Source: Halopiger djelfimassiliensis
Lineage (GTDB): Archaea; Halobacteriota; Halobacteria; Halobacteriales; Natrialbaceae
Length of the DNA: 64,000 nt
Assembly (NCBI RefSeq): GCF_000455365.1
Contig: NZ_HG315684.1
Coordinates: forward strand, 962,659-1,026,658
Reading direction: 5' to 3'
Below, piece after piece: positions 1-64,000 of this stretch (positions within the stretch are counted from its first letter, which is position 1; every line of letters starts with the position of its first letter). Both the position numbers and the translations under genes were made by a program. The notes beneath the pieces were generated by a model, which worked only from the letters and a program-made list of their open reading frames with translations, did not search any database and was not told the origin of the DNA.

Positions 1-2
1 TG

Positions 3-740
3 CGGAAATACACGCCGAGCGAGGCGCGATCACTCGTTTTGAGTGAAGCGCCCCCGTCGCCGTTGGAGTACCCCGTCTATCTCATGGGCGCGTATACGCT
101 CGAGAACCTCCGGTACGGCCTCGACCGCGACGACGTTCCCCGTCACTACGACGATCCGCTCGTCGACTATGCACAGGAGACCGACATGAAGGCCGCCCTC
201 GAGACGGTTCGGGATTTCATTCGGGACGAGTACGGGTTCCGCTCCTTTCTGGCAACGGATATCCCGATTCCCACACACGAGGAGGCCGTCGCTCGCGATG
301 ATCCCGCGGCTCACGGAATGACGCCGGCGACACAATCGAAACTGTTCGCCGCCGTCAGCAACGCCGTCGTCTTTCTCTTTCCGTATGCCGGCCTCACTGA
401 CGGCGTGTCGACCGAACTAGGCGGCGTGAGCGAGTTCCTCGAGCTCTCGGACGAGCTGCCGAGCGAGCCACGGAAGCCACCCGAACGCTGTCTCGTTCTC
501 GAGAACGCCCGGTTCGGAAGCGCGACCGTCGACGAACACAGATACGATTGCAAGATGACCTACGACGAATACCACTATGCGGACGATATCGAACGCTCCC
601 TGAAGAACTTCCTCGACTACGTCTGGGACATCGATCAGCAGTACGATCGTGGCGAATACCCGGTCCACCGACTCCCGGACGACTACCAGTTTCGGGCCTA
701 CAAGCCGGAAGAACGGCGAAATACCGATATCCGGATGTAG
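3..740 (+). CDS. Haloarchaeal DUF7509-like protein, 5' end outside window
   Basis: The reading frame is open back to the left edge (codons from base 3). The first internal start is a TTG at 39, so the true start probably lies upstream and the gene is partial. Near the visible N-terminus a YPVYLMG segment is followed by an acidic mixed alpha/beta protein of more than 230 residues with no signal peptide or membrane segment. This layout fits a haloarchaeal family of unknown function (DUF7509, from memory). Some members loosely recall nucleoside deoxyribosyltransferase-like folds, but no catalytic motif can be assigned here. It ends with TAG 32 bases before the convergent membrane gene. Confidence 0.75.
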   Translation, partial: RKYTPSEARSLVLSEAPPSPLEYPVYLMGAYTLENLRYGLDRDDVPRHYDDPLVDYAQETDMKAALETVRDFIRDEYGFRSFLATDIPIPTHEEAVARDDPAAHGMTPATQSKLFAAVSNAVVFLFPYAGLTDGVSTELGGVSEFLELSDELPSEPRKPPERCLVLENARFGSATVDEHRYDCKMTYDEYHYADDIERSLKNFLDYVWDIDQQYDRGEYPVHRLPDDYQFRAYKPEERRNTDIRM

Positions 741-771
741 CGGCGGCGTTGTACACGCCAGCGCGGCTCGG

Positions 772-1467
772 TTACTCCTGTGACGCCAGATACCGCACCA
801 CCAGCTGTAGAACGTGGACGAACACGCCGGCGACGGCGATGTAGACGCCGATCGTCTGAAGCGCGATCGACGCGTCGCGGCGATCCCGTACCTGCCAGAT
901 CTCGTACCCCAGTCGGAGGAGAAAACCCAGAAAGACGAGGACGAATCCGACCAGCAACGCCGGCTGGACGAACGTGCCGAGCAGGATCGCGACGATCCCG
1001 CCGATGAACGAGCCGTTGGCGTACCGTCCCCAGTGTTCGAACGTCGTCGACCGCGCGTAGACGTACCCCGAGATGGCGGCGGTCAGCAGGGCGACGACGA
1101 TCGTCGTTACACCGAGGATCGGAAGCTGCGCCTCCCGAGGGACAAACCGAAGGACGCCCGCACCGAAGATCCCGAACGCGAACTGCAGGACGACCATCCC
1201 GACGAACGCGATTCCCATGTCTCCGCCCTCAACGCCCCGTTCGGCGATCACCTCGCCGCCCATGATCGCAACGCCGTAGACGGCCACGCCGACGATCGGA
1301 ACCGCGAACAGGTACTCGTTGACCGTCGCCAGCGGCGTCGTCGCGACGACGGACATCAACAGGACGTTGATCGCCATCAGGACGCTTGCCCCGCCGATCA
1401 CCCGTACGTCCCGGCTCGAGAGTCCGACCCCGCGTTCGGTCTCGTGGGACGTTCCGAAGGAACTCAT
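772..1467 (-). CDS. Seven-helix membrane protein, Bax inhibitor-1-like
   Basis: 231 residues starting at MSSFGTSHE. The frame is open further upstream, but that part is unlike a haloarchaeal N-terminus and overlaps the neighbouring RNase gene, so I start at 1467. About seven hydrophobic helices are visible (roughly residues 22-42, 51-71, 84-106, 112-135, 144-164, 168-190 and 200-225), with short loops and a short C-terminal tail. The topology and Gly-rich helices resemble the TMBIM/Bax inhibitor-1 family, whose members are pH-gated ion leak channels. That assignment is inference from topology only; a generic membrane protein is the alternative. Confidence 0.7.
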   Translation of the reverse strand: MSSFGTSHETERGVGLSSRDVRVIGGASVLMAINVLLMSVVATTPLATVNEYLFAVPIVGVAVYGVAIMGGEVIAERGVEGGDMGIAFVGMVVLQFAFGIFGAGVLRFVPREAQLPILGVTTIVVALLTAAISGYVYARSTTFEHWGRYANGSFIGGIVAILLGTFVQPALLVGFVLVFLGFLLRLGYEIWQVRDRRDASIALQTIGVYIAVAGVFVHVLQLVVRYLASQE

Positions 1468-1528
1468 CGTCCAGTGGTACCCCAGCAACGCGGAAAAAGC
1501 TGCTCCAGTTCGGTCACGCCGCGTCGCG

Positions 1529-2758
1529 TCAGCGTTCCCAGCGGTCGCCGAGTTCGGGGGCGCTCGCCTCGAACCCGTCCGCACGGAGTTCCTCGGCGAA
1601 GGCTTCACAGCGGTCGCCGTGACCGACGAGTAGCTCGCTGTCCCGGTAGGACTCCAGAAACGCCAGCACTCCGTCTCGATCCGCGTGTGCCGAGAAGTCG
1701 TACTGTTCGACCTGCGCACTGACCGGCATCGTTCGGCCGTCGATCTCGGCGCTTCCGGTCTCGAGCAGGTCGCGGCCGGGCGTTCCCTCGACCTGATAGC
1801 CCGTCAGGGTGATCTTGTTCGTCGGGTGTGAGCGGACCGCCGGGACGTAGGTCATCGCGGGACCGCCGTGGAGCATTCCGCTTGTGGTGATGATGGCCGC
1901 GTTCCGGTCGGCGATCCGCTTTCGCTGGCCGTCGCGGCCGGTGACGAACCGTGCGTGGGATTTCGCCCGCCGAAGCGCATCCGCGTCGCGGACGTAGTCC
2001 GGGTACCGACGCAGCAGTTTCGTAATCCGCTTGCCCATCCCGTCGACGTAACAGGGAACGTCGTGATCCGCACAGAGCAACAGCATCTCCTGTGTCCGCC
2101 CGATGGCGAACGCGGGGATGACGACGGTGCCACCCTCCCACAGCGTCGTCTCGACGCTCTCGATGAACTGCGCTTCGACCGTCGCTCGGTCCGCGTGGTC
2201 GACGTCCGAGTAGGTGCTCTCGCAGATCACGACATCGGCGTCGGGGCGGGCAGTCGTCCCGGAAACCAACTGCTGATCGGCCGTATGGAAGTCCCCCGTG
2301 TATAGCAGTCGGGTCTCGCCGTCGTCGACGAGGACGTGTGCCGAACCGGGGATGTGACCGGCGTCGAAAAACGTCACCTCGTGACCCGCCGCCTCGAACG
2401 GCTCCCGGTAGCCGTGGGTCTCCGAAACCTGCGTGACACGCTGGACATCGGTTTCGGTGAACGGACACTGTAGCGTGCCGCCGTGTAGCTGCAGCGTATC
2501 CCGCGCGAGCACGAGCGCGAGTTCCCGAGTCGGCGGCGTCCAGTGGATCGGCGGACGGGCGTCACCGCTGAGAAGCGACGGGACGGCCCCGACGTGATCG
2601 AGGTGGCCGTGGCTCACCACGACCGCTTCGGGATCGACGTCTCCCGGGTACTGCGGCGGCGACCCCGACTTCACGCCGTAATCGAGCAGGAGTCGATCGT
2701 TGACGAGGATCGCGCTCCGGCCGACTTCACGGACACCACCCAGGAACCGAATCTCCAT
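1529..2758 (-). CDS. Beta-CASP metallo-beta-lactamase ribonuclease (aCPSF2/RNase J type)
   Basis: 409 residues. The zinc-binding motif HGHLDHVG lies at residues 50-57. Further family motifs follow in the expected order: DAGHIPGSA, YTGDFH, an E-S-T-Y segment, then the beta-CASP C-terminal motifs including SAHAD and VGHGD near the end. These are hallmarks of archaeal beta-CASP RNases (aCPSF2/aRNase J), Zn-dependent exo/endoribonucleases that process or degrade mRNA in the cytoplasm. There is no N-terminal KH domain, which excludes aCPSF1. The length is typical of aCPSF2. It lies close to the membrane gene at 772-1467 but has its own start at 2758. Confidence 0.9.
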   Translation of the reverse strand: MEIRFLGGVREVGRSAILVNDRLLLDYGVKSGSPPQYPGDVDPEAVVVSHGHLDHVGAVPSLLSGDARPPIHWTPPTRELALVLARDTLQLHGGTLQCPFTETDVQRVTQVSETHGYREPFEAAGHEVTFFDAGHIPGSAHVLVDDGETRLLYTGDFHTADQQLVSGTTARPDADVVICESTYSDVDHADRATVEAQFIESVETTLWEGGTVVIPAFAIGRTQEMLLLCADHDVPCYVDGMGKRITKLLRRYPDYVRDADALRRAKSHARFVTGRDGQRKRIADRNAAIITTSGMLHGGPAMTYVPAVRSHPTNKITLTGYQVEGTPGRDLLETGSAEIDGRTMPVSAQVEQYDFSAHADRDGVLAFLESYRDSELLVGHGDRCEAFAEELRADGFEASAPELGDRWER

Positions 2759-2849
2759 CAGTGAGACGTAGTTAGTCGACCCCTTTGATGTCGTCGGTTA
2801 CATCAGACGCGGCCGCAAATGCGGCTCCCTCGGGGTCGGGCAGTCGCCG

Positions 2850-3179
2850 CTACGGCGACGGCGTTCCGTTCGAGGACTCCATCCGAAACCGCGTCAGGCC
2901 GACGAGATAGACATCGAGCAGACAGACGATCACCACCGCGAGCGGAACGGCGACGTCGGTGTAGCTGACCGCGTCGAACTGCAGTGCCGTCACGACGAAC
3001 GGCTCGCCGGGCTTGAGCGCCCCGGACAACGTCCGTGCGCTCAAAAACGCGAGCGCGAGGACGTAGAGACCGAACCAGCTTGCCCCGCGTTTCCACTGGC
3101 CGAGATAACAGTGGCCGAGTCCGGCAACGAGCGCCGACAGCGGGTACGCAGGCCATATCGGACGTGTACGCTCACTCAT
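2850..3179 (-). CDS. Small haloarchaeal membrane protein
   Basis: 109 residues. Three hydrophobic stretches are present (about residues 12-28, 34-50 and 75-95), with the N-terminal motif GLGHCYLGQWKRG reminiscent of TM2-type small membrane proteins (GxGxFYLGxxxxG). Function unknown. The start overlaps the end of the upstream gene (3172-4125) by 8 bases, so the two are almost certainly cotranscribed and translationally coupled. Confidence 0.75.
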   Translation of the reverse strand: MSERTRPIWPAYPLSALVAGLGHCYLGQWKRGASWFGLYVLALAFLSARTLSGALKPGEPFVVTALQFDAVSYTDVAVPLAVVIVCLLDVYLVGLTRFRMESSNGTPSP

Positions 3180-4125
3180 CGGTAGACGGTACGTCCTGAA
3201 ACGGGATCCGTGTTGCCCTCCTGAGACGTGCTACCGGGGAGCCGTATGGGCCACCCGACGGCTGTGTCTCGCTGACGGACTCCGATCCGACCGGAGTGGC
3301 GTCGGTACCGTCGACCCGCCGGGTCAGCCGCGAGAGCGCCTCCCGGGCTCGTTCGAGGTGAGAGGTGACAGCCGAGGGGTCGTGGCGACGAGCCTGGACG
3401 GACGCCCATCCGCGGGATGGAGTGTCGCCATCCGCCGATGTCTCGAGCGATTCACGCCCCGTAAGGACGCGAACGGCGGTTTCACGGGGGGCATCGCTCG
3501 AGGGGGTGACCGAGAGCGCAGTCGTCAGCGCGTGTCCGTACGCGTCCATCGCCGATCGAACGTCGCTGGTCGCCCCCACGGCGGCCGCTCCGAGCGCGGT
3601 CGCGGTTTCGGCAAGCGTCGCCTCGGGTGGACAGTCGGCCGTCCCGGTCGGGCCATCCCCGTCGGTCCACGACAGGAACCGGTGGGAGAGCGCCGTCGAG
3701 CCGTCGATCATGATCCGGTACAGTTCGAGCGTCCGGCGATCGGAAACGGGCGCTTCGTCGAGCATCGTGTACGCCGCGGCATGGAGGTAGTCGCTCGCGA
3801 GCACGGCCGCGTCGCGGTCGTCGTCGCGGTCGTACCGATCGGTTACCAGCAGGTCGTGTCTGATTCGGGCGTACCCCTCGAAGGACGTGACCGCGTTCGT
3901 GACCGGCTCGAGTCGGCGATCGACCGCCCTCGAACCGGATTCCAGCTCGCGGTCGGGGACGGTCTCGGCCCCGACCTCGCCGGCGATCGTACAGAGCGCG
4001 ACGGGCAGCGACCGATCGTGCGGGGGCAACGCATCGGAGACGATCGCCCGGACCGGCGGTGCCAGTCCGGGGAACGGTCGGTCGACGTGTCCTGTCGTGT
4101 CGGACGTGGAGGTGCGTTCGCTCAT
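3172..4125 (-). CDS. Polyprenyl-synthase-like haloarchaeal protein (DUF7114-like)
   Basis: 317 residues, largely helical in the first 200. The segment around residues 95-150 (DYLHAAAYTMLDEAP...YRIMIDGSTALSHRF) resembles the helical core of isoprenyl diphosphate synthases. The two DDxxD metal-binding motifs that catalysis would need are not present, so it is probably a non-catalytic relative or regulator. The C-terminal 60 residues are polar and low in complexity. It overlaps the small membrane gene downstream. The family name is from memory; the function is unknown. Confidence 0.7.
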   Translation of the reverse strand: MSERTSTSDTTGHVDRPFPGLAPPVRAIVSDALPPHDRSLPVALCTIAGEVGAETVPDRELESGSRAVDRRLEPVTNAVTSFEGYARIRHDLLVTDRYDRDDDRDAAVLASDYLHAAAYTMLDEAPVSDRRTLELYRIMIDGSTALSHRFLSWTDGDGPTGTADCPPEATLAETATALGAAAVGATSDVRSAMDAYGHALTTALSVTPSSDAPRETAVRVLTGRESLETSADGDTPSRGWASVQARRHDPSAVTSHLERAREALSRLTRRVDGTDATPVGSESVSETQPSGGPYGSPVARLRRATRIPFQDVPSTDE

Positions 4126-4156
4126 ATCTGGTGGGTGTGACGATCGGTGGGGTCAC

Positions 4157-4864
4157 TCATTCGGGGTCGGTGTCAGTGGTGTCATCGCTGTGCTCGTCGG
4201 TTTCGGCGTCGGTCGATCCGGACGGTTCCCCTGGTCGGCGTCGGTCGTCGTTCGGCTGGCGATCGACGGGAAACCGACCCTCCTCCGCGAGCAAGTCCTC
4301 GATGATCCGCGCGACGATCGCCGAGCGGACCGCCTCAAGGTAGACGTCACGATCGAGGGTGAGCTGTCTGATCCGCGCGCCGTCCATCGCCGCGAGCAGT
4401 AATGCGGCGGTCCGTTCCGGATCGTGGTCGACGAACTCGCCGGTTTCGATGCCTTCCTGCAGGATCTCCGCGAGCAGCCCCCGAAGACGCTCGTCGTTCT
4501 CCCGGAGTTGCTCGCGATAGCGCTCGTTGTACGGCGCTTGCGTTCGCAACTCGAGCAAGGCCGTGTGAAACGATTGTCGCTCGTCGTCGGACGATCCGTA
4601 GAGAAACCAGTCGATAAACGCAGCCAGCCGCTCGGTTGGGGGCAACTCCTCGGTTTCGGCGACGCGCTCGTCGAACCGCTCGAGGAGGAACTCGAGGAAG
4701 TCGGCGACCAGATCCTCCTTGGAGTCGTAATGATAGAACAGGAGCGACTTGCTCTTGTCGGTCCTGTCGGCGATGTCCTGTGCCGTAAGCTCGGTGTAGC
4801 CGCGCTCGCACAGGGCATCGTAGGTCGCGCTCATGATCGTTTCTCTGACGTCCGGATCGGTCAC
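4157..4864 (-). CDS. TetR/AcrR-family transcriptional regulator
   Basis: 235 residues. Residues 5-50 form the TetR N-terminal helix-turn-helix (Y-TELTAQDIADRTDKSKSLLFYHYDSKEDL). Residues 70-195 form the helical ligand-binding and dimer domain. The last 40 residues are an acidic, disordered tail typical of haloarchaeal versions. It probably represses its own promoter: a 5-6-5 inverted repeat lies just upstream of the start, between it and a TATA-like box. The ligand is unknown. In haloarchaea such regulators often sit beside exporters, but no exporter is adjacent here. Confidence 0.9.
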   Translation of the reverse strand: MTDPDVRETIMSATYDALCERGYTELTAQDIADRTDKSKSLLFYHYDSKEDLVADFLEFLLERFDERVAETEELPPTERLAAFIDWFLYGSSDDERQSFHTALLELRTQAPYNERYREQLRENDERLRGLLAEILQEGIETGEFVDHDPERTAALLLAAMDGARIRQLTLDRDVYLEAVRSAIVARIIEDLLAEEGRFPVDRQPNDDRRRPGEPSGSTDAETDEHSDDTTDTDPE

Positions 4865-4866
4865 TA

Positions 4867-4894
4867 CTGACTTGTTGGTCAGGTACGAATAAAA
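4867..4894 (-). promoter_or_regulatory. Operator and TATA-like box of the TetR gene
   Basis: A perfect inverted repeat CTGAC-N6-GTCAG occupies 4867-4882, immediately upstream of the regulator's ATG (4864). On the coding strand an archaeal TATA-like TTTTATT lies at 4888-4894, 24-30 bases from the ATG, which implies a nearly leaderless transcript. A dimeric repressor bound to the repeat would cover the transcription start, so autoregulation is the simplest reading. Seen in sequence; function inferred. Confidence 0.5.
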
Positions 4895-4924
4895 GGCGTT
4901 TCGTTCGCCGGGGCTGTCACGTCG

Positions 4925-5209
4925 TCAGGACCGATAGCGACCGATCCCGAACTGACCGTAGCCACCGTAGGCGATTTCGAGCGATCCGATCCACCAGTTC
5001 CAGCGCTCGGGCGGCGTTCCGTCCGGTGCGTCGGAGAGTTCGTCGATTACGACGTCGGCCGTAAGCGCTGTCCCGACATCGGTCTCGTATCGGCCCGAAT
5101 CCGCGAGATCGACGGCCTGACGGACGACGACCCGGGACTGTCCCGGCGTCGCATCGAACGCTTCGCGGAGCCGCCGTTCGAGGCGTTCCGGGTCGATGCC
5201 GCTGTCCAT
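4925..5209 (-). CDS. Small haloarchaeal protein (DUF7532-like)
   Basis: 94 residues if started at MDSGIDPE (5209). A start 24 bases further upstream is possible but less likely. The N-terminal helix is rich in Glu and Arg (ERLERRLREAFDATPG); the C-terminus is aromatic and glycine-rich (WNWWIGSLEIAYGGYGQFG). Soluble, function unknown, conserved only in haloarchaea as far as I recall. It is divergent from the S6e gene. Confidence 0.65.
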   Translation of the reverse strand: MDSGIDPERLERRLREAFDATPGQSRVVVRQAVDLADSGRYETDVGTALTADVVIDELSDAPDGTPPERWNWWIGSLEIAYGGYGQFGIGRYRS

Positions 5210-5370
5210 GGCCGGCGATACGAACTCGAGCACCCTAAATCGGGGGCGTCGAGGGTCGTCCCGGACCCGGAGATGACGGCAAACTCAGCAGGCCCTGTCG
5301 GCGTCACGCCCGGGGCGGACGTGGCCGTTGATTCGATGTGTTTTTGAGCGGCGACTGTTTTTTCCCGTGC

Positions 5371-5769
5371 ATGGCAAGTTTCACTGTCGTCGTTGGCGAC
5401 CCCGAAACCGGGTCGTCGTACCAGCTCGAGGCGGAGGAACAGGACGCAAACCGGTTTATCGGCAAGTCGATCGGCGAGGAGGTCGACGGCGGTGCGGTCG
5501 GCCTCGACGGCTACACGCTCGAGATCACCGGCGGCTCCGACGACGCCGGCCGACCGCTCAACCCCGACGTGGCCGGAGCGAACCTGAAAGAGGTCCTGAT
5601 GGCGGAACGCCAGACGGGATATCACCCCTCGCGTGACGGCGAGCGCCGCCGGATCACGGTCCGGGGCCGCGAGATTTCCGACGCCGTCGCACAGATCAAC
5701 GCCTCGATCGCCGATCGCGGCAGCACCGACGTCGACGAGCTGCTCGGCGACGGCGAGGACGACGAGTAA
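5371..5769 (+). CDS. rps6e: 30S ribosomal protein S6e
   Basis: 132 residues from [11 protein letters not shown]. The frame is open upstream to 5338, but the family start is MA-F-VV-DP. The central region K-IG-EV-G--VGLDGY--EITGGSD--G-P is the S6e signature, followed by [12 protein letters not shown]. This is the archaeal length, without the phosphorylated eukaryotic C-terminal tail. It is a structural protein of the small subunit. The stop is 32 bases before the next gene, so a two-gene unit is likely. Confidence 0.95.
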
Positions 5770-5801
5770 CGAATCCACCACCGACCCTGCGTTCTCTTCC
5801 A

Positions 5802-6248
5802 ATGGCAGACAGAGTCTCGAGCGATCATCCGTCGGTCCGGACGATCCGCTCGACGTGTACGGAGACGGCGACCGGCGTACGACTAGAGATTCCCGCGGAC
5901 GACCGGGACGTGGTTCCGGCCGAGGAGGTCGTCCGGGTCGTCCTCGACGGGGAGGAACTGTTCGCCCGGATCGAGCGTGCGCTGACGGGCGACGACCTGT
6001 CGATTCCCGGGATCTACGAGACACCAGATCTGGCGCGGAAGCCGGGCGGGGCGTCCGATCGGCTCCGCGAGTGGATCGCCGATCACGACATCGCGACCGG
6101 CGGCTCGGTGCTGGTCGACGTCGTCGAACCCGACTTCCTCTACGGACTGCGTGAACCCGGGGCGACGGCGTACTACGACGCGTACGAACCACCGAACAAG
6201 AGCCTCAGCGACATCGCGTCCGATCTCGAGCGCGACGACGAATCGTAA
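5802..6248 (+). CDS. Haloarchaeal DUF7112-like protein
   Basis: 148 residues. Beta-rich N-terminal half (GVRLEIPADDRDVVPAEEVVRVVLDG), central GIYETPDLARKPGG, C-terminal YEPPNKSLSDIASDLE. No membrane segment or known catalytic motif. It follows S6e by 32 bases in the same direction. Its regular co-occurrence with S6e in haloarchaea suggests a translation-related role, but that is inference from context. Confidence 0.75.
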   Translation: MADRVSSDHPSVRTIRSTCTETATGVRLEIPADDRDVVPAEEVVRVVLDGEELFARIERALTGDDLSIPGIYETPDLARKPGGASDRLREWIADHDIATGGSVLVDVVEPDFLYGLREPGATAYYDAYEPPNKSLSDIASDLERDDES

Positions 6249-6351
6249 GCGGCGGTCGACGGAGCGTCGTCACGAGCGGCGGTCGCTACCACCTGTCTCC
6301 GAAGGAAAAGAGGGCTAGAATGGAGACCGATTCGAGGGCGGTGATCGTCGC

Positions 6352-6852
6352 TCAGAGCCGGGGCAAGAACCCGTACAGCAACATCCCGAAGGCCAGATGC
6401 TGTACCATCGTCTGCTCGAGGGTCGCACGGACATACTCCTCGTCGGCGAGTGAGTACTCCTTGGTTCGTACCTTCGCGTGCATCGACAGCACGTCGTCTT
6501 CTTCGAGGGAGTGCAACGCTGGATAGACAGTACCCGGGCTGAGCTGGGCATCGAAGCAGTGAGAGAGGTCCGTCAGAAGTTCCTCACCGTGGGTTCCGTC
6601 GTGTAACGCGATAAGCATCAAGAGCAGTTCCTCGAGGTTCTCCTTGACGATCGACTCGTCGAACTGGACCTCGTCGGTCGGGAGCGAGCCGGTTACTTGC
6701 TCCATCAACTCCTCGAGTTCGCGTTCGACGTTTCGAGTGGCGTCCTCGTCCGGTCCGAGCGAAATTTCGTACGATTCCGACGTATCATCCGCAGTTGCCG
6801 TCCGCGAGAGTTCCTCGAAGACGGACTCAGTATTGATTGTATCCTCACGCAT
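6352..6852 (-). CDS. PadR-family transcriptional regulator
   Basis: 166 residues. After an acidic N-terminal extension of about 70 residues, residues 75-150 form a PadR winged helix: LLMLIALHDGTHGEELL, LSPGTVYPALHSLEEDDVL, then the wing and a C-terminal helix. The C-terminus (MVQHLAFGMLLYGFLP) is hydrophobic. PadR proteins are mostly repressors that respond to small molecules or membrane stress. No target operon is adjacent. Confidence 0.85.
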   Translation of the reverse strand: MREDTINTESVFEELSRTATADDTSESYEISLGPDEDATRNVERELEELMEQVTGSLPTDEVQFDESIVKENLEELLLMLIALHDGTHGEELLTDLSHCFDAQLSPGTVYPALHSLEEDDVLSMHAKVRTKEYSLADEEYVRATLEQTMVQHLAFGMLLYGFLPRL

Positions 6853-7298
6853 TGACCATCACCGATGGGGGTGTTCGTGAGTGGACCGCCCTCCCTGCCG
6901 GCCACGCACTGCCGGCGGATCAGTGTACGGAACCATTCACGACTACTGAAATTCTGGAACTAACAGGTCTTAAACGGCAGGGAACCAACCGAATCCACAC
7001 ACAATAAATAAATTATCGAGAATTAACATAATAACTGTCTTTCTCGGGAAAGGACGTGACATACAACCCATGGATTGGTTATACTGGTTGTTTATTGGGG
7101 GTTGAACCATTATGTATGACTGAATATTCAGTAATAGTCCCAGTTACGAAAATTCATATAAGTGTTTCGGCCATCGGGAAGATGAATGGACGGCGAACCC
7201 TATCGTTCGTGACCACTCGTTCGTTCCGCGCGCCGGCATCGGGGGAAGGCGTCGCTCGAATACCGGCCTTTTTCCACCTCGAGCGGGAACGGTCGGCT
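6853..7298. other. Divergent intergenic region, AT-rich
   Basis: 446 bases between two divergent genes. 6985-7035 is unusually AT-rich for this genome (ACAATAAATAAATTATCGAG and surroundings), consistent with promoters for one or both genes. No convincing coding frame, RNA gene or long repeat was seen. Confidence 0.5.
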
Positions 7299-7727
7299 AT
7301 GAGTGACCACCGCGAGGAGTTTCTGGCCGGCGACCGGCCCGACGACGTCGCGTTGTTTCTGGCGGAGTCGTACGTCTCCGACGACCGCCTCGAGCAGTTC
7401 GGTGAACGTGTCGACGACGGCGTTTTGATCGTCGTCGACGGCGAGCGCGGCCGGAGCGCGTTCCAGGCGGCGACCGGGACCCAGGCGATGGAGTTCGCCA
7501 AATCGGCGATGGGACTGGAGGGTGTTGTCGACGACGATCTCGCCGGCGGCCAGTGTCCGGAAGCCCCGACCGACGAGACCCACGCGATACAGTTCGTGTT
7601 CGCCTTCGCCGAGGAGCAAAACGAGGACGTCGGCGGTATCTACGCCGAGGGAGACGTGATCCACGCCTATGCACAGTGTACGTGTGGGACGGCGTTTTCG
7701 GACCGGTGGACGGTCGCCGACACCTGA
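7299..7727 (+). CDS. Haloarchaeal DUF5807-like protein
   Basis: 142 residues starting at MSDHREEFLAGDRPDDV. The frame is open further upstream, but that part is not protein-like. Acidic and soluble. Three Cys are present: one in GGQCPEAP and a CTCG pair near the C-terminus. The domain has a beta strand with VLIVVDGERGRSAFQAATG. It matches a haloarchaeal family of unknown function. Not obviously in an operon; the next gene starts 78 bases later in the same direction. Confidence 0.75.
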   Translation: MSDHREEFLAGDRPDDVALFLAESYVSDDRLEQFGERVDDGVLIVVDGERGRSAFQAATGTQAMEFAKSAMGLEGVVDDDLAGGQCPEAPTDETHAIQFVFAFAEEQNEDVGGIYAEGDVIHAYAQCTCGTAFSDRWTVADT

Positions 7728-7805
7728 GCCAGTGGCTCCGGGGCGAAACCGGAATTCGTTGCCGGGCCGCCAACGTCTTTGCACGCGTCCGTGGTCGCAT
7801 CGCTG

Positions 7806-8219
7806 ATGACCGATGTGACCGATCCGGACGATCTGGAGTTGAGCGACGCCGAAACGGACGCCCTTCACCACCTGCAACTCGGTATCGAGTACGTCCACCG
7901 GGCCTATGGCTCCCTTCTCGAGTTTCATCACGAACTCGGCCACGCGATGGATCGGATGAGCGACGCCGAAGACGCGCTACGGGAGGCCGGCCACGAAGCG
8001 TACGCCGACGAACTGCGCGATGACCACCTCCCGTCGGGAGCGGTCAGCGACCAGTGGACCTACGAACTCGTCGCGGAGTTTTCGACGGAGTTTCTCGAGG
8101 CGGCCGATGCCTTCGAGGGGACGGTCAGGGACGATCTGGCGGACGGGCTCGATCACGTGACCGAACGCCGCCAGAAGCGACGATTGCGGGAGCGGTCACA
8201 GGGGGACGACCGACGATGA
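7806..8219 (+). CDS. Haloarchaeal helical protein of unknown function
   Basis: 137 residues from MTDVTDPDD; an in-frame ATG 27 bases upstream is a less likely start. It is almost entirely helical and rich in His and Asp (LHHLQLGIEYVHRAYGSLLEFHHELGHAMDRM). The spaced His residues could bind a metal, but no family motif can be named. The C-terminus is basic (ERRQKRRLRERSQ). It lies 55 bases before the flavin oxidase gene. Confidence 0.75.
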   Translation: MTDVTDPDDLELSDAETDALHHLQLGIEYVHRAYGSLLEFHHELGHAMDRMSDAEDALREAGHEAYADELRDDHLPSGAVSDQWTYELVAEFSTEFLEAADAFEGTVRDDLADGLDHVTERRQKRRLRERSQGDDRR

Positions 8220-8274
8220 CCGCCCACGGACGGAGTGAGGAAGCGTTTTCGACGGTCCTGTCGTATCTCACGGT

Positions 8275-9405
8275 ATGACCGATCAACACGATGTCATCGT
8301 CCTCGGGGTCGGCGGCATGGGGAGCGCGACGGTCGCCCACCTCGCGGACCGCGGCGTCGACGTCCTCGGCCTCGAGCGTTACGACGTCCCTCATGGCTAC
8401 GGCTCTTCCCACGGGATTACCCGAATCTTTCGGCTCGCGTACTACGAACACCCCGACTACGTCCCGTTGCTCCGGCGCGCAGCGACCCTCTGGGAGGACC
8501 TCGAGAGCGACCACGACCGGCAGTTGCTGTACCGAACCGGCTCGATCGACGCCGGCCCGACGGACGACCCGCTCGTCGAAGGATCGAAACGCTCCTGTGA
8601 GGAACACGATCTCGAGTACGAACGCCTCTCGAGCGACGAGTTGACCGACCGGTATCCGGGCTATCGGCTCCCGGACGATTACACCGCGATCTACCAGCCG
8701 GACGGCGGGTTTCTCGTCCCGGAGGACTGTATCGTCGCCCACGTCGATCGCGCCCACCGAGCGGGGGCGACGATCCGTGCCCGCGAGCGCGTCGTAAACT
8801 GGCAACCGACCGACGACGGCGGCGTCCGCGTCGAAACCGATCACGCCGCCTACGAGGCCGACTCGCTCGTAATCACTGCGGGTGCGTGGGCAGCCCAGTT
8901 CGTCGACGCCCTCGACGGAATCGCCGTCCCCGAGCGACAGGTACTCGCGTGGCTTCAGCCCGACGAACCCGAGTACTTCGCTCCCGAGCGGTTCCCCGTC
9001 TGGAACCTGCGGGTCCCGGAGGGACGGTTCTACGGCTTTCCGGTACACGGCGTTCCGGGGTTCAAGCTCGGCCGGTACCACCACCGCGAGGAGACGGTCG
9101 ATCCCGACGCATTCGAGCGCGAGCCGACCCAGGCGGACGAACGCCTGCTTCGCGAGTTCGCGGAGCAGTACTTTCCGGCGGGGGCAGGTCCGACGATGCG
9201 CATGGAGACGTGTCTGTTCACGAATACGCCCGACGATCACTTCGTCCTCGATACCCTTCCCGAACATCCGCAGGTCGCCGTCGGAGCCGGCTTTTCGGGC
9301 CACGGGTTCAAGTTCGCGAGCGTCGTCGGCGAAATCCTCGCCGACCTCGCCCTCGACGGCGAGACCGACCACGGGATCGAGATGTTCTCGCTGGATCGGT
9401 TCTAA
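8275..9405 (+). CDS. solA: FAD-dependent N-methyl amino acid oxidase (SolA/sarcosine oxidase family)
   Basis: 376 residues. The N-terminal dinucleotide-binding motif VLGVGGMGSA lies near residues 9-18. The SSHGITRIFRLAY segment and Cys313 in ETCLFTNTPDDHFVLD match monomeric sarcosine/N-methyltryptophan oxidases, where this Cys carries covalent FAD. The enzyme oxidatively demethylates an N-methyl amino acid, yielding formaldehyde and hydrogen peroxide. The exact substrate cannot be read. Its stop overlaps that of the convergent DUF5305 gene by 3 bases. Confidence 0.9.
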   Translation: MTDQHDVIVLGVGGMGSATVAHLADRGVDVLGLERYDVPHGYGSSHGITRIFRLAYYEHPDYVPLLRRAATLWEDLESDHDRQLLYRTGSIDAGPTDDPLVEGSKRSCEEHDLEYERLSSDELTDRYPGYRLPDDYTAIYQPDGGFLVPEDCIVAHVDRAHRAGATIRARERVVNWQPTDDGGVRVETDHAAYEADSLVITAGAWAAQFVDALDGIAVPERQVLAWLQPDEPEYFAPERFPVWNLRVPEGRFYGFPVHGVPGFKLGRYHHREETVDPDAFEREPTQADERLLREFAEQYFPAGAGPTMRMETCLFTNTPDDHFVLDTLPEHPQVAVGAGFSGHGFKFASVVGEILADLALDGETDHGIEMFSLDRF

Positions 9406-10748
9406 TTTCCGTCGCTCGAGTTCCCCACACTCCGATCGGTTACGGCCGTTCCCGAGTCCGTTTCCGCGGGTGCCGTCCGGGCTTGCCGAGCGTCGAATCC
9501 CGTCGTCCGTCCGCCTTCGTCGCCGTGCTCGATCGTGATCGGGGGTTGATCGCTCTCCGTGCCGGCCTCGCCGATCATCGTCGGCTCGGGTCCGTCGGTC
9601 GAGCCGGCGTATTCGGTCTCGAATGTCCCACCCGTCACCTCGCCCTCGTTCGTGCGCTCGAGCGGCGGTGGCTGGTAGACGTACCGTAGATCGTCGTGGG
9701 TCACGACGTAGCGTCCCGTCCGTCTATCGTGGACGACCGCGGTCCCGACGTCGATCCCGAACCGGACCAGCGACGAAAGCGACGCCATCTCGACGCGCTG
9801 GCCCTCGAGCGCCGTCCGAGGGAGGTCGGCGCGGACGATCACCTCCTCGAACTGCGACCGGTCGGCCCGGTAGGCGAGCCACTCGCGTTCGGCGGCCGTC
9901 GGGCGATCGAACCGGACCGTGGCGAGGATGACACCGACGAGTCCGCCGCCCCCGACGGCCACGAGGAGCGGACCGCCGACGGTCCGTGTCGGACCCGGCG
10001 ATGCGGCGACGGTTTCGGTCCGATACGAGTCGTTCGGTACGTCGTAGTCGTTCTCGTCGTCGATCCGGTACGTCGCCCCGTCGTACTCGACCGTGACGGT
10101 GAAGCCGTCCGTGGCACGCCGCTGCTCGCCGTCTATGGTGCCCGTTATCTCGCGGTCGAGTTCGAGACGGATCTCGGTCTCGCCCGGACTCGCATCGAGA
10201 TCGCGTTCGATCTCGTCGATCCGGGTCCCGACCGCGGAGACGTTGAGATCGAACGCGGCGGTAACCGGGTCGCCGGGAGCGACGTCGTGTTCGGTCACGT
10301 TCGCCAGCCGCTCGGTCTCGTACCAGTAGACGGTTCCGTCGTCCGAATCGACGGCCCGATAGCGCAGATCGACCGTGAGCGCGATCGTCACGTTCTCGCC
10401 CCGCTCCGCCTCGTACCCGCCGGTAAACGCGCCGTCGACCGTCGGCGTGATCGCCGTGTAGTACAGGGGTTCCTCCTCGAGCACGGTGCCCTCCGGATAG
10501 ACAGTCGTCGGTTCGGTCACCGTGGCCTCGTGTTCGAGCGATCCGGTCGCGGTCCAGCGGTGTTCGAGTTGTCGGTCGGTCTCCTCGCCCGGGTCGGCAT
10601 AGGCCCCGTAGCTTACCCACGCACCCGCCGCGAGGACGACGACGAACGCGATCACGATCGCCGTTCGATACTCCCAGAAGCGAGTGCGAAGCCGGAGTCG
10701 ACGTTCGGCAGTGCCGTTCGTTCCGTCGCGGGTGTCACTCGAGATCAT
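9402..10748 (-). CDS. DUF5305 membrane protein of the secretion locus
   Basis: 448 residues from MISSDTRDG. One transmembrane helix lies near residues 24-45 and a second near 258-280. Between them is a beta-rich extracytoplasmic domain (Tyr, Thr and Glu rich). The cytoplasmic C-terminal region is acidic and low in complexity. The gene starts 5 bases after the stop of the signal peptidase gene, so the two are cotranscribed. DUF5305 proteins are found beside archaeal signal peptidase genes. Their role is unknown; chaperoning or anchoring of exported subunits is a guess. Confidence 0.85.
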   Translation of the reverse strand: MISSDTRDGTNGTAERRLRLRTRFWEYRTAIVIAFVVVLAAGAWVSYGAYADPGEETDRQLEHRWTATGSLEHEATVTEPTTVYPEGTVLEEEPLYYTAITPTVDGAFTGGYEAERGENVTIALTVDLRYRAVDSDDGTVYWYETERLANVTEHDVAPGDPVTAAFDLNVSAVGTRIDEIERDLDASPGETEIRLELDREITGTIDGEQRRATDGFTVTVEYDGATYRIDDENDYDVPNDSYRTETVAASPGPTRTVGGPLLVAVGGGGLVGVILATVRFDRPTAAEREWLAYRADRSQFEEVIVRADLPRTALEGQRVEMASLSSLVRFGIDVGTAVVHDRRTGRYVVTHDDLRYVYQPPPLERTNEGEVTGGTFETEYAGSTDGPEPTMIGEAGTESDQPPITIEHGDEGGRTTGFDARQARTAPAETDSGTAVTDRSVGNSSDGN

Positions 10749-10753
10749 GGATG

Positions 10754-11896
10754 TTACAACCGTCGTCGGGTCGACCGGCGACCGCGGGCCGACGTTCGCC
10801 TCGAACGCGGATCGGCGGGGCCGAGGACGAGCCGACTGAGTCCGTAGGTCGTCCCACCGAGTACCGAGAGGACGGCGACGAACGGGACCCACGGATGGAC
10901 GCCGTAGAGCGCGTCGATGACCGAAACCGGGAGGACATGCAGGTAGCGGCGCTCGGTGACGGTCGTGGGATAGTGTCCCCGCTCGTCGGGTGCCCTGATC
11001 GTGAGACCCACCTCGCGTTCGTCCCGTGGTCCGACCGTCGTCGGCCCGGCGTCGACCGTCGCGTGTTCGCCGCCGGCCTCGACGTACGAGACCACGGGAA
11101 CGAACCCGCCGTTCGAGACGGGGAAGGGCAACTCCTCGACGGTCCCCTGTTCGATCACCAGCGGCTGCTCGGAGTCGAACTCCGCGCTGATGACGTCGTA
11201 GGACTGGGTGCCGGCGGGAACGGTCATCGCCGCCGCCGCGGCGACGACCACGAACAACGCGAAAAGCGCCGAGAGGTGCCGCGGATCGAGCCGCGATTCG
11301 TCGCGACCGAACCGCGACTCGAGGGACGGACTGCGCCGCTCCCTGACCGTTTCGACGGCATAGAGCACGGTCGAGAGGCCAAGCAGCAGGAACGGCAGGC
11401 CCGACGCTCCGAAGGGGGTCCGCGTTCCCGTCACCGTCGCCAGCCGAGCCTCGACGCGCTCGAGACCGGCGCTTGCCGTCATAACGGCGGTACCAAACCG
11501 GGGTACCGTGACGACGTCGCCGTTTACCTGCCAGGCTTCGGCGACGATCCGATCGTCGGTAACCGGCGGTTCGTCGCCGTCCTGATCCGTGACGGGGTTT
11601 GCATCCCCGCGAGTTACGTATCCCTGCGGGGTCTCCTCGACGATCCGGTGGGTCGTCAGCCCGCCACCCTGGATCCGTTCGGCCTCGAAGACGACGACGT
11701 CACCGGGTTCCGGCTCTCCGGTCAGTTGGCTGGGAATCGCGACGAAGCCGTCGCCGGTTTCGATGGTCGGTTCCATACTCCCCGTTTCGACGAAGCCAAG
11801 CAGGATCGGTTGGCCGAGTATCTGTCCCGCGACCATCGCGAGCACAGTCACGAGGACGAGCCCCTGTAGTACCCATCCTGCTCCCCGCCGGATCAT
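10754..11896 (-). CDS. sip: Archaeal signal peptidase I (S26B) with C-terminal extension
   Basis: 380 residues. Helix 1 (residues 8-30) is followed by the catalytic motif GSMEPT with Ser40, then THRI with His83 in place of the bacterial Lys, and GDANPVTD with Asp98/Asp104. This Ser-His-Asp arrangement is the ER/archaeal type, as in SipW-like enzymes. Three further helices (about 166-185, 210-232 and 340-362) enclose an extracytoplasmic beta domain absent from minimal signal peptidases. The position next to SipW-type substrates suggests dedicated processing of those proteins. Confidence 0.93.
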   Translation of the reverse strand: MIRRGAGWVLQGLVLVTVLAMVAGQILGQPILLGFVETGSMEPTIETGDGFVAIPSQLTGEPEPGDVVVFEAERIQGGGLTTHRIVEETPQGYVTRGDANPVTDQDGDEPPVTDDRIVAEAWQVNGDVVTVPRFGTAVMTASAGLERVEARLATVTGTRTPFGASGLPFLLLGLSTVLYAVETVRERRSPSLESRFGRDESRLDPRHLSALFALFVVVAAAAAMTVPAGTQSYDVISAEFDSEQPLVIEQGTVEELPFPVSNGGFVPVVSYVEAGGEHATVDAGPTTVGPRDEREVGLTIRAPDERGHYPTTVTERRYLHVLPVSVIDALYGVHPWVPFVAVLSVLGGTTYGLSRLVLGPADPRSRRTSARGRRSTRRRL

Positions 11897-11915
11897 TCTT
11901 CCACATAAACGAACT

Positions 11916-11924
11916 CAATAAAAT
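11916..11924 (-). promoter_or_regulatory. TATA-like box for signal peptidase gene
   Basis: On the minus strand ATTTTATTG ends about 20 bases before the ATG at 11896, the spacing of a leaderless haloarchaeal promoter. It would let sip and DUF5305 be transcribed separately from the substrate genes upstream. Confidence 0.4.
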
Positions 11925-11990
11925 TACTTGTAAGTTTGTGACAGAATAACAGCAAGAACCCGGATTCTGCGAACGGCGACACCGCGGGGC

Positions 11991-12053
11991 GGCGGCCAAC
12001 TGCCGCCACGAGTACGGTACTTCTCGAAAACGGCGGGGTGACAGGGACCCCGC
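11991..12053 (-). terminator. Two hairpins between the 41-aa gene and sip
   Basis: On the minus strand, 7 bases after the stop of the 41-residue gene, lies a perfect 7-bp stem (12033-12039 with 12047-12053, 7-base loop). A second 6-bp GGCGGC/GCCGCC stem sits at 11991-12007. No T-tract follows directly, so these could be terminator, attenuator or RNA-processing elements. They would lower expression of the peptidase genes relative to the secreted subunits. Confidence 0.45.
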
Positions 12054-12060
12054 AGCCCCA

Positions 12061-12186
12061 TCAACTGGTAAAGAGGCGTTCGAGTTCCGCGTTGATCGTT
12101 TCCCGATCGATCTTTTCGCCGTCCAGGTCGAATTCGATTCCTCCCGTTTCTTCGTAATCGCTGAGTGTCGGTGGTTCGTCCGTCAT
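12061..12186 (-). CDS. 41-residue acidic peptide coupled to the secreted-protein gene
   Basis: A complete frame with ATG at 12186 and TGA at 12061. The start is 2 bases after the TAA of the preceding DUF1102-type gene, so translation is probably coupled. The peptide begins MTDEPPTLSDYEETGG and ends INAELERLFTS. It is acidic, has no signal sequence or Cys, and has a predicted helix at the C-terminus. A strong hairpin follows the stop. Function unknown: a cytoplasmic partner of the secreted subunits is possible. The tight spacing and haloarchaeal codon bias support a real gene. Confidence 0.65.
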   Translation of the reverse strand: MTDEPPTLSDYEETGGIEFDLDGEKIDRETINAELERLFTS

Positions 12187-12188
12187 GG

Positions 12189-12788
12189 TTAGATCGCTTG
12201 CGCGGTGATTTCGATTTCGTCCTCGATCTCGACCCCGTCAACCGCGCCTTCGGGGAGTGCAAACGCCAACACGCTGAAGTCGATCTCGTCGCCCGGCGAC
12301 AGTTCCGAGATCGACATGACGTTCAGGGGCGGTCGCCACGTCAGATCCAGACCGGGTTCGAACCGACCCATATGTGGGACGAGGAACACGCCCAGCAGCC
12401 CGTCGAAGCCAAACCGGTCCGCGTCGATGAAGATCAGCGGCGCGACCTCGAGTTCGATCTCCTGGGTCCCCCGGTTCTGTATCCGAAAGAGGTCGGCGAT
12501 CCCCGTGACTGCGTTCGTGTTCAGTCCTTCACCGCCGGCGATACCGGAGCCGATGTTGTCGTTGTCGCCGGTCAGGTCGATTGCGAGCGCGTCGCTGCCC
12601 GTCGTCTCGGCGTAGTTCCCGTTCGGCCCGTTTCCGGGCTGGATACTGAGATACGCGCTGGCGTCGTCCGCGACGGTAACGGCGACGTCACGCTCGGCCT
12701 CGACGCTGCTGAACGCGCCGGTGCCGAGGGCGATGCTGCCGCCGGCGGCGAGCGTGCCGACGCTCAGGATGATTTTTCGTCGTTCCAT
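12189..12788 (-). CDS. SipW-type signal peptide secreted protein (DUF1102-like), copy 1
   Basis: 199 residues. Basic N-terminus (MERRK), a Gly/Ala-rich hydrophobic segment, then GTGAFSSVEAERDVAVTVAD. This is the SipW-type signal and processing region also seen in TasA/camelysin-like proteins. The mature part is beta-rich and acidic, with DASAYLSI, a central FRIQNRGTQEIELEV repeat-like strand pair and no Cys. It is likely exported and cut by the signal peptidase downstream. It follows copy 2 by 13 bases. The predicted role is an extracellular matrix or fibre subunit, inferred from signal type and fold. Confidence 0.88.
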   Translation of the reverse strand: MERRKIILSVGTLAAGGSIALGTGAFSSVEAERDVAVTVADDASAYLSIQPGNGPNGNYAETTGSDALAIDLTGDNDNIGSGIAGGEGLNTNAVTGIADLFRIQNRGTQEIELEVAPLIFIDADRFGFDGLLGVFLVPHMGRFEPGLDLTWRPPLNVMSISELSPGDEIDFSVLAFALPEGAVDGVEIEDEIEITAQAI

Positions 12789-12801
12789 GGCCGGTCACCG
12801 A

Positions 12802-13338
12802 TTAGTTCGCCCTCGCGGAGATGATCACCGAATCGAGCAGTTCGTCGCCGTCACCGAGTCCGCTGTCCGTGGTGTCGACCTCGAGACTGACGACTGCGCT
12901 GTCGCCCGGACCGAGGGTAACGGCGCTGTCCGAGAGCGACTGACCGTCGTACGCCTCGTCATCGGGGTAGAACCCGACCAGATCCGCATTGTCGCCGACC
13001 TTGGAGAGATCGACGTCGACGTCCTGGGTGCCCTGGTTTTCGATGACGAACAGGTCGTCGATCTGCGTAACTGCGTCCGGGTTGAGACCGTCACCGGAAA
13101 CGGCGTCGTTACTCGGGCTGAGGTCGATCGTCAACGTTCCGCCGTTCCCGTCCCCGGTGACGTAGTCCGCGTTGGCGCCGCCGGCACTTGCGAGTCGGAG
13201 GTAGGCGGACGCGTCGTCGGCGACCTGCACGTCGATGTCTCGCGTCGCGGTCACGCTCGTGAACGCACCGGTTCCGACGACCGCTGCTGCTCCCGATGCA
13301 AGTGCTCCCATTCCGATGACGAATTTGCGTCGTTGCAT
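12802..13338 (-). CDS. SipW-type signal peptide secreted protein (DUF1102-like), copy 2
   Basis: 178 residues from MQRRKFVIG; an in-frame ATG 12 bases upstream is the alternative. It is clearly paralogous to the next gene: GTGAFTSVTATRDIDVQVAD, DASAYLRL, LFVIENQGTQDVDVDL. The C-terminal strand pair (DSAVVSLEVDT) fits a beta-sandwich. The protein is strongly acidic and Cys-free. First gene of the minus-strand unit, so it is probably the most strongly expressed subunit. Confidence 0.88.
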   Translation of the reverse strand: MQRRKFVIGMGALASGAAAVVGTGAFTSVTATRDIDVQVADDASAYLRLASAGGANADYVTGDGNGGTLTIDLSPSNDAVSGDGLNPDAVTQIDDLFVIENQGTQDVDVDLSKVGDNADLVGFYPDDEAYDGQSLSDSAVTLGPGDSAVVSLEVDTTDSGLGDGDELLDSVIISARAN

Positions 13339-13793
13339 AGTTTGAATCACTGATGTCGTTTTCGTTGGCCTCTCTCACGGGCAACACCACGTCAACCCGC
13401 GTCGATTCGGCATCATCGATCCCCCGATGGGATCGTATCTCATCGGTGAACGCCATCGGGTATTGTAATACGCTCGTGGAGTCGATCTCAACGTCACGTT
13501 CCGTCCGGTCAACCGTCCGCCGACCGATACCGAACCGTAGAATGGGAGGCAGTGACGAGATCCGTGTCGAACGCGCCTCCCGTCCCCAATATCGACTGTT
13601 TGACTCGGGTCAACGTCCATTTGAACCGGTTTCGAGACCACTGTCTCCGGTCGCTCGCTCGCCGACTACGGTATTCGGAACGAACACTCGGTCGAACGGA
13701 TCGACGATCGTCCGCGCAAACCGTCGTCGATTCTCAATTATTTAATCTCCACCGAACACTTTTATTGAAAGAGGGAATACGATTGTATCATAT
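13339..13793. promoter_or_regulatory. Divergent promoter region of the secretion locus
   Basis: 455 bases between the divergent DUF1102 genes and the HTH regulator. On the plus strand CTTTTATTGA at 13759-13768 lies about 30 bases before the regulator's ATG (13794) and is a good TATA candidate. The region holds short frames on both strands, but none has a protein-like composition. Reciprocal control of both arms by the HTH protein is plausible. Confidence 0.45.
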
Positions 13794-14417
13794 ATGGGGG
13801 AATCTCACATGGAACTGGCCAAGGGTAACAAACTGTCGAGGCCGAAAACGGAGGCGGGGACGTCCGACGAGACCCTCACGGAGGACGAACTCTTCGAACT
13901 GCTCTCGAACCAGCGGCGACGATATATCCTCCACGAACTCATGCGCACGGGGGAACGAATCGACATCGGGACCCTCTCACAGGAGATCGCCGCCTGTGAG
14001 GACGGCCTCGATCTCCACCAGGTCACGAGCAGCGATCGCAAACGCGTCTACACCGCTCTTCACCAGTCACACCTGCCGAAAATGGACAAGGCCGGCGTCA
14101 TCGACTTCGACCGCGACCGGGGAACGGTCGAACCGACGCCGGCCCTCGAGGACGTGGAAATCTACATGGATATCGTTCGCGGGCGCGAAATTCCGTGGGG
14201 CGACTACTACCTCGGGCTGACGCTCCTTTCCGGCGCGTTGCTCGTCGCCTCGGCGCTCGCGATCGGTCCGTTCGCGGCGGTGTCGCCCTACGCGTGGTGC
14301 GTGTTCGTCGTCGTCACGTTCGGCGTCTCCGCGCTCGCACACCGCTACTACGCCAGACGGAACCGACTCGGGATCGGCAGCGATCCGCCGGGGGTCGAAC
14401 ACACCTACACCGAGTGA
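13794..14417 (+). CDS. HTH regulator with C-terminal membrane hairpin (DUF7344-like)
   Basis: 207 residues. Residues 30-125 form a winged-helix domain (ELFELLSNQRRRYILHELM, KRVYTALHQSHLPKMDKAGVIDFD), the typical haloarchaeal DUF7344 type. Two hydrophobic helices follow (about 140-160 and 166-186), anchoring it to the membrane. It is divergent from the secreted-protein genes and 37 bases upstream of a third relative. It probably senses envelope state and controls this locus. An alternative start at MELAKG, 15 bases in, is possible. Confidence 0.85.
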   Translation: MGESHMELAKGNKLSRPKTEAGTSDETLTEDELFELLSNQRRRYILHELMRTGERIDIGTLSQEIAACEDGLDLHQVTSSDRKRVYTALHQSHLPKMDKAGVIDFDRDRGTVEPTPALEDVEIYMDIVRGREIPWGDYYLGLTLLSGALLVASALAIGPFAAVSPYAWCVFVVVTFGVSALAHRYYARRNRLGIGSDPPGVEHTYTE

Positions 14418-14454
14418 ACCGCCAGCCACCCGCCGAAGATCCCAGCCACACACG

Positions 14455-15366
14455 ATGAAACGGACACGACGCACGGCACTGGCAATGATCGCCGGTTCGG
14501 GCGGTCTCCTCGCAGCCGAGACGTTCGGTTACTCCCGCAGTAGCCCCGAACGGGACGTTCCACTCGACGTCGTCAGCGACGTTGACGCCTATCTCGGGCT
14601 AACCGAGGGAACCGAAGACGGCGTCGAAAGCAGCGGCGTCCTGTTCGATGACGGAACGGCCGCTGGCGTACCGCCTGCAACGTTCGCCGTCGCCAACCAG
14701 GTGGCCGAGCCGCTTTCGATCGCGCTGACCGTCGACGACCCCTTCCGATTCGACTCGCCCGACGGCGAGGGCGGAACGTTGACCCTCGGCCACGGGGAGA
14801 CGGATCCGCTCTCACCCGGCGAGGCGCTCGAGCCCGTGACCGTCGACCTCGATCCACGGACGGCCCTCCCGCCGTTCGACGAGCAGGTCACCGGCACCGT
14901 CACCATCGAGGGCGACGGCGACGGAACGTCCATCGAGGCCGCCCGCTCGCTCGCGCTCGTCTCGGACGTGTTGCTCACGATCGATCTCACCGGGATCGGG
15001 ACGGTGCCGGACGTACTGATCGTCCTCCGGAAGCGACGAGCGGACGAGGCGTCCCCGTCGTACGTCGTCGAAACGGTCGACGCCGAAACCGGCGACGCGA
15101 ACCGGGTACGCGAAGTGAGCTGCCGGCCGAAACCGACGCTGCGGCTGACGTTTCCGGCGGCGACACACCCCGACCTCGAGATCGACGCCTGTCCGCGGGT
15201 CGACGTCGATCAGTTCGCGGCCTCGGTGAGTTCCGCGGCGGCCGACGATGGCGACGGCGACGATTCGGCGACCGGCGGCGACGACCCCGCACTCGTCGTC
15301 GATCCGGACGTCACGGCGGACGCGACCGACCGGGTCGAACGCATCGACGTACCGCTCGAGGTGTGA
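14455..15366 (+). CDS. Third SipW-type secreted protein of the locus
   Basis: 303 residues. The N-terminus (MKRTRRTALAMIAGSGGLLAAETFGY) is followed by ERDVPLDVVSDVDAYLGL, matching the ERDVxVxVxxDxxAYLxL region of the two DUF1102-like paralogues. The hydrophobic core is short and the AFxSV signature is degenerate (GYSRSS). The mature part is longer, with two Cys (CRPKP and DACPRVD) and an acidic tail near the C-terminus. It could be a minor or anchoring subunit. It ends 4 bases before the convergent LLM oxidoreductase stop. Confidence 0.8.
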   Translation: MKRTRRTALAMIAGSGGLLAAETFGYSRSSPERDVPLDVVSDVDAYLGLTEGTEDGVESSGVLFDDGTAAGVPPATFAVANQVAEPLSIALTVDDPFRFDSPDGEGGTLTLGHGETDPLSPGEALEPVTVDLDPRTALPPFDEQVTGTVTIEGDGDGTSIEAARSLALVSDVLLTIDLTGIGTVPDVLIVLRKRRADEASPSYVVETVDAETGDANRVREVSCRPKPTLRLTFPAATHPDLEIDACPRVDVDQFAASVSSAAADDGDGDDSATGGDDPALVVDPDVTADATDRVERIDVPLEV

Positions 15367-15370
15367 GACG

Positions 15371-16294
15371 CTACAGCGTGGCGAGGATCTCGTCGGCGAA
15401 CGTCTCGAGCGCCCGCTCGGTGTCGTCGTTCTCGAAACCGACGACGACGTGATCGACGCCGTAGCCTTCGAGTCGCCGGAAGTACTCGCGAAACCACTCG
15501 ATTCCGGCCCGATACCCCTGATGCAGCGGCTCCGGCCCTGCCGTGGGATCGTCCGCCAGCGCGACGCGAACGGCCATCGCGTACGGCTTCGTGCCGGCGT
15601 CGGCCCGCCAGTCCGAGAGGTAGCTCTCGAGGGTGTTCTCGGGCAGCTGGTAAAAGAGCCAGCCGTCGCCGTGCTCGGCGATCCACGCCCGGGACTGGCG
15701 GGCGTTCCCGGTCGGCAACAGGGGAACCGTCTCCGTCGTCGGCGACGGCACGACCTCGAGTTCCCCCTCGAGACGCCCCCACTCGCCCTCGAGTTCCGGG
15801 AACTCCTCGCGCCAGAGCGTCCGGATTGCGTCGAACCGTTCGCGAAACGCAGCGCCCCGTTCCTCACGGTCGACGCCGAACGCTGCGAATTCGGGATCGC
15901 GGTCGCCCGAGGCGACGCCGAGGACGAGTCGGCCGTCCGAGAGCCGATCGACCGTCGCGGCGGATTTCGCCACGTGGATCGGATGTCGGAGCGGAAGGAC
16001 GATACTTGCGGTCCCGAGCGCGATATCGTCGGTGTGAGCGGCGACGGACGAGAGCCACGGCCAGACGTCGAACGTCTGGCCCGCGTCGCCGAACTTCGGC
16101 CAGTACGTCGGCACGTCCCGCGCCCAGAGCCCGTCGAACCCGAGCGATTCGGCGCGGTTCGCGAGGCGCAGTTCCGCATCGATATCCGGCCGCGAACGGG
16201 TCGCTCCCGTAAGCGGAAAGCCGATGCCGACGGTCAGTCCGTCCGCCGCGAAGAGCCGTCGAAAGCCAGCGTTCGCGTGTCCGTCAGTCGCCAT
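15371..16294 (-). CDS. LLM-class flavin-dependent oxidoreductase
   Basis: 307 residues with a luciferase-like TIM-barrel pattern: VGIGFPLTG at the first strand, ESLGFDGLWARDVP, ALGTASIVLPLRHPIHVAKSAATVDRLSDGRLVLGVASGD, and GYGVDHVVVGFENDD near the end. Such enzymes use FMN or F420; haloarchaea make F420, so either is possible. The substrate is unknown. A stand-alone gene convergent with the secretion locus. Confidence 0.88.
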   Translation of the reverse strand: MATDGHANAGFRRLFAADGLTVGIGFPLTGATRSRPDIDAELRLANRAESLGFDGLWARDVPTYWPKFGDAGQTFDVWPWLSSVAAHTDDIALGTASIVLPLRHPIHVAKSAATVDRLSDGRLVLGVASGDRDPEFAAFGVDREERGAAFRERFDAIRTLWREEFPELEGEWGRLEGELEVVPSPTTETVPLLPTGNARQSRAWIAEHGDGWLFYQLPENTLESYLSDWRADAGTKPYAMAVRVALADDPTAGPEPLHQGYRAGIEWFREYFRRLEGYGVDHVVVGFENDDTERALETFADEILATL

Positions 16295-16404
16295 TCGAAC
16301 GTGCTACCGGACGCTGCCTGAAGACAGTTTTCCGTTCCTCGAGCGCGGCCGGTCCGGGACCGGGTCACCGAAAAAAGTCGAACGTCGGAGTCTGGCTGTG
16401 GCGA

Positions 16405-18378
16405 TCAGTCGTCGGCGGGCGCTGCGCCGCTGCCGCCTTCGGCCTGCTGTTTCGTCCAGGAGAGTTTGCCGCCGGCGGCGAGGATCGACCGCTCGCGCTC
16501 GGAAGCGTCGAGCGTGGCGGTGTACTCCTCGTCGCCGTTGACGCGGACGGTGAACTCCTCCTGACCGCTGGTGACGGCGTCGTAGACGTCATCGACGATC
16601 TCGATCTCGTCTCCCTGATCGATGTCCTCGTAGGTGTCCTCGTCGATCGTCAGCGGGACGATGCCGAAGTTGAAGAGGTTCGCGCGGTGGATGCGCGCGA
16701 AGCTCTGGGCGAGAACCGCTTCGATACCGAGGTACATCGGACACATCGCGGCGTGTTCGCGCGAGGAACCCTGCCCGTAGTTCTCGCCGGCGACGAGGAC
16801 GCCGCCGTCGGCTTCACGGGCGCGCTCGGCGAAGGTGTCGTCGACGCGCGAGAGGGTAAACTCCGAGAGCTTGTCGATGTTCGACCGGTACATCAGGATG
16901 TCCTGGGTCGCAGGAATGATGTGGTCGGTCGTGATGTTGTCCTCCATCTTCAGGAGGGCCTCTCCCTCGATGTCGGCGTCGAGTTCGTCACGCAGCGGGA
17001 CGTCGCCGATGTTCGGCCCCTTGACGAGCTCGTCGTCGGGCGCTTCGTCGGGCGTGATGAGGTCCGTCTTCGAGCCGGTGTACTCCTCGGGGAGTTCGAT
17101 ACCGGGTGCCTCGAGGTCGCCGAGTTCGTCCGCGAGGTCCCGCGGGTCGACGATTTCGCCTTTGATCGCCGCGGCGGCGGCGACCTCCGGCGAACAGAGG
17201 AAGACGTTGTCGTCCTCGATACCCGAGCGGCCCTCGAAGTTGCGGTTGAAGGTCCGCAGCGAGACGGAGTCGGAGGCGGGCACGTGACCGATACCGATAC
17301 AGGCACCGCAGGTGGCCTCGGAGAAGTTGACGCCGGCGGCCATCATCTCCGCGACCCAGCCCTCGCGGGCGAGCATCTCGGAGGCCTGCTTGGAGCCGGG
17401 CGCGACGATCATCTCGGTCGTCGGGTTGACTTCGCGCTCCTCGAGCATCTTCGCGGCCGGGAGGATGTCCTCGTAGCCGCCGTTGGTACAGGAGCCGACG
17501 ATGACCTGATCGACGTCCTGACCCGCGACCTCGCGGACGGGGACGACGTTGTCGGGCATCGACGGCTGGGCGATCAGCGGCTCCAGATCCGAGAGGTCGA
17601 CGACGATCTCGTCGTCGTACTCGGCGTCCTCGTCGGGCTGGAGTTCCTCGTACTCGTCGCCGCGGCCGACGCGCTCGAGGTAGTCTTTGGTCTGCTCGTC
17701 GGTCGGGAAGATCGACGAGGTCGCGCCGAGCTCGGTGCCCATGTTGGTGATGGTCATGCGCTCGGGCGCGGTCAGGGTCTCGACGCCCGGGCCGGTGTAC
17801 TCGAGGATCTTGCCGACGCCGCCCTTGACGGACAGCCGCCGGAGTAGTTCGAGGATGACGTCCTTGGCGGTCGCCCACTCGGGGAGTTCGCCCTCGAGGC
17901 GCACGTTGACGACTTCGGGCATCTCGATGTAGTAGGGGGCACCGCCCATGGCGACGGTCACGTCGATCCCGCCGGCGCCGATGGCGAGTTCGCCGAGGCC
18001 GCCGGGCGTCGGGGTATGGGAGTCCGAACCCAGCAGCGTCTTGCCGGGGGCCGCGAAGTTCTCGCGGTGGACGTTGTGACAGATGCCGTTACCGGGACGG
18101 GAGAAGTAAGCGCCGTAGGTACCGGCTGCAGAACGCAGGAAACGGTGGTCGTCGGTGTTCTTAAAGTCGAACTGGTAGGTCTGGTGGTCGCAGTACTGGG
18201 CGGCGATCTCGGTCTGGACTTCGTCCAGCCCCATCGCTTCGAACTGGAGCCAGACCATCGTACCGGTCGTGTCCTGGGTCAGCACCTGATCGATCTCGAT
18301 CCCGATTTCCTCGCCGGTCTCGAGTTCGCCCTCGACGAGGTGGTCATCGAGGATTTTTTCGGTGAGAGTTTGTCCCAT
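16405..18378 (-). CDS. acnA: Aconitate hydratase
   Basis: 657 residues, the length of the short archaeal/Thermus-like aconitases. The N-terminal GSDSHTPTPGGLGELAIG, the iron-sulfur ligands in SCTNGGYEDI and CGACIGIGH, and the swivel-domain motif YGQGSSREHAA are all intact. It isomerises citrate to isocitrate in the TCA cycle with a 4Fe-4S cluster. Transcribed alone; a terminal Ala/Asp-rich tail (GGSGAAPADD) is typical of haloarchaea. Confidence 0.95.
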   Translation of the reverse strand: MGQTLTEKILDDHLVEGELETGEEIGIEIDQVLTQDTTGTMVWLQFEAMGLDEVQTEIAAQYCDHQTYQFDFKNTDDHRFLRSAAGTYGAYFSRPGNGICHNVHRENFAAPGKTLLGSDSHTPTPGGLGELAIGAGGIDVTVAMGGAPYYIEMPEVVNVRLEGELPEWATAKDVILELLRRLSVKGGVGKILEYTGPGVETLTAPERMTITNMGTELGATSSIFPTDEQTKDYLERVGRGDEYEELQPDEDAEYDDEIVVDLSDLEPLIAQPSMPDNVVPVREVAGQDVDQVIVGSCTNGGYEDILPAAKMLEEREVNPTTEMIVAPGSKQASEMLAREGWVAEMMAAGVNFSEATCGACIGIGHVPASDSVSLRTFNRNFEGRSGIEDDNVFLCSPEVAAAAAIKGEIVDPRDLADELGDLEAPGIELPEEYTGSKTDLITPDEAPDDELVKGPNIGDVPLRDELDADIEGEALLKMEDNITTDHIIPATQDILMYRSNIDKLSEFTLSRVDDTFAERAREADGGVLVAGENYGQGSSREHAAMCPMYLGIEAVLAQSFARIHRANLFNFGIVPLTIDEDTYEDIDQGDEIEIVDDVYDAVTSGQEEFTVRVNGDEEYTATLDASERERSILAAGGKLSWTKQQAEGGSGAAPADD

Positions 18379-18605
18379 AGCACCCGAAACTCGGCCGTCC
18401 GTCCTGATAAATCCAGCGTGTTTCTATAGGGAACGACCATGTCAATCCCGACCAAGCTGGGAGCTTTCGCGTAATTTTTGCCGTCGAAGTGGACGTTCGT
18501 CGAGCGCCGAACGAGGGCGTCTGCGGACCGTCGCGACGCCGCCGAACGACCGGTGGGCAGGCGCGAACGGATACGTTTTTCTCCGTTCCAGAGCGTTGCA
18601 CCGAT

Positions 18606-19088
18606 ATGTTCCGTTCCGGTGCGTTCGTTGCCGATCACGTCTCGCCGACGACCGACGAGCAGATCCAGCCAAACGGCGTCGATCTCACCCTCGATATCGT
18701 CTTCGAGCAGCTAGAACCGGGCCGGATCCGCCGCGATGGGAAACAGATCGGCGATCGCGTCGCCCGCCCGCTCGAGGAACTCGAGCAGAAAGCACCCGAC
18801 ACCTACTACCTGCCCGAAGGGGCCTACGTCGCGCGGTACAACGAGCGCATCGAGATCCCCGAGGGTCATATCGGCTTCGTCTACCCGCGTTCGTCGTTGA
18901 TGCGCAACTCCTGTATGCTCAACACGGCGGTGTGGGACGCAGGCTACGAGGGCCGGGGCGAAGGCCTGTTGCAGGTCCATCACGACATCGAAATCGAACG
19001 CGGTGCCCGGATCGCGCAACTGGTGTTCGCCGAAGCCAACCACGAAGACAGCTACGACGGCAGTTATCAGGGCGAAAACCTCGAGTAA
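18606..19088 (+). CDS. dut: dUTP diphosphatase / dCTP deaminase-family protein
   Basis: 160 residues from MFRSGAFVADH; the frame is open upstream, but the conserved start is here. Motifs include QPNGVDLTLD, IPEGHIGFVYPRSSLMRN, NTAVWDAGYEGRGEG and GARIAQLVF, matching dUTPase/DCD trimers. It hydrolyses dUTP to dUMP, keeping uracil out of DNA. Convergent with the permease gene, 3 bases from its stop. Confidence 0.92.
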   Translation: MFRSGAFVADHVSPTTDEQIQPNGVDLTLDIVFEQLEPGRIRRDGKQIGDRVARPLEELEQKAPDTYYLPEGAYVARYNERIEIPEGHIGFVYPRSSLMRNSCMLNTAVWDAGYEGRGEGLLQVHHDIEIERGARIAQLVFAEANHEDSYDGSYQGENLE

Positions 19089-19091
19089 CGG

Positions 19092-20051
19092 TTACACGAC
19101 GAGATGGTTGAAGACGAGTCCGACGGCAATGCCGATCGTTACGACGGTGCCAGCGTAGACGAGGAGGAGTCGGCGTTCGAACAGTTTGTTGAGCAGGATC
19201 AGGTTCGGGAGACTCACGCCAGCGCCGCCGATGACGAACGCCAGCACGGTTCCGATAGCGATTCCCTGTTCGCTGAGGGACGCTGCGAGCGCCAACATTC
19301 CGCTGAGGCTCATGTAGACCGGTGCGCCGACGAGTGCAGCAAGCGGCACGGCAAGCGAGTTCTCGGCTCCGAGGACGGCATGGAGGAGCCGTCGCGGAAC
19401 GACGCCGTGGATAAGGGCGCCGATCGTCATCCCGAGGACGAGATACGGCAGCGTTTCGACGAAGAACGACCACGCCTCGCGTGCGGCCGCCTCGATCCGC
19501 CGTCTGTGCGTTCCGGAAGCGGACGGACGGTGGCCGTTACAGCAGTCGGCCGTCCCGCCGTCGGTCGCGGCGGCGGGGTTCGTTCCGGCCGTCAGCTGCA
19601 CGTCTTTGACGTGCCCAGCAAGGCCCAAGCGCCCGATAACGATACCCCCGATGATGGACGCGAGAAGCGTTACACTGACGTACCAGACGGTTATTTCGAG
19701 GCCGAACAGACCGAGTAGCAACGTGACCGCGATCCAGTTGACGAGCGGCGACGCGAGGAGAAACGAAAACGCCACCCCGAGCGGTGCACCGGCCTGAAGG
19801 AGTCCGGCCAGAACGGGCACAGTCGAACACGAACAAAACGGCGTGACCGCGCCGAGTCCGGCAGCAGCCACGTTGCCGGTCCCCTCGTCGTGACCACGAA
19901 GTTTCCGTTCGACTCGCTCCGGTGGGAGATACTCCCGTGCGAGACCGACGATGAACGACGCGCCGATGAAAAGCGGCACGAGGACGACTCCGAGATGGAG
20001 AAAGTAGTTCCACGAATCCAGTAGACCACGCCACAGCTCCGGCGGCACCAT
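19092..20051 (-). CDS. arsP: ArsP/DUF318-type permease
   Basis: 319 residues from MVPPELWRG; a longer frame would overlap the upstream ArsR gene. About eight membrane helices are visible, with TPFCSCSTVPVL in one and a Cys-containing cytoplasmic loop (ADCCNGH) in the middle. The paired halves with polar-Pro motifs (FCSCSTVPV and GAPVYMSLSG) are typical of ArsP/SO_0444 permeases, which export trivalent organoarsenicals or other metalloids. It starts 2 bases after the ArsR gene stop, so the two form an operon. Confidence 0.88.
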   Translation of the reverse strand: MVPPELWRGLLDSWNYFLHLGVVLVPLFIGASFIVGLAREYLPPERVERKLRGHDEGTGNVAAAGLGAVTPFCSCSTVPVLAGLLQAGAPLGVAFSFLLASPLVNWIAVTLLLGLFGLEITVWYVSVTLLASIIGGIVIGRLGLAGHVKDVQLTAGTNPAAATDGGTADCCNGHRPSASGTHRRRIEAAAREAWSFFVETLPYLVLGMTIGALIHGVVPRRLLHAVLGAENSLAVPLAALVGAPVYMSLSGMLALAASLSEQGIAIGTVLAFVIGGAGVSLPNLILLNKLFERRLLLVYAGTVVTIGIAVGLVFNHLVV

Positions 20052-20053
20052 CC

Positions 20054-20437
20054 CTAGCTCTCCTCCTGAACCGCGTGACCGAGATCGAGCAGTTCGAAGA
20101 CTGCGGTATCGGCGATCCGGTAGTAACTCCACTTGCCCTTCTTGCGTGATTTGACCAGCCCCGCTTCTTTCAGCTTCCTGAGGTGTGTGGCGACCGTCGA
20201 TTGCGGTGCGTCGAGGACGACCTGTAACTCACAGCCACAGCACTCGGACTCCCGAAGCGCACTGAGAAGTCGGAGACGGTCTTCGTTCCCCAGCGCTTTG
20301 AAGACGGCCGCCTGACCGGCGACGTCTCGTTCTTCCGAGCCGAGTTCTTGCAGGTCAGCGACCCGTTCGTCGGGATCGTCGTACAGTCGCTCGAGCGCGT
20401 CGTACGCTTCGTCGGGCGGTGATCCGTGTTCGGACAT
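20054..20437 (-). CDS. ArsR-family metal-responsive repressor
   Basis: 127 residues. The winged helix (ALGNEDRLRLLSAL, APQSTVATHLRKLKEAGLVKSRKKGKWSYYRI) lies at residues 47-115. The ECCGCELQVV motif on the recognition helix side supplies vicinal Cys residues, as in As(III)/Sb(III) sensors. It is the first gene of the two-gene unit with arsP and is expected to derepress the permease when metalloid binds. The coding strand upstream is AT-rich (20438-20470). Confidence 0.9.
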   Translation of the reverse strand: MSEHGSPPDEAYDALERLYDDPDERVADLQELGSEERDVAGQAAVFKALGNEDRLRLLSALRESECCGCELQVVLDAPQSTVATHLRKLKEAGLVKSRKKGKWSYYRIADTAVFELLDLGHAVQEES

Positions 20438-20844
20438 ATTGTATTTTTTCGGTTCGTTTATTGCTCACAGCAGCTTCCGGTCTCGGATCCGGCACGCTCG
20501 AATTCCGATTTCTCGATATGAGTATCACAGCAACCCGAACCACCATCCGGACTATAGCGGTCATAAAGGCGGCTCCACGCTTTGGAAAGGATGTTCGCTC
20601 CAACCATATCGAATTGTATATTTCCGATCTATATAAACCTAGGGTCAGCATCGAGGCTTCAATAAGGAACAACCGTATCGAGATGCTACGATCTATTCTC
20701 GAGATCCGAGGTCGGGTCCCCTGATTGACGGTGGCGAGGGCGGCGTTCCCACAGTTCAGTGTGTCTCGAGCGCTGTGACTGGGCGGCTGAAAGCGGAGCG
20801 CCAGTCGCGTATCGTTTTCCTCGCTGGGGCCGTACGTCGGACCG
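20438..20844. other. Intergenic region, promoter-like AT-rich patches
   Basis: 407 bases between divergent genes. AT-rich patches at 20438-20470 (ArsR promoter side, minus) and at 20610-20640, where CTATATAAAC looks like a plus-strand TATA element about 200 bases before the next gene. No convincing gene or long repeat was seen. Confidence 0.45.
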
Positions 20845-21399
20845 ATGATGGCGACCACACACGCGTTCGCCGGACTCACCCTCGTGGCCCCGATCGCTGC
20901 CGTCGTCCCCGAGTTCGGCGTGCCACTGGCCGTCGGTGCGCTCCTCGGTGGGCTCGCACCCGACGTCGATCTCGCCCTCGAGCACCGCCGAACCTTCCAC
21001 TTCCCCGTGGCTGGGCTCGCGGTGGCCGTCCCGACGGCGGTTCTCGCGGTGACGCGTCCGTCGGCGGAAACGGTCGCGGTCGCAGCGTTTGCCGGCACCG
21101 CGTGGCTGCACGCCGCAAGCGACGCGGTCGGCGGCGGTCCCGAACTGGACCCGTGGAACAACGGCAGCGACCGGGCCGTCTACGATCACGTTCGCGGCCG
21201 GTGGGTCCGACCGCGACGGTGGATCCGGTACGACGGCGCACCCGAAGACGCCGCCGTCGCCATCGTCCTCGCGATCCCCCCACTGGTCGTCTTCGACGGC
21301 TGGCTCGATGCCGTCGTGCTCGGCGGCACCGCCGTCTCGATCGGCTATGCACTCGTTCGGCGTCGGCTCGTCGCCTGGACGCCGGACTGGCTCGAGTGA
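20845..21399 (+). CDS. YdjM-like membrane-bound metal-dependent hydrolase
   Basis: 184 residues starting MMATTHAFAGL. The N-terminal TTHAFAG, GGLAPDVDL and WLHAASDAVGGG carry the His and Asp residues that define the YdjM/LexA-binding inner-membrane hydrolase family (DUF457). About five hydrophobic helices. The substrate is unknown. It is followed after 88 bases by another membrane gene in the same direction. Confidence 0.82.
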   Translation: MMATTHAFAGLTLVAPIAAVVPEFGVPLAVGALLGGLAPDVDLALEHRRTFHFPVAGLAVAVPTAVLAVTRPSAETVAVAAFAGTAWLHAASDAVGGGPELDPWNNGSDRAVYDHVRGRWVRPRRWIRYDGAPEDAAVAIVLAIPPLVVFDGWLDAVVLGGTAVSIGYALVRRRLVAWTPDWLE

Positions 21400-21487
21400 C
21401 CCGCCGGCCGTCACGTTTTTCCGGCCGCCGGCCCCCGATCGGCCGGAAGTCGGAACGCTGATACCATCCCTCTCCGAGAAATCCGGT

Positions 21488-21952
21488 ATGATCGATACGT
21501 TCCTCGCACAGGCGGTCCATCTAGTGTTTGCTGCGATCTGGGCCGGCAGCGTCTTCTACGTCGCCTTTGTCGTGTTACCGCTGGCCCGTGACGGGGCGTT
21601 CAACACGACGAAGCCGCTCGAAGCGATCTCGGGAAAGCTGACGTTGATCTCGCGGACGAGCGCGCTCGTCCTGTTGCTCACCGGCGGCTACCTCGCCGAG
21701 AGCCACTACACGTCGGAGACGCTCGTCAACACGCCGAACGGGCACCTCGTGCTCTCGATGGTCGCGCTCTGGCTGCTTCTGGCCGGCCTCGTCGAGGTCG
21801 GGGCGAAGCGACTCGAGGCCGGACTCAACGGAAAGAAACTCCGCGAACCCGCCGCCGACGCGCTCGGACTGTACCGGGCGGCGGCGATCGTCGGAATCGC
21901 GCTGCTCGTGGTCGGCGGCGCGATTACGTCGAACCTCGCCGCGGCGCTGTAA
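21488..21952 (+). CDS. CopD-like four-helix membrane protein
   Basis: 154 residues from MIDTFLAQAVH. Four helices (about 6-30, 48-66, 84-104 and 128-150) and the first-helix pattern AVHLVFAAIWAGSVFYVAFVVLPL resemble CopD/YebZ-type proteins, in which His and Trp near the membrane surface may contact haem or copper. Other parts of a copper-resistance system are not adjacent, so the function is open. Confidence 0.75.
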   Translation: MIDTFLAQAVHLVFAAIWAGSVFYVAFVVLPLARDGAFNTTKPLEAISGKLTLISRTSALVLLLTGGYLAESHYTSETLVNTPNGHLVLSMVALWLLLAGLVEVGAKRLEAGLNGKKLREPAADALGLYRAAAIVGIALLVVGGAITSNLAAAL

Positions 21953-22055
21953 CCGGCGTCGCTGCCGCCGTTGAACGGTTGTTCGCCGACGAACCTCTCG
22001 GAAACGAACGTTCTTGCGAAAGATACTTAGTCGGTTGCTGTAACGTACTCTCATA

Positions 22056-22490
22056 ATGCTCAGGGGGAAAGACGTGGCACTGTCGCTGCTCGCGGTCGGG
22101 ACGGCCGCAGCCGCCGGCTACGTGCTCAGTGCGAACCGATCACGGGACACCGACGCGTGCTCGAAGGCCGATCTCGGGGCGCGCGTCGTCGGCCGGGCTG
22201 ACGTCCCCGACGACGCGACCGTCGTGGCAGCCACCTCCCGACAACTGGACGAAATCCCCGGCGCACGACGCGCGATCGACCGGGCCGTCCGTAACGACGC
22301 CCGCGAGGAGTGGGAGCACGTCACACTCGAGCGCGACGGTGCCTGGTCGGTCGTCGACGCCGTCCGTGAGTCGCTGCCGTACTACGATGGGAGCGACGAT
22401 CGGTACAACGGGGTCTACGTTCGGTACAGGGATCGGATCGTCGTCCTCGACGCGATCGGCTGGGCCCGCCTCGAAGAGCCGCTTTACTGA
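22056..22490 (+). CDS. Haloarchaeal membrane-anchored protein
   Basis: 144 residues. A single N-terminal helix (residues 7-25, Ala/Gly-rich) acts as signal anchor. The exposed part is acidic, with one Cys (TDACSK) and a C-terminal YVRYRDRIVVLDAIGWARLEEPLY. Function unknown. It stands alone with its own upstream AT-rich patch (GATACTTAG near 22020). Confidence 0.7.
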   Translation: MLRGKDVALSLLAVGTAAAAGYVLSANRSRDTDACSKADLGARVVGRADVPDDATVVAATSRQLDEIPGARRAIDRAVRNDAREEWEHVTLERDGAWSVVDAVRESLPYYDGSDDRYNGVYVRYRDRIVVLDAIGWARLEEPLY

Positions 22491-22658
22491 TCCGTCGACT
22501 CGCGTTCGGGCTCGCGCGATCCGTTCGGCGGTTTCGGCTGCCTCACCGTTTTCGTCCCCTGTGGCGTCCGATATCACACGCGACCCCGAGGCACCGCCTA
22601 CCGGCGGGGACGAACGAGAATCACAACCACTACCTCATCCCCCCGCGGAACTCCCGCT

Positions 22659-23558
22659 ATGCAACTGGGCGTAATCGGACTCGGACGCATGGGACAGATC
22701 GTCGTCGACCGCGTCCTCGATGCGGGGCACGACGTCGTCGCCTTCGACCTCGAGCCGGAGGCGGTCGCGACGGCTGCCGATGCCGGAGCCGAGCCGGCCG
22801 ACTCGATTCCGGACCTCGTGGCTCGACTCGACGGACCCAAGCGGATCTGGCTGATGGTCCCCGCCGGTGAGGCCGTCGACGCCGCGCTCGAGGAACTCGA
22901 GTCGCATCTCGACGCGGACGACATCGTCGTCGACGGTGGCAACTCCTACTTCGAGGATTCGGTTCGACGGGCACAGTCCTGTCCCGCGGCGTATCTCGAC
23001 TGTGGGACCTCCGGCGGTCCCGCCGGCGCGGAACTCGGCTTCTCGCTGATGATCGGCGGCCCCGAACGCGCCTACGATGAGCTTACGCCGATCTTTGATG
23101 CCGTCGCGACCGGCCCGGACGGCCATGAACACATGGGTCCCGCGGGGTCGGGCCACTACGTCAAGATGGTCCACAACGGCGTCGAGTACGCCCTCATGCA
23201 GGCCTACGGCGAGGGCTTCGAGTTGCTCCACGAGGGCCGGTACGACCTCGATCTCGAGGACGTCGCCTCGGTCTGGAACAACGGGGCCGTGATCCGCTCG
23301 TGGCTGCTGGAACTGTGCGAGGAGGCGTTCCGGGAGGAGGGAACCGACCTCGGAGACGTCGCCGATCGCGTCGAGGGTGGATCGACCGGCACCTGGACCG
23401 TTCAGGAAGCGCTCGAGCAGGAGGTGCCGCTGCCGTTGATCTACACCTCGCTGTCCGAACGGTTCGGTTCCCGGGCCGAGAACGGACGCTTCTCCCGGCG
23501 GCTGGCAAACCGCCTCCGGTACGGCTTCGGTCGCCACGAAATCCAGCGGCGGGAGTAG
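22659..23558 (+). CDS. gnd: 6-phosphogluconate dehydrogenase, decarboxylating (short, NAD-type)
   Basis: 299 residues, the short form used in the haloarchaeal oxidative pentose phosphate route. N-terminal Rossmann motif GVIGLGRMG (residues 4-12), substrate motifs DGGNSYFEDS and DCGTSGGPAGAE, catalytic Lys in HYVKMVHNGVEYALMQ. It converts 6-phosphogluconate to ribulose 5-phosphate, CO2 and NAD(P)H. Transcribed alone. Confidence 0.93.
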   Translation: MQLGVIGLGRMGQIVVDRVLDAGHDVVAFDLEPEAVATAADAGAEPADSIPDLVARLDGPKRIWLMVPAGEAVDAALEELESHLDADDIVVDGGNSYFEDSVRRAQSCPAAYLDCGTSGGPAGAELGFSLMIGGPERAYDELTPIFDAVATGPDGHEHMGPAGSGHYVKMVHNGVEYALMQAYGEGFELLHEGRYDLDLEDVASVWNNGAVIRSWLLELCEEAFREEGTDLGDVADRVEGGSTGTWTVQEALEQEVPLPLIYTSLSERFGSRAENGRFSRRLANRLRYGFGRHEIQRRE

Positions 23559-23846
23559 CCCGACCGGACTCGAGACGAGGCAGTAGTTCGTGAATGGAGG
23601 CCTTCGACCCCAGTTCGATAACTGCTGCAAAGCCGGCACTGGGTCCCGCGGGTCGGTCCGGACACGGACGATCGTCCGACCGCCGAAGGAAACACCTATA
23701 GTAGCGTCCGCTGTACCCGGTGACAGCACCGCGGTAGCAGTCTCGTCGTCTGAACGGTCCGGCGAAACGGACCCTTCATTTCTCCGGTTGACGGCGATCG
23801 GAATATTGAGTTACCTTCTTTACTCCCGGTCACGTCACCAGTAGTT

Positions 23847-24158
23847 ATGAAATCACAGCACTCGATGACGGTGGCGGCCACGAACCAACGACGACCCAGT
23901 ATGGCCGTCATCGACCTCGTTGCCCGCGCCGACGGGGCCGACCCTATCGACCTCGAACCGCTCTACAACGCGATCGATCCCGACGTTCTCGATACCGTCT
24001 GTGATTCCGACTCCGGGTTCACCAGCCTCGAGTTCGAGTATCAGGGCCACACCGTCTCCGTCGAAGCGTCCGACGGCACCCTCGAGATCAGCCTCGAAGA
24101 CGCCGGATTCGCGACCGATGGGACCCGCTCCGTCGCCGATACCGAATCCTCCACGTAG
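23847..24158 (+). CDS. HalOD1 output-domain protein
   Basis: 103 residues. The stretch AVIDLVARADGADPIDLEPLYNAIDPDVLD and the strand FEYQGHTVSVEASDG are the HalOD1 domain, a small haloarchaeal domain often found at the end of signalling proteins or alone. No partner is encoded next to it. The N-terminal 18 residues may be untranslated if MAVID is the true start. Confidence 0.82.
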   Translation: MKSQHSMTVAATNQRRPSMAVIDLVARADGADPIDLEPLYNAIDPDVLDTVCDSDSGFTSLEFEYQGHTVSVEASDGTLEISLEDAGFATDGTRSVADTESST

Positions 24159-24245
24159 CCGCCCGGATTCCGCCACAGCGCTCGAGCACCCGCTGCCGAC
24201 GAAAAAGGGAACCGTTTTGATGACGACCGTCCTATTCCCACTCGA

Positions 24246-24318
24246 GGGCGCGTAGCTCAGTGGACAGAGTTCTTGGTTCCGGACCAAGATGTCGGGGGTT
24301 CAAATCCCTCCGCGCCCG
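24246..24318 (+). tRNA. tRNA-Arg(CCG)
   Basis: 73 bases fold into a cloverleaf. Acceptor stem 24246-24252 pairs with 24311-24317 (7 bp, discriminator G). The D arm starts GCTCAGTGG. The anticodon stem CTTGG/CCAAG encloses TTCCGGA with anticodon CCG. The T arm is GGGGG TTCAAAT CCCTC. CCG reads the Arg codon CGG. No intron; CCA is not encoded. Confidence 0.95.
24297..24318 (+). repeat. attachment-site-like repeat, copy within tRNA-Arg 3' end
   Basis: The last 22 bases of the tRNA gene (T arm and acceptor 3' strand) recur exactly at 24399-24420. Such a duplication is what site-specific integration at a tRNA 3' end leaves behind. Confidence 0.7.
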
Positions 24319-24398
24319 TGCAGCGCGGAACGCGGTGACGAGCGAACCGGCACGGGGATTTGAAGCAGAGAACGGCGAGTGAAGCGAGCCGTTCACGT

Positions 24399-24420
24399 GG
24401 TTCAAATCCCTCCGCGCCCG
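24399..24420 (+). repeat. attachment-site-like repeat, second copy
   Basis: Exact 22-base copy of the tRNA-Arg 3' end, 102 bases downstream of the first. The spacer also has a 7-bp stem (GAACGGC/GCCGTTC) and, at 24354-24364, a reversed copy of the T-loop sequence (10-base match). No integrase gene is present between the copies, so this is a scar or a target site rather than an intact element. Confidence 0.7.
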
Positions 24421-24571
24421 CTCTGCTTCCCCGCGTTTTGGGACTGCTGTTTATCGGCAGGAGACGCTTCGGGAGGGATGTCTCCGCCCGTTTCGGATGG
24501 GCAACGTGGTCGCTCCGAATCGGACTCGAGCAACCGCTACGTTTTTATTTCTGATATGAGCAGTTCAGTAT

Positions 24572-24820
24572 ATGGAATCCCTTCTGTTCAAGCTTCTCAC
24601 GGATATCTTCGTCGACCCGCTGATCGAGTATTTCTATCATGGGCTGACGCTTACACGAATCGTCACACGCCTCATCTCCGGTATTGTACTCCTGACAGGG
24701 ACTTACCTCGCTTTGTTCGAACCCGCACCCCTCTCTTATCTTGGCTGGGGTCTCGTTATTCCGGCCTCGCTCTTCGTCGTCTACGATATGTTCACAGTCA
24801 ACAGGCATATACGAGACTAG
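24572..24820 (+). CDS. Small membrane protein in tRNA-adjacent region
   Basis: 82 residues. Two hydrophobic helices (about 30-48 and 54-72) follow an amphipathic N-terminus rich in Leu, Phe and Ile (MESLLFKLLTDIFVDPL). Base composition and codon use are less GC-rich than in neighbouring genes, which suggests recent transfer together with the adjacent tRNA scar. A TTTTTATTTC element at 24541-24550 is a possible TATA box. No family recognised. Confidence 0.5.
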   Translation: MESLLFKLLTDIFVDPLIEYFYHGLTLTRIVTRLISGIVLLTGTYLALFEPAPLSYLGWGLVIPASLFVVYDMFTVNRHIRD

Positions 24821-24860
24821 ATCCGGGTCGTCGCTCCGTACCACCGATCCGTCTCCGTAT

Positions 24861-25125
24861 TGACCACCTCCCGCGCCTGAAGACGCGGGAACCCCGCCAC
24901 GGGATTTCAGGCCGAGTACAATGGCCCTGTGGTTTCAAGACGCATATGTTCCACGCGTCGACTGCTTGGTTTCAGCATCGGCTTGGCTGTCTTGTGGCGC
25001 GGTCAAACGCGCCCCATCCTCAGCCGAACCACATCCGCCGGGGCGGTGACGTCCGTCGCGTTCGTCTCGCCGAACCGTTCCACGCACTGCCGGTTCGGCT
25101 CGAGGGGAAAGACGCCGACGAGTCC
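24861..25125 (-). pseudogene. Decayed right end of an IS200/IS605-type TnpB element
   Basis: On the minus strand, 24861-24912 holds CCTGAAATCCCGTGG followed by a CGCGTCTTCAGGCGCGGG hairpin. This is the characteristic 3' end of haloarchaeal TnpB (IS1341-type) elements, where the guide-like reRNA scaffold lies. Just upstream (25120-24935) short frames end in a C-terminus rich in Thr, Gln and Ser, but the reading frame is broken and no RuvC motif remains. I read it as a fragment with the main gene lost; exact limits are uncertain. Confidence 0.45.
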
Positions 25126-25127
25126 CG

Positions 25128-25322
25128 CTACGGAGAACCCAGTACGCCGATCTCGAGTTCGTCGAGGATGCCGGCGAGCAGGCTACACGTACCGGCCACG
25201 GCGAGACCGACGCCGATGAGCCACGGCGTCGCTCCCCAGTCGGAAAGCGCCGCGATCCAGAGCCCGGAGACGAGACAGCCGCCGCCGGCGACGAGCAGCG
25301 TGACGAACCGTTCGATGGCCAT
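25128..25322 (-). CDS. Small two-helix membrane protein
   Basis: 64 residues from MAIERFVTLL; an upstream ATG would add 9 polar residues. Two hydrophobic helices (about 6-26 and 33-53), with a conserved-looking DWGAT loop between them. It ends 2 bases from the TnpB remnant. Function unknown; haloarchaeal small membrane proteins of this form are common. Confidence 0.6.
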   Translation of the reverse strand: MAIERFVTLLVAGGGCLVSGLWIAALSDWGATPWLIGVGLAVAGTCSLLAGILDELEIGVLGSP

Positions 25323-25425
25323 ATCGGTCGTTTCCGGGCCACGGAACAAGTATCTCGGCGGTTCGAACGCGTCGGCTCCGGAAAGCCGCAGTCAGATGTT
25401 TGTGAATCAAGCCCGTTGATCCGAC

Positions 25426-25812
25426 ATGGAACCGACGTTCGTCTACGATGACGATTGCGGGTTTTGCACGTGGTGGGCCGACTTCTTCGCCGACCGGACG
25501 TCGCTCCGGATCGTCGGGTTCAGCGAGCTCTCGCCGGAACTGCGCGAACGGCTGCCCGAGTACTACGAGGAGTGTTCGCATCTGGTGACCGACCGCAGGG
25601 TGTACTCCTGTGGCGCGTCGATCGAACAGGCGCTCGCTCGCTCCGATATCGGCGGCTCCGTCGACGACATGCTTCGGTTCCTTCGGAACTTCGAGGACTA
25701 CGAGCGGTTCCGCGAGCGCGGCTACCGATGGGTAGCGGACAACCGTGATCTGTGGGGCCGGGTCCTGTCGAAGACGCCGCCGGTGAGACGGGACTCGAGC
25801 GACCGACGCTGA
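25426..25812 (+). CDS. DCC-family thiol-disulfide oxidoreductase (DUF393)
   Basis: 128 residues. The N-terminal motif YDDDCGFCTWWADFF (residues 7-21) is the DCC signature with its C-x-x-C pair. The rest fits the thioredoxin-like fold of DUF393. Such proteins are thought to reduce or form disulfides. The convergent neighbour is a lipase maturation factor, whose disulfide-bonded clients make a functional pairing plausible (inference). The stops of the two genes are 2 bases apart. Confidence 0.88.
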   Translation: MEPTFVYDDDCGFCTWWADFFADRTSLRIVGFSELSPELRERLPEYYEECSHLVTDRRVYSCGASIEQALARSDIGGSVDDMLRFLRNFEDYERFRERGYRWVADNRDLWGRVLSKTPPVRRDSSDRR

Positions 25813-25814
25813 CG

Positions 25815-27290
25815 TCACAGCCCCGGCCCGCGAACCCGAAGCTCCTCGATCGAGACAGGGCCGACGTACGTGCCGACGCGCTCGCGGTGCCACCAGTCCC
25901 CGCTCTCGGCCCGTTCCGCGGGCGTCGTGTATCGATAGCGATAGCGGATCGCACGGACGTACGTCGGTGCATCGGCCCCCTTCACGTTCGAATCGGCGAA
26001 CGGGTCCTCGGCCAGCAACGCGAGGGTCCGGTCGTCGCCTTCCAGCAACTTCGTCAGCAACCGCAGGAACCACGGGTGGTACCGTGGGGTCGGCGTCATG
26101 GCGGCGAACCACAGCTGCCAGTCCAGCCGGAGGTGATACGGCGCGATCTGGGGCGGCCGTCGTCCGGGGTCGGTCGGCTTCCCTTTGAACCGGTATGGCT
26201 TCCACTCCGTTTCCGGGGTGATCTCGTCGGCCGTCGTTCCCTGGACGACGATCTCGTGGCGGTCCCGCGTCACCGAGCCGAACGCGCCGTACGTATTGAC
26301 GAGATGGAGCGGATCGAAGGCGGTGTTCATCGTCTGGCTCTCCGAGAGCATGTTCTCGACCGGACGGATGCTCATGGCCAGAACGACGAGCGCGACCAGG
26401 ATCGCCGCCCCCTCGAGATAGAGCGGCGTCGCCGCGGTCGCCGGCGTCGAGACGGGAACCACGGCGGTCACGATCCCGTCGTTGAACGTCGCGACCGCGA
26501 GGACGATCGTAAGCGCGTTCAGCCAGGCGAAGTTTCCGGTAAGCAACAGCCAGCCCTGAAAGCCGATCGTGGCGAGGCCGGCAAGCGCCGACAGGGGCTG
26601 TGGCGCGAAGTAGAGAAACGGGACCGCGAGTTCGAGGACGTGATTTCCGAACGTTTCGATCCGGTGAAACCGATCGGGGAGGTGGTGTGCGAACCAACTG
26701 AGCGGATTCGGGATCGGCTGGGTCTCGTAGTGGTCGTCCATGCAGGTCAGCTCCCGCCAGCACTCGTCCCCGCGGAGTTTGATGAGCCCCGCACCGAACA
26801 TGTTGCGAAAGAGCACCCACTGGAGGAGCAACAGGACGACGACCGGCGGCGCGACGTCGCCCGCACCCAGAAAGATCGTCAGGAAGCCGGTTTCGAGCAG
26901 CATCGACTCCCAGCCGTAGCCGTAGAAGGTCTGACCGGCGTTGACGAACGAGAGGTACAGCCCCCACAGCGTCGCCCACAGAAGCATTGACGCGGGGGTC
27001 GCGTACGGACTAGGGAGCCAGTACGGGACCGCAAGCACTGCCAGTCCGGAGAGGCAGACGCCGGTCCAGGCCGCCAGCCCGATGACCCGATCGTCCGGAT
27101 AGAAATAGAAGAGGCTCGGCCGCTCGCGGACGGACGCGCCGTCGGCGTACCACTCGATCGGTAACAGGCCGTCCTCGCCGGCGAGGGGGCGAAACTGGAA
27201 CGCGGCGACGAGGAAGGCGAGCAGGTACAACAGCGCCAGCCCCCGCTGGAAGAGAAAGCGGACCAGCCAGAACCCCTCCCCGGGGAACAT
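25815..27290 (-). CDS. Lipase maturation factor family membrane protein
   Basis: 491 residues. About six helices in the first 330 residues and the motifs FVNAGQTFYGYGWESMLLETGFL, FGAGLIKLRGDECWREL, and NPLSWFAHHLP define LMF1-type proteins. The large C-terminal soluble domain carries the conserved NTYGAFGSVTRDRHEIVVQG and PYHLRLDWQLWFAAM segments. The animal homologue helps lipases fold in the ER; the archaeal role is unproven and may be folding of exported proteins. Confidence 0.9.
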   Translation of the reverse strand: MFPGEGFWLVRFLFQRGLALLYLLAFLVAAFQFRPLAGEDGLLPIEWYADGASVRERPSLFYFYPDDRVIGLAAWTGVCLSGLAVLAVPYWLPSPYATPASMLLWATLWGLYLSFVNAGQTFYGYGWESMLLETGFLTIFLGAGDVAPPVVVLLLLQWVLFRNMFGAGLIKLRGDECWRELTCMDDHYETQPIPNPLSWFAHHLPDRFHRIETFGNHVLELAVPFLYFAPQPLSALAGLATIGFQGWLLLTGNFAWLNALTIVLAVATFNDGIVTAVVPVSTPATAATPLYLEGAAILVALVVLAMSIRPVENMLSESQTMNTAFDPLHLVNTYGAFGSVTRDRHEIVVQGTTADEITPETEWKPYRFKGKPTDPGRRPPQIAPYHLRLDWQLWFAAMTPTPRYHPWFLRLLTKLLEGDDRTLALLAEDPFADSNVKGADAPTYVRAIRYRYRYTTPAERAESGDWWHRERVGTYVGPVSIEELRVRGPGL

Positions 27291-27392
27291 ACGCGGCCGT
27301 AGCTCCGGGATCGGGAAAGGTGTGACGGGGAGAGTCGAACGGATCGAGACGGCCCACGAGGTATCTCGAGCGGCCCGCTTGCGAGGGCGGCG

Positions 27393-28178
27393 CTACCCGG
27401 AGAAGTCGTCGAGCCACGACTGCACCGTTCCCTGCAACGCGCCGGTCGTACTCCCGAGGTTCAGGATCTGGTACCCGGAGTCGGCCTTCTCGTTGACGTC
27501 GTCCATGCCGAAGCCGAGACCGCCGAGGGGAACGTCGGCCTCGAGCGCGCGCGTTCGGATCTCTTCGACCAGTTCTTCGACGTCGTCGTGGGTCGGCTCA
27601 CCGGGGTGGCCCGTCGAGACGGCGAGGTCGAGCGGGCCGGCGAAGACGAACCCCAGATCGGGAACGTCGAGTATCTCATCGAGGTTCCCCACCGCGGTCG
27701 GGTTCTCGATCGTCACGCCGACGACGATCTCCTCGTCTTCGCTGGCCGCGTAGTCGTCGGTGGTTCCCCACCGACTCGCACGCGGGGCGGCGAACCCCCG
27801 CCGTCCCGCGTCGCCGTCGTATCGGAACCGCGATGCCCGTACCGCTTGTCGGACCTCCGCGGCCGTCTCGATCCGCGAAACGAAGAGGTTCCGGACGCCC
27901 GCGTCGAGGGCCTTGCGCACCATCCCGGGATCGGGTTCGGGCAGCCGAACGAGCAGTTCCGTTCCCGAAACGTCCGCGGCCCGAAGGAGGTCCGCCATCC
28001 GCTCGCCGTCCCACGGACTCGGGCCGGCGTGCTCGAGGTCGATCCAGACGAAATCGAGCCCGAGCTCGCCGTAGAACTCGACGAGGGTCGGGGAGTACGT
28101 ACTCTCGAGGACCCCGAGTGCGACGTCGCCGTCCTCGAGCGTTCGTCGAAGCGCGTTCGATCGCGGTAACGTGGACAT
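27393..28178 (-). CDS. HpcH/HpaI-type aldolase
   Basis: 261 residues from MSTLPRSNALR. The motifs FVWIDLEHAGPSPWD, VRLPEPDPGMVRKALDAGV, SRIETAAE and IENPTAVGNLDEIL outline the class II pyruvate aldolase barrel, with the metal-binding Glu in the RIETAAE segment. It cleaves or forms 2-oxo acid aldols, for example 2-keto-3-deoxy sugar acids or 4-hydroxy-2-oxo-heptanedioate. The exact substrate is unknown. Divergent from the cupin gene. Confidence 0.9.
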   Translation of the reverse strand: MSTLPRSNALRRTLEDGDVALGVLESTYSPTLVEFYGELGLDFVWIDLEHAGPSPWDGERMADLLRAADVSGTELLVRLPEPDPGMVRKALDAGVRNLFVSRIETAAEVRQAVRASRFRYDGDAGRRGFAAPRASRWGTTDDYAASEDEEIVVGVTIENPTAVGNLDEILDVPDLGFVFAGPLDLAVSTGHPGEPTHDDVEELVEEIRTRALEADVPLGGLGFGMDDVNEKADSGYQILNLGSTTGALQGTVQSWLDDFSG

Positions 28179-28283
28179 AGGCGACGGACACGAAGGACCG
28201 GCATAAACCTTCGCGGCGAACGCCCTCGCTGGCAACGGGTGCCGGTGGCTTACACTAACGTCCCCCCGTTCCGAAACCAACCC

Positions 28284-28766
28284 ATGGAACGTATCTCGAT
28301 CGACGACGTCGACCCCGAACCGTACGACGACGAACTCCACAGCGACCGGCGCGACCTCGGCGACGCCCTCGGAGCCGCCCACGTCGCGGTCGTCCGATAC
28401 GCGCTCGGCCCGGGCGAACGTTTGAGCGGGGCGGTCCACGCCCACGCCGATCAGGAAGAACTGTTCGTCGTGCTCGAAGGAACGGCGACGTTCGAGACCG
28501 GCGACGGCGAGATCACCGTCGACGAGGACGAGGCGATCAGGTTCGCTCCCGGCGAGTTCCAGTCGGGATGGAACGACGCGAACGGCCGCCTCGTCGTGCT
28601 TGCACTCGGCGCACCCCGCGGGAGCGACGACGTCCGCGTCACGCGGATTCCGGTTCTGGACGACAGGACCGTCGCGTGTCCCGAGTGCGATCACGACCAC
28701 ATGCGGATCGCGGACGGGTCGGGGCTGGTCTGTCCCGACTGCGGGGCGACGACGACCGTCGAGTAA
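28284..28766 (+). CDS. Cupin protein with C-terminal zinc ribbon
   Basis: 160 residues from MERISIDDVDPEPY. The cupin core is at residues 30-105: HAHADQEELFVVLEGTA and the second half with FAPGEFQSGWN. A rubredoxin-like zinc ribbon (CPECDHDHM...CPDCG) closes the protein at 130-155. Cupins bind metal and small acids or sugars; the ribbon suggests protein or nucleic acid contact. It is divergent from the HpaI-type aldolase, so a shared sugar-acid role is possible. Confidence 0.85.
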   Translation: MERISIDDVDPEPYDDELHSDRRDLGDALGAAHVAVVRYALGPGERLSGAVHAHADQEELFVVLEGTATFETGDGEITVDEDEAIRFAPGEFQSGWNDANGRLVVLALGAPRGSDDVRVTRIPVLDDRTVACPECDHDHMRIADGSGLVCPDCGATTTVE

Positions 28767-28787
28767 CTGTGGGAGTCGTCGTTCCAG

Positions 28788-31340
28788 TTACTCGAGCAGC
28801 GACCGCGAGGAGTTGGCGACGATCGCGGTTCCGGTCGCAAGCAGCGCGGCGGCGGTAACGGCGGGATTTAACACCCCCAGAACGGCGAGTGGGAGCACGA
28901 TCGCGTTGTAGGTGAACGCCAGCACGAGGTTTCGTGCGACGCGTTTCCGGGCGGCTTTCGAGAGCGCGAACGCCCGCTCGACCCCGGCGAGGTCGTCGTC
29001 GACGATGGCGAGGTCGGCCGCGTCGGAGGCAAGCGCCGTCCCGCTCCCGAGCGAAACCCCGAGATCCGCTTCGGCCAGCGCCGGGGCGTCGTTCGTCCCG
29101 TCTCCGGCCATCGCCACGTCGTGTTCGGCGCTCAGCCTGCGGATCGCCGCGGTCTTTCCGGCGGGCGAAACGCCGGCGAAGACGTGATCGACGCCGGGGT
29201 GGTCCGCGAACGCGTCCGTCGCCGGTTCGTCGTCGCCCGTAAGCACCACCACGTCGATCCCGCTCTCGTCGAGCGCCGCGATCGTCTCGTCCCAGCCGGC
29301 TCTGGGCTCGTCGCCGACGACGACCAGCCCCTCCGCGCGGCCGTCGCGGCCGACGACGACGGGGAGCCGTCCGGCCTCCCGCGCCGCCGCGCTTCGGCTC
29401 TCGAGGGCCGGCTCGATGGTCCAGTCACGCTGGGGAAAGAGATCGGGGTGGCCCGCGAGCACCCGATCGCCGTCGACGACGCCCTCGACGCCCGTTTCGT
29501 GCGTTTGAAACGCCTCGATCCGTGATTCGTCCGTCGACCGGGCCGGGTCGCCGTCGGGGCGTGGCTCGCGGTCGTCGTCGGACCCGGGCTGTCCGCTCCC
29601 GAAGGCATCCGCGATGGCCGCCGCCGCCGGATGCGACGCCCGGCGTTCGAGGTCCCCGACGGCGCGCAACAGGTCGTCGGGTGCGTCGGCTTCGAGGACG
29701 GTCATCTCGCCGGTCGTGAGCGTCCCCGTCTTGTCGAAGACGACGACGTCGACGTCGCGCAGGCGTTCGAAGACGGTTTCGTCGAAGACGACGATGCCGT
29801 GAGCCATTGCGTCCCGGATGCTCGAGGCGACGGAACAGGGGGTCGCCAGCCCGAGCGCCCACGGACTGGCGGCGATGACGGTCAGGCAGACGGCCATCGC
29901 GGCGGCCATCGGTCCCGCGCCCAGCGCGAGGGCACCGATCCCGACGACGGCGGCGAGACCGAGAACGACCGGGACCACGGCCGCGGCGAGGCGGTCGACC
30001 CGCCGCTGGACGCCGTGGGTCGCACTCTGGAGGTTCCAAACGTCCCGCGTGAGTCGGTCGATGCTGCTGGTCGTCCGCTCGCCGACGTCGACGACCGCCG
30101 CGTCGCTCGTCACGACCGAGCCACCGATGACCGCGTCGCCGGCGGTCTTGGAAACGGGCAGGGATTCGCCGGTGACGACCGCTTCGTCGACCGTACACTC
30201 GCCCTCCGCCAGCGTCCCGTCGACCGGAATCCGTTCGCCGGCACGAACGAGCACTCGGTCGCCCGACTCGAGGTCTTCGACCGGTACCTCCCGGGTCGTC
30301 CCGTCGCGGTCGTAGCGGCGCGCGGTGTCGACCTGCGAGATCGTCAACTCGGTGAGCTGGTTCATCGCGCGCCGTTTGGTGGTCGCTTCGTAGACGAAGG
30401 CGGCCATTACGGTCGCGGCGACGAGGATCGTCAGGTCGTAGTAGACGTCGATCCGGCCGGCGAAAAACGCGAGCGTACCGTAACAGTAGGCCCCGACTAT
30501 CGTCAGCGCCGCGAGCAGGTGCGTACTCGGCTGCCGGAGTTTCAGGCTCACGTACGCGCCACGCAAGAGCGGGCGGCCGGTCAGATAGAGGACGGCACCC
30601 GTCATCGCGAAGAAGACCGGCAGAAAGAGGATGCCGTCGAACCCGGAGAAGGCGTCCTCGTACAGCCCCAACACCCCCCAGTCGACGATCGAGGCGAGAT
30701 ACACCGGGTAGAGGAGAGCGGCGTACGGCACCAGCAGGAACGATCCGAAGACGATCCCGACGATGTACCGCATCTCGAACATATCCTCCGTTCGGCGCTT
30801 GCGCAGCCCCTGCATCTCGCGTGAGCGCCGGGTGCCGCCGGTGGATTCGGCGTCGTCCCCGACGGCCGCATCCTCGCGGAGGTACGCCGTGTAGCCGGTC
30901 GTACTCAGCGCGTCCTCGAGCGCGGACGCCGAAACCCGGTCAGGGTCGTGATCGACGCGGACGGTCTCCGTGACGTAGCTCGCCGCGGCGTCGACGACGC
31001 CCGCCGTGGACTCCGCGACGGTTTCCAGATAGGATTCACACAGCGCCGAGTGCATGCCGTCGATCCGGAGGAACGTGCGGACGGCATCGTCCGGCGGTCC
31101 GTCCGTCCCTTCCCGTGTCCGGTCCGGGCTGTGGGCGACGGCGTCGTGTTCGTCGACTCCGTCCGACGGCGCGTCGAGGGTGTGTGCGATATCGCGACAG
31201 CCGGCCGAACAGAACGGGCCGTCGGCTGCCGCCTCCGTCGCTTCGGAGCCGTCCGATCTGCCCGGCGCGACGGGCGTGCCGGACAGTCGGCTGCCACACA
31301 ACTGACAGCGGTCGTCCGCCGATCGACAGTCGCTCACCAC
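28788..31340 (-). CDS. Heavy-metal P1B-type ATPase with atypical metal motifs
   Basis: 850 residues. The N-terminus has a Cys-rich CQLCGS...FCSAGC segment, then an HMA domain in which the usual GMxCxxC is GMHSALC (Ser98, Cys101). Eight helices follow. VVTGES, FDKTGTLTTGE (Asp536) and GDGTNDAPAL are intact, so the pump core is complete. The intramembrane CPC/SPC motif is SPW (Ser492-Pro493-Trp494), lacking the Cys ligand. It exports a soft metal ion (Cu, Zn or similar), but its specificity cannot be taken from the motif. Confidence 0.9.
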   Translation of the reverse strand: MVSDCRSADDRCQLCGSRLSGTPVAPGRSDGSEATEAAADGPFCSAGCRDIAHTLDAPSDGVDEHDAVAHSPDRTREGTDGPPDDAVRTFLRIDGMHSALCESYLETVAESTAGVVDAAASYVTETVRVDHDPDRVSASALEDALSTTGYTAYLREDAAVGDDAESTGGTRRSREMQGLRKRRTEDMFEMRYIVGIVFGSFLLVPYAALLYPVYLASIVDWGVLGLYEDAFSGFDGILFLPVFFAMTGAVLYLTGRPLLRGAYVSLKLRQPSTHLLAALTIVGAYCYGTLAFFAGRIDVYYDLTILVAATVMAAFVYEATTKRRAMNQLTELTISQVDTARRYDRDGTTREVPVEDLESGDRVLVRAGERIPVDGTLAEGECTVDEAVVTGESLPVSKTAGDAVIGGSVVTSDAAVVDVGERTTSSIDRLTRDVWNLQSATHGVQRRVDRLAAAVVPVVLGLAAVVGIGALALGAGPMAAAMAVCLTVIAASPWALGLATPCSVASSIRDAMAHGIVVFDETVFERLRDVDVVVFDKTGTLTTGEMTVLEADAPDDLLRAVGDLERRASHPAAAAIADAFGSGQPGSDDDREPRPDGDPARSTDESRIEAFQTHETGVEGVVDGDRVLAGHPDLFPQRDWTIEPALESRSAAAREAGRLPVVVGRDGRAEGLVVVGDEPRAGWDETIAALDESGIDVVVLTGDDEPATDAFADHPGVDHVFAGVSPAGKTAAIRRLSAEHDVAMAGDGTNDAPALAEADLGVSLGSGTALASDAADLAIVDDDLAGVERAFALSKAARKRVARNLVLAFTYNAIVLPLAVLGVLNPAVTAAALLATGTAIVANSSRSLLE

Positions 31341-31466
31341 ACGTGTGCTGGGACCGTCGAGGCAAATAACGGTACGTATGTCGCCGCTGTGTCCGCTGTC
31401 CGTTCGAGGGGCGGTCGGCCGCAGTGGGTCGCCCGTTCAGCGCCCGTTTCGCCGACCGGATGGCGG

Positions 31467-32762
31467 TTAGTCGCGGATTTCCCCGATCGTATTCACCAGA
31501 TCCCGGACGAACGGAAGCGGATCGTCCCGACTGAGGTAGTCGAACCGCGGCTGGTCGACGAGCGATCGGACCACGTCCGCCAGCGCGTCCGTAACGTCCG
31601 GTTTCTCGACCAGCGGCACGTCGTCGACGAGAACCGAGTGGAGGTACAGGAGTTCGCCCCGCAACAGATGGCCGCCGATGTCAGACCGGTAGTCGTGATC
31701 GATCCGCGATCGCTGTCCGGACGCCAGCAGCCAGTAGTAGTAGGGGAAATCAGCCCCCGTCTGTACCGTAAACGGTAACGACGACCAGAACCGGGGGTTG
31801 ACCTCCATGAGTTTGAACTCGCCCGTCGACTCGTCGCGCAGGAACTCGACCATTGCGAGCCCGTGCCAGTCCAGGTGATCGAGCAACGCCCGCCCCGCGT
31901 TCTCGAGTGCCGGAATCCGGGTCGATTCGCGGTACGCGCTCGGACCGCCGGCGTAACTCCAGCCGCGACGCTGGCGGTGCTGAAACGTCGCCACCGGCTC
32001 CCCGCGGTCGTAGAGGGCGAAGAACCCGTACTCGTCGGTCGTGGGGATGTACTGTTGGACGACCGGAACGTGGTGCATCTCCGACCGCAGCCGCTCGGTG
32101 AGGTCGGTCGTCGTCGACACCGTCCCGCCGTCGGATTCGGCGCTGGGGGCGGCCCCGGTCCCGGAACCGACGGCCGGCGCGGACGCGAGGGCGGATTCGA
32201 ACTCCAGATACCGCGTCGAGGGCGGAGCGACACACGTCTCCGGTGTGTACCGGTCGAGATACGCATCCCCGAGGATCGAATACCGCGGTTTGACGATCCA
32301 CTCCCGATCCGCGTCGGGCAGCGCCGTAAACAGCGTCGTCTCCGGCACGGAAACGCCCGCGGACTCCGCGGCTTCGAAGAGCCGCACGCGGTCCTGAACG
32401 CGAGCGAGCGTGTCGAACTGTGGCCAGGGTGTCGCCACGTGCTCGCGAAACTCGTCTCTGTACCTCGAGAGGACGTAGACGTCCGGTTCGCGGACGGGAA
32501 CGATCGTACACACGTCGGGCCGCATCGCAAGCGACCGCAGCGCCTCCTTGTACGCCACCAGGTCGTCGTGTGGCGAGGGCACGAGCACCGATTCGTCGCA
32601 GTACCGCGATCGGAACGCCGGCGTCGTTTCCTCGCTCGAGACGACGATCGTCCGGATCCCCCGTCGGCCGAGCGATCGGAGACACGCGACGGTACTCGGC
32701 GCGTTGATGCCTGGAACGACGACTGTTCGGTTCCCGGTTCCGTTCCAGGGAGTCGTTTCCAT
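31467..32762 (-). CDS. ATP-grasp carboxylate-amine ligase
   Basis: 431 residues. N-terminal nucleotide-fold domain (VVVPGINAPSTVACLRSLGRRGI), then the ATP-grasp region with EWIVKPRYSILGDAYL and FLRDESTGEFKLMEVNPRFWSSLPF, which holds the Mg-binding Glu and Asn. These ligases join a carboxylate to an amine through acyl phosphate. The substrate is unknown. Adjacent to a beta-propeller gene (40 bases upstream), it may modify surface polymers or make a small peptide-like metabolite. Confidence 0.88.
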   Translation of the reverse strand: METTPWNGTGNRTVVVPGINAPSTVACLRSLGRRGIRTIVVSSEETTPAFRSRYCDESVLVPSPHDDLVAYKEALRSLAMRPDVCTIVPVREPDVYVLSRYRDEFREHVATPWPQFDTLARVQDRVRLFEAAESAGVSVPETTLFTALPDADREWIVKPRYSILGDAYLDRYTPETCVAPPSTRYLEFESALASAPAVGSGTGAAPSAESDGGTVSTTTDLTERLRSEMHHVPVVQQYIPTTDEYGFFALYDRGEPVATFQHRQRRGWSYAGGPSAYRESTRIPALENAGRALLDHLDWHGLAMVEFLRDESTGEFKLMEVNPRFWSSLPFTVQTGADFPYYYWLLASGQRSRIDHDYRSDIGGHLLRGELLYLHSVLVDDVPLVEKPDVTDALADVVRSLVDQPRFDYLSRDDPLPFVRDLVNTIGEIRD

Positions 32763-32801
32763 ACCGGCCGTTCCGGCTACCGGAGAAATGTAATGACGTG
32801 A

Positions 32802-34094
32802 CTAGCCGTCGCGGTCGGCCGAGTATCGGGTCCGTTCGACGACGCAACCGTCGTCCCCGACCGCGACCGCCCGATCCTCGCCGCTCGAGACGGCGTGCAA
32901 CGATCCGGGGGCGTCGGTCCCGAAGCGCTCCCACTCGAGCGCGCGCTCGTCCCGTTCGTGGATCGAGCCGTCGGCCGTACACACTATCGTCCGGTCCCCG
33001 TGTCGCGTGATCCCGGTCACCGACGCATCGGTGACCCGATCCGGCGTCCACGTGGTGTCCTCGTAGCGGTAGACGACGCCGTCGTCGGTGCTTACGCGAC
33101 AGTCCGTTCGCCCGCCCGTCGTGAGGTCGGACAGCGTTCCGTCGGCACCGACCGGCCCGACGGACGCGAACGTCTCACCCCCGTCCGTCGTCTCGAAGAC
33201 GGCGTCGCTCGTGTCACAGCAGTAGCCGACCGACTGATCGGCCATCGAAACCGCACACAGGCTCGAGCCGCTTCCCGGGGTGGTGGGACCGGTCCACGCG
33301 AGGTCGCCGTCGCGGTAGCGCCCGCGGAGGACCGCCCCGGAGCCGTTGATCAGCAGGATCGTCTCCTCGGTTGCCGGGCCGCCGACGGCGACGCCGAGCC
33401 AGTTGTCAGTGATCCCCGACGGTGCGGTGTAATCGGTGTGGTGTCCGGTATCGGCGTCGATGCGCCCGACTGTACCGCTGTTGCCCGCGACCCAGACGGC
33501 GGTGCCGTCGGCGGTCGCGTCGGCACCGAAGAGATCGTTCCCCCCGGCGGCCGGCCCGTCCGCCAGCAGGACCGTACTCGTCCCGTGATCGTCGGCGAGG
33601 ACGATGCCGCCGGTCCCGACCGCGTAGGCGCGACCCGGTTCGGCGACGGTGACGTCGTGCAACGCCGCGCTCGTCGGGGTGTCGATCGAGCGCCAGTACG
33701 CACCGTCGTGGCCCTCGAGCGGGCTGTTGCTATCGCCGGTTCGGTTATCGCCGTCTGGGGCGGCCGGTTCGGCCGTGCTACCGTTTGGAGGTGGCCGCTC
33801 GAGCGACGCATCGGGACGTTCCGACGCGTTTGCACCGGTTCCCGACCCCGTATCAGCGCCGTTCGATGTCGGCGGTCGGGACTCGCGTTCGCGGTCCCCG
33901 CCCCGCCGAAGATAGAGGACGACGGGCGGGACGACGTACGACGCGAGCGCGAGGACGACGAACCAGCGGTGGACGATCGTCAGCGTGCCGAACGCGGTCA
34001 GGCCGGCCGTGGCGACGGCGTGAATCCACGTCTTCGTGTACCGGCGAAAGAAGGGGACGAACCCGTCGGCGGCCGGGGGATCGTGGGTGGCCAT
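32802..34094 (-). CDS. Membrane-anchored beta-propeller protein
   Basis: 430 residues. Two hydrophobic helices at residues 22-64 anchor it. A Ser/Pro/Gly-rich linker (75-130) leads into about six propeller blades from residue 135, with repeated WVAGNSGTVGRID, AVGTGGIVLAD and CTADGSIHERD strand patterns. The blades resemble YCF48/photosystem-assembly-like and WD/sialidase-type propellers. Function unknown; it lies 40 bases upstream of the ATP-grasp ligase in the same direction. Confidence 0.83.
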   Translation of the reverse strand: MATHDPPAADGFVPFFRRYTKTWIHAVATAGLTAFGTLTIVHRWFVVLALASYVVPPVVLYLRRGGDRERESRPPTSNGADTGSGTGANASERPDASLERPPPNGSTAEPAAPDGDNRTGDSNSPLEGHDGAYWRSIDTPTSAALHDVTVAEPGRAYAVGTGGIVLADDHGTSTVLLADGPAAGGNDLFGADATADGTAVWVAGNSGTVGRIDADTGHHTDYTAPSGITDNWLGVAVGGPATEETILLINGSGAVLRGRYRDGDLAWTGPTTPGSGSSLCAVSMADQSVGYCCDTSDAVFETTDGGETFASVGPVGADGTLSDLTTGGRTDCRVSTDDGVVYRYEDTTWTPDRVTDASVTGITRHGDRTIVCTADGSIHERDERALEWERFGTDAPGSLHAVSSGEDRAVAVGDDGCVVERTRYSADRDG

Positions 34095-34223
34095 CCTGAA
34101 CTCGGGACGAGCCAGCGCCGAGCGCGGTGTCGTCCGAACGATCCCGACGCCGGCTGCTCGAGCGACGGTACCCGATCGACGGGCAAAAGCGTACTGCAGG
34201 CAACGGCGGCGAAACGGGCGGCG

Positions 34224-34523
34224 TCAGCGGTACGATCGACGTTGCATGCCGACGGTGACGGTGAGGACGCCGTTGTGACAGACGGCCTCGCGCTCGTCGG
34301 TAAACCCGCGCCAGCGCGGCGGCGCGGTGACGGTTCGATCGAAGACGGTGCCGTCGCGATCGATCCGGATCCGAAGGCGGTTCGAACCGATCGAGACGGT
34401 GATATCGGCTGCGTCAGCGGGGGCGGCATCGACGACGACCGTCAGGCGTCCGGCGACGCGATCGACCTCGACTCGCGTCGGGAGCGACCGCGTTTCGGGG
34501 GGCGTGGTGGAGGACACGACCAC
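34224..34523 (-). CDS. Hsp20-like small protein
   Basis: 99 residues. A compact alpha-crystallin-like core (RVEVDRVAGRLTVVVDAAPADAADITVSIGSNRLRIRIDRDG) is followed by the VCHNGVLTVTV strand. It lacks the IXI tail motif of true small heat-shock proteins, so it may be a divergent member (DUF7127-type). It probably binds unfolded protein or a partner domain. Confidence 0.7.
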   Translation of the reverse strand: MVVSSTTPPETRSLPTRVEVDRVAGRLTVVVDAAPADAADITVSIGSNRLRIRIDRDGTVFDRTVTAPPRWRGFTDEREAVCHNGVLTVTVGMQRRSYR

Positions 34524-34638
34524 GCGTTTTCACGCCGGGCGGAAACGCGTCCGCGTGAACAGGTGGACGCTTGATAGGCACGCGACCCCCGGCGGCCGGC
34601 GAACCCGGTCTCCGGTTCCAGCCGCCGAAGGACGCGGG

Positions 34639-36219
34639 TCAGAGGTAGCCGAGATCCGCGAGTCGCTCCTTCGTTCCCTCGCGCATCGCGACGTCGGCTT
34701 CGCCGGTCGAGCCGACGTCCTCGAGCGGCTCGAACCGAGCCTCCAGCCGGGTTCGAAGCGACCGCACCGCCGCCGGTTCCGCGTCGGCGATGTCGGTTCG
34801 TTCGAACGGATCGGAGCCGACGTCGTGTAACCGTTCGAACCCGTCGTCGCCGCGGACGTACTTGTACTCGGCCGTCCGGACCGCCCGGAGCCGCCGGTCG
34901 AACGCCCGGACCCGCTTCGGCACGCTCCCGAACCGGGCCTCGAGCCGGTCGATCGACGGCTGCGGGGCGACGTACTCGGCGAAGACCGCGTCCCGAGGAT
35001 CCGACGCCGAATCCGGGTGCAGCGACCGGCTCGAGCCCTGCTCGAGCAGTTCGGGATCGTCGATGCCGGCCGTCTCGAGCACCGTTGCGGGAAGATCGAG
35101 TAACTGGACGAGGTCGGTTCGTCGACCGCCACCGGTGAACGGTCCGCCGTGGGCGACCAGCGGAACGTTGATCAGCGTATCGTAGAGGTTGTACTGGTGG
35201 CCGAAAAAGCCGTGTTCGCCGATGTGCTCGCCGTGATCCCCACAGACGACGAACAGGGTGTCCTCCCACTCGCCGGCGGCCTCGAGTGACCGTCGGAGCG
35301 TTGCGAGTTTGTCGTCGACGTAGGCGAGTGCGGCCCGGTAGAGACCGTTGAGCAGGACAAACTCCCGGTCGGAGAGATCGTACGCCCCGCAGTCGTAGGC
35401 CCGTGGGTCCTGTCGAATCGCGGTCGCCTCCTCGTAGGTCGCATCCGCCGGCAGGAACCGCTCGGCGTACTCCCGGGGCGGATCGTACTCGACGTGTGGT
35501 TCGATGAAGTTACAGAACAGGAACAACGGGCGGTCGTCCGTGCGGCGCTCGAGCCAGGTCCCGATCCAGTCGACCGACCGGGCGGCCCCGTCGTCGCCGG
35601 CCGGCTGGAGGAGTTCGCTGTAGAGAACGTTGGCGGCGTTGACCAGCGGGTTGCCGTCGAAAAGACGGTTTCGCGTCGCCTGCAGTTTCTCACGGAGGTC
35701 CTCCCCGCGGACGACCGCACCCATGTCCGCGTCCGATTGGATGTACTGCCAGCCTTTCCGGAGGGTGTCGAAGCCGCGGTCGAACCCGAACTCCTCGGTG
35801 ATCCAGGTGTTGTTCGAGACGCCGACCGTCCGGTAGCCGGCGTCGGCGAACGCTTCGGGGAGCGTTCGGAGCTGGTCGTCGAGGTACGTGTGATCGCCGT
35901 GGGTGCCGTGCTCGGACGGGAACAGGCCGGTAAACAGCGACGCGTGTGAAGGCAACGTCCACGGCGCGGTCGCGAAGGCGTTCTCGAACGTGGTGCCCTC
36001 GCCAGCCAGCCGGCACAACGTGGGGGTCGTTTGCGGACCGTCGCCCTCGTGACCGCTCGCGTCTCGCGCGGCCCCGGTCGGACCGGCAGCGGCGGAATCG
36101 GCGGCGACCGCACTCGGAACCGCACCGACGCTTTTCGATCGTGCCGTATCGAGAATCACGAGCACGACGTTCCGCACAGTAGTGTGTGACTCCGTGTCAC
36201 TCTCGTTTACATCGGCCAT
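34639..36219 (-). CDS. Sulfatase-like alkaline-phosphatase-superfamily hydrolase
   Basis: 526 residues from MADVNESDTE; an upstream MSGGG start is possible. Metal ligands: VLVILDTAR near residue 25, GDHGEHIGEHG in the middle. The catalytic position reads TLPSHASLFTG, with Thr where sulfatases have the formylglycine Cys or Ser. Such Thr enzymes act as phosphodiesterases or phosphoethanolamine/phosphoglycerol transferases, so a sulfatase activity should not be assumed. No membrane helix or signal is clear, so the location is uncertain. Confidence 0.88.
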   Translation of the reverse strand: MADVNESDTESHTTVRNVVLVILDTARSKSVGAVPSAVAADSAAAGPTGAARDASGHEGDGPQTTPTLCRLAGEGTTFENAFATAPWTLPSHASLFTGLFPSEHGTHGDHTYLDDQLRTLPEAFADAGYRTVGVSNNTWITEEFGFDRGFDTLRKGWQYIQSDADMGAVVRGEDLREKLQATRNRLFDGNPLVNAANVLYSELLQPAGDDGAARSVDWIGTWLERRTDDRPLFLFCNFIEPHVEYDPPREYAERFLPADATYEEATAIRQDPRAYDCGAYDLSDREFVLLNGLYRAALAYVDDKLATLRRSLEAAGEWEDTLFVVCGDHGEHIGEHGFFGHQYNLYDTLINVPLVAHGGPFTGGGRRTDLVQLLDLPATVLETAGIDDPELLEQGSSRSLHPDSASDPRDAVFAEYVAPQPSIDRLEARFGSVPKRVRAFDRRLRAVRTAEYKYVRGDDGFERLHDVGSDPFERTDIADAEPAAVRSLRTRLEARFEPLEDVGSTGEADVAMREGTKERLADLGYL

Positions 36220-36340
36220 ACTGCACACACCTCCACCGCTCATGCCGAAGGTCGCCCGCCCGGAGTATGCAGGTCGGTCGGCGGTCGACGTCACATCGGG
36301 GCGCGTTCGAGCTGCGGCGTCGACCGACAAACGGGCAGTG

Positions 36341-36347
36341 TATATAC
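36341..36347 (+). promoter_or_regulatory. TATA box of the ribokinase gene
   Basis: TATATAC at 36341-36347 lies 26-32 bases before the ATG at 36373, the spacing of a leaderless haloarchaeal promoter. The divergent sulfatase gene starts at 36219, so its promoter lies in the remaining 120 bases. Confidence 0.5.
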
Positions 36348-36372
36348 GTGGATACGCGACTCCGAAACATCG

Positions 36373-37329
36373 ATGAGCGAGGTCGTGAGCCTGGGGAGCA
36401 GTAACGTCGACCGAATCCAGTATCTGCCCGCCGAGCGGATCCGCGAACTCGAGAACCGCCACGGCTGGTTCCCGGCAGCCGGCGAAACCGTTCGCATCGA
36501 CGGCGTGACCGACGGGACCGTACTCGAGGGCCGGTCGTACCGGAACGTCGTCGGCGGGAAAGGGGCAAACCAGGCGGTCGCGGCGGCTCGCGCTTCCGCC
36601 GAAACGTCGCTTCTCGGGTGCGTCGGCGCTGACGAAGCCGAGTACGGGGTCCTCGAGACGCTTTCCGAGCGCGGCGTCGACGTCGACCGCGTGGCGATCA
36701 CCGACCGCGAAACCGGCAAGGCGTACGTCTTCGTCGACGACGACGGCGAATCGTGGATCGCCATCGTCGGCGGAGCCAACGACGCGGTCGACGAAGCGTA
36801 CCTCGACCGGCAGTACGACCGCATCAGGACGGCCGACGTGCTCTTGCTCCAAAACGAGATTCCGCGAGCCACGATGGACCGCCTGCTCGGGCGACTCGAG
36901 CGCGAGGCGATCCGACCGACGGTCGTTTTCAACCCGGCACCGGTCGGCGGGGCCGCGCCGCTGCTGGATCGGTCCGCGATCGATTTCGTCGTCGTCAACG
37001 AAACCGAGTACCGGGCGCTCGAGGACCGCCTCGCGGCCGTCGACGGAACTGTCGTCCGGACGCGGGGCGGCGACGACGTCATCGTTACGGGTTCGGTGAC
37101 ACACCGCGCCACGCCGCCGACCGTCGATCCGGTGGATACCACGGGCGCGGGGGATGCCTTCTGTGGCTACTTCGGGGCCGCGCTCGCGGACGGCGCTGCC
37201 GTCGAGCACGCGGTCGACGTCGCCACCGTCGCGGCCTCGATCGCGACCGAACGGGAGGGGGCACAAAGCGCGATTCCGCCCGCCGAGAGGGTTTTCGGAG
37301 TGCTCGAGGGCGGGGCGTCCTCCTTCTGA
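36373..37329 (+). CDS. rbsK: PfkB-family carbohydrate kinase, ribokinase-like
   Basis: 318 residues. N-terminal GSSNVDRIQYLP, substrate motif GGKGANQAVAAAR and C-terminal DTTGAGDAFCGYF (catalytic Asp in the anion-hole motif) are intact, as in ribokinase. It phosphorylates ribose or a related sugar with ATP. No ribose transporter is adjacent, so the exact sugar is uncertain. A good TATA box precedes it. Confidence 0.85.
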   Translation: MSEVVSLGSSNVDRIQYLPAERIRELENRHGWFPAAGETVRIDGVTDGTVLEGRSYRNVVGGKGANQAVAAARASAETSLLGCVGADEAEYGVLETLSERGVDVDRVAITDRETGKAYVFVDDDGESWIAIVGGANDAVDEAYLDRQYDRIRTADVLLLQNEIPRATMDRLLGRLEREAIRPTVVFNPAPVGGAAPLLDRSAIDFVVVNETEYRALEDRLAAVDGTVVRTRGGDDVIVTGSVTHRATPPTVDPVDTTGAGDAFCGYFGAALADGAAVEHAVDVATVAASIATEREGAQSAIPPAERVFGVLEGGASSF

Positions 37330-37398
37330 GTGGCCGGCTAGCTCGCAGTCGTCGACCCCGGCACAACGAGTAACTGCTTCGACGGTGACGGGACGCCC

Positions 37399-37740
37399 AT
37401 GGGTGACGATGTCGACGACCCCACGACCGAACTGCCGTCGACCGCCGGCGAGTTCGCGGCCGAATACCCGGACGTCTGGGACCGGTACGCCGATCTGGGC
37501 GCATCCTGTTCGGCCGCGGGACCGATCGACGACGAGACGAAACGGCTCGTCAAACTCGGGCTGTCCGTCGCCGCCCAGTCGGAAGGAGCCGTCCACTCCC
37601 ACGTCCGGCGCGGTCTCGAGGAGGGCGTCGATCCGGACGCGCTGAAACAGGTCGCCGTCCTCTCGATCCCGACGGTCGGGTTTCCCCAGGCGATGGCCGC
37701 GTTAAGCTGGATCGAGGACCTGACCGAGGAGTCGGCCTGA
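37399..37740 (+). CDS. Carboxymuconolactone decarboxylase/AhpD-like protein
   Basis: 113 residues with the AhpD fold pattern: IDDETKRLVKLGLSVAAQSEGAVHSHVRRGLEEGVDPDALKQVAVLSIPTVGFP. In AhpD-type peroxidase partners a CxxC pair sits in the segment that here reads SEGAVHSH, so the redox cysteines are absent. The protein is therefore more likely a decarboxylase-like or structural relative. It is 46 bases upstream of truA in the same direction. Confidence 0.82.
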   Translation: MGDDVDDPTTELPSTAGEFAAEYPDVWDRYADLGASCSAAGPIDDETKRLVKLGLSVAAQSEGAVHSHVRRGLEEGVDPDALKQVAVLSIPTVGFPQAMAALSWIEDLTEESA

Positions 37741-37786
37741 CGGCCATTCGACGCCCCTAACACGCTGGCTCGAGTGCGTCGAACCG

Positions 37787-38632
37787 ATGGCTCCGCGCGC
37801 GTTTCGTCTCGCCTACGACGGAAGCGACTACTACGGCTTCCAGCGCCAGCCCGACGTGGCCACCGTCGAGGACGCCCTGTTCGACGCCCTGCGCGCACTC
37901 GGGGTGCTCGAACCCGACGCCGACAAGCCCGACGCCTACGCCGCGGCCGGCCGGACCGACGCGGGCGTCTCGGCGCTCGCCCAGACCGTCGCGCTCGAGG
38001 CCCCCGACTGGCTCACGCCGCGGGCGCTGAACGCCGAACTCCCCGCGGACGTCCGGGCGTGGGCGGCCGCCGACGCGCCCGCTGGCTTTCACGCGACTCA
38101 CGACGCGACCCGCCGGGAGTACACGTACCACCTGTACGCGCCGCTCGAGGCGGGCCGTTCGGAACCCGCGAGCGATCGGCCCGTCGACGACGACCGGTTC
38201 GCGGCCGCCTGCGAAGCCCTTTCCGGGACACACGACTTCCACAACCTCACCCCCGACGACCACAACACCGAACGCTCGCCGACCGTGGCGGCGACCCGCG
38301 ACGGCGACTACCTCGTGGTCACCGTCTCGGCGGGCGGCTTCGCCCGCGAACTCGTTCGGCGGCTGGTCTCGCTCGCCCGCGCGGTCGGGACCGGCGACGC
38401 CCCGCTCGAGAAAATCGACCGGGCGCTCGCCCCGACTCCGCTCCCGGGACACGAAGGGATCGCGCCCGCGCCGCCGGAGCCGCTCGTTCTGACCGACGTC
38501 AGCTATCCCGACCTCGCGTTCGCAGTCGACGCGCAAGCGGCTGCAAGCACACGGGAGATCTTCGAGACGCGGCGCGTCCAGCGACGGACCGGTGCTCGAG
38601 TGGCCGGACAGGTGGCCGACGGCGTCCGCTGA
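37787..38632 (+). CDS. truA: tRNA pseudouridine(38-40) synthase TruA
   Basis: 281 residues. The motif AAGRTDAGVSA holds the catalytic Asp58, preceded by AYDGSDYYGFQRQP. ALSGTHDFHNLTPDD and GGFARELVRRLVSLARAVG are the other TruA signatures. It isomerises uridine to pseudouridine in the anticodon stem of many tRNAs. Probably cotranscribed with the AhpD-like gene upstream. Confidence 0.95.
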   Translation: MAPRAFRLAYDGSDYYGFQRQPDVATVEDALFDALRALGVLEPDADKPDAYAAAGRTDAGVSALAQTVALEAPDWLTPRALNAELPADVRAWAAADAPAGFHATHDATRREYTYHLYAPLEAGRSEPASDRPVDDDRFAAACEALSGTHDFHNLTPDDHNTERSPTVAATRDGDYLVVTVSAGGFARELVRRLVSLARAVGTGDAPLEKIDRALAPTPLPGHEGIAPAPPEPLVLTDVSYPDLAFAVDAQAAASTREIFETRRVQRRTGARVAGQVADGVR

Positions 38633-38740
38633 CTCGAGCGCAATCGAGCGCGTCGGCATCGCGCTCGTGCCGGCGACGGTGACGCCGACCGCTCGAGCCG
38701 TGGACGAGCGCTTTTTATGCGGGAAGACGGATGACAGCGC

Positions 38741-38983
38741 ATGGAACTGTCGCCGGAAGAGTACGGTGCCTACTGGCGCGCGTCGATCTACATCGCGGCC
38801 GGCGTACTGATCGTCGTTCTGGGGTATCGCTTCGTCGTGTCACTGCTGTTTTCCTATCCGAATATCGGCGCGACCGCGTTCGGCGCGTTCCTGTTCGCTG
38901 CGCTCGTGTTCATCGGCACGTTCGCGGCGATGCTCGGCGTCGCGCGGGTCGTCCGAACCGCCGTCGACGCCGAGATGCGATAA
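38741..38983 (+). CDS. Small two-helix membrane protein
   Basis: 80 residues with two hydrophobic helices (about 15-36 and 45-68) and a short basic C-terminus. Function unknown; such proteins recur in haloarchaeal genomes. A TTTTTATGC element at 38710-38718 could be its TATA box. Confidence 0.7.
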   Translation: MELSPEEYGAYWRASIYIAAGVLIVVLGYRFVVSLLFSYPNIGATAFGAFLFAALVFIGTFAAMLGVARVVRTAVDAEMR

Positions 38984-39031
38984 GCCGGACGAACCCGGAG
39001 CCGCCGCCCGGCGGTTGACGTCCCCTCGCCG

Positions 39032-40420
39032 TCACCGATCCCACTCGAGGGGCCAGATCTCCGCCGCGTGCATCCCCGGCTCGTACTCCTGTTCCCGCAA
39101 CCGCTCGCGCAGGTCCCGCTCGTCGATCCGCGGGACCGTCGCTTTCGTCAGTTCGCGAACCAGCAGCGCCGTCAATATCGCGTGTTCCCGGAGGTTCCGG
39201 GGATCGACCTTGTCCCGCGTGTCGGCCGCCGTGTGTCCCCAGCCACGGCCCCGCTCGCCGCCCTCGGACGGCTCGCTGTGGAGTTGCAGCGTCGGCACAC
39301 CGGCACGCAGGAACGGCCAGTGATCGCTGAACGGGTGCGGGTCCTCGTCGTGGACGACCGGCTGTCCGGCGTCGCTCGCTACCTCGTCGGCCAGTCCCTC
39401 GAGCGCCGCCGATCCGTGTGATAACGCCTGCAGGTTCCGAAACCGTCCGGCACCATCGACGTTGACGACGGCACGGATCGACTCGAGAGGCAACGTCTCG
39501 GCTACGGCTTCGGCACCGAGCAGGCCGATCTCCTCGCAGCCGACGCCCGCGATCCTGACGCGACAGTCGAGGTCGTCCTCGATCGCCGCGAGGATCGCGG
39601 TCGCACCGGCGACGGTCGCGATGCCACAGCCGTTGTCGAGCGCCCCCTCGGTGACGTCGTGGGCGTCGTAATGGGCGAGGAGGAGCACCTCGTCGTCGGC
39701 CGCCTCGTGGCCGAGCGTCCCGTGAACGTTCTGGCTCGTCCCTGCTTGGGTGCTCGCGTCGACACGAACTCGGGCTCGAGCCCCGCGGTCGGCGTACTCA
39801 GTGAGCCAGTCGTGGGTCTCGGCGCTGACGCCGACGCCCGGAACGGCGGCCTCGCCGTCGAACCGCAACGCACCGGTCGGGGGCAACTGGCCGGCGACGT
39901 GGTTGCCGAAGATGAACGCCTTCGCACCCGCGGCGACCGCGTGCCCGTATGTCTCCATCCGGTGGACGAACCGCTGGCCCGGCGGCGTGGTCGTGCTCGC
40001 GACGGCGATTCCCCCCTGAAGGTCGGCGTCTTCGATCTCGTCGGGCGTGCCGTAGCCGACGTCGACCAGCGGCCCCTCGACGTCGCCGGCCGGCGAGTAC
40101 GGCAGGGCGAGCGCCTCGAACGATCGATCGACGCCCGTCGGCTCGTCGTCCGCCGAGAACGGTTCCGTCCCGACCACGGCGAACTCCGTCGTTCCGCGTT
40201 GCCAGTACTGCATCGGAAACTCCGCGAGACGGACCTCGCCGAGTCCTGCATCGGCCAGCGTCTCGCGGACGATCTCGGCGGCCCGCCGTTCCGCCGGCGA
40301 TCCCCCCATCCGGTGTGGGAGCGCGGTCAATCGCGTCAGCAGGTTCCACGGTCGCTCGTCGGTCCACGCGCGACCGAGCGCGCGCTCGAGGTCGGCCGGC
40401 TCGGATCGGCTGTCAGCCAT
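39032..40420 (-). CDS. M28-family zinc aminopeptidase-like protein
   Basis: 462 residues. A protease-associated (PA) insert is followed by the catalytic domain. Zinc ligands are seen in LLAHYDAHD, GCGIATVAG, VGCEEIGLLGAEA and VNVDGAG, with the late His in HDEDPHPFSDHWPF and LQLHSE. M28 peptidases are co-catalytic two-zinc enzymes that trim N-terminal residues. No signal peptide is seen, so it probably acts on cytoplasmic peptides. Confidence 0.9.
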   Translation of the reverse strand: MADSRSEPADLERALGRAWTDERPWNLLTRLTALPHRMGGSPAERRAAEIVRETLADAGLGEVRLAEFPMQYWQRGTTEFAVVGTEPFSADDEPTGVDRSFEALALPYSPAGDVEGPLVDVGYGTPDEIEDADLQGGIAVASTTTPPGQRFVHRMETYGHAVAAGAKAFIFGNHVAGQLPPTGALRFDGEAAVPGVGVSAETHDWLTEYADRGARARVRVDASTQAGTSQNVHGTLGHEAADDEVLLLAHYDAHDVTEGALDNGCGIATVAGATAILAAIEDDLDCRVRIAGVGCEEIGLLGAEAVAETLPLESIRAVVNVDGAGRFRNLQALSHGSAALEGLADEVASDAGQPVVHDEDPHPFSDHWPFLRAGVPTLQLHSEPSEGGERGRGWGHTAADTRDKVDPRNLREHAILTALLVRELTKATVPRIDERDLRERLREQEYEPGMHAAEIWPLEWDR

Positions 40421-40515
40421 ACGTCCCCATCCATCCCGATCGACAAAAGCGCCGGTACGGTCGCGATCGACTGTGGTTCGATACCCTTTACCACCTTCGA
40501 TCCAAAATCGCGCCC

Positions 40516-42309
40516 ATGAGTTCCGTTCCCGAACGGTCCGAGGTCGACGAGGAGTACACCTGGGACCTCGAGAGCATTTACGCGAGCGACGACGACTGGG
40601 AAGCCGCCTACGAGGGCGTCGCCCAGCGCGTCGAAGAACTCGCGGCCTACGAGGGGCAGGTCACCGACGACGCGGCCACCCTCCTCGACGTACTCGAGCT
40701 TCGCGACGCGGTCATGCGCGAGGTCTCGACGGTCGCGGCCTACGCCAGAATGCGCCGTGACGAGGATACGACCGACCAACACTATCAGGCGCTGACCGCC
40801 CGCGCCCAGTCGCTGGCGGCCGACGCCCAATCCGCGGCCTCCTTTATCGACCCCGAGATTCAGGAGTTGACCCGCGAGGAGTTCGAGGCGATGGTCGAGA
40901 CGGAGCCCGATCTCGAGACCTACGACCACTACGTCGACGACGTACTCCGGATGAAACCCCACACGCGCTCGGCGGAGGTCGAGGAACTGCTCGCCGACCT
41001 GAGTGAGGTGACCGGGGCGACGGGAGAGGTGTACAACATGCTCTCGAACGCGGACATGGCGTTTCCGACCGTCGAGGGCCCCGACGGTGACTCCGTCGAG
41101 ATCACCCAGAGCAACTTCACGAACCTGCTCAAACGTCCCGACCGGGAGTTCCGTCGCCGCGTGTACGAAGGGTATTTCGACGAGTGGGAGTCGATGCGAA
41201 ATACGGTCGCAACCGCCTACAAAAACAGCGTCAAGGCCGACGTCAAGACGGCCCAGGCGCGTCACTACGACACCGCTCGGGAAGCCGCTCTCGACGGGCC
41301 GAACGTTCCCGTCGAGGTCTACGACACGCTCGTCGAGAGCGTTCACGACAACCTCGAGAAGCTCCACCGCCACGCCGAACTCAAACGCGAGGCCCTCGAC
41401 GTCGACGACCTCCGGATGTGGGACCTCTACATGCCACTGACCGGCGACGAAGGCCCCGACATCGAGTACGAGCGGGCGACCGACTACGTCGTCGACTCGC
41501 TCGCACCGCTCGGCGAGGAGTACCAGTCCCGCGTGGCCGAGGGGCTGGACTCGCGCTGGGTCGACGTCTACGAAAACGAAGGCAAACAGTCGGGCGCGTA
41601 CTCCGGGGGCACCTACGACACCCAGCCGTTTATCCTGATGAACTATCAGGACGACATCTCCTCGATGTACACCCTCGCCCACGAACTGGGCCACTCGATG
41701 CATTCGGAGCTTACCACGGAAGAACAGCCCTACGTCTACTCGAACTACGAGATTTTCGTGGCCGAAGTCGCCAGCACGGTCAACGAGGCGCTGTTGACCC
41801 GGCACCTGCTGGAGACGGTCGACGACCCCGAGTTCCGCAAGCACGTCCTGAACGAGTTCCTCGAGCGGGTCCGATCGACGCTGTACCGCCAGACGCTGTT
41901 CGCGGAGTTCGAACACGAGACCCACCGCCTCGAGGAAGCGGGCGAGCCGCTCACGGCGGACCGATTCGACGAGATCTACCGCGGACTCAAGGACGAGTAC
42001 TACGACCCGGCCGTCGTCGACGACCGGATCGCCCGCGAGTGGATGCGCATCCCGCACTTCTATCGGGCCTTCTACGTCTACCAGTACGCGACCGGCATCT
42101 CCGCCGCGCTCGCGATCACCGACCGGATCTTCGAACGGGGACAAGCGGCAGCCGACGACTACCTCGAGTTCCTGCGTCGTGGCTCCCGCGAGTATCCGCT
42201 CGAACTCCTCCGGACGGCCGGCGTCGACATGAGTACGTCGGAGCCGATCGACCGCGCGCTCGCGATGTACGGCGACCGCCTCGACGAAATGGAAACGTTG
42301 CTGGAGTGA
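40516..42309 (+). CDS. pepF: Oligoendopeptidase F
   Basis: 597 residues from MSSVPERSEVDEEYTWDLES. The zinc motif HELGH is at residues 389-393, with EVASTVNEALL downstream supplying the third ligand Glu. M3 family metallopeptidases cleave short peptides of 7-17 residues, generated for instance by the proteasome. It precedes the PAN gene by 107 bases in the same direction, which suggests linked protein turnover. Confidence 0.94.
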   Translation: MSSVPERSEVDEEYTWDLESIYASDDDWEAAYEGVAQRVEELAAYEGQVTDDAATLLDVLELRDAVMREVSTVAAYARMRRDEDTTDQHYQALTARAQSLAADAQSAASFIDPEIQELTREEFEAMVETEPDLETYDHYVDDVLRMKPHTRSAEVEELLADLSEVTGATGEVYNMLSNADMAFPTVEGPDGDSVEITQSNFTNLLKRPDREFRRRVYEGYFDEWESMRNTVATAYKNSVKADVKTAQARHYDTAREAALDGPNVPVEVYDTLVESVHDNLEKLHRHAELKREALDVDDLRMWDLYMPLTGDEGPDIEYERATDYVVDSLAPLGEEYQSRVAEGLDSRWVDVYENEGKQSGAYSGGTYDTQPFILMNYQDDISSMYTLAHELGHSMHSELTTEEQPYVYSNYEIFVAEVASTVNEALLTRHLLETVDDPEFRKHVLNEFLERVRSTLYRQTLFAEFEHETHRLEEAGEPLTADRFDEIYRGLKDEYYDPAVVDDRIAREWMRIPHFYRAFYVYQYATGISAALAITDRIFERGQAAADDYLEFLRRGSREYPLELLRTAGVDMSTSEPIDRALAMYGDRLDEMETLLE

Positions 42310-42415
42310 GAACACGGGCCGTGTCGGCATCTGCAGACGGGATCGCCGCCGGACGGAAATCCGTCCGCGACCCAAAGGCACATTTATCGTGGGGGACTTA
42401 TCCGTGCACAGCAAG

Positions 42416-43648
42416 ATGTCTCGAAGCCCGTCTCTCCCCGAACGACCTCACCGCGATATCGATCCCGATCTCCCCGACGACGAGCGGCTCGAGGCGCTCC
42501 GCGGGCACTACGAGGACCTCGTAGCGGTCAACGAACAGCTCTCCGAACAGCTCGACGAGGCCGGCGAGCGTCGCCAGCAACTCCGCGACAAGGTCGACCG
42601 CGTCGAACGCGAAAACGAGACGCTCAAGGGTTCGTCGCTGTACATCGCGACCATCGAGGACGTGATGGACGACGGCGAGGTCGTCGTCAAACAACACGGC
42701 AACAATCAGGAGGTGCTGACCGACGTCTCGCCGCGGATCGCCGACCGCGTCGACGCCGGCGACCGCGTCGCCGTCAACGATTCCTTTGCGATCCAGACGG
42801 TGTTAGACGCCGAAACCGACGCCCGCGCCCAGTCGATGGAGATCACCGAGAAGCCGGAGGTCGGCTACGAGGACATCGGCGGCATCGACGAGCAGGTCCG
42901 CGAAGTCCGCGAGGCCGTCGAACAGCCCCTCGCCCAGCCGGAACTCTTCGACGAGGTCGGGATCGAACCCCCAAGCGGCGTCCTGCTGTACGGGCCGCCG
43001 GGGACGGGCAAGACGATGCTGGCGAAGGCCGTCGCCACCCAGACCGACGCCACCTTCATCAAGATGGCCGGCTCGGAACTGGTCCGCAAGTTCATCGGCG
43101 AGGGCTCGCGGCTCGTTCGCGACCTCTTCGAGATGGCCCGCGAGCGCGAACCCGCAATCATCTTCATCGACGAGATCGACGCCATCGCCACCACCCGCTC
43201 GGAGTCCAAAACGTCGGGCGACGCCGAGGTCCAGCGGACGATGATGCAACTCTTGAGCGAGATGGACGGCTTCGAGGCCCGCGGCGAGATCCGCATCATC
43301 GCCGCCACCAACCGCTTCGACATGCTCGATCGCGCCATCCTCCGGCCCGGCCGGTTCGATCGACTGATCGAGGTACCCGAACCCGACCGCGAGGGCCGCG
43401 AGCAGATCCTCGAGATCCACACCCGCGAGATGAACGTCGCCGACGAGGTCGACTTCGGGTCCCTCGCCGACGAAACCGAGGGCTACTCCGGAGCCGACAT
43501 CGAAAGTCTGGCCACCGAGGCCGGCATGTTCGCCATCCGTAACGACCGCGACGAGGTCCGCCACGCGGACTTCACCGACGCCCTCGAGAAGATCGAAAAC
43601 GACGACTCGAGCGACGTCGTCTCCTCTGCGGGTTACTTCTACCAATAA
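42416..43648 (+). CDS. pan: Proteasome-activating nucleotidase PAN
   Basis: 410 residues from MSRSPSLPERPHRDID. An N-terminal coiled coil (about 25-75) leads to an OB domain. The AAA+ domain has Walker A GPPGTGKT at 193-200, Walker B IIFIDEIDAIA and an arginine finger region (RPGRFDR). The last three residues FYQ form the HbYX motif that opens the proteasome gate. A hexameric ATPase that unfolds substrates for the 20S core. A TATA-like CATTTATCG at 42381-42389 precedes it. Confidence 0.97.
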   Translation: MSRSPSLPERPHRDIDPDLPDDERLEALRGHYEDLVAVNEQLSEQLDEAGERRQQLRDKVDRVERENETLKGSSLYIATIEDVMDDGEVVVKQHGNNQEVLTDVSPRIADRVDAGDRVAVNDSFAIQTVLDAETDARAQSMEITEKPEVGYEDIGGIDEQVREVREAVEQPLAQPELFDEVGIEPPSGVLLYGPPGTGKTMLAKAVATQTDATFIKMAGSELVRKFIGEGSRLVRDLFEMAREREPAIIFIDEIDAIATTRSESKTSGDAEVQRTMMQLLSEMDGFEARGEIRIIAATNRFDMLDRAILRPGRFDRLIEVPEPDREGREQILEIHTREMNVADEVDFGSLADETEGYSGADIESLATEAGMFAIRNDRDEVRHADFTDALEKIENDDSSDVVSSAGYFYQ

Positions 43649-43652
43649 CAAC

Positions 43653-43729
43653 CGAAATTTTATTCTGCGGTCTGTCGCGCTTGCGCCAGCGTTGCTGCCA
43701 CAAGCGCGACGGCCCTCGATAAAATTTCG
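43653..43729 (+). terminator. Nested inverted repeats after pan
   Basis: An outer 11-bp perfect pair (43653-43663 with 43719-43729, CGAAATTTTAT/ATAAAATTTCG) encloses an inner 10-bp perfect pair (43674-43683 with 43701-43710, GTCGCGCTTG/CAAGCGCGAC). The transcript could fold into one long branched hairpin starting a few bases after the pan stop. It may terminate, or protect the 3' end of pan mRNA. Confidence 0.5.
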
Positions 43730-43981
43730 ATCAAAAGCACTCCTCCCTCCGTTCTCTCGCTCCCTTCGGTCGGTCGTTCACATCGGTCGTCGGCCCGCTC
43801 GTTCGCGCCGGTGGCGCTCACTCACGGCTGCACCGTTCGCATATCCGAGGCGGCTTCGCCGCCTCGCTTCCCTCGCGGTGAGCGTCGGGGTGCCGCCTGC
43901 CCTTCCCCGGTTCGCGGAGCCGTCAGCGCTTCCGGCTCCGCTCACGGCCCGCGACAGTCCTGTCATGCTGTTTGTTTTTAC
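43730..43981 (+). other. GC-rich intergenic stretch
   Basis: Between pan and the GNAT fragment. It contains a perfect GGCGGCTTCGCCGCC hairpin near 43850-43866 and several Ser/Arg-only frames with no protein-like composition. No gene seen. Confidence 0.4.
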
Positions 43982-44437
43982 TTGCACATCCGTCAGGCCA
44001 CGGATTCCGACGCCGAACCGCTCGCGCGGGTGTCCCGGAGCGCGTATCAGGAGAACTGCCGGCTCGGATTCCCCGCGAAGGCGGCGTCCGTTCACGAGTC
44101 GACGGTCGGAGAATGGATCCGACAGCATCGGGTCTACATCGCCGACGTTTCGGACGAGATCGGCGGCGGCGTCCGACTCGAGGAAACGGACCCCGACCGC
44201 GTGAAGTGCAGCCGGCTCGGCGTCCACGAGGACTGGAAGGGCGAGGGGATCGGCAGTCGATTGCTCGAGCACGCCGAGGAGACGGCTCGAGCCGACGGCT
44301 GTGCGACGATGTGGCTGACGACGCCCGAGACCCATCCGTACTTGCCCGACCTGTATCGCCGTCGCGGATACGCACGGACCGGTCCGTATCCGCTGGACTA
44401 CCGCGAGTACGACGAAATCGCACTCGAAAAGGGCCTT
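43982..44437 (+). pseudogene. GNAT acetyltransferase, no in-frame stop
   Basis: Conserved GNAT domain from IRQATDSDAEPLARV to DYREYDEIALEK. The acetyl-CoA motif is WKGEGIGSRLLEHAEE (Gly-x-Gly type). The only plausible start is a TTG at 43982, and the frame has no stop: it would run through the whole pdaD gene to 45376. I take it as a gene that lost its 3' end by a small frameshift around 44440, or a sequencing error. The enzyme would acetylate an unknown amine; similarity ends near 44437. Confidence 0.6.
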
Positions 44438-44567
44438 CGAGAGGCAGGCTCGGCTCGGGAGCACCAGTTCGACCGACTTCGGCCCCGAAAGTGGGGTTCG
44501 GTTCCGAGACCGGGAAGCGTCAGCATCGGATCGCAAGCCCTTACGCCGCCGACCCCCGACATCGAGT

Positions 44568-45053
44568 ATGAGCACGATTCGAGTCGTCTGGGGGGCCGCG
44601 TCGGCTCCAACGGCGATGGCCTCCTACGACGCCGCGCTCGCAAACGCGGGCGTCGAGAACTACAACCTCGTCTCGGTGTCGTCCGTGATCCCCGCCGGCG
44701 TCGACGTCGAGGCCGTCGGCACCGCCCCCGACCTCGGTCCCGCCGGCGAACGCCTGACCGTCGTCGAGGGACGAGCGACCACCGCCGGCCCCGGGCGCGT
44801 CAGCGCCGCGCTCGCGTGGTCCCAGTCCGTCGAGGACGGTCCGGGACTGTTCTACGAAACCGCAGGCGAGATGGACCGCGAGGACGTCGAACGGCGCGTC
44901 CGCGAGGGACTGGCGGCGGGTCAGGAGCTTCGGGACTGGGAGTTCGGCGACCCACACGTCGCCGTCGAAAGCGCGCAAGCCGAGTCCGGAACGTATACGA
45001 CGGCGCTCGTGCTCGCGGTGTACGGCGAGAGCGAACCGATCATCTCGGCCTAG
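44568..45053 (+). CDS. pdaD: Pyruvoyl-dependent arginine decarboxylase
   Basis: 161 residues. VSVSSVIPAG holds the self-cleavage site Ser38-Ser39 that creates the pyruvoyl group; the WGAASAPTAMASYDAALANAG N-terminus and GRVSAALAW region match the family. It converts arginine to agmatine, needed by archaea for polyamine and agmatidine tRNA modification. It starts just after the broken GNAT gene. Confidence 0.93.
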   Translation: MSTIRVVWGAASAPTAMASYDAALANAGVENYNLVSVSSVIPAGVDVEAVGTAPDLGPAGERLTVVEGRATTAGPGRVSAALAWSQSVEDGPGLFYETAGEMDREDVERRVREGLAAGQELRDWEFGDPHVAVESAQAESGTYTTALVLAVYGESEPIISA

Positions 45054-45442
45054 GCGGGGCTACTCGCTTCGTCTCCGACTCGAGACGACGGCGGCGGGAC
45101 GGGGCCGGAAGCCACGATGTCGGCGTGACCGGGCCGATCACGGCGATCGGTCGGTCGGTCCCGGCCGTGACTCGCGGTCCAGCGCAACGTCCCGGATCGG
45201 TCGAACCCACGACGCGCTCGCTCGAGCGGACCGCGACGAGATGCGACCTCGCGGGAATCCCCCAGGGGTCCCGCCGGCCGCCGTCCTCGAGCGAATCAAC
45301 TCGGCGCAAAACCGACACCCTCGCCGAGTTCGACTCTGAAACGCACCTCGGACGCGCCGCTTTCCGTGTCGGGTGAACGGAGTTTCGTCGAGACGTTTAT
45401 GTCTCGGGAGCGGGTACGCAATCATGGCTTCGACCATCCGGT

Positions 45443-45525
45443 CGGAAGCCACGTCTCGGGTGTCCCAGCACCCGGGGCATTTCAGCGCATGCCCCCCGCG
45501 ACGGTTCTGGAGACGGTAGCTTCCG
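45443..45525 (+). ncRNA. Candidate structured RNA, three-way junction
   Basis: Three nested perfect stems: CGGAAGC (45443-45449) with GCTTCCG (45519-45525); CGGGTG/CACCCG (45457-45462, 45469-45474); GGGGCAT/ATGCCCC (45474-45480, 45489-45495). A TTTATG element at 45396-45401 would start a transcript about 25 bases upstream. There is no protein-like frame. The stems are real; expression and function are inferred. Confidence 0.35.
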
Positions 45526-45554
45526 GCGTGAGCTAGTACACGGAGCGACTTATA

Positions 45555-45631
45555 TCTAGTGACGACGTTCGTGCAATATATCGCGCTCAACCGACAGCCG
45601 AGCCCGTACGTCCCGCCCTCGAGCCGGGCGG
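45555..45631 (+). repeat. 77-bp direct repeat, copy 1
   Basis: Matches 46521-46597 at about 71 of 77 positions, including an unbroken 36-base run. The repeats flank the toxin-antitoxin gene pair. Confidence 0.8.
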
Positions 45632-45873
45632 ACAGGTTTCTGCGAGAACACACTGTCGACACGAACTCCGATTTTCGAGACGAAAAACACGGAATCGGAA
45701 CGCTGCTGAACGTATCTTTAGAAAATAACACAACGAACTTCCTCGTTCTCAAACTGTTTCGGTCACGTCAAATCGTCAACCGCAGAATCGCGGCTCCAAG
45801 CCTTCGCCGCCCGGCAGAACGCGACAAACTAACCACAACCGCCGATCTCACAGAACGAGAGCGGCGAGTGGTT

Positions 45874-45887
45874 TATACAATAGTATA
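45874..45887 (+). promoter_or_regulatory. Operator and TATA box of the antitoxin gene
   Basis: A perfect inverted repeat TATAC-AATA-GTATA ends 8 bases before the ATG (45896), overlapping the TATA-like GTTTATAC at 45871-45878. A ribbon-helix-helix antitoxin bound here would block its own leaderless promoter, as is usual for such modules. Confidence 0.6.
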
Positions 45888-45895
45888 GAATAGGG

Positions 45896-46126
45896 ATGAG
45901 TATGGGTAGCGATCGAAAGTCAGTGCCAGTTTCACTGCCCCCGGAACTGGTGGCGGAACTCGACAAACTCGTCGAAGAGGGGATGTTCAGTTCGCGCTCC
46001 GATGCGCTGCGGTATGGAGCCCGGCTCGTTGTCCATGAGGAGCGCACTGCACGACTTCACGAACTCACCACCGAGCAGGCTGGCGAAGATATCCGCGATC
46101 GGTTGGAACGCAAGCGTGTATCTTGA
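45896..46126 (+). CDS. Ribbon-helix-helix antitoxin
   Basis: 76 residues. SVPVSLPPELVAELDKLVEEGMFSSRSDALRYGARLVV is a ribbon-helix-helix DNA-binding domain; the C-terminal part is charged, as in toxin-neutralising tails. The start may be MSMGSDRK or the second Met. It overlaps the toxin gene by 11 bases, a normal arrangement for type II modules. Confidence 0.85.
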   Translation: MSMGSDRKSVPVSLPPELVAELDKLVEEGMFSSRSDALRYGARLVVHEERTARLHELTTEQAGEDIRDRLERKRVS

Positions 46127-46508
46127 TACCGACCCGATTCTCGCCGTATTGAAACCTGACGACTGGCTCGCCAGCAGCGTCGATCTCGAGGCCGTTGCGG
46201 TTCCGAAAACATCGGTCGCGACGGCGATCGAAGTCCAGTACGTCATGGAGAGCGACTGGGAGCAGGACCAACTCGCGAACGCTCACGCGGCGATCGCCGA
46301 TCAAGGGATCGAGCTGGTCCCGCTGACCGTCGACGCGATGGAGGCCGCAGCAACGTTGCGGAAGCGATACGAACGGCTCAACGTCTTCGATGCAGTTCAT
46401 CTTGGCACAGCCGATACACTAGACGAGCCGATAATCTCGACGGATACGCTCTACCCAGATATTCGTGAGATAGAGCACATCGATCCACGAAACCTCGGTG
46501 ATGAATGA
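46116..46508 (+). CDS. PIN-domain (VapC-like) toxin
   Basis: 130 residues if the GTG at 46116 is used; no ATG gives a family-like N-terminus. The acidic site residues Asp4 (MYLDTD), Glu39, Asp92 (LNVFDAVHLGTA) and Asp110 (IISTD) are all present, as in PIN RNases. Such toxins cleave tRNA or rRNA until bound by the antitoxin. Paired with the ribbon-helix-helix gene and flanked by 77-bp repeats. Confidence 0.85.
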   Translation: MYLDTDPILAVLKPDDWLASSVDLEAVAVPKTSVATAIEVQYVMESDWEQDQLANAHAAIADQGIELVPLTVDAMEAAATLRKRYERLNVFDAVHLGTADTLDEPIISTDTLYPDIREIEHIDPRNLGDE

Positions 46509-46520
46509 TCGCTTACCCGT

Positions 46521-46597
46521 TCTAGTGTCGGCATGCGTGCAATATATCGCGCTCAACCGACAGCCGAGCCCGCACGTCCCGCCCTCGATCCGGGCGG
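46521..46597 (+). repeat. 77-bp direct repeat, copy 2
   Basis: Second copy of the sequence at 45555-45631, right after the toxin gene. It is followed by a perfect CCGTCACG/CGTGACGG stem (46605-46625) in the upstream region of the DUF5811 gene. Confidence 0.8.
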
Positions 46598-46699
46598 GTA
46601 GTCGCCGTCACGGCTTGCGTGACGGTCGCCGAGCGCGGGCGATGCCCGAAGGCGAACCCTTTTGACCCGGCAGCCCATTGCTATCGGTACACACTTCTC

Positions 46700-47092
46700 A
46701 TGAACGGAAATACGCCGTACGCAGGGCTGCCGGGGGAAACAGCTGCTGGTCAGCGCGCCGCGGCGGACGTTCCGGACCTCTCGAGCACACAGAAACGTCT
46801 GCTCCACCGTGACGTCTCACGGATCGCCGCCCGCACCCGCGAGTTCCTCCCCAACGAGTACGTCGTCGACGCCGACGTCTCGACCGGCGCGACGGGTCCC
46901 CGCGTGACCGTCGCCGTTCGACCGCCGGTCGGCCACGCCGTCAGCGCCGGCTTCTCGCCGGATCTCGAGGACGCAACCGAGGAAGTCATCACCTCCGCCG
47001 AACGAAACGAAGTCGCCCGCGGTCTGGCCGCAAGCGCCGCCCTTCAGGTGAAACAGGCGGTCAGCGACAACGTGACGCCGACGGCGAAGTAA
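46700..47092 (+). CDS. Haloarchaeal DUF5811-like protein
   Basis: 130 residues from MNGNTPYAGLPGET. It is helical and strand-rich with ALQVKQAVSDNV near the end; no membrane segment or catalytic motif. Conserved in haloarchaea, function unknown. Its last coding bases (47048-47075) are repeated exactly 264 bases downstream. Confidence 0.75.
   Translation: MNGNTPYAGLPGETAAGQRAAADVPDLSSTQKRLLHRDVSRIAARTREFLPNEYVVDADVSTGATGPRVTVAVRPPVGHAVSAGFSPDLEDATEEVITSAERNEVARGLAASAALQVKQAVSDNVTPTAK
47048..47075 (+). repeat. 28-base direct repeat inside DUF5811 3' end
   Basis: Exact match to 47312-47339, in the same reading frame. Confidence 0.75.
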
Positions 47093-47201
47093 CCCCTTCC
47101 TTCCGTTTCGTCGGGCCGCCCGGAAGCGGCGACCGACACGCGGAGTTATCGTGTCTCGATCGACAAGACGAGCCGATAGACCTCACCGCCGCTGTCAGCT
47201 A

Positions 47202-47307
47202 CCCACCGCTTCAGCGGTGGGCTTGTCAGTGGACTCTCGTTCTGCCGACACAGGAGTGTCGGACGCCACTTCAGTAGCGTTCACGGTCATTGTCCCTGAC
47301 TTCAGGG
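47202..47307 (+). mobile_element. IS200/IS605-end-like hairpin cluster
   Basis: Three tandem hairpins: CCCACCGC-TTCA-GCGGTGGG (47202-47221), CCGACAC-AGGA-GTGTCGG (47245-47262), and CCCTG/CAGGG (47294-47307). Haloarchaeal IS200/IS605-family ends look like this. No transposase is left, so it is a remnant or a non-autonomous element. Confidence 0.4.
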
Positions 47308-47311
47308 CGTA

Positions 47312-47392
47312 GTGAAACAGGCGGTCAGCGACAACGTGATCGGAACGCCGTTCCTGATTCTCGGCAAGATTGTCGTCGAGGCGCTCCAGTAG
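47312..47392 (+). pseudogene. Orphan C-terminal tail after duplicated DUF5811 end
   Basis: The 28-base repeat continues in frame for 17 more codons (VIGTPFLILGKIVVEALQ) to a TAG at 47390-47392. It has no start of its own. It may be the lost original C-terminus of DUF5811, or part of another gene brought in by recombination. Confidence 0.35.
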
Positions 47393-47470
47393 TACGGAAC
47401 GAAACGCGAGAAGACGGAGTAGCGACGGTTTCGACGGCGATCCGAACGCGTCTCCGAACGAACGGGCGCG

Positions 47471-47866
47471 CTAGTACAGCAACTGCTCGAGCTGGTGGCG
47501 TCGCCGGTCGAGATCGATCGCCGGCTCGACGGACGGGTCGGTTCCGAGTCGATCGAGCACGAGCAGAGGGTCCGTGCCCGCGCGTTCGACGTCCCTGAGC
47601 AGGGATTCGATCGCCGATCGGTTCGTCGCGAGCGAGCCGGCCAGATCGAGCGCGATCGCCAGCGGAATCGCCCGCTCGGGGCGTGTCGGGAAGGCGTCGC
47701 CGACGCGGGCGAAGGCCGGTGTCTCGTCAGGTTCGGGGTCCATCTCGGCCGGCTCGAGGGTCAGACACCGGGGACAGAACGCGACGATCGAGGCGGGGAC
47801 GTACTCGCGGTACTGCTCGGGAACCGAAAACACGATCGGTGCCGTCCCACAGGCCGGACACTCCAT
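47471..47866 (-). CDS. DUF6276-like zinc-ribbon protein
   Basis: 131 residues. CPACGTAPIVF and CPRCL form a zinc ribbon; the rest is helical (AIALDLAGSLATNRSAIESLLRDVE). It starts 4 bases after the atpD stop, so it is cotranscribed with it. Its role is unknown, perhaps an assembly factor, inferred only from linkage. Confidence 0.8.
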   Translation of the reverse strand: MECPACGTAPIVFSVPEQYREYVPASIVAFCPRCLTLEPAEMDPEPDETPAFARVGDAFPTRPERAIPLAIALDLAGSLATNRSAIESLLRDVERAGTDPLLVLDRLGTDPSVEPAIDLDRRRHQLEQLLY

Positions 47867-47870
47867 CGCC

Positions 47871-48590
47871 TCAGTCCTGATTCGGCGCGCCGCCCGCGGC
47901 CGGCGGCTCGAGATCCGCTTCTTCGGCCTCCTCCTCGGCTTCGGCCTCGCGCTGTTCCTTTTCCTCCTGTTCTTTCTTCTCCTTGATCTTCTTCAGGCGG
48001 AAGGTCTCCTCGCGCTCCTGTTCCTCGAGTTTCTGCTCGATGTACTCCTGACTGTCGTAGAGTTCGGGCAGGAGTTTGAACTCGAGGGCGTTGACGCGAC
48101 GCTTGGTGGTCTCGATCTCCCGGAGCATCTTCTTCATCGCCGTCTCGACCTCGGCGGCGAGGATGATGCTCTCGAGCAGGTCCTCGTAGGCTTCGGCGGC
48201 CTCGTCGATGCGCGCCGAGGTGCCCATGATCCCGTAACCGCGTTCGTCCAGGCTCTTGGAGACGCGTGAGGATTCGATCTGGGGCACGACGACGCCCATG
48301 ATGTTCTTGGATTCGGTGGTGATCTCGGGGTGTTCCTGCAACGCGGCGGCGGCCCCCCGAACCGCGACGTCGCCCTCCATGGCGCGAGCCATGTTGATCT
48401 TCTTCTGGGCTTGCTCGTAGTCGTCGGCCAGATCCCCGCGGACGTCCTGTGCCTTGTCCAGGATGTCCATGAACTCCATGATCAGCCCGTCCCGTTTCTT
48501 CTCTAAGGTCCCGTGCCCCCGCTCGGAGAGTTCGATCCGATCCTCGATCTCCATCAGGTTCTTGCGGGTGGGCTTGACGTCCTTGGCCAT
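47871..48590 (-). CDS. atpD: A-type ATP synthase subunit D
   Basis: 239 residues. The long coiled coil (about residues 10-195) with [22 protein letters not shown] and [17 protein letters not shown] is the central stalk of A/V-ATPases; the tail is Glu/Lys-rich and acidic. Its neighbours in most haloarchaea are atpB and atpA, but here those lie 7.7 kb upstream, beyond unrelated genes. It still follows a zinc-ribbon gene. Confidence 0.95.
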
Positions 48591-48695
48591 CTTGTGGTGG
48601 GTTTGCGCACCCAGTCGGATAACTGTTTACAGTTTCCTACGGCGGTCGACGCCGCTCCTCGAGCGGGGATGCGTTCGGCTCCGCTCGAGCGGCGG

Positions 48696-48896
48696 TCACC
48701 CGAGGAAGAGATCGATCATCTCGCCGGAGGACTGACCCCGGTAGAGTTCGGAGTAGCCGCAGTTCGTACAGCTGATAACCATGAACCGCCGGTTCTGAAC
48801 GTCGAAAAACTTCGACAGTCCGGTTCCGGTGGTCGCGATCTCGTCGATCTCGGTCTCGGTGTGGTCGCACTTCGGACAGCCGCGATCGTCCTTCAT
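48696..48896 (-). CDS. Small zinc-ribbon protein
   Basis: 66 residues from MKDDRGCPKCDHTE. Two Cys pairs (CPKC and CTNCGYSELY) with a central FFDVQNRRFMVIS strand form a zinc ribbon, as in small nucleic acid or transcription-related proteins. It lies 105 bases upstream of atpD in the same direction; function unknown. Confidence 0.8.
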   Translation of the reverse strand: MKDDRGCPKCDHTETEIDEIATTGTGLSKFFDVQNRRFMVISCTNCGYSELYRGQSSGEMIDLFLG

Positions 48897-48956
48897 ACGA
48901 CGACGTTCTTGTAACCTCACCAGAACTTTTGTCCTCGCACGCCCGACGTTCGATCG

Positions 48957-49197
48957 ATGACCGGGGTCCTCCTCATCGTGCTCCTGATCGGGTCGGCGTT
49001 CCCGCCCTCCTGTGGCTGGCGATCGCCGAGGAAACGTCGGAGCCGACCGTCGTCGACCGGAAGGAAGCGGAACGGATCGCCAGAGAGCGCGGCGGCGGTC
49101 GAACGGAGACACCGGACGGTCCACGCCGGACGCCTCGAGAAACGGCGATCGAGACGACGAGTGGGGCAAACCGGGCTGGGACGACCGCCGGGAGTAA
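48957..49197 (+). pseudogene. Frameshifted small membrane protein gene
   Basis: The pieces of one protein lie in three frames: MTGVLLIVLLIG (frame from 48957), then PALLWLAIAEETSEPTVVDRKEAERIARERGG, then DDEWGKPGWDDRRE ending at TAA 49195-49197. Both shifts are consistent with single-base losses, the first in a run of Gs near 48991. Intact haloarchaeal relatives have an N-terminal helix and the VVDRxEAERIARERG motif. Either a recent pseudogene or sequencing errors. Confidence 0.6.
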
Positions 49198-49219
49198 CCG
49201 ACGGTCGAACGCACAGTCA

Positions 49220-50254
49220 CTACGGCTGGTGCCGGTTGAGTTCCTCGAGAACGTGGACCCGCTCGTCGTCGATCGACAGCGAGATCGAGTCCCCGACGCG
49301 GTGCGCGTCACCGTCGCCACGGAGGGTCACCGACGTGCCGTCGGACAGCGTCGCCTCGAGTTGCGTGCGGTCGCCGAGATAGGTCACGTCGACCACCTCG
49401 GCGTCGATCCCGGTTCCGTCCGCGAGTTCGAACGCTTCCGGACGGATCGCGACCGTCGCTTCGCCGTTCGTTTGGGCGTCGATCTCGAGGGTGTCGAACC
49501 CGAGGTCGACGCAGTCGTCCGTCACCCGGCCGGACAGCAGATTCGAGGTCCCGACGAAGTTCGCGACGAACGCGTTCGCGGGCCGGCGGTAGATCTCCGC
49601 CGGCCGTCCGAGTTGCTCGATACCGCCGTCATCGAAGACGGCGATCCGGTCGCACATCGCCATCGCCTCCTCCTGATCGTGGGTGACATAGAGGGTGGTC
49701 ACCCCGAGATCGGAGAGGAGATCGCCGATCTCCTCGCGCAGGCGCGCCTTGAGTTTCGCGTCCAGTCCCGTCATCGGTTCGTCGAGCAGGAGGACGTGCG
49801 GTTCGATCGCGAGCGCCCGCGCGAGACCGACCCGCTGTTTTTGGCCGCCCGACAGCGTCGCCGGCCGCCGGTCGGCCAGCTCGGCGATGTCGAGCATCGC
49901 GAGGAGGTCGTCCGCGCGCTTGCGGCGCTCGTCCGCGGGCACATCGCGCATCTTCAGTCCGAAGGCGACGTTCGCACGGACGGTCATCGTCTCGAACAGC
50001 GCGTCCGACTGAAAGACCAGGCCGACGTTTCGCTCCTCCGGCGGGACGTGGGTGACGTCGACGCCGTCGAACAGCACCCGCCCGTCGGTGGGCGTCTCGA
50101 AACCCGCGATGGTCCGCAGCGTCGTCGTCTTGCCACAGCCCGACGGGCCGACGATACCCAGGATTTCCCCCTCTCGGATCGTCAGGTCGACGCCGTCGAC
50201 GGCGACCTCGTCGCCGTATCGTTTGGTCAGCGACTCGAGGCGGACCTCGCTCAC
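49220..50254 (-). CDS. ABC importer ATP-binding protein
   Basis: 344 residues from a GTG at 50254 (MSEVRLESLTKRYG); an ATG 21 bases upstream is possible. Walker A GPSGCGKTTT, signature LSGGQKQRVGLARAL, Walker B LLLDEP and the C-terminal TOBE-like domain (VAIRPEAFEL) place it in the spermidine/iron/thiamine-type importer group. Last gene of a four-gene unit. Confidence 0.92.
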   Translation of the reverse strand: MSEVRLESLTKRYGDEVAVDGVDLTIREGEILGIVGPSGCGKTTTLRTIAGFETPTDGRVLFDGVDVTHVPPEERNVGLVFQSDALFETMTVRANVAFGLKMRDVPADERRKRADDLLAMLDIAELADRRPATLSGGQKQRVGLARALAIEPHVLLLDEPMTGLDAKLKARLREEIGDLLSDLGVTTLYVTHDQEEAMAMCDRIAVFDDGGIEQLGRPAEIYRRPANAFVANFVGTSNLLSGRVTDDCVDLGFDTLEIDAQTNGEATVAIRPEAFELADGTGIDAEVVDVTYLGDRTQLEATLSDGTSVTLRGDGDAHRVGDSISLSIDDERVHVLEELNRHQP

Positions 50255-50339
50255 GGGCGACCACCCCGGACGCAAACGGTGCGTGGGCGCGGTCGGCGGA
50301 CGATTCGAGTGCGACGTCGGTGAGTGGAAGTTCGATCGA

Positions 50340-51206
50340 TCATCCGTCTCGTGCAGTCGTGAATCCCTTGTTGCCGAGCAGTTGCAGGGCGGTGATCGCG
50401 GCCACGACGATCAGGAAGTACACCGATACGGCGGCCGCTCGTTGCATGTACGTCGCGTTCGCGGTATTTCGGTAGAGAAAGACCGCGAACGGGTCTGGGC
50501 TGCCGCTGACGACCATGAACGTGAAGTTGAACTCCGCGGCCGCGAGCGTCCAGGTGATGATACAGCCCGCGAGGATCCCCCGTTTCGCGTGCGGTACGAC
50601 GATCGTCAGAAACGTCCGGGGCCACGACGCACCCAGCGACCGGGCGCTTTCCTCGAGGCGGACGAGATCCATCGACTGGAACGAACTCTGGACGGTCAAC
50701 ACCATGTACGGCGACTTGAGCAGACAGTAGCCGGCGATCAATCCGAGGGCGGAGCGACCGTAGTTCGGATACGTTTGCACGAAGGCAAGCCCCAGGACGA
50801 CCCCGGGAACGAGCGGGACCACCGCGAGCGTGTTGATCCAGTCCCGGGCGTAGAAGTCGTATCGCGTGAGGGCGTACGCGATCGGAACGCCGATGACGAC
50901 GTTCAGGACCATCCCGCCGGTCGCGATCGCGAGGCTGAACGCGAGTCCCGGCAGCACGGTCATCCGATCGTTACCCACGCCGAGCACGTCCCGCCAGTGC
51001 TCGAGCGTCACGAACCCCCGCGGGAGCACGCCGGTCGCCGTCTCCGCGAACGAGGAGACGAACGTCACGACGACCGGAACGGTGAGAAACGCCCCGACGA
51101 GCACGACGACCCCGAGGACGAGCGGTCGGCCGATCCGCGTCGAGATCGCCGTCGGAGACGGCGTCCACGCACCGTCCGGTCCGTTCGGCTCCGTGTCGGC
51201 GCTCAT
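50340..51206 (-). CDS. ABC importer permease, second subunit
   Basis: 288 residues with six helices and the EAA-like loop EESARSLGASWPRTFLTIVVPHAKRGI. It starts 1 base after the stop of the other permease, so the two are translated together and form the transport channel. Confidence 0.9.
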   Translation of the reverse strand: MSADTEPNGPDGAWTPSPTAISTRIGRPLVLGVVVLVGAFLTVPVVVTFVSSFAETATGVLPRGFVTLEHWRDVLGVGNDRMTVLPGLAFSLAIATGGMVLNVVIGVPIAYALTRYDFYARDWINTLAVVPLVPGVVLGLAFVQTYPNYGRSALGLIAGYCLLKSPYMVLTVQSSFQSMDLVRLEESARSLGASWPRTFLTIVVPHAKRGILAGCIITWTLAAAEFNFTFMVVSGSPDPFAVFLYRNTANATYMQRAAAVSVYFLIVVAAITALQLLGNKGFTTARDG

Positions 51207-51207
51207 G

Positions 51208-52131
51208 TTAGATCTCCACCGTATCGGCCCTGACGAACCGAAGCCCGAGGAACGTGACCGCGACGATGACGACCACGTACACGAGACCGATCGCGGCCGC
51301 GACGTCGGGGGCGTACGTGCCGACGCTTCGCTCGCGGTGTATCTGGAGCGTGACCACCCGGTGGCTCTGCAGGATCAGGACCGTCCCGAAGATCGCGAGT
51401 CCGGAGCGAAACGTGAGGATCGCCGCCGCGGCGATTCCGGGCCGGATCTCCGGGAGGGTCACGTGATAGAACGTCTCCCACCGGCTCGCGCCGAGCGACC
51501 GCGCCGCCTCCTCGGCCTGCGTGTTGATCTCGGCGTAGGTCCCCCGCAGCACCATCGTCGCCCGCGGCACCAGCGAGTAGACGTAGCCCAGAAACAGCCC
51601 CGTGATGGCGGTCGCACTCGCGAGGTCGTGCTCGCTCGTCCCCGTGACGGTCGCGATCGCGTTCGTCACCATCCCCTGCCGGCCGAGCATGGCGATGATC
51701 AGGATCGCGACGATGATCCCCGGCAATGCGATCGGAAACGACACTGCCGCGACGACGGCGCGCTCGAACGGCAGGTCGTACTTCTCGAGGGCGTGTGCGA
51801 TCGCCACGCCGAGCGTGACGCTGACGACCGTCGCCAGTCCGACGAACCACAGCGTGTTCCAGGCGACCCGCAGGTACGTCGGATCGGTCGCGAGCGTCCG
51901 CCAGGCCGCGAGCGACCAGCCTTCCATCCAGACCGTGTCGTCCGCGAGACTGATCCGGACCAGCATCGCGAGCGGAACGAACCCCGCGACGGTCGCGACC
52001 ACGAAGAAGGGGAGACACAGGATCGCGATTCGCCGCCGGCGGCGCTCGCGTTCGGTCGTCGGGCTGGCGGTCGCGGACGCGGCCGACGCGATCCGACGGA
52101 CCGATGCCGCCATCGAGTCCTGGACAGACAT
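51208..52131 (-). CDS. ABC importer permease, first subunit
   Basis: 307 residues. A polar N-terminus, then six helices, with the EAA loop EEAARSLGASRWETFYHVTLPEIRPGI. Homologous to the second permease. It lies 9 bases after the binding-protein gene. Confidence 0.9.
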   Translation of the reverse strand: MSVQDSMAASVRRIASAASATASPTTERERRRRRIAILCLPFFVVATVAGFVPLAMLVRISLADDTVWMEGWSLAAWRTLATDPTYLRVAWNTLWFVGLATVVSVTLGVAIAHALEKYDLPFERAVVAAVSFPIALPGIIVAILIIAMLGRQGMVTNAIATVTGTSEHDLASATAITGLFLGYVYSLVPRATMVLRGTYAEINTQAEEAARSLGASRWETFYHVTLPEIRPGIAAAAILTFRSGLAIFGTVLILQSHRVVTLQIHRERSVGTYAPDVAAAIGLVYVVVIVAVTFLGLRFVRADTVEI

Positions 52132-52140
52132 ACTGAACGA

Positions 52141-53286
52141 TCACTGGGCACCCTGCAGGGGCGTTCGATCGACCAGTTCTTCCTGAATGTCGTCCTGTTT
52201 CGAGACGAGTTCCTCCTGATCGACCGTAAACTCCGCCGCCTCGTAGGTCGACTGCGACGGGAACTCGTCGGGCTGATCGAGTTCGTCCGCCCGGATCGGG
52301 CGCACGTAAGCGTCGAAGAACAGTTCCTGACACTCGAGGGTCAGCACGTAGTCCATAAACAGCTTCGCCGCTTCGGGATTGGGCGCGTTCCGAAGCAACG
52401 CGTAGCCGTAGGGAACGTTCATCGCCCCCGGTTCGCCGTTCGGGCCGGTGAGGATCGTCACGTCGATCTGGTTCTCGTCGAACTCGTCGGTGTTGTACTT
52501 CAGGTTCAGCCCCGTGTAGTCGTACTCGACGACCGTCGAAATCTCGCCGCTGGTCATCGGCCCTTCGACGTTGCGCCGGAAGTCCGCCCCGTGTTCCGCG
52601 ATCGCCTCGTGGTACTCGATGACCGGATCGAGATCGTCCAGATCGCCGCCGTAGGCGCGGTTGACCGACAGCGCCGACGCCTGTCCGTTGGCCGTATGTG
52701 GCGGCGTAAACGCGAGATCCTTGGCGATGTCGGGGTGTTTCAGGTCCTCCCAGGTCTCCGGCGGCTCCAGCCCCCGTTCCTCGTAAACGTCGGTCCGGTA
52801 GGTCACCGCGGTCGTCATCTGTCGCGTCGCGGTCACGTGACCGTCGTCGGTCTTGAGGTCGTCGGGGACCACGTTCCAGTTTGCCGGCTTGTACGCGGCC
52901 GTCAGGTCGTCGGCCATCGCCTCGAGACCGAACGAGTAGCCGCCGTTGTACGCCGAGTGGGTCGGGTTCCGGGCGTTCGCGCGCATGTCGTCGAGTGCCT
53001 CGCCCGACGATCCCTGGGCGTCGTACAGCGAGACGCCGTACTCGTCCTCGAAGGCGTCCATGACGGCCCCCCAGTTGGACCAGCCGGTCTGGACGCAGTA
53101 GATCTGCAGTTCCTCGGGGAAGGCGGCGGAACTGATCTCGGTCTCGTCGTCACCGTAGCCGACCGTGTACGTCTCGCCGTTGCCGCCGCCGCCGAAGCTG
53201 CTCAGACAGCCGGCGAGTGCGAGCGACCCCGCAGTAACGCCCCCTGTCAGCACCGCGCGTCGCGTCGTCCCTGTCGGTCCGGACAT
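52141..53286 (-). CDS. ABC importer solute-binding lipoprotein
   Basis: 381 residues from MSGPTGTTRRAVL. Twin-arginine signal (TRRAVLTGG) and lipobox LALAGC direct it to the outer face with a lipid anchor. The mature part follows the family 1/iron-spermidine-type binding-protein fold (TVVEYDYTGLNLKYNTD). The substrate is not clear: iron, a polyamine, thiamine and a phosphonate are all possible. First gene of the importer unit. Confidence 0.88.
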   Translation of the reverse strand: MSGPTGTTRRAVLTGGVTAGSLALAGCLSSFGGGGNGETYTVGYGDDETEISSAAFPEELQIYCVQTGWSNWGAVMDAFEDEYGVSLYDAQGSSGEALDDMRANARNPTHSAYNGGYSFGLEAMADDLTAAYKPANWNVVPDDLKTDDGHVTATRQMTTAVTYRTDVYEERGLEPPETWEDLKHPDIAKDLAFTPPHTANGQASALSVNRAYGGDLDDLDPVIEYHEAIAEHGADFRRNVEGPMTSGEISTVVEYDYTGLNLKYNTDEFDENQIDVTILTGPNGEPGAMNVPYGYALLRNAPNPEAAKLFMDYVLTLECQELFFDAYVRPIRADELDQPDEFPSQSTYEAAEFTVDQEELVSKQDDIQEELVDRTPLQGAQ

Positions 53287-53456
53287 GTCCGTGAGAGGCC
53301 ACAAAACACACTAATCCGTTGCTATGTTCGGACTACTGCCCTATATAGCGCCACGTACCGGCACCGACGGCTCCGGATCGGTCTCGAGGGATCCGAACCG
53401 CGGACGGGAGCGCCGAACCGTGAACGCGCCCGCAACGACCGGGATCCGGGTTCGAC

Positions 53457-55073
53457 TCACCCCTGACCGACCATCCGATCCTCGTCCTCCCACTCCTCCT
53501 GGCGGAGTTCGTACTTCTGGACCTTGCCGGTCGCGGTCGTCGGCAACTCCTCGACGAACTCGACCTCCCGGACCGCCTTGTAGCCCGCGAGGTTATCACG
53601 GGTGAACTCGACGAGTTCGTCGGTCGTCACGCTCGGATCGTCCGGATCGCCGTTCGCCGGAACGACGAACGCCTTCGGCGTCTCGCCCCACTCCTCGCTC
53701 GGGGCAGGAACGACGGCGACGTCCGAGACCTCGGGATGGTCGAACAGCGTGTCCTCGAGTTCGATGCTCGAGATGTTTTCACCGCCGGAAATGATGATGT
53801 CCTTCTTGCGGTCCTGGATCGAGATCATTCCGTTCTCGTCGACCACGGCGAGGTCGCCCGTGTGGTAGTAGCCCTCGACGCGGTCCGTGAACGCCTCCTC
53901 CGTCTCTTCGGGCTTGTTCCAGTACTTTTCCATGACCTGATTGCCGCGGACGACGATCTCGCCGATCGACGCGTCGTCGCGGGCGACGTCGGTCCCGTCC
54001 TCGTCGACGACGCGGACCTCGGTACCGAGATACCCGAGGCCCTGTCGCTTCTTGATGGCGAACCGGTCCGAGTCATCGTCGTCGAACTTCCGTCGTGCGT
54101 CTGAGGTCGTGATCAGCGGGCCGGTTTCGGTCGCCCCGTAGACGTGTTTCAGGTACCAGCCGAACTCGTCCTCGACGGTCCGGATGGTCGCCTCCGGCGG
54201 TGCCGATCCCGCGGTCGCGATCCGGACGTCGTTCGCGCCGGTCGTCTCGGGGTCGTGTTCGCCGTAGTAGTCGATCAGCATGTTCAGCACCGTCGGCGCA
54301 CCGCACAGGTACGAAACGTCCTCCGCTCGGACGGCCTCGAAGACGTCCCCGGCGTCGACGCCGCGGGTACAGACGTGTTTCGCGCCCATTCCGGTGATCG
54401 CGTAGATGTGCCCCCAGCCGTTGACGTGGAACATCGGCAGCGTCCAGAGGTAGACGTCGTCGTCGCTGATCTCCTGATGGGTCGCGATCAGGTACGCGTG
54501 GAGCGTTTCGGCCCGATGGGTCCGACAGACCCCTTTCGGATCGCCGGTCGTCCCCGAGGTGTAGTTGATCGTGACGATCTCGTCCTCGCTCATCTCGGGG
54601 CGGTCGTACTCGGTCCCGGCGGCCTCGAGCACGTCGTCGAACGCGTCCCATGCACCGCCCTCGACGGCGTCGACGTCGTTGGTGATGAACGTCTCCGTCG
54701 GCACCTCGTCGCGGATCGGGTCGATCCTGTCGGCGTACTCGGAGTCGGCGTAGATCGCATCGACGCCGGCGTCCTCGAGCATGTACGAGAAATCGTCCGG
54801 CGTGAGCCGGTAGTTCAGCGGCGTATGAATCGCCCCGGCCTGCATCGTTCCGTAGGCCGCCGCCAGATGGTAGTGGGTGTTCGGATCGAGCACGGCCACG
54901 CGATCGCCCTTCTCGATGCCCCTGTCCTGCAGCGCCGCCGCGAACCGATCCGCCCGCTCTCCCAGTTCGTCGTAGGTGAACCGCTCCCCCGTCGTGGCGA
55001 CGACCGCCTCGTCGTCGCCGTAGTGTTTTCGTGCTCGATCGAGGAAGTCGGTCACGAGCAGTGGTTTGTGCAT
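53457..55073 (-). CDS. Acyl-CoA synthetase (AMP-forming)
   Basis: 538 residues from MHKPLLVTDFLDRA; an upstream start would add 3 residues. AMP-binding motif YTSGTTGDPKG, GYYHTGDLAVVDENGMI, and C-terminal Lys in LPTTATGKVQKYELR (adenylation site). Activates a fatty or aromatic acid to its CoA thioester. Not obviously part of the importer unit. Confidence 0.92.
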   Translation of the reverse strand: MHKPLLVTDFLDRARKHYGDDEAVVATTGERFTYDELGERADRFAAALQDRGIEKGDRVAVLDPNTHYHLAAAYGTMQAGAIHTPLNYRLTPDDFSYMLEDAGVDAIYADSEYADRIDPIRDEVPTETFITNDVDAVEGGAWDAFDDVLEAAGTEYDRPEMSEDEIVTINYTSGTTGDPKGVCRTHRAETLHAYLIATHQEISDDDVYLWTLPMFHVNGWGHIYAITGMGAKHVCTRGVDAGDVFEAVRAEDVSYLCGAPTVLNMLIDYYGEHDPETTGANDVRIATAGSAPPEATIRTVEDEFGWYLKHVYGATETGPLITTSDARRKFDDDDSDRFAIKKRQGLGYLGTEVRVVDEDGTDVARDDASIGEIVVRGNQVMEKYWNKPEETEEAFTDRVEGYYHTGDLAVVDENGMISIQDRKKDIIISGGENISSIELEDTLFDHPEVSDVAVVPAPSEEWGETPKAFVVPANGDPDDPSVTTDELVEFTRDNLAGYKAVREVEFVEELPTTATGKVQKYELRQEEWEDEDRMVGQG

Positions 55074-55207
55074 ATATAACATACACCATTGGCGGCGACC
55101 ACGTTTGTTTCGGTCAGTTACGGAACGTGATAGTCGCCGCCGGGCGACAGTTCGGCGTGCCGGTCACTTCCGACTCGACCCAGCCGAGTTCGAACACGCC
55201 CGCGACA

Positions 55208-56143
55208 TCACTTCACAACTTGAAGCTCTGGATTCGCCTGTTCATCGATCAGGTTCGAATCCGACGGAGGAATAACGTCTAGTTCGATAGTTCCCCTGTC
55301 CTGATCCGAACGTAGCGATTGTCTGCCGTCCAGAGGAAGGACTGCCTGATGGTCAGCCAGATCGTCGTACGTTCCCTCGAGATCCTCGTCGACGACCCCC
55401 GTTTCCGCATCAATTGTGTCGTCGAGCTCCGCGAAACCGGCAGAAGCGACCACCGTCGCATCCTCGACCGGCGTCCCGTTCTCGGCGACGACGGACACGG
55501 CGATTTCGGCGTCCTCGCCGGTCGCATCCGAATCGACGACATGTTCTGAAAGTTCGACTGTCACCTCGGAATCGAGATCGACATCGAACAGGTACCATCC
55601 CTCATCGATTTCGATCCAGACGTCGCTTGTCGAATTCTCGGTCGTCTCGTCGTCGTGTTGAACGAAATAATCGAGTTCGAGTCTGGTGACAGACGTGACC
55701 GGTTCCTCGAAGTATTCCGCGAGCCGTTCATCGTTCAGTTCCGGTTCCGTCCGTTCACAGGAAACATCAGTCAGTTCGATAGTTTCCGTCTCGGGAACCG
55801 TCTCTTTGAGTTTCGAGAGCCGGGCCTCTCTGGAGAGTTGACTACTGTATCCGTACGGATAGAACTCCACGGCGGTTTCGTACTCCGTTCCGAGATGCGC
55901 CTCCAGAAACCGTTCTGCGACCTCACAGGGAGAACCAGTGTTCGCCACCGTCGGTTCACCGGCGGAGTCGGCGTCGTCGTCCGCCGACTCGACAGTGGAA
56001 TCGGTATCGTCAGTGTCGTCGTCTGCCGGCTCGCTCATCTCTTCGTCCGCGGTAAACGTCGAAACACAGCCGGCCAACCCAGCAGTCACAACCGTCGTGC
56101 TCGTCGTCCCCAAGAGCCGTCGACGTGAAATCTCGCCACCCAT
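55208..56143 (-). CDS. Tat-exported lipoprotein of unknown function
   Basis: 311 residues. SRRRLLGTTSTTVVTAGLAGC supplies a twin-arginine signal and lipobox Cys. An acidic disordered stretch (about 30-65) is followed by a helix-rich domain and a C-terminal beta domain (EIAVSVVAENGTPVEDATVVAS). It is less GC-rich than its neighbours. Lies between the CoA ligase and atpB, inside the block that separates atpB from atpD. Confidence 0.8.
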   Translation of the reverse strand: MGGEISRRRLLGTTSTTVVTAGLAGCVSTFTADEEMSEPADDDTDDTDSTVESADDDADSAGEPTVANTGSPCEVAERFLEAHLGTEYETAVEFYPYGYSSQLSREARLSKLKETVPETETIELTDVSCERTEPELNDERLAEYFEEPVTSVTRLELDYFVQHDDETTENSTSDVWIEIDEGWYLFDVDLDSEVTVELSEHVVDSDATGEDAEIAVSVVAENGTPVEDATVVASAGFAELDDTIDAETGVVDEDLEGTYDDLADHQAVLPLDGRQSLRSDQDRGTIELDVIPPSDSNLIDEQANPELQVVK

Positions 56144-56280
56144 ACATTCATTCTTACTATTTATAAATAAATATATCCTGTCCTTGGTTCCCGCTAATAC
56201 CGCAAGACGGAATCGCGATCCCAGACGCTCGCACCGCTTTCGGTCGCGGTCTCGAGAATCGAAAAATCGGGGCCGCGCGA

Positions 56281-57699
56281 TTAGTCGTCGGCCGGTACTT
56301 CGGCGGCTTCCGTCTCGTCGTCGCGGTAGTGCTCTTCGATGAGATCCTCGTCGATGCGGTTGAGTTCCTCCTTCGGGAGTTTCGAGAGCAGGTCCCAGCC
56401 GATCTCGAGGGTCTCGTCGATCGAGCGGTTGGTGTCGTACCCCTGCTGGACGAACTCCTCCTCGAAGCGGTCGGCGAAGTCGAGGAACTTGTTGTCCCGC
56501 TCGGAGAGCGCTTCGCGACCGACGATGTTCACGAGGTCGCGCAGGTCCTCACCCTCGGCGTAGGCGGCGTACATCTGGTCGGAGACGTCGCCGTGGTCTT
56601 CGCGGGTCAGGCCCTCGCCGATCCCGTCGTCCATCAGCCGCGAGAGGCTGGGCAGGACGTTGATCGGCGGCTCGATACCCTGGCTGTTCAGGTCCCGATC
56701 CATCATGATCTGGCCCTCGGTAATGTAGCCGGTCAGGTCCGGAATCGGGTGGGTGTCGTCGTCGCCGGGCATCGTCAGGATCGGAATCTGCGTGACCGAT
56801 CCCTCCTTGCCCTCGATCCGGCCCGCGCGCTCGTAGAGCTGCGCCAGGTCGGTGTACATGTACCCGGGGTAGCCACGCCGGCCCGGGACCTCCTCGCGTG
56901 CAGCACCGATCTCGCGCAGTGCCTCACAGTAGTTGGTCATGTCCGTCAGGATGACCAGCACGTGGTAGTCCTTCTCGAAGGCCAAGTACTCGGCCGTGGT
57001 CAGCGCAAGTCGCGGCGTGACCTGTCGCTCGACTGCGGGGTCGTCCGCGAGGTTCATGAAGACGACCGAGCGCTCGAGCGCGCCCGTCCGCTCGAAGTCG
57101 TCCATGAACTCGTTTGCCTCCTCCTGGGTGATCCCCATCGCACCGAAGATGACGGCGAACTCGGAGCCGTCGCCCTCGCCCGTTTCCTCTTCTGGCACGG
57201 TCGCCTGACGGGCGATCTGCAGGGCGAGTTCGTTGTGGGGCAGCCCCGATCCGGAGAAGATCGGCAGCTTTTGACCCCGAACCAGCGTGTTCATGCCGTC
57301 GATGGCGGACACGCCGGTCTGGATGAACTCTTCGGGGTACTCCCGTGAGAACGGGTTGATCGCTTCGCCGACGATGTCGCGTCGTTCGTCGGGGACGATG
57401 TCCGGACCGCCATCGATGGGGTTCCCGGACCCGTCGAGTACCCGCCCGAGCAGATCCTCGGTGACGGGCATCTTCATCGTCTCGCCCAGGAAACGAACGG
57501 AGGCGTTGCGGTCGATCCCGCCCGTGCCTTCGAACACCTGGATCGAGACGATCCCTTCGCTCGATTCCAGTACCTGACCGCGCAGCGTGTCGCCGTCCGG
57601 CGTCTCGATCTCGACGATCTCGTCGTATCCGACGGGTTCGTCGACCTCGGCGAACACCAGCGGACCGCTGATTTCCGTGATTGTTTGGTACTCTTTCAT
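56281..57699 (-). CDS. atpB: A-type ATP synthase subunit B
   Basis: 472 residues. [23 protein letters not shown] at the N-terminus, [17 protein letters not shown] and the [13 protein letters not shown] region mark the non-catalytic subunit, which lacks a GxxxxGKT loop. It alternates with subunit A in the head hexamer. Starts 2 bases after atpA. Confidence 0.97.
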
Positions 57700-57701
57700 C
57701 G

Positions 57702-59465
57702 TTAGTACAGTGCTCGGAGTTGTTCGGTGAGGTCGCTCTCGATCTCGTCGATGAACGCCTCCCAGTCTTCGGCGGTTCCCATCCGGTTGAGCTGCGGTGC
57801 GGCGTCGACGTCCTGGATCTCTTCGACCGGAACGCCCGCTTCCAGCGCCTCGAAGGCCTCGTCGTTGAACGTCTTGATGGCCTCGAGCATCCGGTAGGTC
57901 TTCTCGGGTTCGCAGTAGGTGTCGACGTCGTGGAGGGCGTTCTGCTGGAGCCAGGCCTCACGCAGGTAGCGTGCGACCTCCAGCGTGAGCTGCTGGTCCT
58001 CCGGCAGCGCGTCCTTCCCGACGAGCTGGACGATCTCCTGGAGTTCGTCCTCCTCGTCGAGGACGTCGACCGCCCACTGGCGGACGTCCGACCAGTCGCC
58101 GGCGACGTTCGACTCCCACCAGGGGTCGAGCTGGTCCTTGTACAGCGAGTAGGACTCGTTCCAGTTGATCGACGGGAAGTGCCGACGCTCCGCGAGGTCG
58201 GCGTCCAGCGCCCAGAACGTCTTGACGATACGCAAGGTGTTCTGGGTGACCGGCTCGGAGAAGTCACCGCCCGGCGGCGAAACCGCGCCGACGACCGAAA
58301 TCGACCCCTCGTCGCCGTTGATCAGCTGGAACTTGCCGGCGCGCTCGTAAAACTCCGAGAGCGCGGCGGCCAGATACGCGGGGTAGCCTTCCTCGCCGGG
58401 CATCTCCTCGAGCCGGCTCGAGATCTCGCGCATGGCCTCTGCCCACCGGGAAGTGGAGTCGGCCATCAGCGCGACGTCGTAGCCCATGTCGCGGTAGTAC
58501 TCAGCGATCGTAATCCCCGTGTAGATGCAGGATTCGCGGGCTGCGACGGGCATGTTCGAGGTGTTGGCGATGAGGCAGGTCCGGGCCATCAGCGGGTTCC
58601 CGGTCTGTGGGTCCGGCAGCTCCGGGAAGTCCTCGATGACCTCGGTCATCTCGTTGCCGCGTTCGCCACAGCCGATGTAGACGACGATGTCCGCGTCGGA
58701 CCACTTGGCGAGTTGCTGCTGAGTGACCGTCTTCCCGGAACCGAACGGTCCCGGAATGGCAGCCGTTCCGCCCTTCGCGAGCGGGAACAGGCCGTCCTGA
58801 ACGCGCTGGCCGGTCACCAGCGGCTCGTCGGGCGTCTCCTTCTCGCCGGCCGGTCGGGCCTCACGAACCGGCCACTCCTGGCGCATCTGGATCTCCTCGC
58901 CCGACGAGAGTTCGACGACGGTCTCCTCGACCGTGAACTCGCCGCTCTCGATCGCCGTGACTTCGCCGCCCTCGTAATCCGGCGGCACCATGACCTTGTG
59001 GTCGATGGTGACCGTCTCGGGGACGACCCCGACGACGTCACCGGGTTCGACCGTGTCACCTTCCTCGACTTCGGGGGTAAACTCCCACTGTTTCTCGAGG
59101 TCGATCCCGGGGGCGTCGACCCCGCGGTCGAGAAACGCCGTCCCCATCTTCTCCTCGAGGACGTCAAGCGGGCGCTGGACGCCGTCGTAGATGGAGTCGA
59201 GCATCCCCGGGCCGAGGTCGACGCTCAGGGGCTCGCCCGTGTTTTCGACGGGTTCGCCCGGGCCGACGCCGGAGGTTTCCTCGTACACCTGAATCGTGGT
59301 CAGGTTCCCTTCGATCTCGATGACCTCGCCCATCAGTCCTTCGTCGCCGACGTAGACGACGTCGTTCATCCGGGCGTCGAGGTCCGTGGCGGTCACGACC
59401 GGACCGCTCACGCTTTCGATTACACCGTCTTCGTCGACGGTTTCGGTTTGTTCTGCCTGGCTCAT
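57702..59465 (-). CDS. atpA: A-type ATP synthase subunit A, catalytic
   Basis: 587 residues. The P-loop [13 protein letters not shown] and the [12 protein letters not shown] motif are intact; the non-homologous insertion typical of A/V-type subunit A lies before it. No intein interrupts the gene. Starts 3 bases after atpF. Confidence 0.98.
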
Positions 59466-59468
59466 AGT

Positions 59469-59801
59469 TTAGCTGTCTGTGTCCTCGTCCATCAGGTCGA
59501 TACCGATCGCACGCTTGATCTGCTCGCGCAGTCCGCCGCCACCGGTTCCGCTTCCGATCGTGACGACGACCGGTTCGACGCTCGTCTCGACGTCCTGTCG
59601 AACCGACCGCGAGAGGTAATCGAGGTCGTCGTCGTGCATGACGACGATACCGACGGCGTCGTCCTCGAGTACCGTCGTGACTGCGTCGTCCAGATCGGCG
59701 TCTTTCTCGTCGTCCGGGACGTTCTCGAACCGACGGACTCCGGCGAGCCGAAAGCCGGTCGTAAACTCCGGACTGCCGACGACTGCGATTTCCTGGCTCA
59801 T
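59469..59801 (-). CDS. atpF: A-type ATP synthase subunit F
   Basis: 110 residues. The Rossmann-like pattern (IAVVGSPEFTTGFRLAGV, DDAVGIVVMHDDDL) is typical of the F subunit of the central stalk. It overlaps atpC by 4 bases (ATGA). Confidence 0.95.
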   Translation of the reverse strand: MSQEIAVVGSPEFTTGFRLAGVRRFENVPDDEKDADLDDAVTTVLEDDAVGIVVMHDDDLDYLSRSVRQDVETSVEPVVVTIGSGTGGGGLREQIKRAIGIDLMDEDTDS

Positions 59802-60868
59802 AGGATCACCAGCTCGTCTTCGATCTCGCTTTCGCTCAGTCCGACCTCCCGACCGCGCGCGATCGCACGGATGTTCTCGACCTCGCGTTCTTTCGCGAGG
59901 ATGTACGACAACACGGCCGAGACGGAGGTCGGGTAGATGCTCGCGAGCGTATCCGCGTACTGCAGCAACGCAGCGTCTAGTGCGTGCTCGAACTGGATAA
60001 GGCTGTCAGCATCGCGCAGCCGATCCAGCGCTCCCGAGAGCCGGTCGCCGTACCGTTTGTTCTCCGCGATGTGATCGACGAGCTCGTCGTAGTCGGCGAC
60101 CAGCCGGTTCAGTTCCGATTCGTCGAACAACACGCCGCCCTCGATGTAGTAGGCAGCGGGATCGAGGTCGGCACCGCTTCGTGCAAGCCGCAACGCGTTC
60201 CGCGCGTTTCGGAAGTCGATCTCCGCCTGCAGGAACTCGATGTACTGCGCTTTCGGCCCTTCCTGTGGCTGTTCCCGTCCAGGCGGTCGACTGACGTCCT
60301 CGAGCAGTTGTTCGTAGAACTCCCGGTCGAGGGCGTTCTCGAGCGGGACGAGCGCGCCGGTCTCCTCGAACTCGTCGAGGCCGGCCGCAAGCGGCTCGTA
60401 ATAGATCGTTCCCGACAGGAGTTCCACGGCGTCCTCGATCTCGTCGACCTCGAGCAGGCGCTCGAGCGTCGCGTCGTCGAGCTCACCGGCACGGATGAGG
60501 TCCGTCCGGACGTCCTCCGCGGGCGTCTCGGTGTAGATACCGCGGATGATCGTCTTCAGATTCCAGACGTCGAACTTCCGGAGGTACCGCCCGATGAGGT
60601 CGTAGAGTCCGCCTTCCGACCAATCGAGGAGGTCCTGAAAGTGCTTCGCGAGATTGCGGTTGAGCGCGTACTCGATCAGGTCGACTCCCGAAAAGCGTGC
60701 CCCGAGTGCGTTGATCTCACGCTCGTACTCGGTTTCCTCCATGAACCGCGCGATCTCGCTTGGTCCCATCCGGACCAGCTTTCGGTACTCTTCGTCCGCG
60801 AACAGCGAGGATCGTCGTGATCGAACGCGAGCGTTTACGTACTCCGTGTTCGAGGCACCTAGACTCAT
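59798..60868 (-). CDS. atpC: A-type ATP synthase subunit C
   Basis: 356 residues, all-helical with the repeated LIRAGELDD-type elements of the V-ATPase subunit d/C family. It links the membrane ring to the central stalk. Overlaps atpE and atpF by 4 bases each. Confidence 0.95.
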   Translation of the reverse strand: MSLGASNTEYVNARVRSRRSSLFADEEYRKLVRMGPSEIARFMEETEYEREINALGARFSGVDLIEYALNRNLAKHFQDLLDWSEGGLYDLIGRYLRKFDVWNLKTIIRGIYTETPAEDVRTDLIRAGELDDATLERLLEVDEIEDAVELLSGTIYYEPLAAGLDEFEETGALVPLENALDREFYEQLLEDVSRPPGREQPQEGPKAQYIEFLQAEIDFRNARNALRLARSGADLDPAAYYIEGGVLFDESELNRLVADYDELVDHIAENKRYGDRLSGALDRLRDADSLIQFEHALDAALLQYADTLASIYPTSVSAVLSYILAKEREVENIRAIARGREVGLSESEIEDELVIL

Positions 60869-61446
60869 TGCTCGAAGAGCCGATTACTGATCCCCTGGAG
60901 GTTGTCTTCCCACACGTCCTCGAGCACCGAGTCGAACGTGTTGTTGACCCGGACGCGGGACTGCTCGCTCTCGACGACGACGCCGCCGAGGCAGTCGTAC
61001 TCGCCGTCGTACTCGTAGCCGTCGTACTCCTCGAGGATCGACTCGATCAGGTCCGCGTCGTCGCCGCGACCGTAGACGCTGACGTCGTCGCCCTCGTCGA
61101 ACTCGGCGCTGGCAGCGTCGATCAGGTCGCGGGTCAACTCCTCGCGGGTCTCGCCCTCGAGGGCTTCGAGTTCCGATTCGACCTGCTCGTGGACGTCCTC
61201 GAGAACGTTCCGGCGGGCCTCCAGACGCTTCTGTTTCGCCTCCAGTTTCGCACTGGAGAGTCGCTGTTCGCGCAGCTGCTCGATCTCGCGTTCGACCTCC
61301 TGTTCGGCCGACTCGAGGATCTCCTCGGCGTCCTCCTCGGCCGCCGATTCGATCTCCTCGGCGCGAGCCTCGCCTTCGGCGCGGATATCCTCCGCACGCG
61401 CGTTGGCCTCTTCTCGAATGTCTTTGACGACTGTGTCCAAACTCAT
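60865..61446 (-). CDS. atpE: A-type ATP synthase subunit E
   Basis: 193 residues. The first 110 residues are a Glu/Lys/Arg-rich coiled coil, followed by a compact C-terminal domain. This is one strand of the peripheral stalk. Its partner subunit H is not in the window; in haloarchaea it usually precedes atpI, so it probably lies past the right edge. Confidence 0.95.
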   Translation of the reverse strand: MSLDTVVKDIREEANARAEDIRAEGEARAEEIESAAEEDAEEILESAEQEVEREIEQLREQRLSSAKLEAKQKRLEARRNVLEDVHEQVESELEALEGETREELTRDLIDAASAEFDEGDDVSVYGRGDDADLIESILEEYDGYEYDGEYDCLGGVVVESEQSRVRVNNTFDSVLEDVWEDNLQGISNRLFEQ

Positions 61447-61467
61447 TGGTGAGAGAAGGGGGTGTGG

Positions 61468-61737
61468 TTATCCGACGATGAAGACGACGACCAGGGCGAG
61501 GATCACGAGCGTCTCGGGAAGGACGGTCATGATCAGCCCGGGAACGAACAGGTCGTCGTCCTCGGCGAGCGCGCCGACGGCTGCCGCACCGATCCCCCGC
61601 TCCGCGTAGCCCGACGCGAGCGCGGCGAGACCGACGGCCAGCGCAGCGGCCCCCGCGTCGGTCAGGAACGGGCTCTCGTTGACGGTGCCACCATTCTGCA
61701 GTACGATGTTCGCGACGTCAGCTACGTTTTCGATCAT
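61468..61737 (-). CDS. atpK: A-type ATP synthase proteolipid subunit K (c ring)
   Basis: 89 residues. Two membrane helices around a Gly/Ala-rich hairpin. Glu75 in TVLPETLVIL is the ion-carrying acid. One hairpin per subunit, so it is the short form. An N-terminal leader of about 22 residues precedes the first helix. 21-base gaps separate it from both neighbours. Confidence 0.95.
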   Translation of the reverse strand: MIENVADVANIVLQNGGTVNESPFLTDAGAAALAVGLAALASGYAERGIGAAAVGALAEDDDLFVPGLIMTVLPETLVILALVVVFIVG

Positions 61738-61758
61738 TGTTGGTAAGTTGTGGTGTTG

Positions 61759-64000
61759 TTAGTTCTCGCTGTGGTTTCGATCGTGTCCGAACGGTTCGTA
61801 GTTCTCCCCACCGCCATCATAAAACTTGTTAAAGAATTCGACGTACTCGAGGCGCACAGCCTGTAAGCCGGCGCTTGTCACGCCAAGCGCTAGCACGAGG
61901 ATGTGTCCGAGCACGAGAATGACGAGACCGCCGAGGAGTGCCGCGGTCCCGGAGTGCATGAGGCCGTCGAAGATGACCTCGGCCCCTTCGCCGTAGTGCT
62001 CGGCGACGTAACTCGGCTCGTGGCTCCGCAGGAAGTGGAACTCGCCGTGTGGATCCTCGTACGCGCCGAAGAACAGCAGATTGACCACGAACGCCATGCC
62101 GGCCTTCGCGAGCAACACTGCCGCCATCCGGGTGTACGAGAAGACGTTGACGAGCACGTCGAGGAACTCGATGACCTCGACGGCGTCGCCGATGGCAAGC
62201 AACACGAGTCCGAGCAGGAAGACCAGCAACGGCACGCCGATCGCGGTACCGCCGAGTCCCGGCACGGCCTCGGGAAGCGAGAACACTTCCATCACGGGGA
62301 AGCCCTCGAAGCCGATCGGGAAGGGGCCCTCCGAACTGAACGTCTTGAACAGGAACGCCGGCTTCGTGCTCTCCTCGGGACTATTCGGATCGTATCCCTG
62401 TACCGAGAAGATCCAGATCCAGAGCCCGTTGAGCATCAGGATCCACGAGCCGCTGTGCGTGATGGCGTCTTTGACGCCGTGGCTGAGGTTCTCGTAGAAG
62501 TCCAGGATGTATCCGACGTTGAGGTGGAAAATCCCGGCGAGCACGCTGATGACCATCCAGCCGAGCGCGAAGTCACCGGCTGCTGGTTCGAGCCCCTTGT
62601 TGAGCGGTAGGAGTTCGACGTGCAGCAGGTCGTGGAACAGCACTTCTCCGAGCACGTGTAGCCCGAAGATTTCGCCGTAGATGATCCCGAACAGGATCGT
62701 GAACGCGCCGGCCCAGACGGCCACGCCGCCGAGGCTGGTGATGCCCTTGCTGTCGAACTGAGTGGCCATGTACGCGCCGATGGCCACGTACAGGATCCCG
62801 TATCCGACGTCACCGATCATGAACCCGAAGAAGGCCGGGAACGTCAGGAACAGGAAGATCGTCGGATCCAGTTCGCTGTACTTCGGCCGGTTGACCGCCT
62901 GCACCAGCACCTCGAACGGCTTGGTGGGCCCGGGGTTGTTCTGGATCGTCGGCGGCTGGTCGCCCATCGTGACCGCCGAGCCGCCGTCGGTGACCGCCTT
63001 CTGTGGCTCTTCGTCGGCCTCGGCGGCGCTCTCGTCCTCGTCGGCCGCCGCGGGCGCTCCCTTCTGAACCTCCTCCGTGTGGGAGTGTGCGCCGTGGCGG
63101 TCGTAGTCCGCACGCTCGAGTTCTTCGACCTCGACGCTGTCCCCGACGGCATCGCGCAGCGCTGTGACGAGTCGATCGTACTCCGCGGTCGGGATCCATC
63201 CCTCCGCAACGAACGCACGATCGGTCGTCGCAAACTGCAGCGGTGCTTCCGCCTGCTGGACCTCGACGGTCAGTTCGTCCTCGACCCGCAGGAGAAACGG
63301 CGCTTCCTCCCGGCGGATCTCCTCGAGTTCGGTGTCGATCTCGTCGATCCGGGACTCGAGGTCGCGCTTTCGCTCCTCGAGTTCCGCGACGTAGTTCTCG
63401 GGGCTTTGCTCGGTGTCGGGTACCTCGTGTCGGGTGACGTCGACGCCGACCAGCGCATCGTCGATCGGGTTCCCGTCGGCATCCTCGGTAGGCGCGGCGA
63501 CAACCGCCACGACGTCGCCACCGGTGAACGTCTCGAACGCCCGGATGTCGTCGGATGCGGCGACGGCGCCCTCGATCGCATCGACGCGGCCCTCGACGAC
63601 GGCCACGTCGACGGTTTCGTACCCCGACAGCAGGTCGAGGTCGATCCCCAGTTCCGCAAACGGGGCGACGCGGTCGATCCGCTCCTCGACCTGCCGGAGT
63701 TCGTCGCGGACGTCACTTCGCTGGTCGTCGAGTTCGTTGACCCGCGTTCGAACCGCTTCGAGACGGTCCTCCCAGTCCTCCTCGAGCGAACCCGGTTCGA
63801 CCTCCTCGGCCGACAGCTCCAGGGTGCTCTCGAGGGACCGAACGGTCACCAGCTTCTCGGAGGCGTCGTCGGCCCCCTCGATCGGGTTTCCGTTGTCGAA
63901 TCCCTCCCAGGAGCCATCGTAGTCCGAGAGATGGACCAGGTTCAGCCCGTGGATCGTCTCGATGACCGTGGGCATCACGCCCTTGGAGCCGGTCACCGAC
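61759..64000 (-). CDS. atpI: A-type ATP synthase subunit I (a subunit), 5' end outside window
   Basis: At least 745 residues. The frame is open at the right edge (first internal start a GTG at 63996), so the true start lies outside. A long soluble coiled-coil half is followed by about eight helices. The helix with VFSYTRMAAVLLAKAG carries the essential Arg that faces the proteolipid ring. First visible gene of the I-K-E-C-F-A-B unit. Confidence 0.95.
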   Translation of the reverse strand, partial: SVTGSKGVMPTVIETIHGLNLVHLSDYDGSWEGFDNGNPIEGADDASEKLVTVRSLESTLELSAEEVEPGSLEEDWEDRLEAVRTRVNELDDQRSDVRDELRQVEERIDRVAPFAELGIDLDLLSGYETVDVAVVEGRVDAIEGAVAASDDIRAFETFTGGDVVAVVAAPTEDADGNPIDDALVGVDVTRHEVPDTEQSPENYVAELEERKRDLESRIDEIDTELEEIRREEAPFLLRVEDELTVEVQQAEAPLQFATTDRAFVAEGWIPTAEYDRLVTALRDAVGDSVEVEELERADYDRHGAHSHTEEVQKGAPAAADEDESAAEADEEPQKAVTDGGSAVTMGDQPPTIQNNPGPTKPFEVLVQAVNRPKYSELDPTIFLFLTFPAFFGFMIGDVGYGILYVAIGAYMATQFDSKGITSLGGVAVWAGAFTILFGIIYGEIFGLHVLGEVLFHDLLHVELLPLNKGLEPAAGDFALGWMVISVLAGIFHLNVGYILDFYENLSHGVKDAITHSGSWILMLNGLWIWIFSVQGYDPNSPEESTKPAFLFKTFSSEGPFPIGFEGFPVMEVFSLPEAVPGLGGTAIGVPLLVFLLGLVLLAIGDAVEVIEFLDVLVNVFSYTRMAAVLLAKAGMAFVVNLLFFGAYEDPHGEFHFLRSHEPSYVAEHYGEGAEVIFDGLMHSGTAALLGGLVILVLGHILVLALGVTSAGLQAVRLEYVEFFNKFYDGGGENYEPFGHDRNHSEN

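Follow-up and report, generated by a model that had tools for sequence, protein, structure and literature searches.

The window analysed here is a stretch of 64,000 nucleotides from Halopiger djelfimassiliensis. Positions 9402-15366 of this window hold two divergent groups of genes, which code for secreted subunits, a signal peptidase, membrane proteins and a regulator. The coordinates and gene content agree with those proposed in an earlier note on this DNA, including the DUF5305 membrane protein, now matched to Pfam, and the divergent membrane-bound HTH protein, which corresponds to a DUF7344 domain with a C-terminal hydrophobic segment. The features are as follows.

9402..10748, minus strand: DUF5305 membrane protein, 448 aa (Pfam PF17231, 178 bits)
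10754..11896, minus strand: S26 signal peptidase of the Ser/His/Asp type (NCBIfam sigpep_I_arch, 55.7 bits, above cut-off)
12061..12186, minus strand: 41-aa acidic protein of cytoplasmic type (conserved place, dN < dS)
12189..12788, minus strand: pilin 1, secreted Tafi-type subunit, 199 aa (PDB 9P0A, E 1.7e-14; NCBIfam TafE, 64 bits)
12802..13338, minus strand: pilin 2, secreted Tafi-type subunit, DUF1102-like, 178 aa (PDB 9P0A, E 1.5e-9; Pfam DUF1102, 36.5 bits)
13391..13614, strand not given: candidate operator array with three GTCAAC/GTTGAC sites (hexamer density and flanks)
13461..13471, minus strand: conserved subunit-gene promoter element GTATTACAATA (shared by 14 of 17 orthologous intergenic regions)
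13794..14417, plus strand: DUF7344 winged-helix regulator with a C-terminal membrane segment (Pfam PF24035, 98.9 bits)
14455..15366, plus strand: third secreted subunit, TafC-like, 303 aa (NCBIfam TafC, 33.6 bits; hhalign to the pilins)

Read from right to left, the minus-strand genes run pilin 2, pilin 1, the 41-aa gene, the S26 peptidase and DUF5305. The pilin 2 reading frame opens at a GTG at 13350, and its most likely start is the ATG at 13338. For DUF5305, the most likely start is the ATG at 10748, which couples this gene to that of the peptidase, whose stop lies 5 bp away.

Scanning public genomes with the peptidase alignment yielded 80 homologous loci, 67 of which are long enough to be assessed. 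DUF5305 is present in 63 of these 67 loci, the HTH protein in 61, and one or more subunits that share the processing region in 63. This gene arrangement lies far above chance, and the set is conserved and widespread. The closest relatives of the locus are found in Natrialbaceae (Natrinema, Natribaculum, Haloterrigena). Genes for an aconitase, an LLM (luciferase-like) oxidoreductase and an FAD oxidoreductase flank the cluster and recur with it in many Natrialbaceae genomes, which indicates a stable chromosomal locus and led to the rejection of a mobile-element origin. Relatives of the peptidase were not found on viral contigs, and searches of plasmids with the 9P0A pilin and TasA returned no match.

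In a PDB search with the profile of the pilin family, 9P0A is the single convincing solved structure (E 7.3e-17), and the fold search gives its title as Structure of Natrinema sp. J7-2 Tafi pilus; the E values listed above for each pilin are from sequence searches. The relationship extends beyond the export signal: with signal peptides removed, the mature parts alone of 66 of 67 relatives match NCBIfam TafE. Both pilins begin with a twin-arginine motif (MERRKIIL in pilin 1, MQRRKFVI in pilin 2), which is consistent with Tat export and is found in 127 of 130 relatives. The signal is followed by a processing core, GTGAFSSV in pilin 1 and GTGAFTSV in pilin 2. A G[TS]GA[FVL] core occurs in 124 of the 130 relatives; this count is independent of alignment A2, in which the invariance of A1 and F2 is partly a result of sequence trimming. 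In 9P0A, 188 of 215 residues are resolved and the last is residue 215; the first would be F28. Cleavage may thus occur near GTGA|F.

The earlier note had proposed that the predicted structures of the mature proteins be compared with TasA and archaeal bundling pilins. For pilin 2, the mature form was modelled with AlphaFold2 (AF2; pLDDT 82.3, pTM 0.79) and used in a fold search. The best match is 9P0A (VIA Z 9.2, rmsd of 3.0 for 123 aligned residues), and the alignment begins at model residue 17. Residues 1-16, a low-confidence N-terminal strand, are left out of it, and a donor strand would sit there. Lower scores go to Pyrobaculum bundling pili (7UEG, Z 7.7), FimA and Sulfolobus threads (7PNB, Z 7.1), and the one other value above 8 belongs to an unrelated ciliary chain (8.2). 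The scores of 7.1-7.7 fall below the level at which a match stands out in the tool's own calibration, and this likeness may reflect a common arrangement only. TasA chains are absent from the 50 matches listed, which does not exclude a TasA fold.

In the peptidase, Ser40, His83, Asp98 and Asp104, named in the earlier note as its catalytic residues, stand precisely at these positions and do not vary among 15 homologues, and the enzyme is catalytically complete. Towards its C-terminus it has an additional beta domain, flanked by membrane helices. DUF5305 consists of an N-terminal membrane helix, an external beta domain (residues ~55-248), a second membrane helix, a small internal domain and a disordered tail. 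Its AF2 model has a pLDDT of 84.7 (core blocks mostly > 90). All that a fold search with this model gave were sandwiches of Ig-like or transglutaminase-C-like type (Z <= 8.3), which are unspecific and not informative.

The third secreted protein had been grouped with the two pilins as a relative sharing the same processing region. Homology across the mature domain holds: hhalign aligns the third subunit with the two-pilin family at 97.2% probability (E 3.4e-11, 130 columns). The GTGAFxSV core, however, is present in the two pilins only, and the third subunit has ETFGYSRSS at this position. NCBIfam TafC matches its residues 2-62, and its gene lies directly 3' of the HTH gene; based on this N-terminal match and position, the protein is classed as TafC-like. 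PDB sequence searches with DUF5305 and the third subunit gave nothing useful. The C-terminal half of the third subunit is variable and contains its two Cys residues. The pair is not conserved in the alignment, and the idea that these residues mark a special role was dropped for this reason.

The 41-aa protein, MTDEPPTLSDYEETGGIEFDLDGEKIDRETINAELERLFTS, was absent from the earlier gene list and is among the features not seen before. Its gene begins 2 bases past the pilin 1 stop and occupies the same place in the loci of ten other genomes, in each case adjoining the pilin 1 ortholog. It occurs in 21 of 391 genomes of the class and is found only beside pilin 1. Between the window and six relatives, dN is 0.13-0.24 and dS is 0.68-1.42, which identifies it as a real gene under purifying selection. 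The sequence of the protein contains no signal sequence.

In the region between the two divergent groups lies the 11-mer GTATTACAATA, which occurs once in the whole 3.78-Mb genome. In the orthologous HTH-to-pilin 2 intergenic regions that contain it, it usually lies 110-136 bp upstream of the subunit start; in two regions the distance is 57-65 bp. GTCAAC/GTTGAC sites are located at 13391, 13508 and 13609. Across the 17 orthologous intergenic regions, these hexamers reach 7.5 per kb, compared with 0.61 per kb in the remainder of these loci, a 12-fold difference in which the counts are not independent because the 17 sequences are related. The DUF7344 protein, with its hydrophobic segment at residues 138-182, may control the subunit genes through this array as a candidate operator. 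The promoter element, unique in the genome, and the candidate operator array are both new here.

To place the cluster among the known Tafi systems, gene roles were taken from NCBI names and the PDB title. Tat-fimbriae with TafA, TafC, TafE and TafF have been described (Galeva et al. 2025, iScience 28:111793, as referred to in PMC12687288). The 9P0A pilin gene was found with 100% identity in one genome, where the locus order is DUF5305, S26 peptidase, a CARDB/TafF-like gene and the pilin, with a divergent DUF7289 type-IV-pilin-like gene, a DUF7344 HTH gene and a further subunit. In loci with an NCBI-certified TafA, an S26 peptidase accompanies a TafE-like gene; a DUF7344 HTH gene followed by TafC is present in nearly all of them, TafF and DUF5305 in most. 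Genes in these other loci were called by a simple script, and absences of TafF or TafA there are less certain than presences. In the wide sense of PDB 9P0A the window cluster belongs, by its genes, with the Tafi pili, as it combines homology to 9P0A, the twin-arginine motif and a linked S26 peptidase, DUF5305 and DUF7344 HTH. In the narrow sense of the NCBIfam equivalogs it does not. Its scores lie below the cut-offs (TafE 64 and 67 vs 155 bits, TafA 37 and 42 vs 190 bits, TafC 34 vs 410 bits), a CARDB/TafF-like profile has no match in the cluster, which is thus missing TafF, and no TafA gene was found in it. The solved pilin 9P0A also scores below the Taf equivalog cut-offs.

A tree of 117 peptidases separates these groups further. 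One clade unites the certified tafi loci (SH-aLRT 100), and a different one those of 9P0A (97). Outside both, the peptidase of the window groups with Natrinema loci (96), within a clade of 28 from Natrialbaceae (100). In addition, an ortholog of the J7-2 Tafi locus is present elsewhere in the same genome, on contig 1 at about 1.115-1.125 Mb (L038). Given this ortholog and the separate peptidase branch, the window cluster is a second, paralogous Tafi-type cluster.

Because the subunits are homologous to a solved haloarchaeal pilin, a fibre with a dedicated S26 peptidase is strongly supported, and with it the earlier proposal of an extracellular fibre with dedicated processing and a linked regulator; the major and minor subunits and the sensor of that proposal are putative roles. 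We consider it very probable that this gene cluster produces a thin Tafi-type fibre on the cell surface, by a mechanism of the following form. The membrane-tethered HTH protein would control the divergent promoter region via the GTTGAC array and GTATTACAATA. The pilins would be exported by the Tat pathway, most likely folded, and cut near the GTGA|F site by the neighbouring membrane peptidase, which would free a short N-terminal strand. By analogy with other archaeal pili, and in keeping with the homology and fold, this strand would be inserted into the following subunit and complete its beta sandwich through donor-strand exchange. DUF5305 is the best candidate for a base or assembly platform, and the TafC-like third protein could act at the tip, as an adapter or as a starter. 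More speculatively, the 41-aa protein would probably assist pilin 1 in the cytoplasm ahead of its export.

The same genes could instead encode loose surface or S-layer-associated proteins that form no fibre, with the peptidase, DUF5305 and HTH protein acting more generally in envelope processing or stress. DUF5305 and DUF7344 are families without known function, and the presence of another Tafi locus in the genome means that the window locus need not make fibres. However, the homology of the pilins to a solved pilin covers most of the domain, the same set of partners occurs at fibre loci, and the genes are maintained with their place and promoter conserved. On balance, we regard a non-fibrous product as unlikely.

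The earlier note had labelled the locus as a SipW/TasA-like system, and this label is not supported. In its favour are a Ser/His/Asp signal peptidase that adjoins its likely substrates, a weak similarity of this peptidase to SipW, an aromatic residue near the cut at the mature start as in TasA (PMC10269814) and donor strands, which are common to TasA and archaeal pili (PMC9674648). Against SipW NF046067, however, the window peptidase scores 36.7 bits, far under the cut-off of 190, whereas it is above the cut-off of sigpep_I_arch. Pfam Peptidase_M73 (TasA/camelysin) has no match in the whole genome, the PDB profile search of the pilin family did not return TasA up to E 10, and hhalign against TasA, represented by a single sequence that carries an additional F at the beginning, gives 0.5% probability over 23 columns. 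Together, these negative results limit the resemblance to a working principle rather than a shown membership. With pilin signals of the Tat rather than the Sec type and a much stronger match to the Tafi pilin 9P0A, TasA-type matrix fibres cut by a SipW ortholog are very improbable here.

The Tafi-type reading can be extended beyond the haloarchaea through the DUF1102 proteins, which align with the window pilins at 99.0% probability (hhalign, E 5e-18, 152 columns). In non-halophilic archaea (families f19 and f39, of which f19 is probably Thermococcaceae), DUF1102 loci hold DUF5305 together with an S26 peptidase that has the C-terminal domain of the window enzyme. No description of their function was found in the literature searched. 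The DUF1102 proteins of these archaea contain no twin-arginine signal and are apparently Sec-exported. The module may thus be older than the haloarchaea, with Tat export as a haloarchaeal trait. A fuller history, offered tentatively as somewhat short of an even chance, has an ancient euryarchaeal Tafi group that includes DUF1102, a haloarchaeal change from Sec to Tat followed by duplications that gave each genome several paralogous fibres, and the gain of the 41-aa helper, dedicated to one pilin, and the promoter/operator switch in the lineage of the window.

These results show that Tafi-type fibres are not the product of one operon. Haloarchaea carry a family of such clusters, paralogous to one another and several to a genome, in which the peptidase, DUF5305 and DUF7344 make up a fixed core. 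Three families of unknown function (DUF5305, DUF7344 and DUF1102) gain roles that can be tested, and two experimental handles are added: a conserved partner protein of very small size and a promoter element present a single time in the genome.

Among known systems, Bacillus subtilis TasA/SipW shares with the window a general logic, in which a dedicated Ser/His/Asp peptidase is encoded next to fibre subunits whose donor strand is N-terminal, but its subunits have no sequence or profile similarity to those of the window and follow a different export route. Pyrobaculum bundling pili (7UEG) and Sulfolobus threads (7PNB), which are donor-strand fibres, have a similar predicted subunit fold; they differ from the window pilins in having no sequence match to them, at the Z < 8 level that may mark a common arrangement alone. 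The DUF1102 loci have tandem homologous subunits, the S26 peptidase, DUF5305 and, in most, a DUF7344 HTH, with subunits that differ in having no twin-arginine signal. The NCBIfam Tat-fimbriae share the subunit family, the peptidase, a DUF7344 HTH gene directly before a TafC-like gene and usually DUF5305; in contrast to them, the window has no TafA, TafF or subunit above the cut-offs, and their certified peptidases form a clade of their own. By sequence and predicted fold, the nearest known system is the haloarchaeal Tafi pilus. The J7-2 Tafi locus has, in addition, a CARDB/TafF-like gene and a DUF7289 type-IV-pilin-like protein that the window does not have. Its pilins are homologous to those of the window, with the twin-arginine signal and GTGAFSSV, and it shares the S26 peptidase family, DUF5305, the DUF7344 HTH and the divergent layout, whereas the window is set apart by its separate peptidase branch, its two adjacent pilins and its 41-aa protein.

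A 41-aa gene, which was absent from the list of genes in the earlier note, lies immediately 3′ of pilin 1, and the two genes are kept together across nine genera. This gene and the other features considered here are (window coordinates):

7056-7727 (+), DUF5807 protein (175 bits)
12061-12186 (-), 41-aa gene
13351-13793, GTTGAC/GTCAAC hexamer array, intergenic between the DUF7344 HTH gene and the pilins
13461-13471, 11-bp element GTATTACAATA, with a single occurrence in the genome
24246-24318 (+), tRNA-Arg (CCG), the sole tRNA of the window

In one related locus (L040), two copies of the core TATTACAATA are observed, at 8943 and 10472, apparently upstream of two different subunit genes. This duplicated placement hints at a small regulon.

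In non-halophilic archaea, loci L235-L239 carry tandem genes for DUF1102 proteins, homologues of the window pilins, together with an S26 peptidase and DUF5305; most also encode a DUF7344-like HTH protein. This is a likely fibre locus, for which no description was found in the literature searched.

A single genome, G005, contains three Tafi-type peptidase loci (L049, L054 and L063), so it may be common for one cell to make several kinds of fibre. The source genome itself has a second Tafi-type locus (L038; contig 1, 1110000-1129500). Between the two halves of L038 is placed a 922-aa DUF7289 protein with a type IV pilin-like N-terminus. This second locus is the orthologue of the Tafi locus of Natrinema sp. 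J7-2, which encodes the solved pilin (PDB ID: 9P0A).
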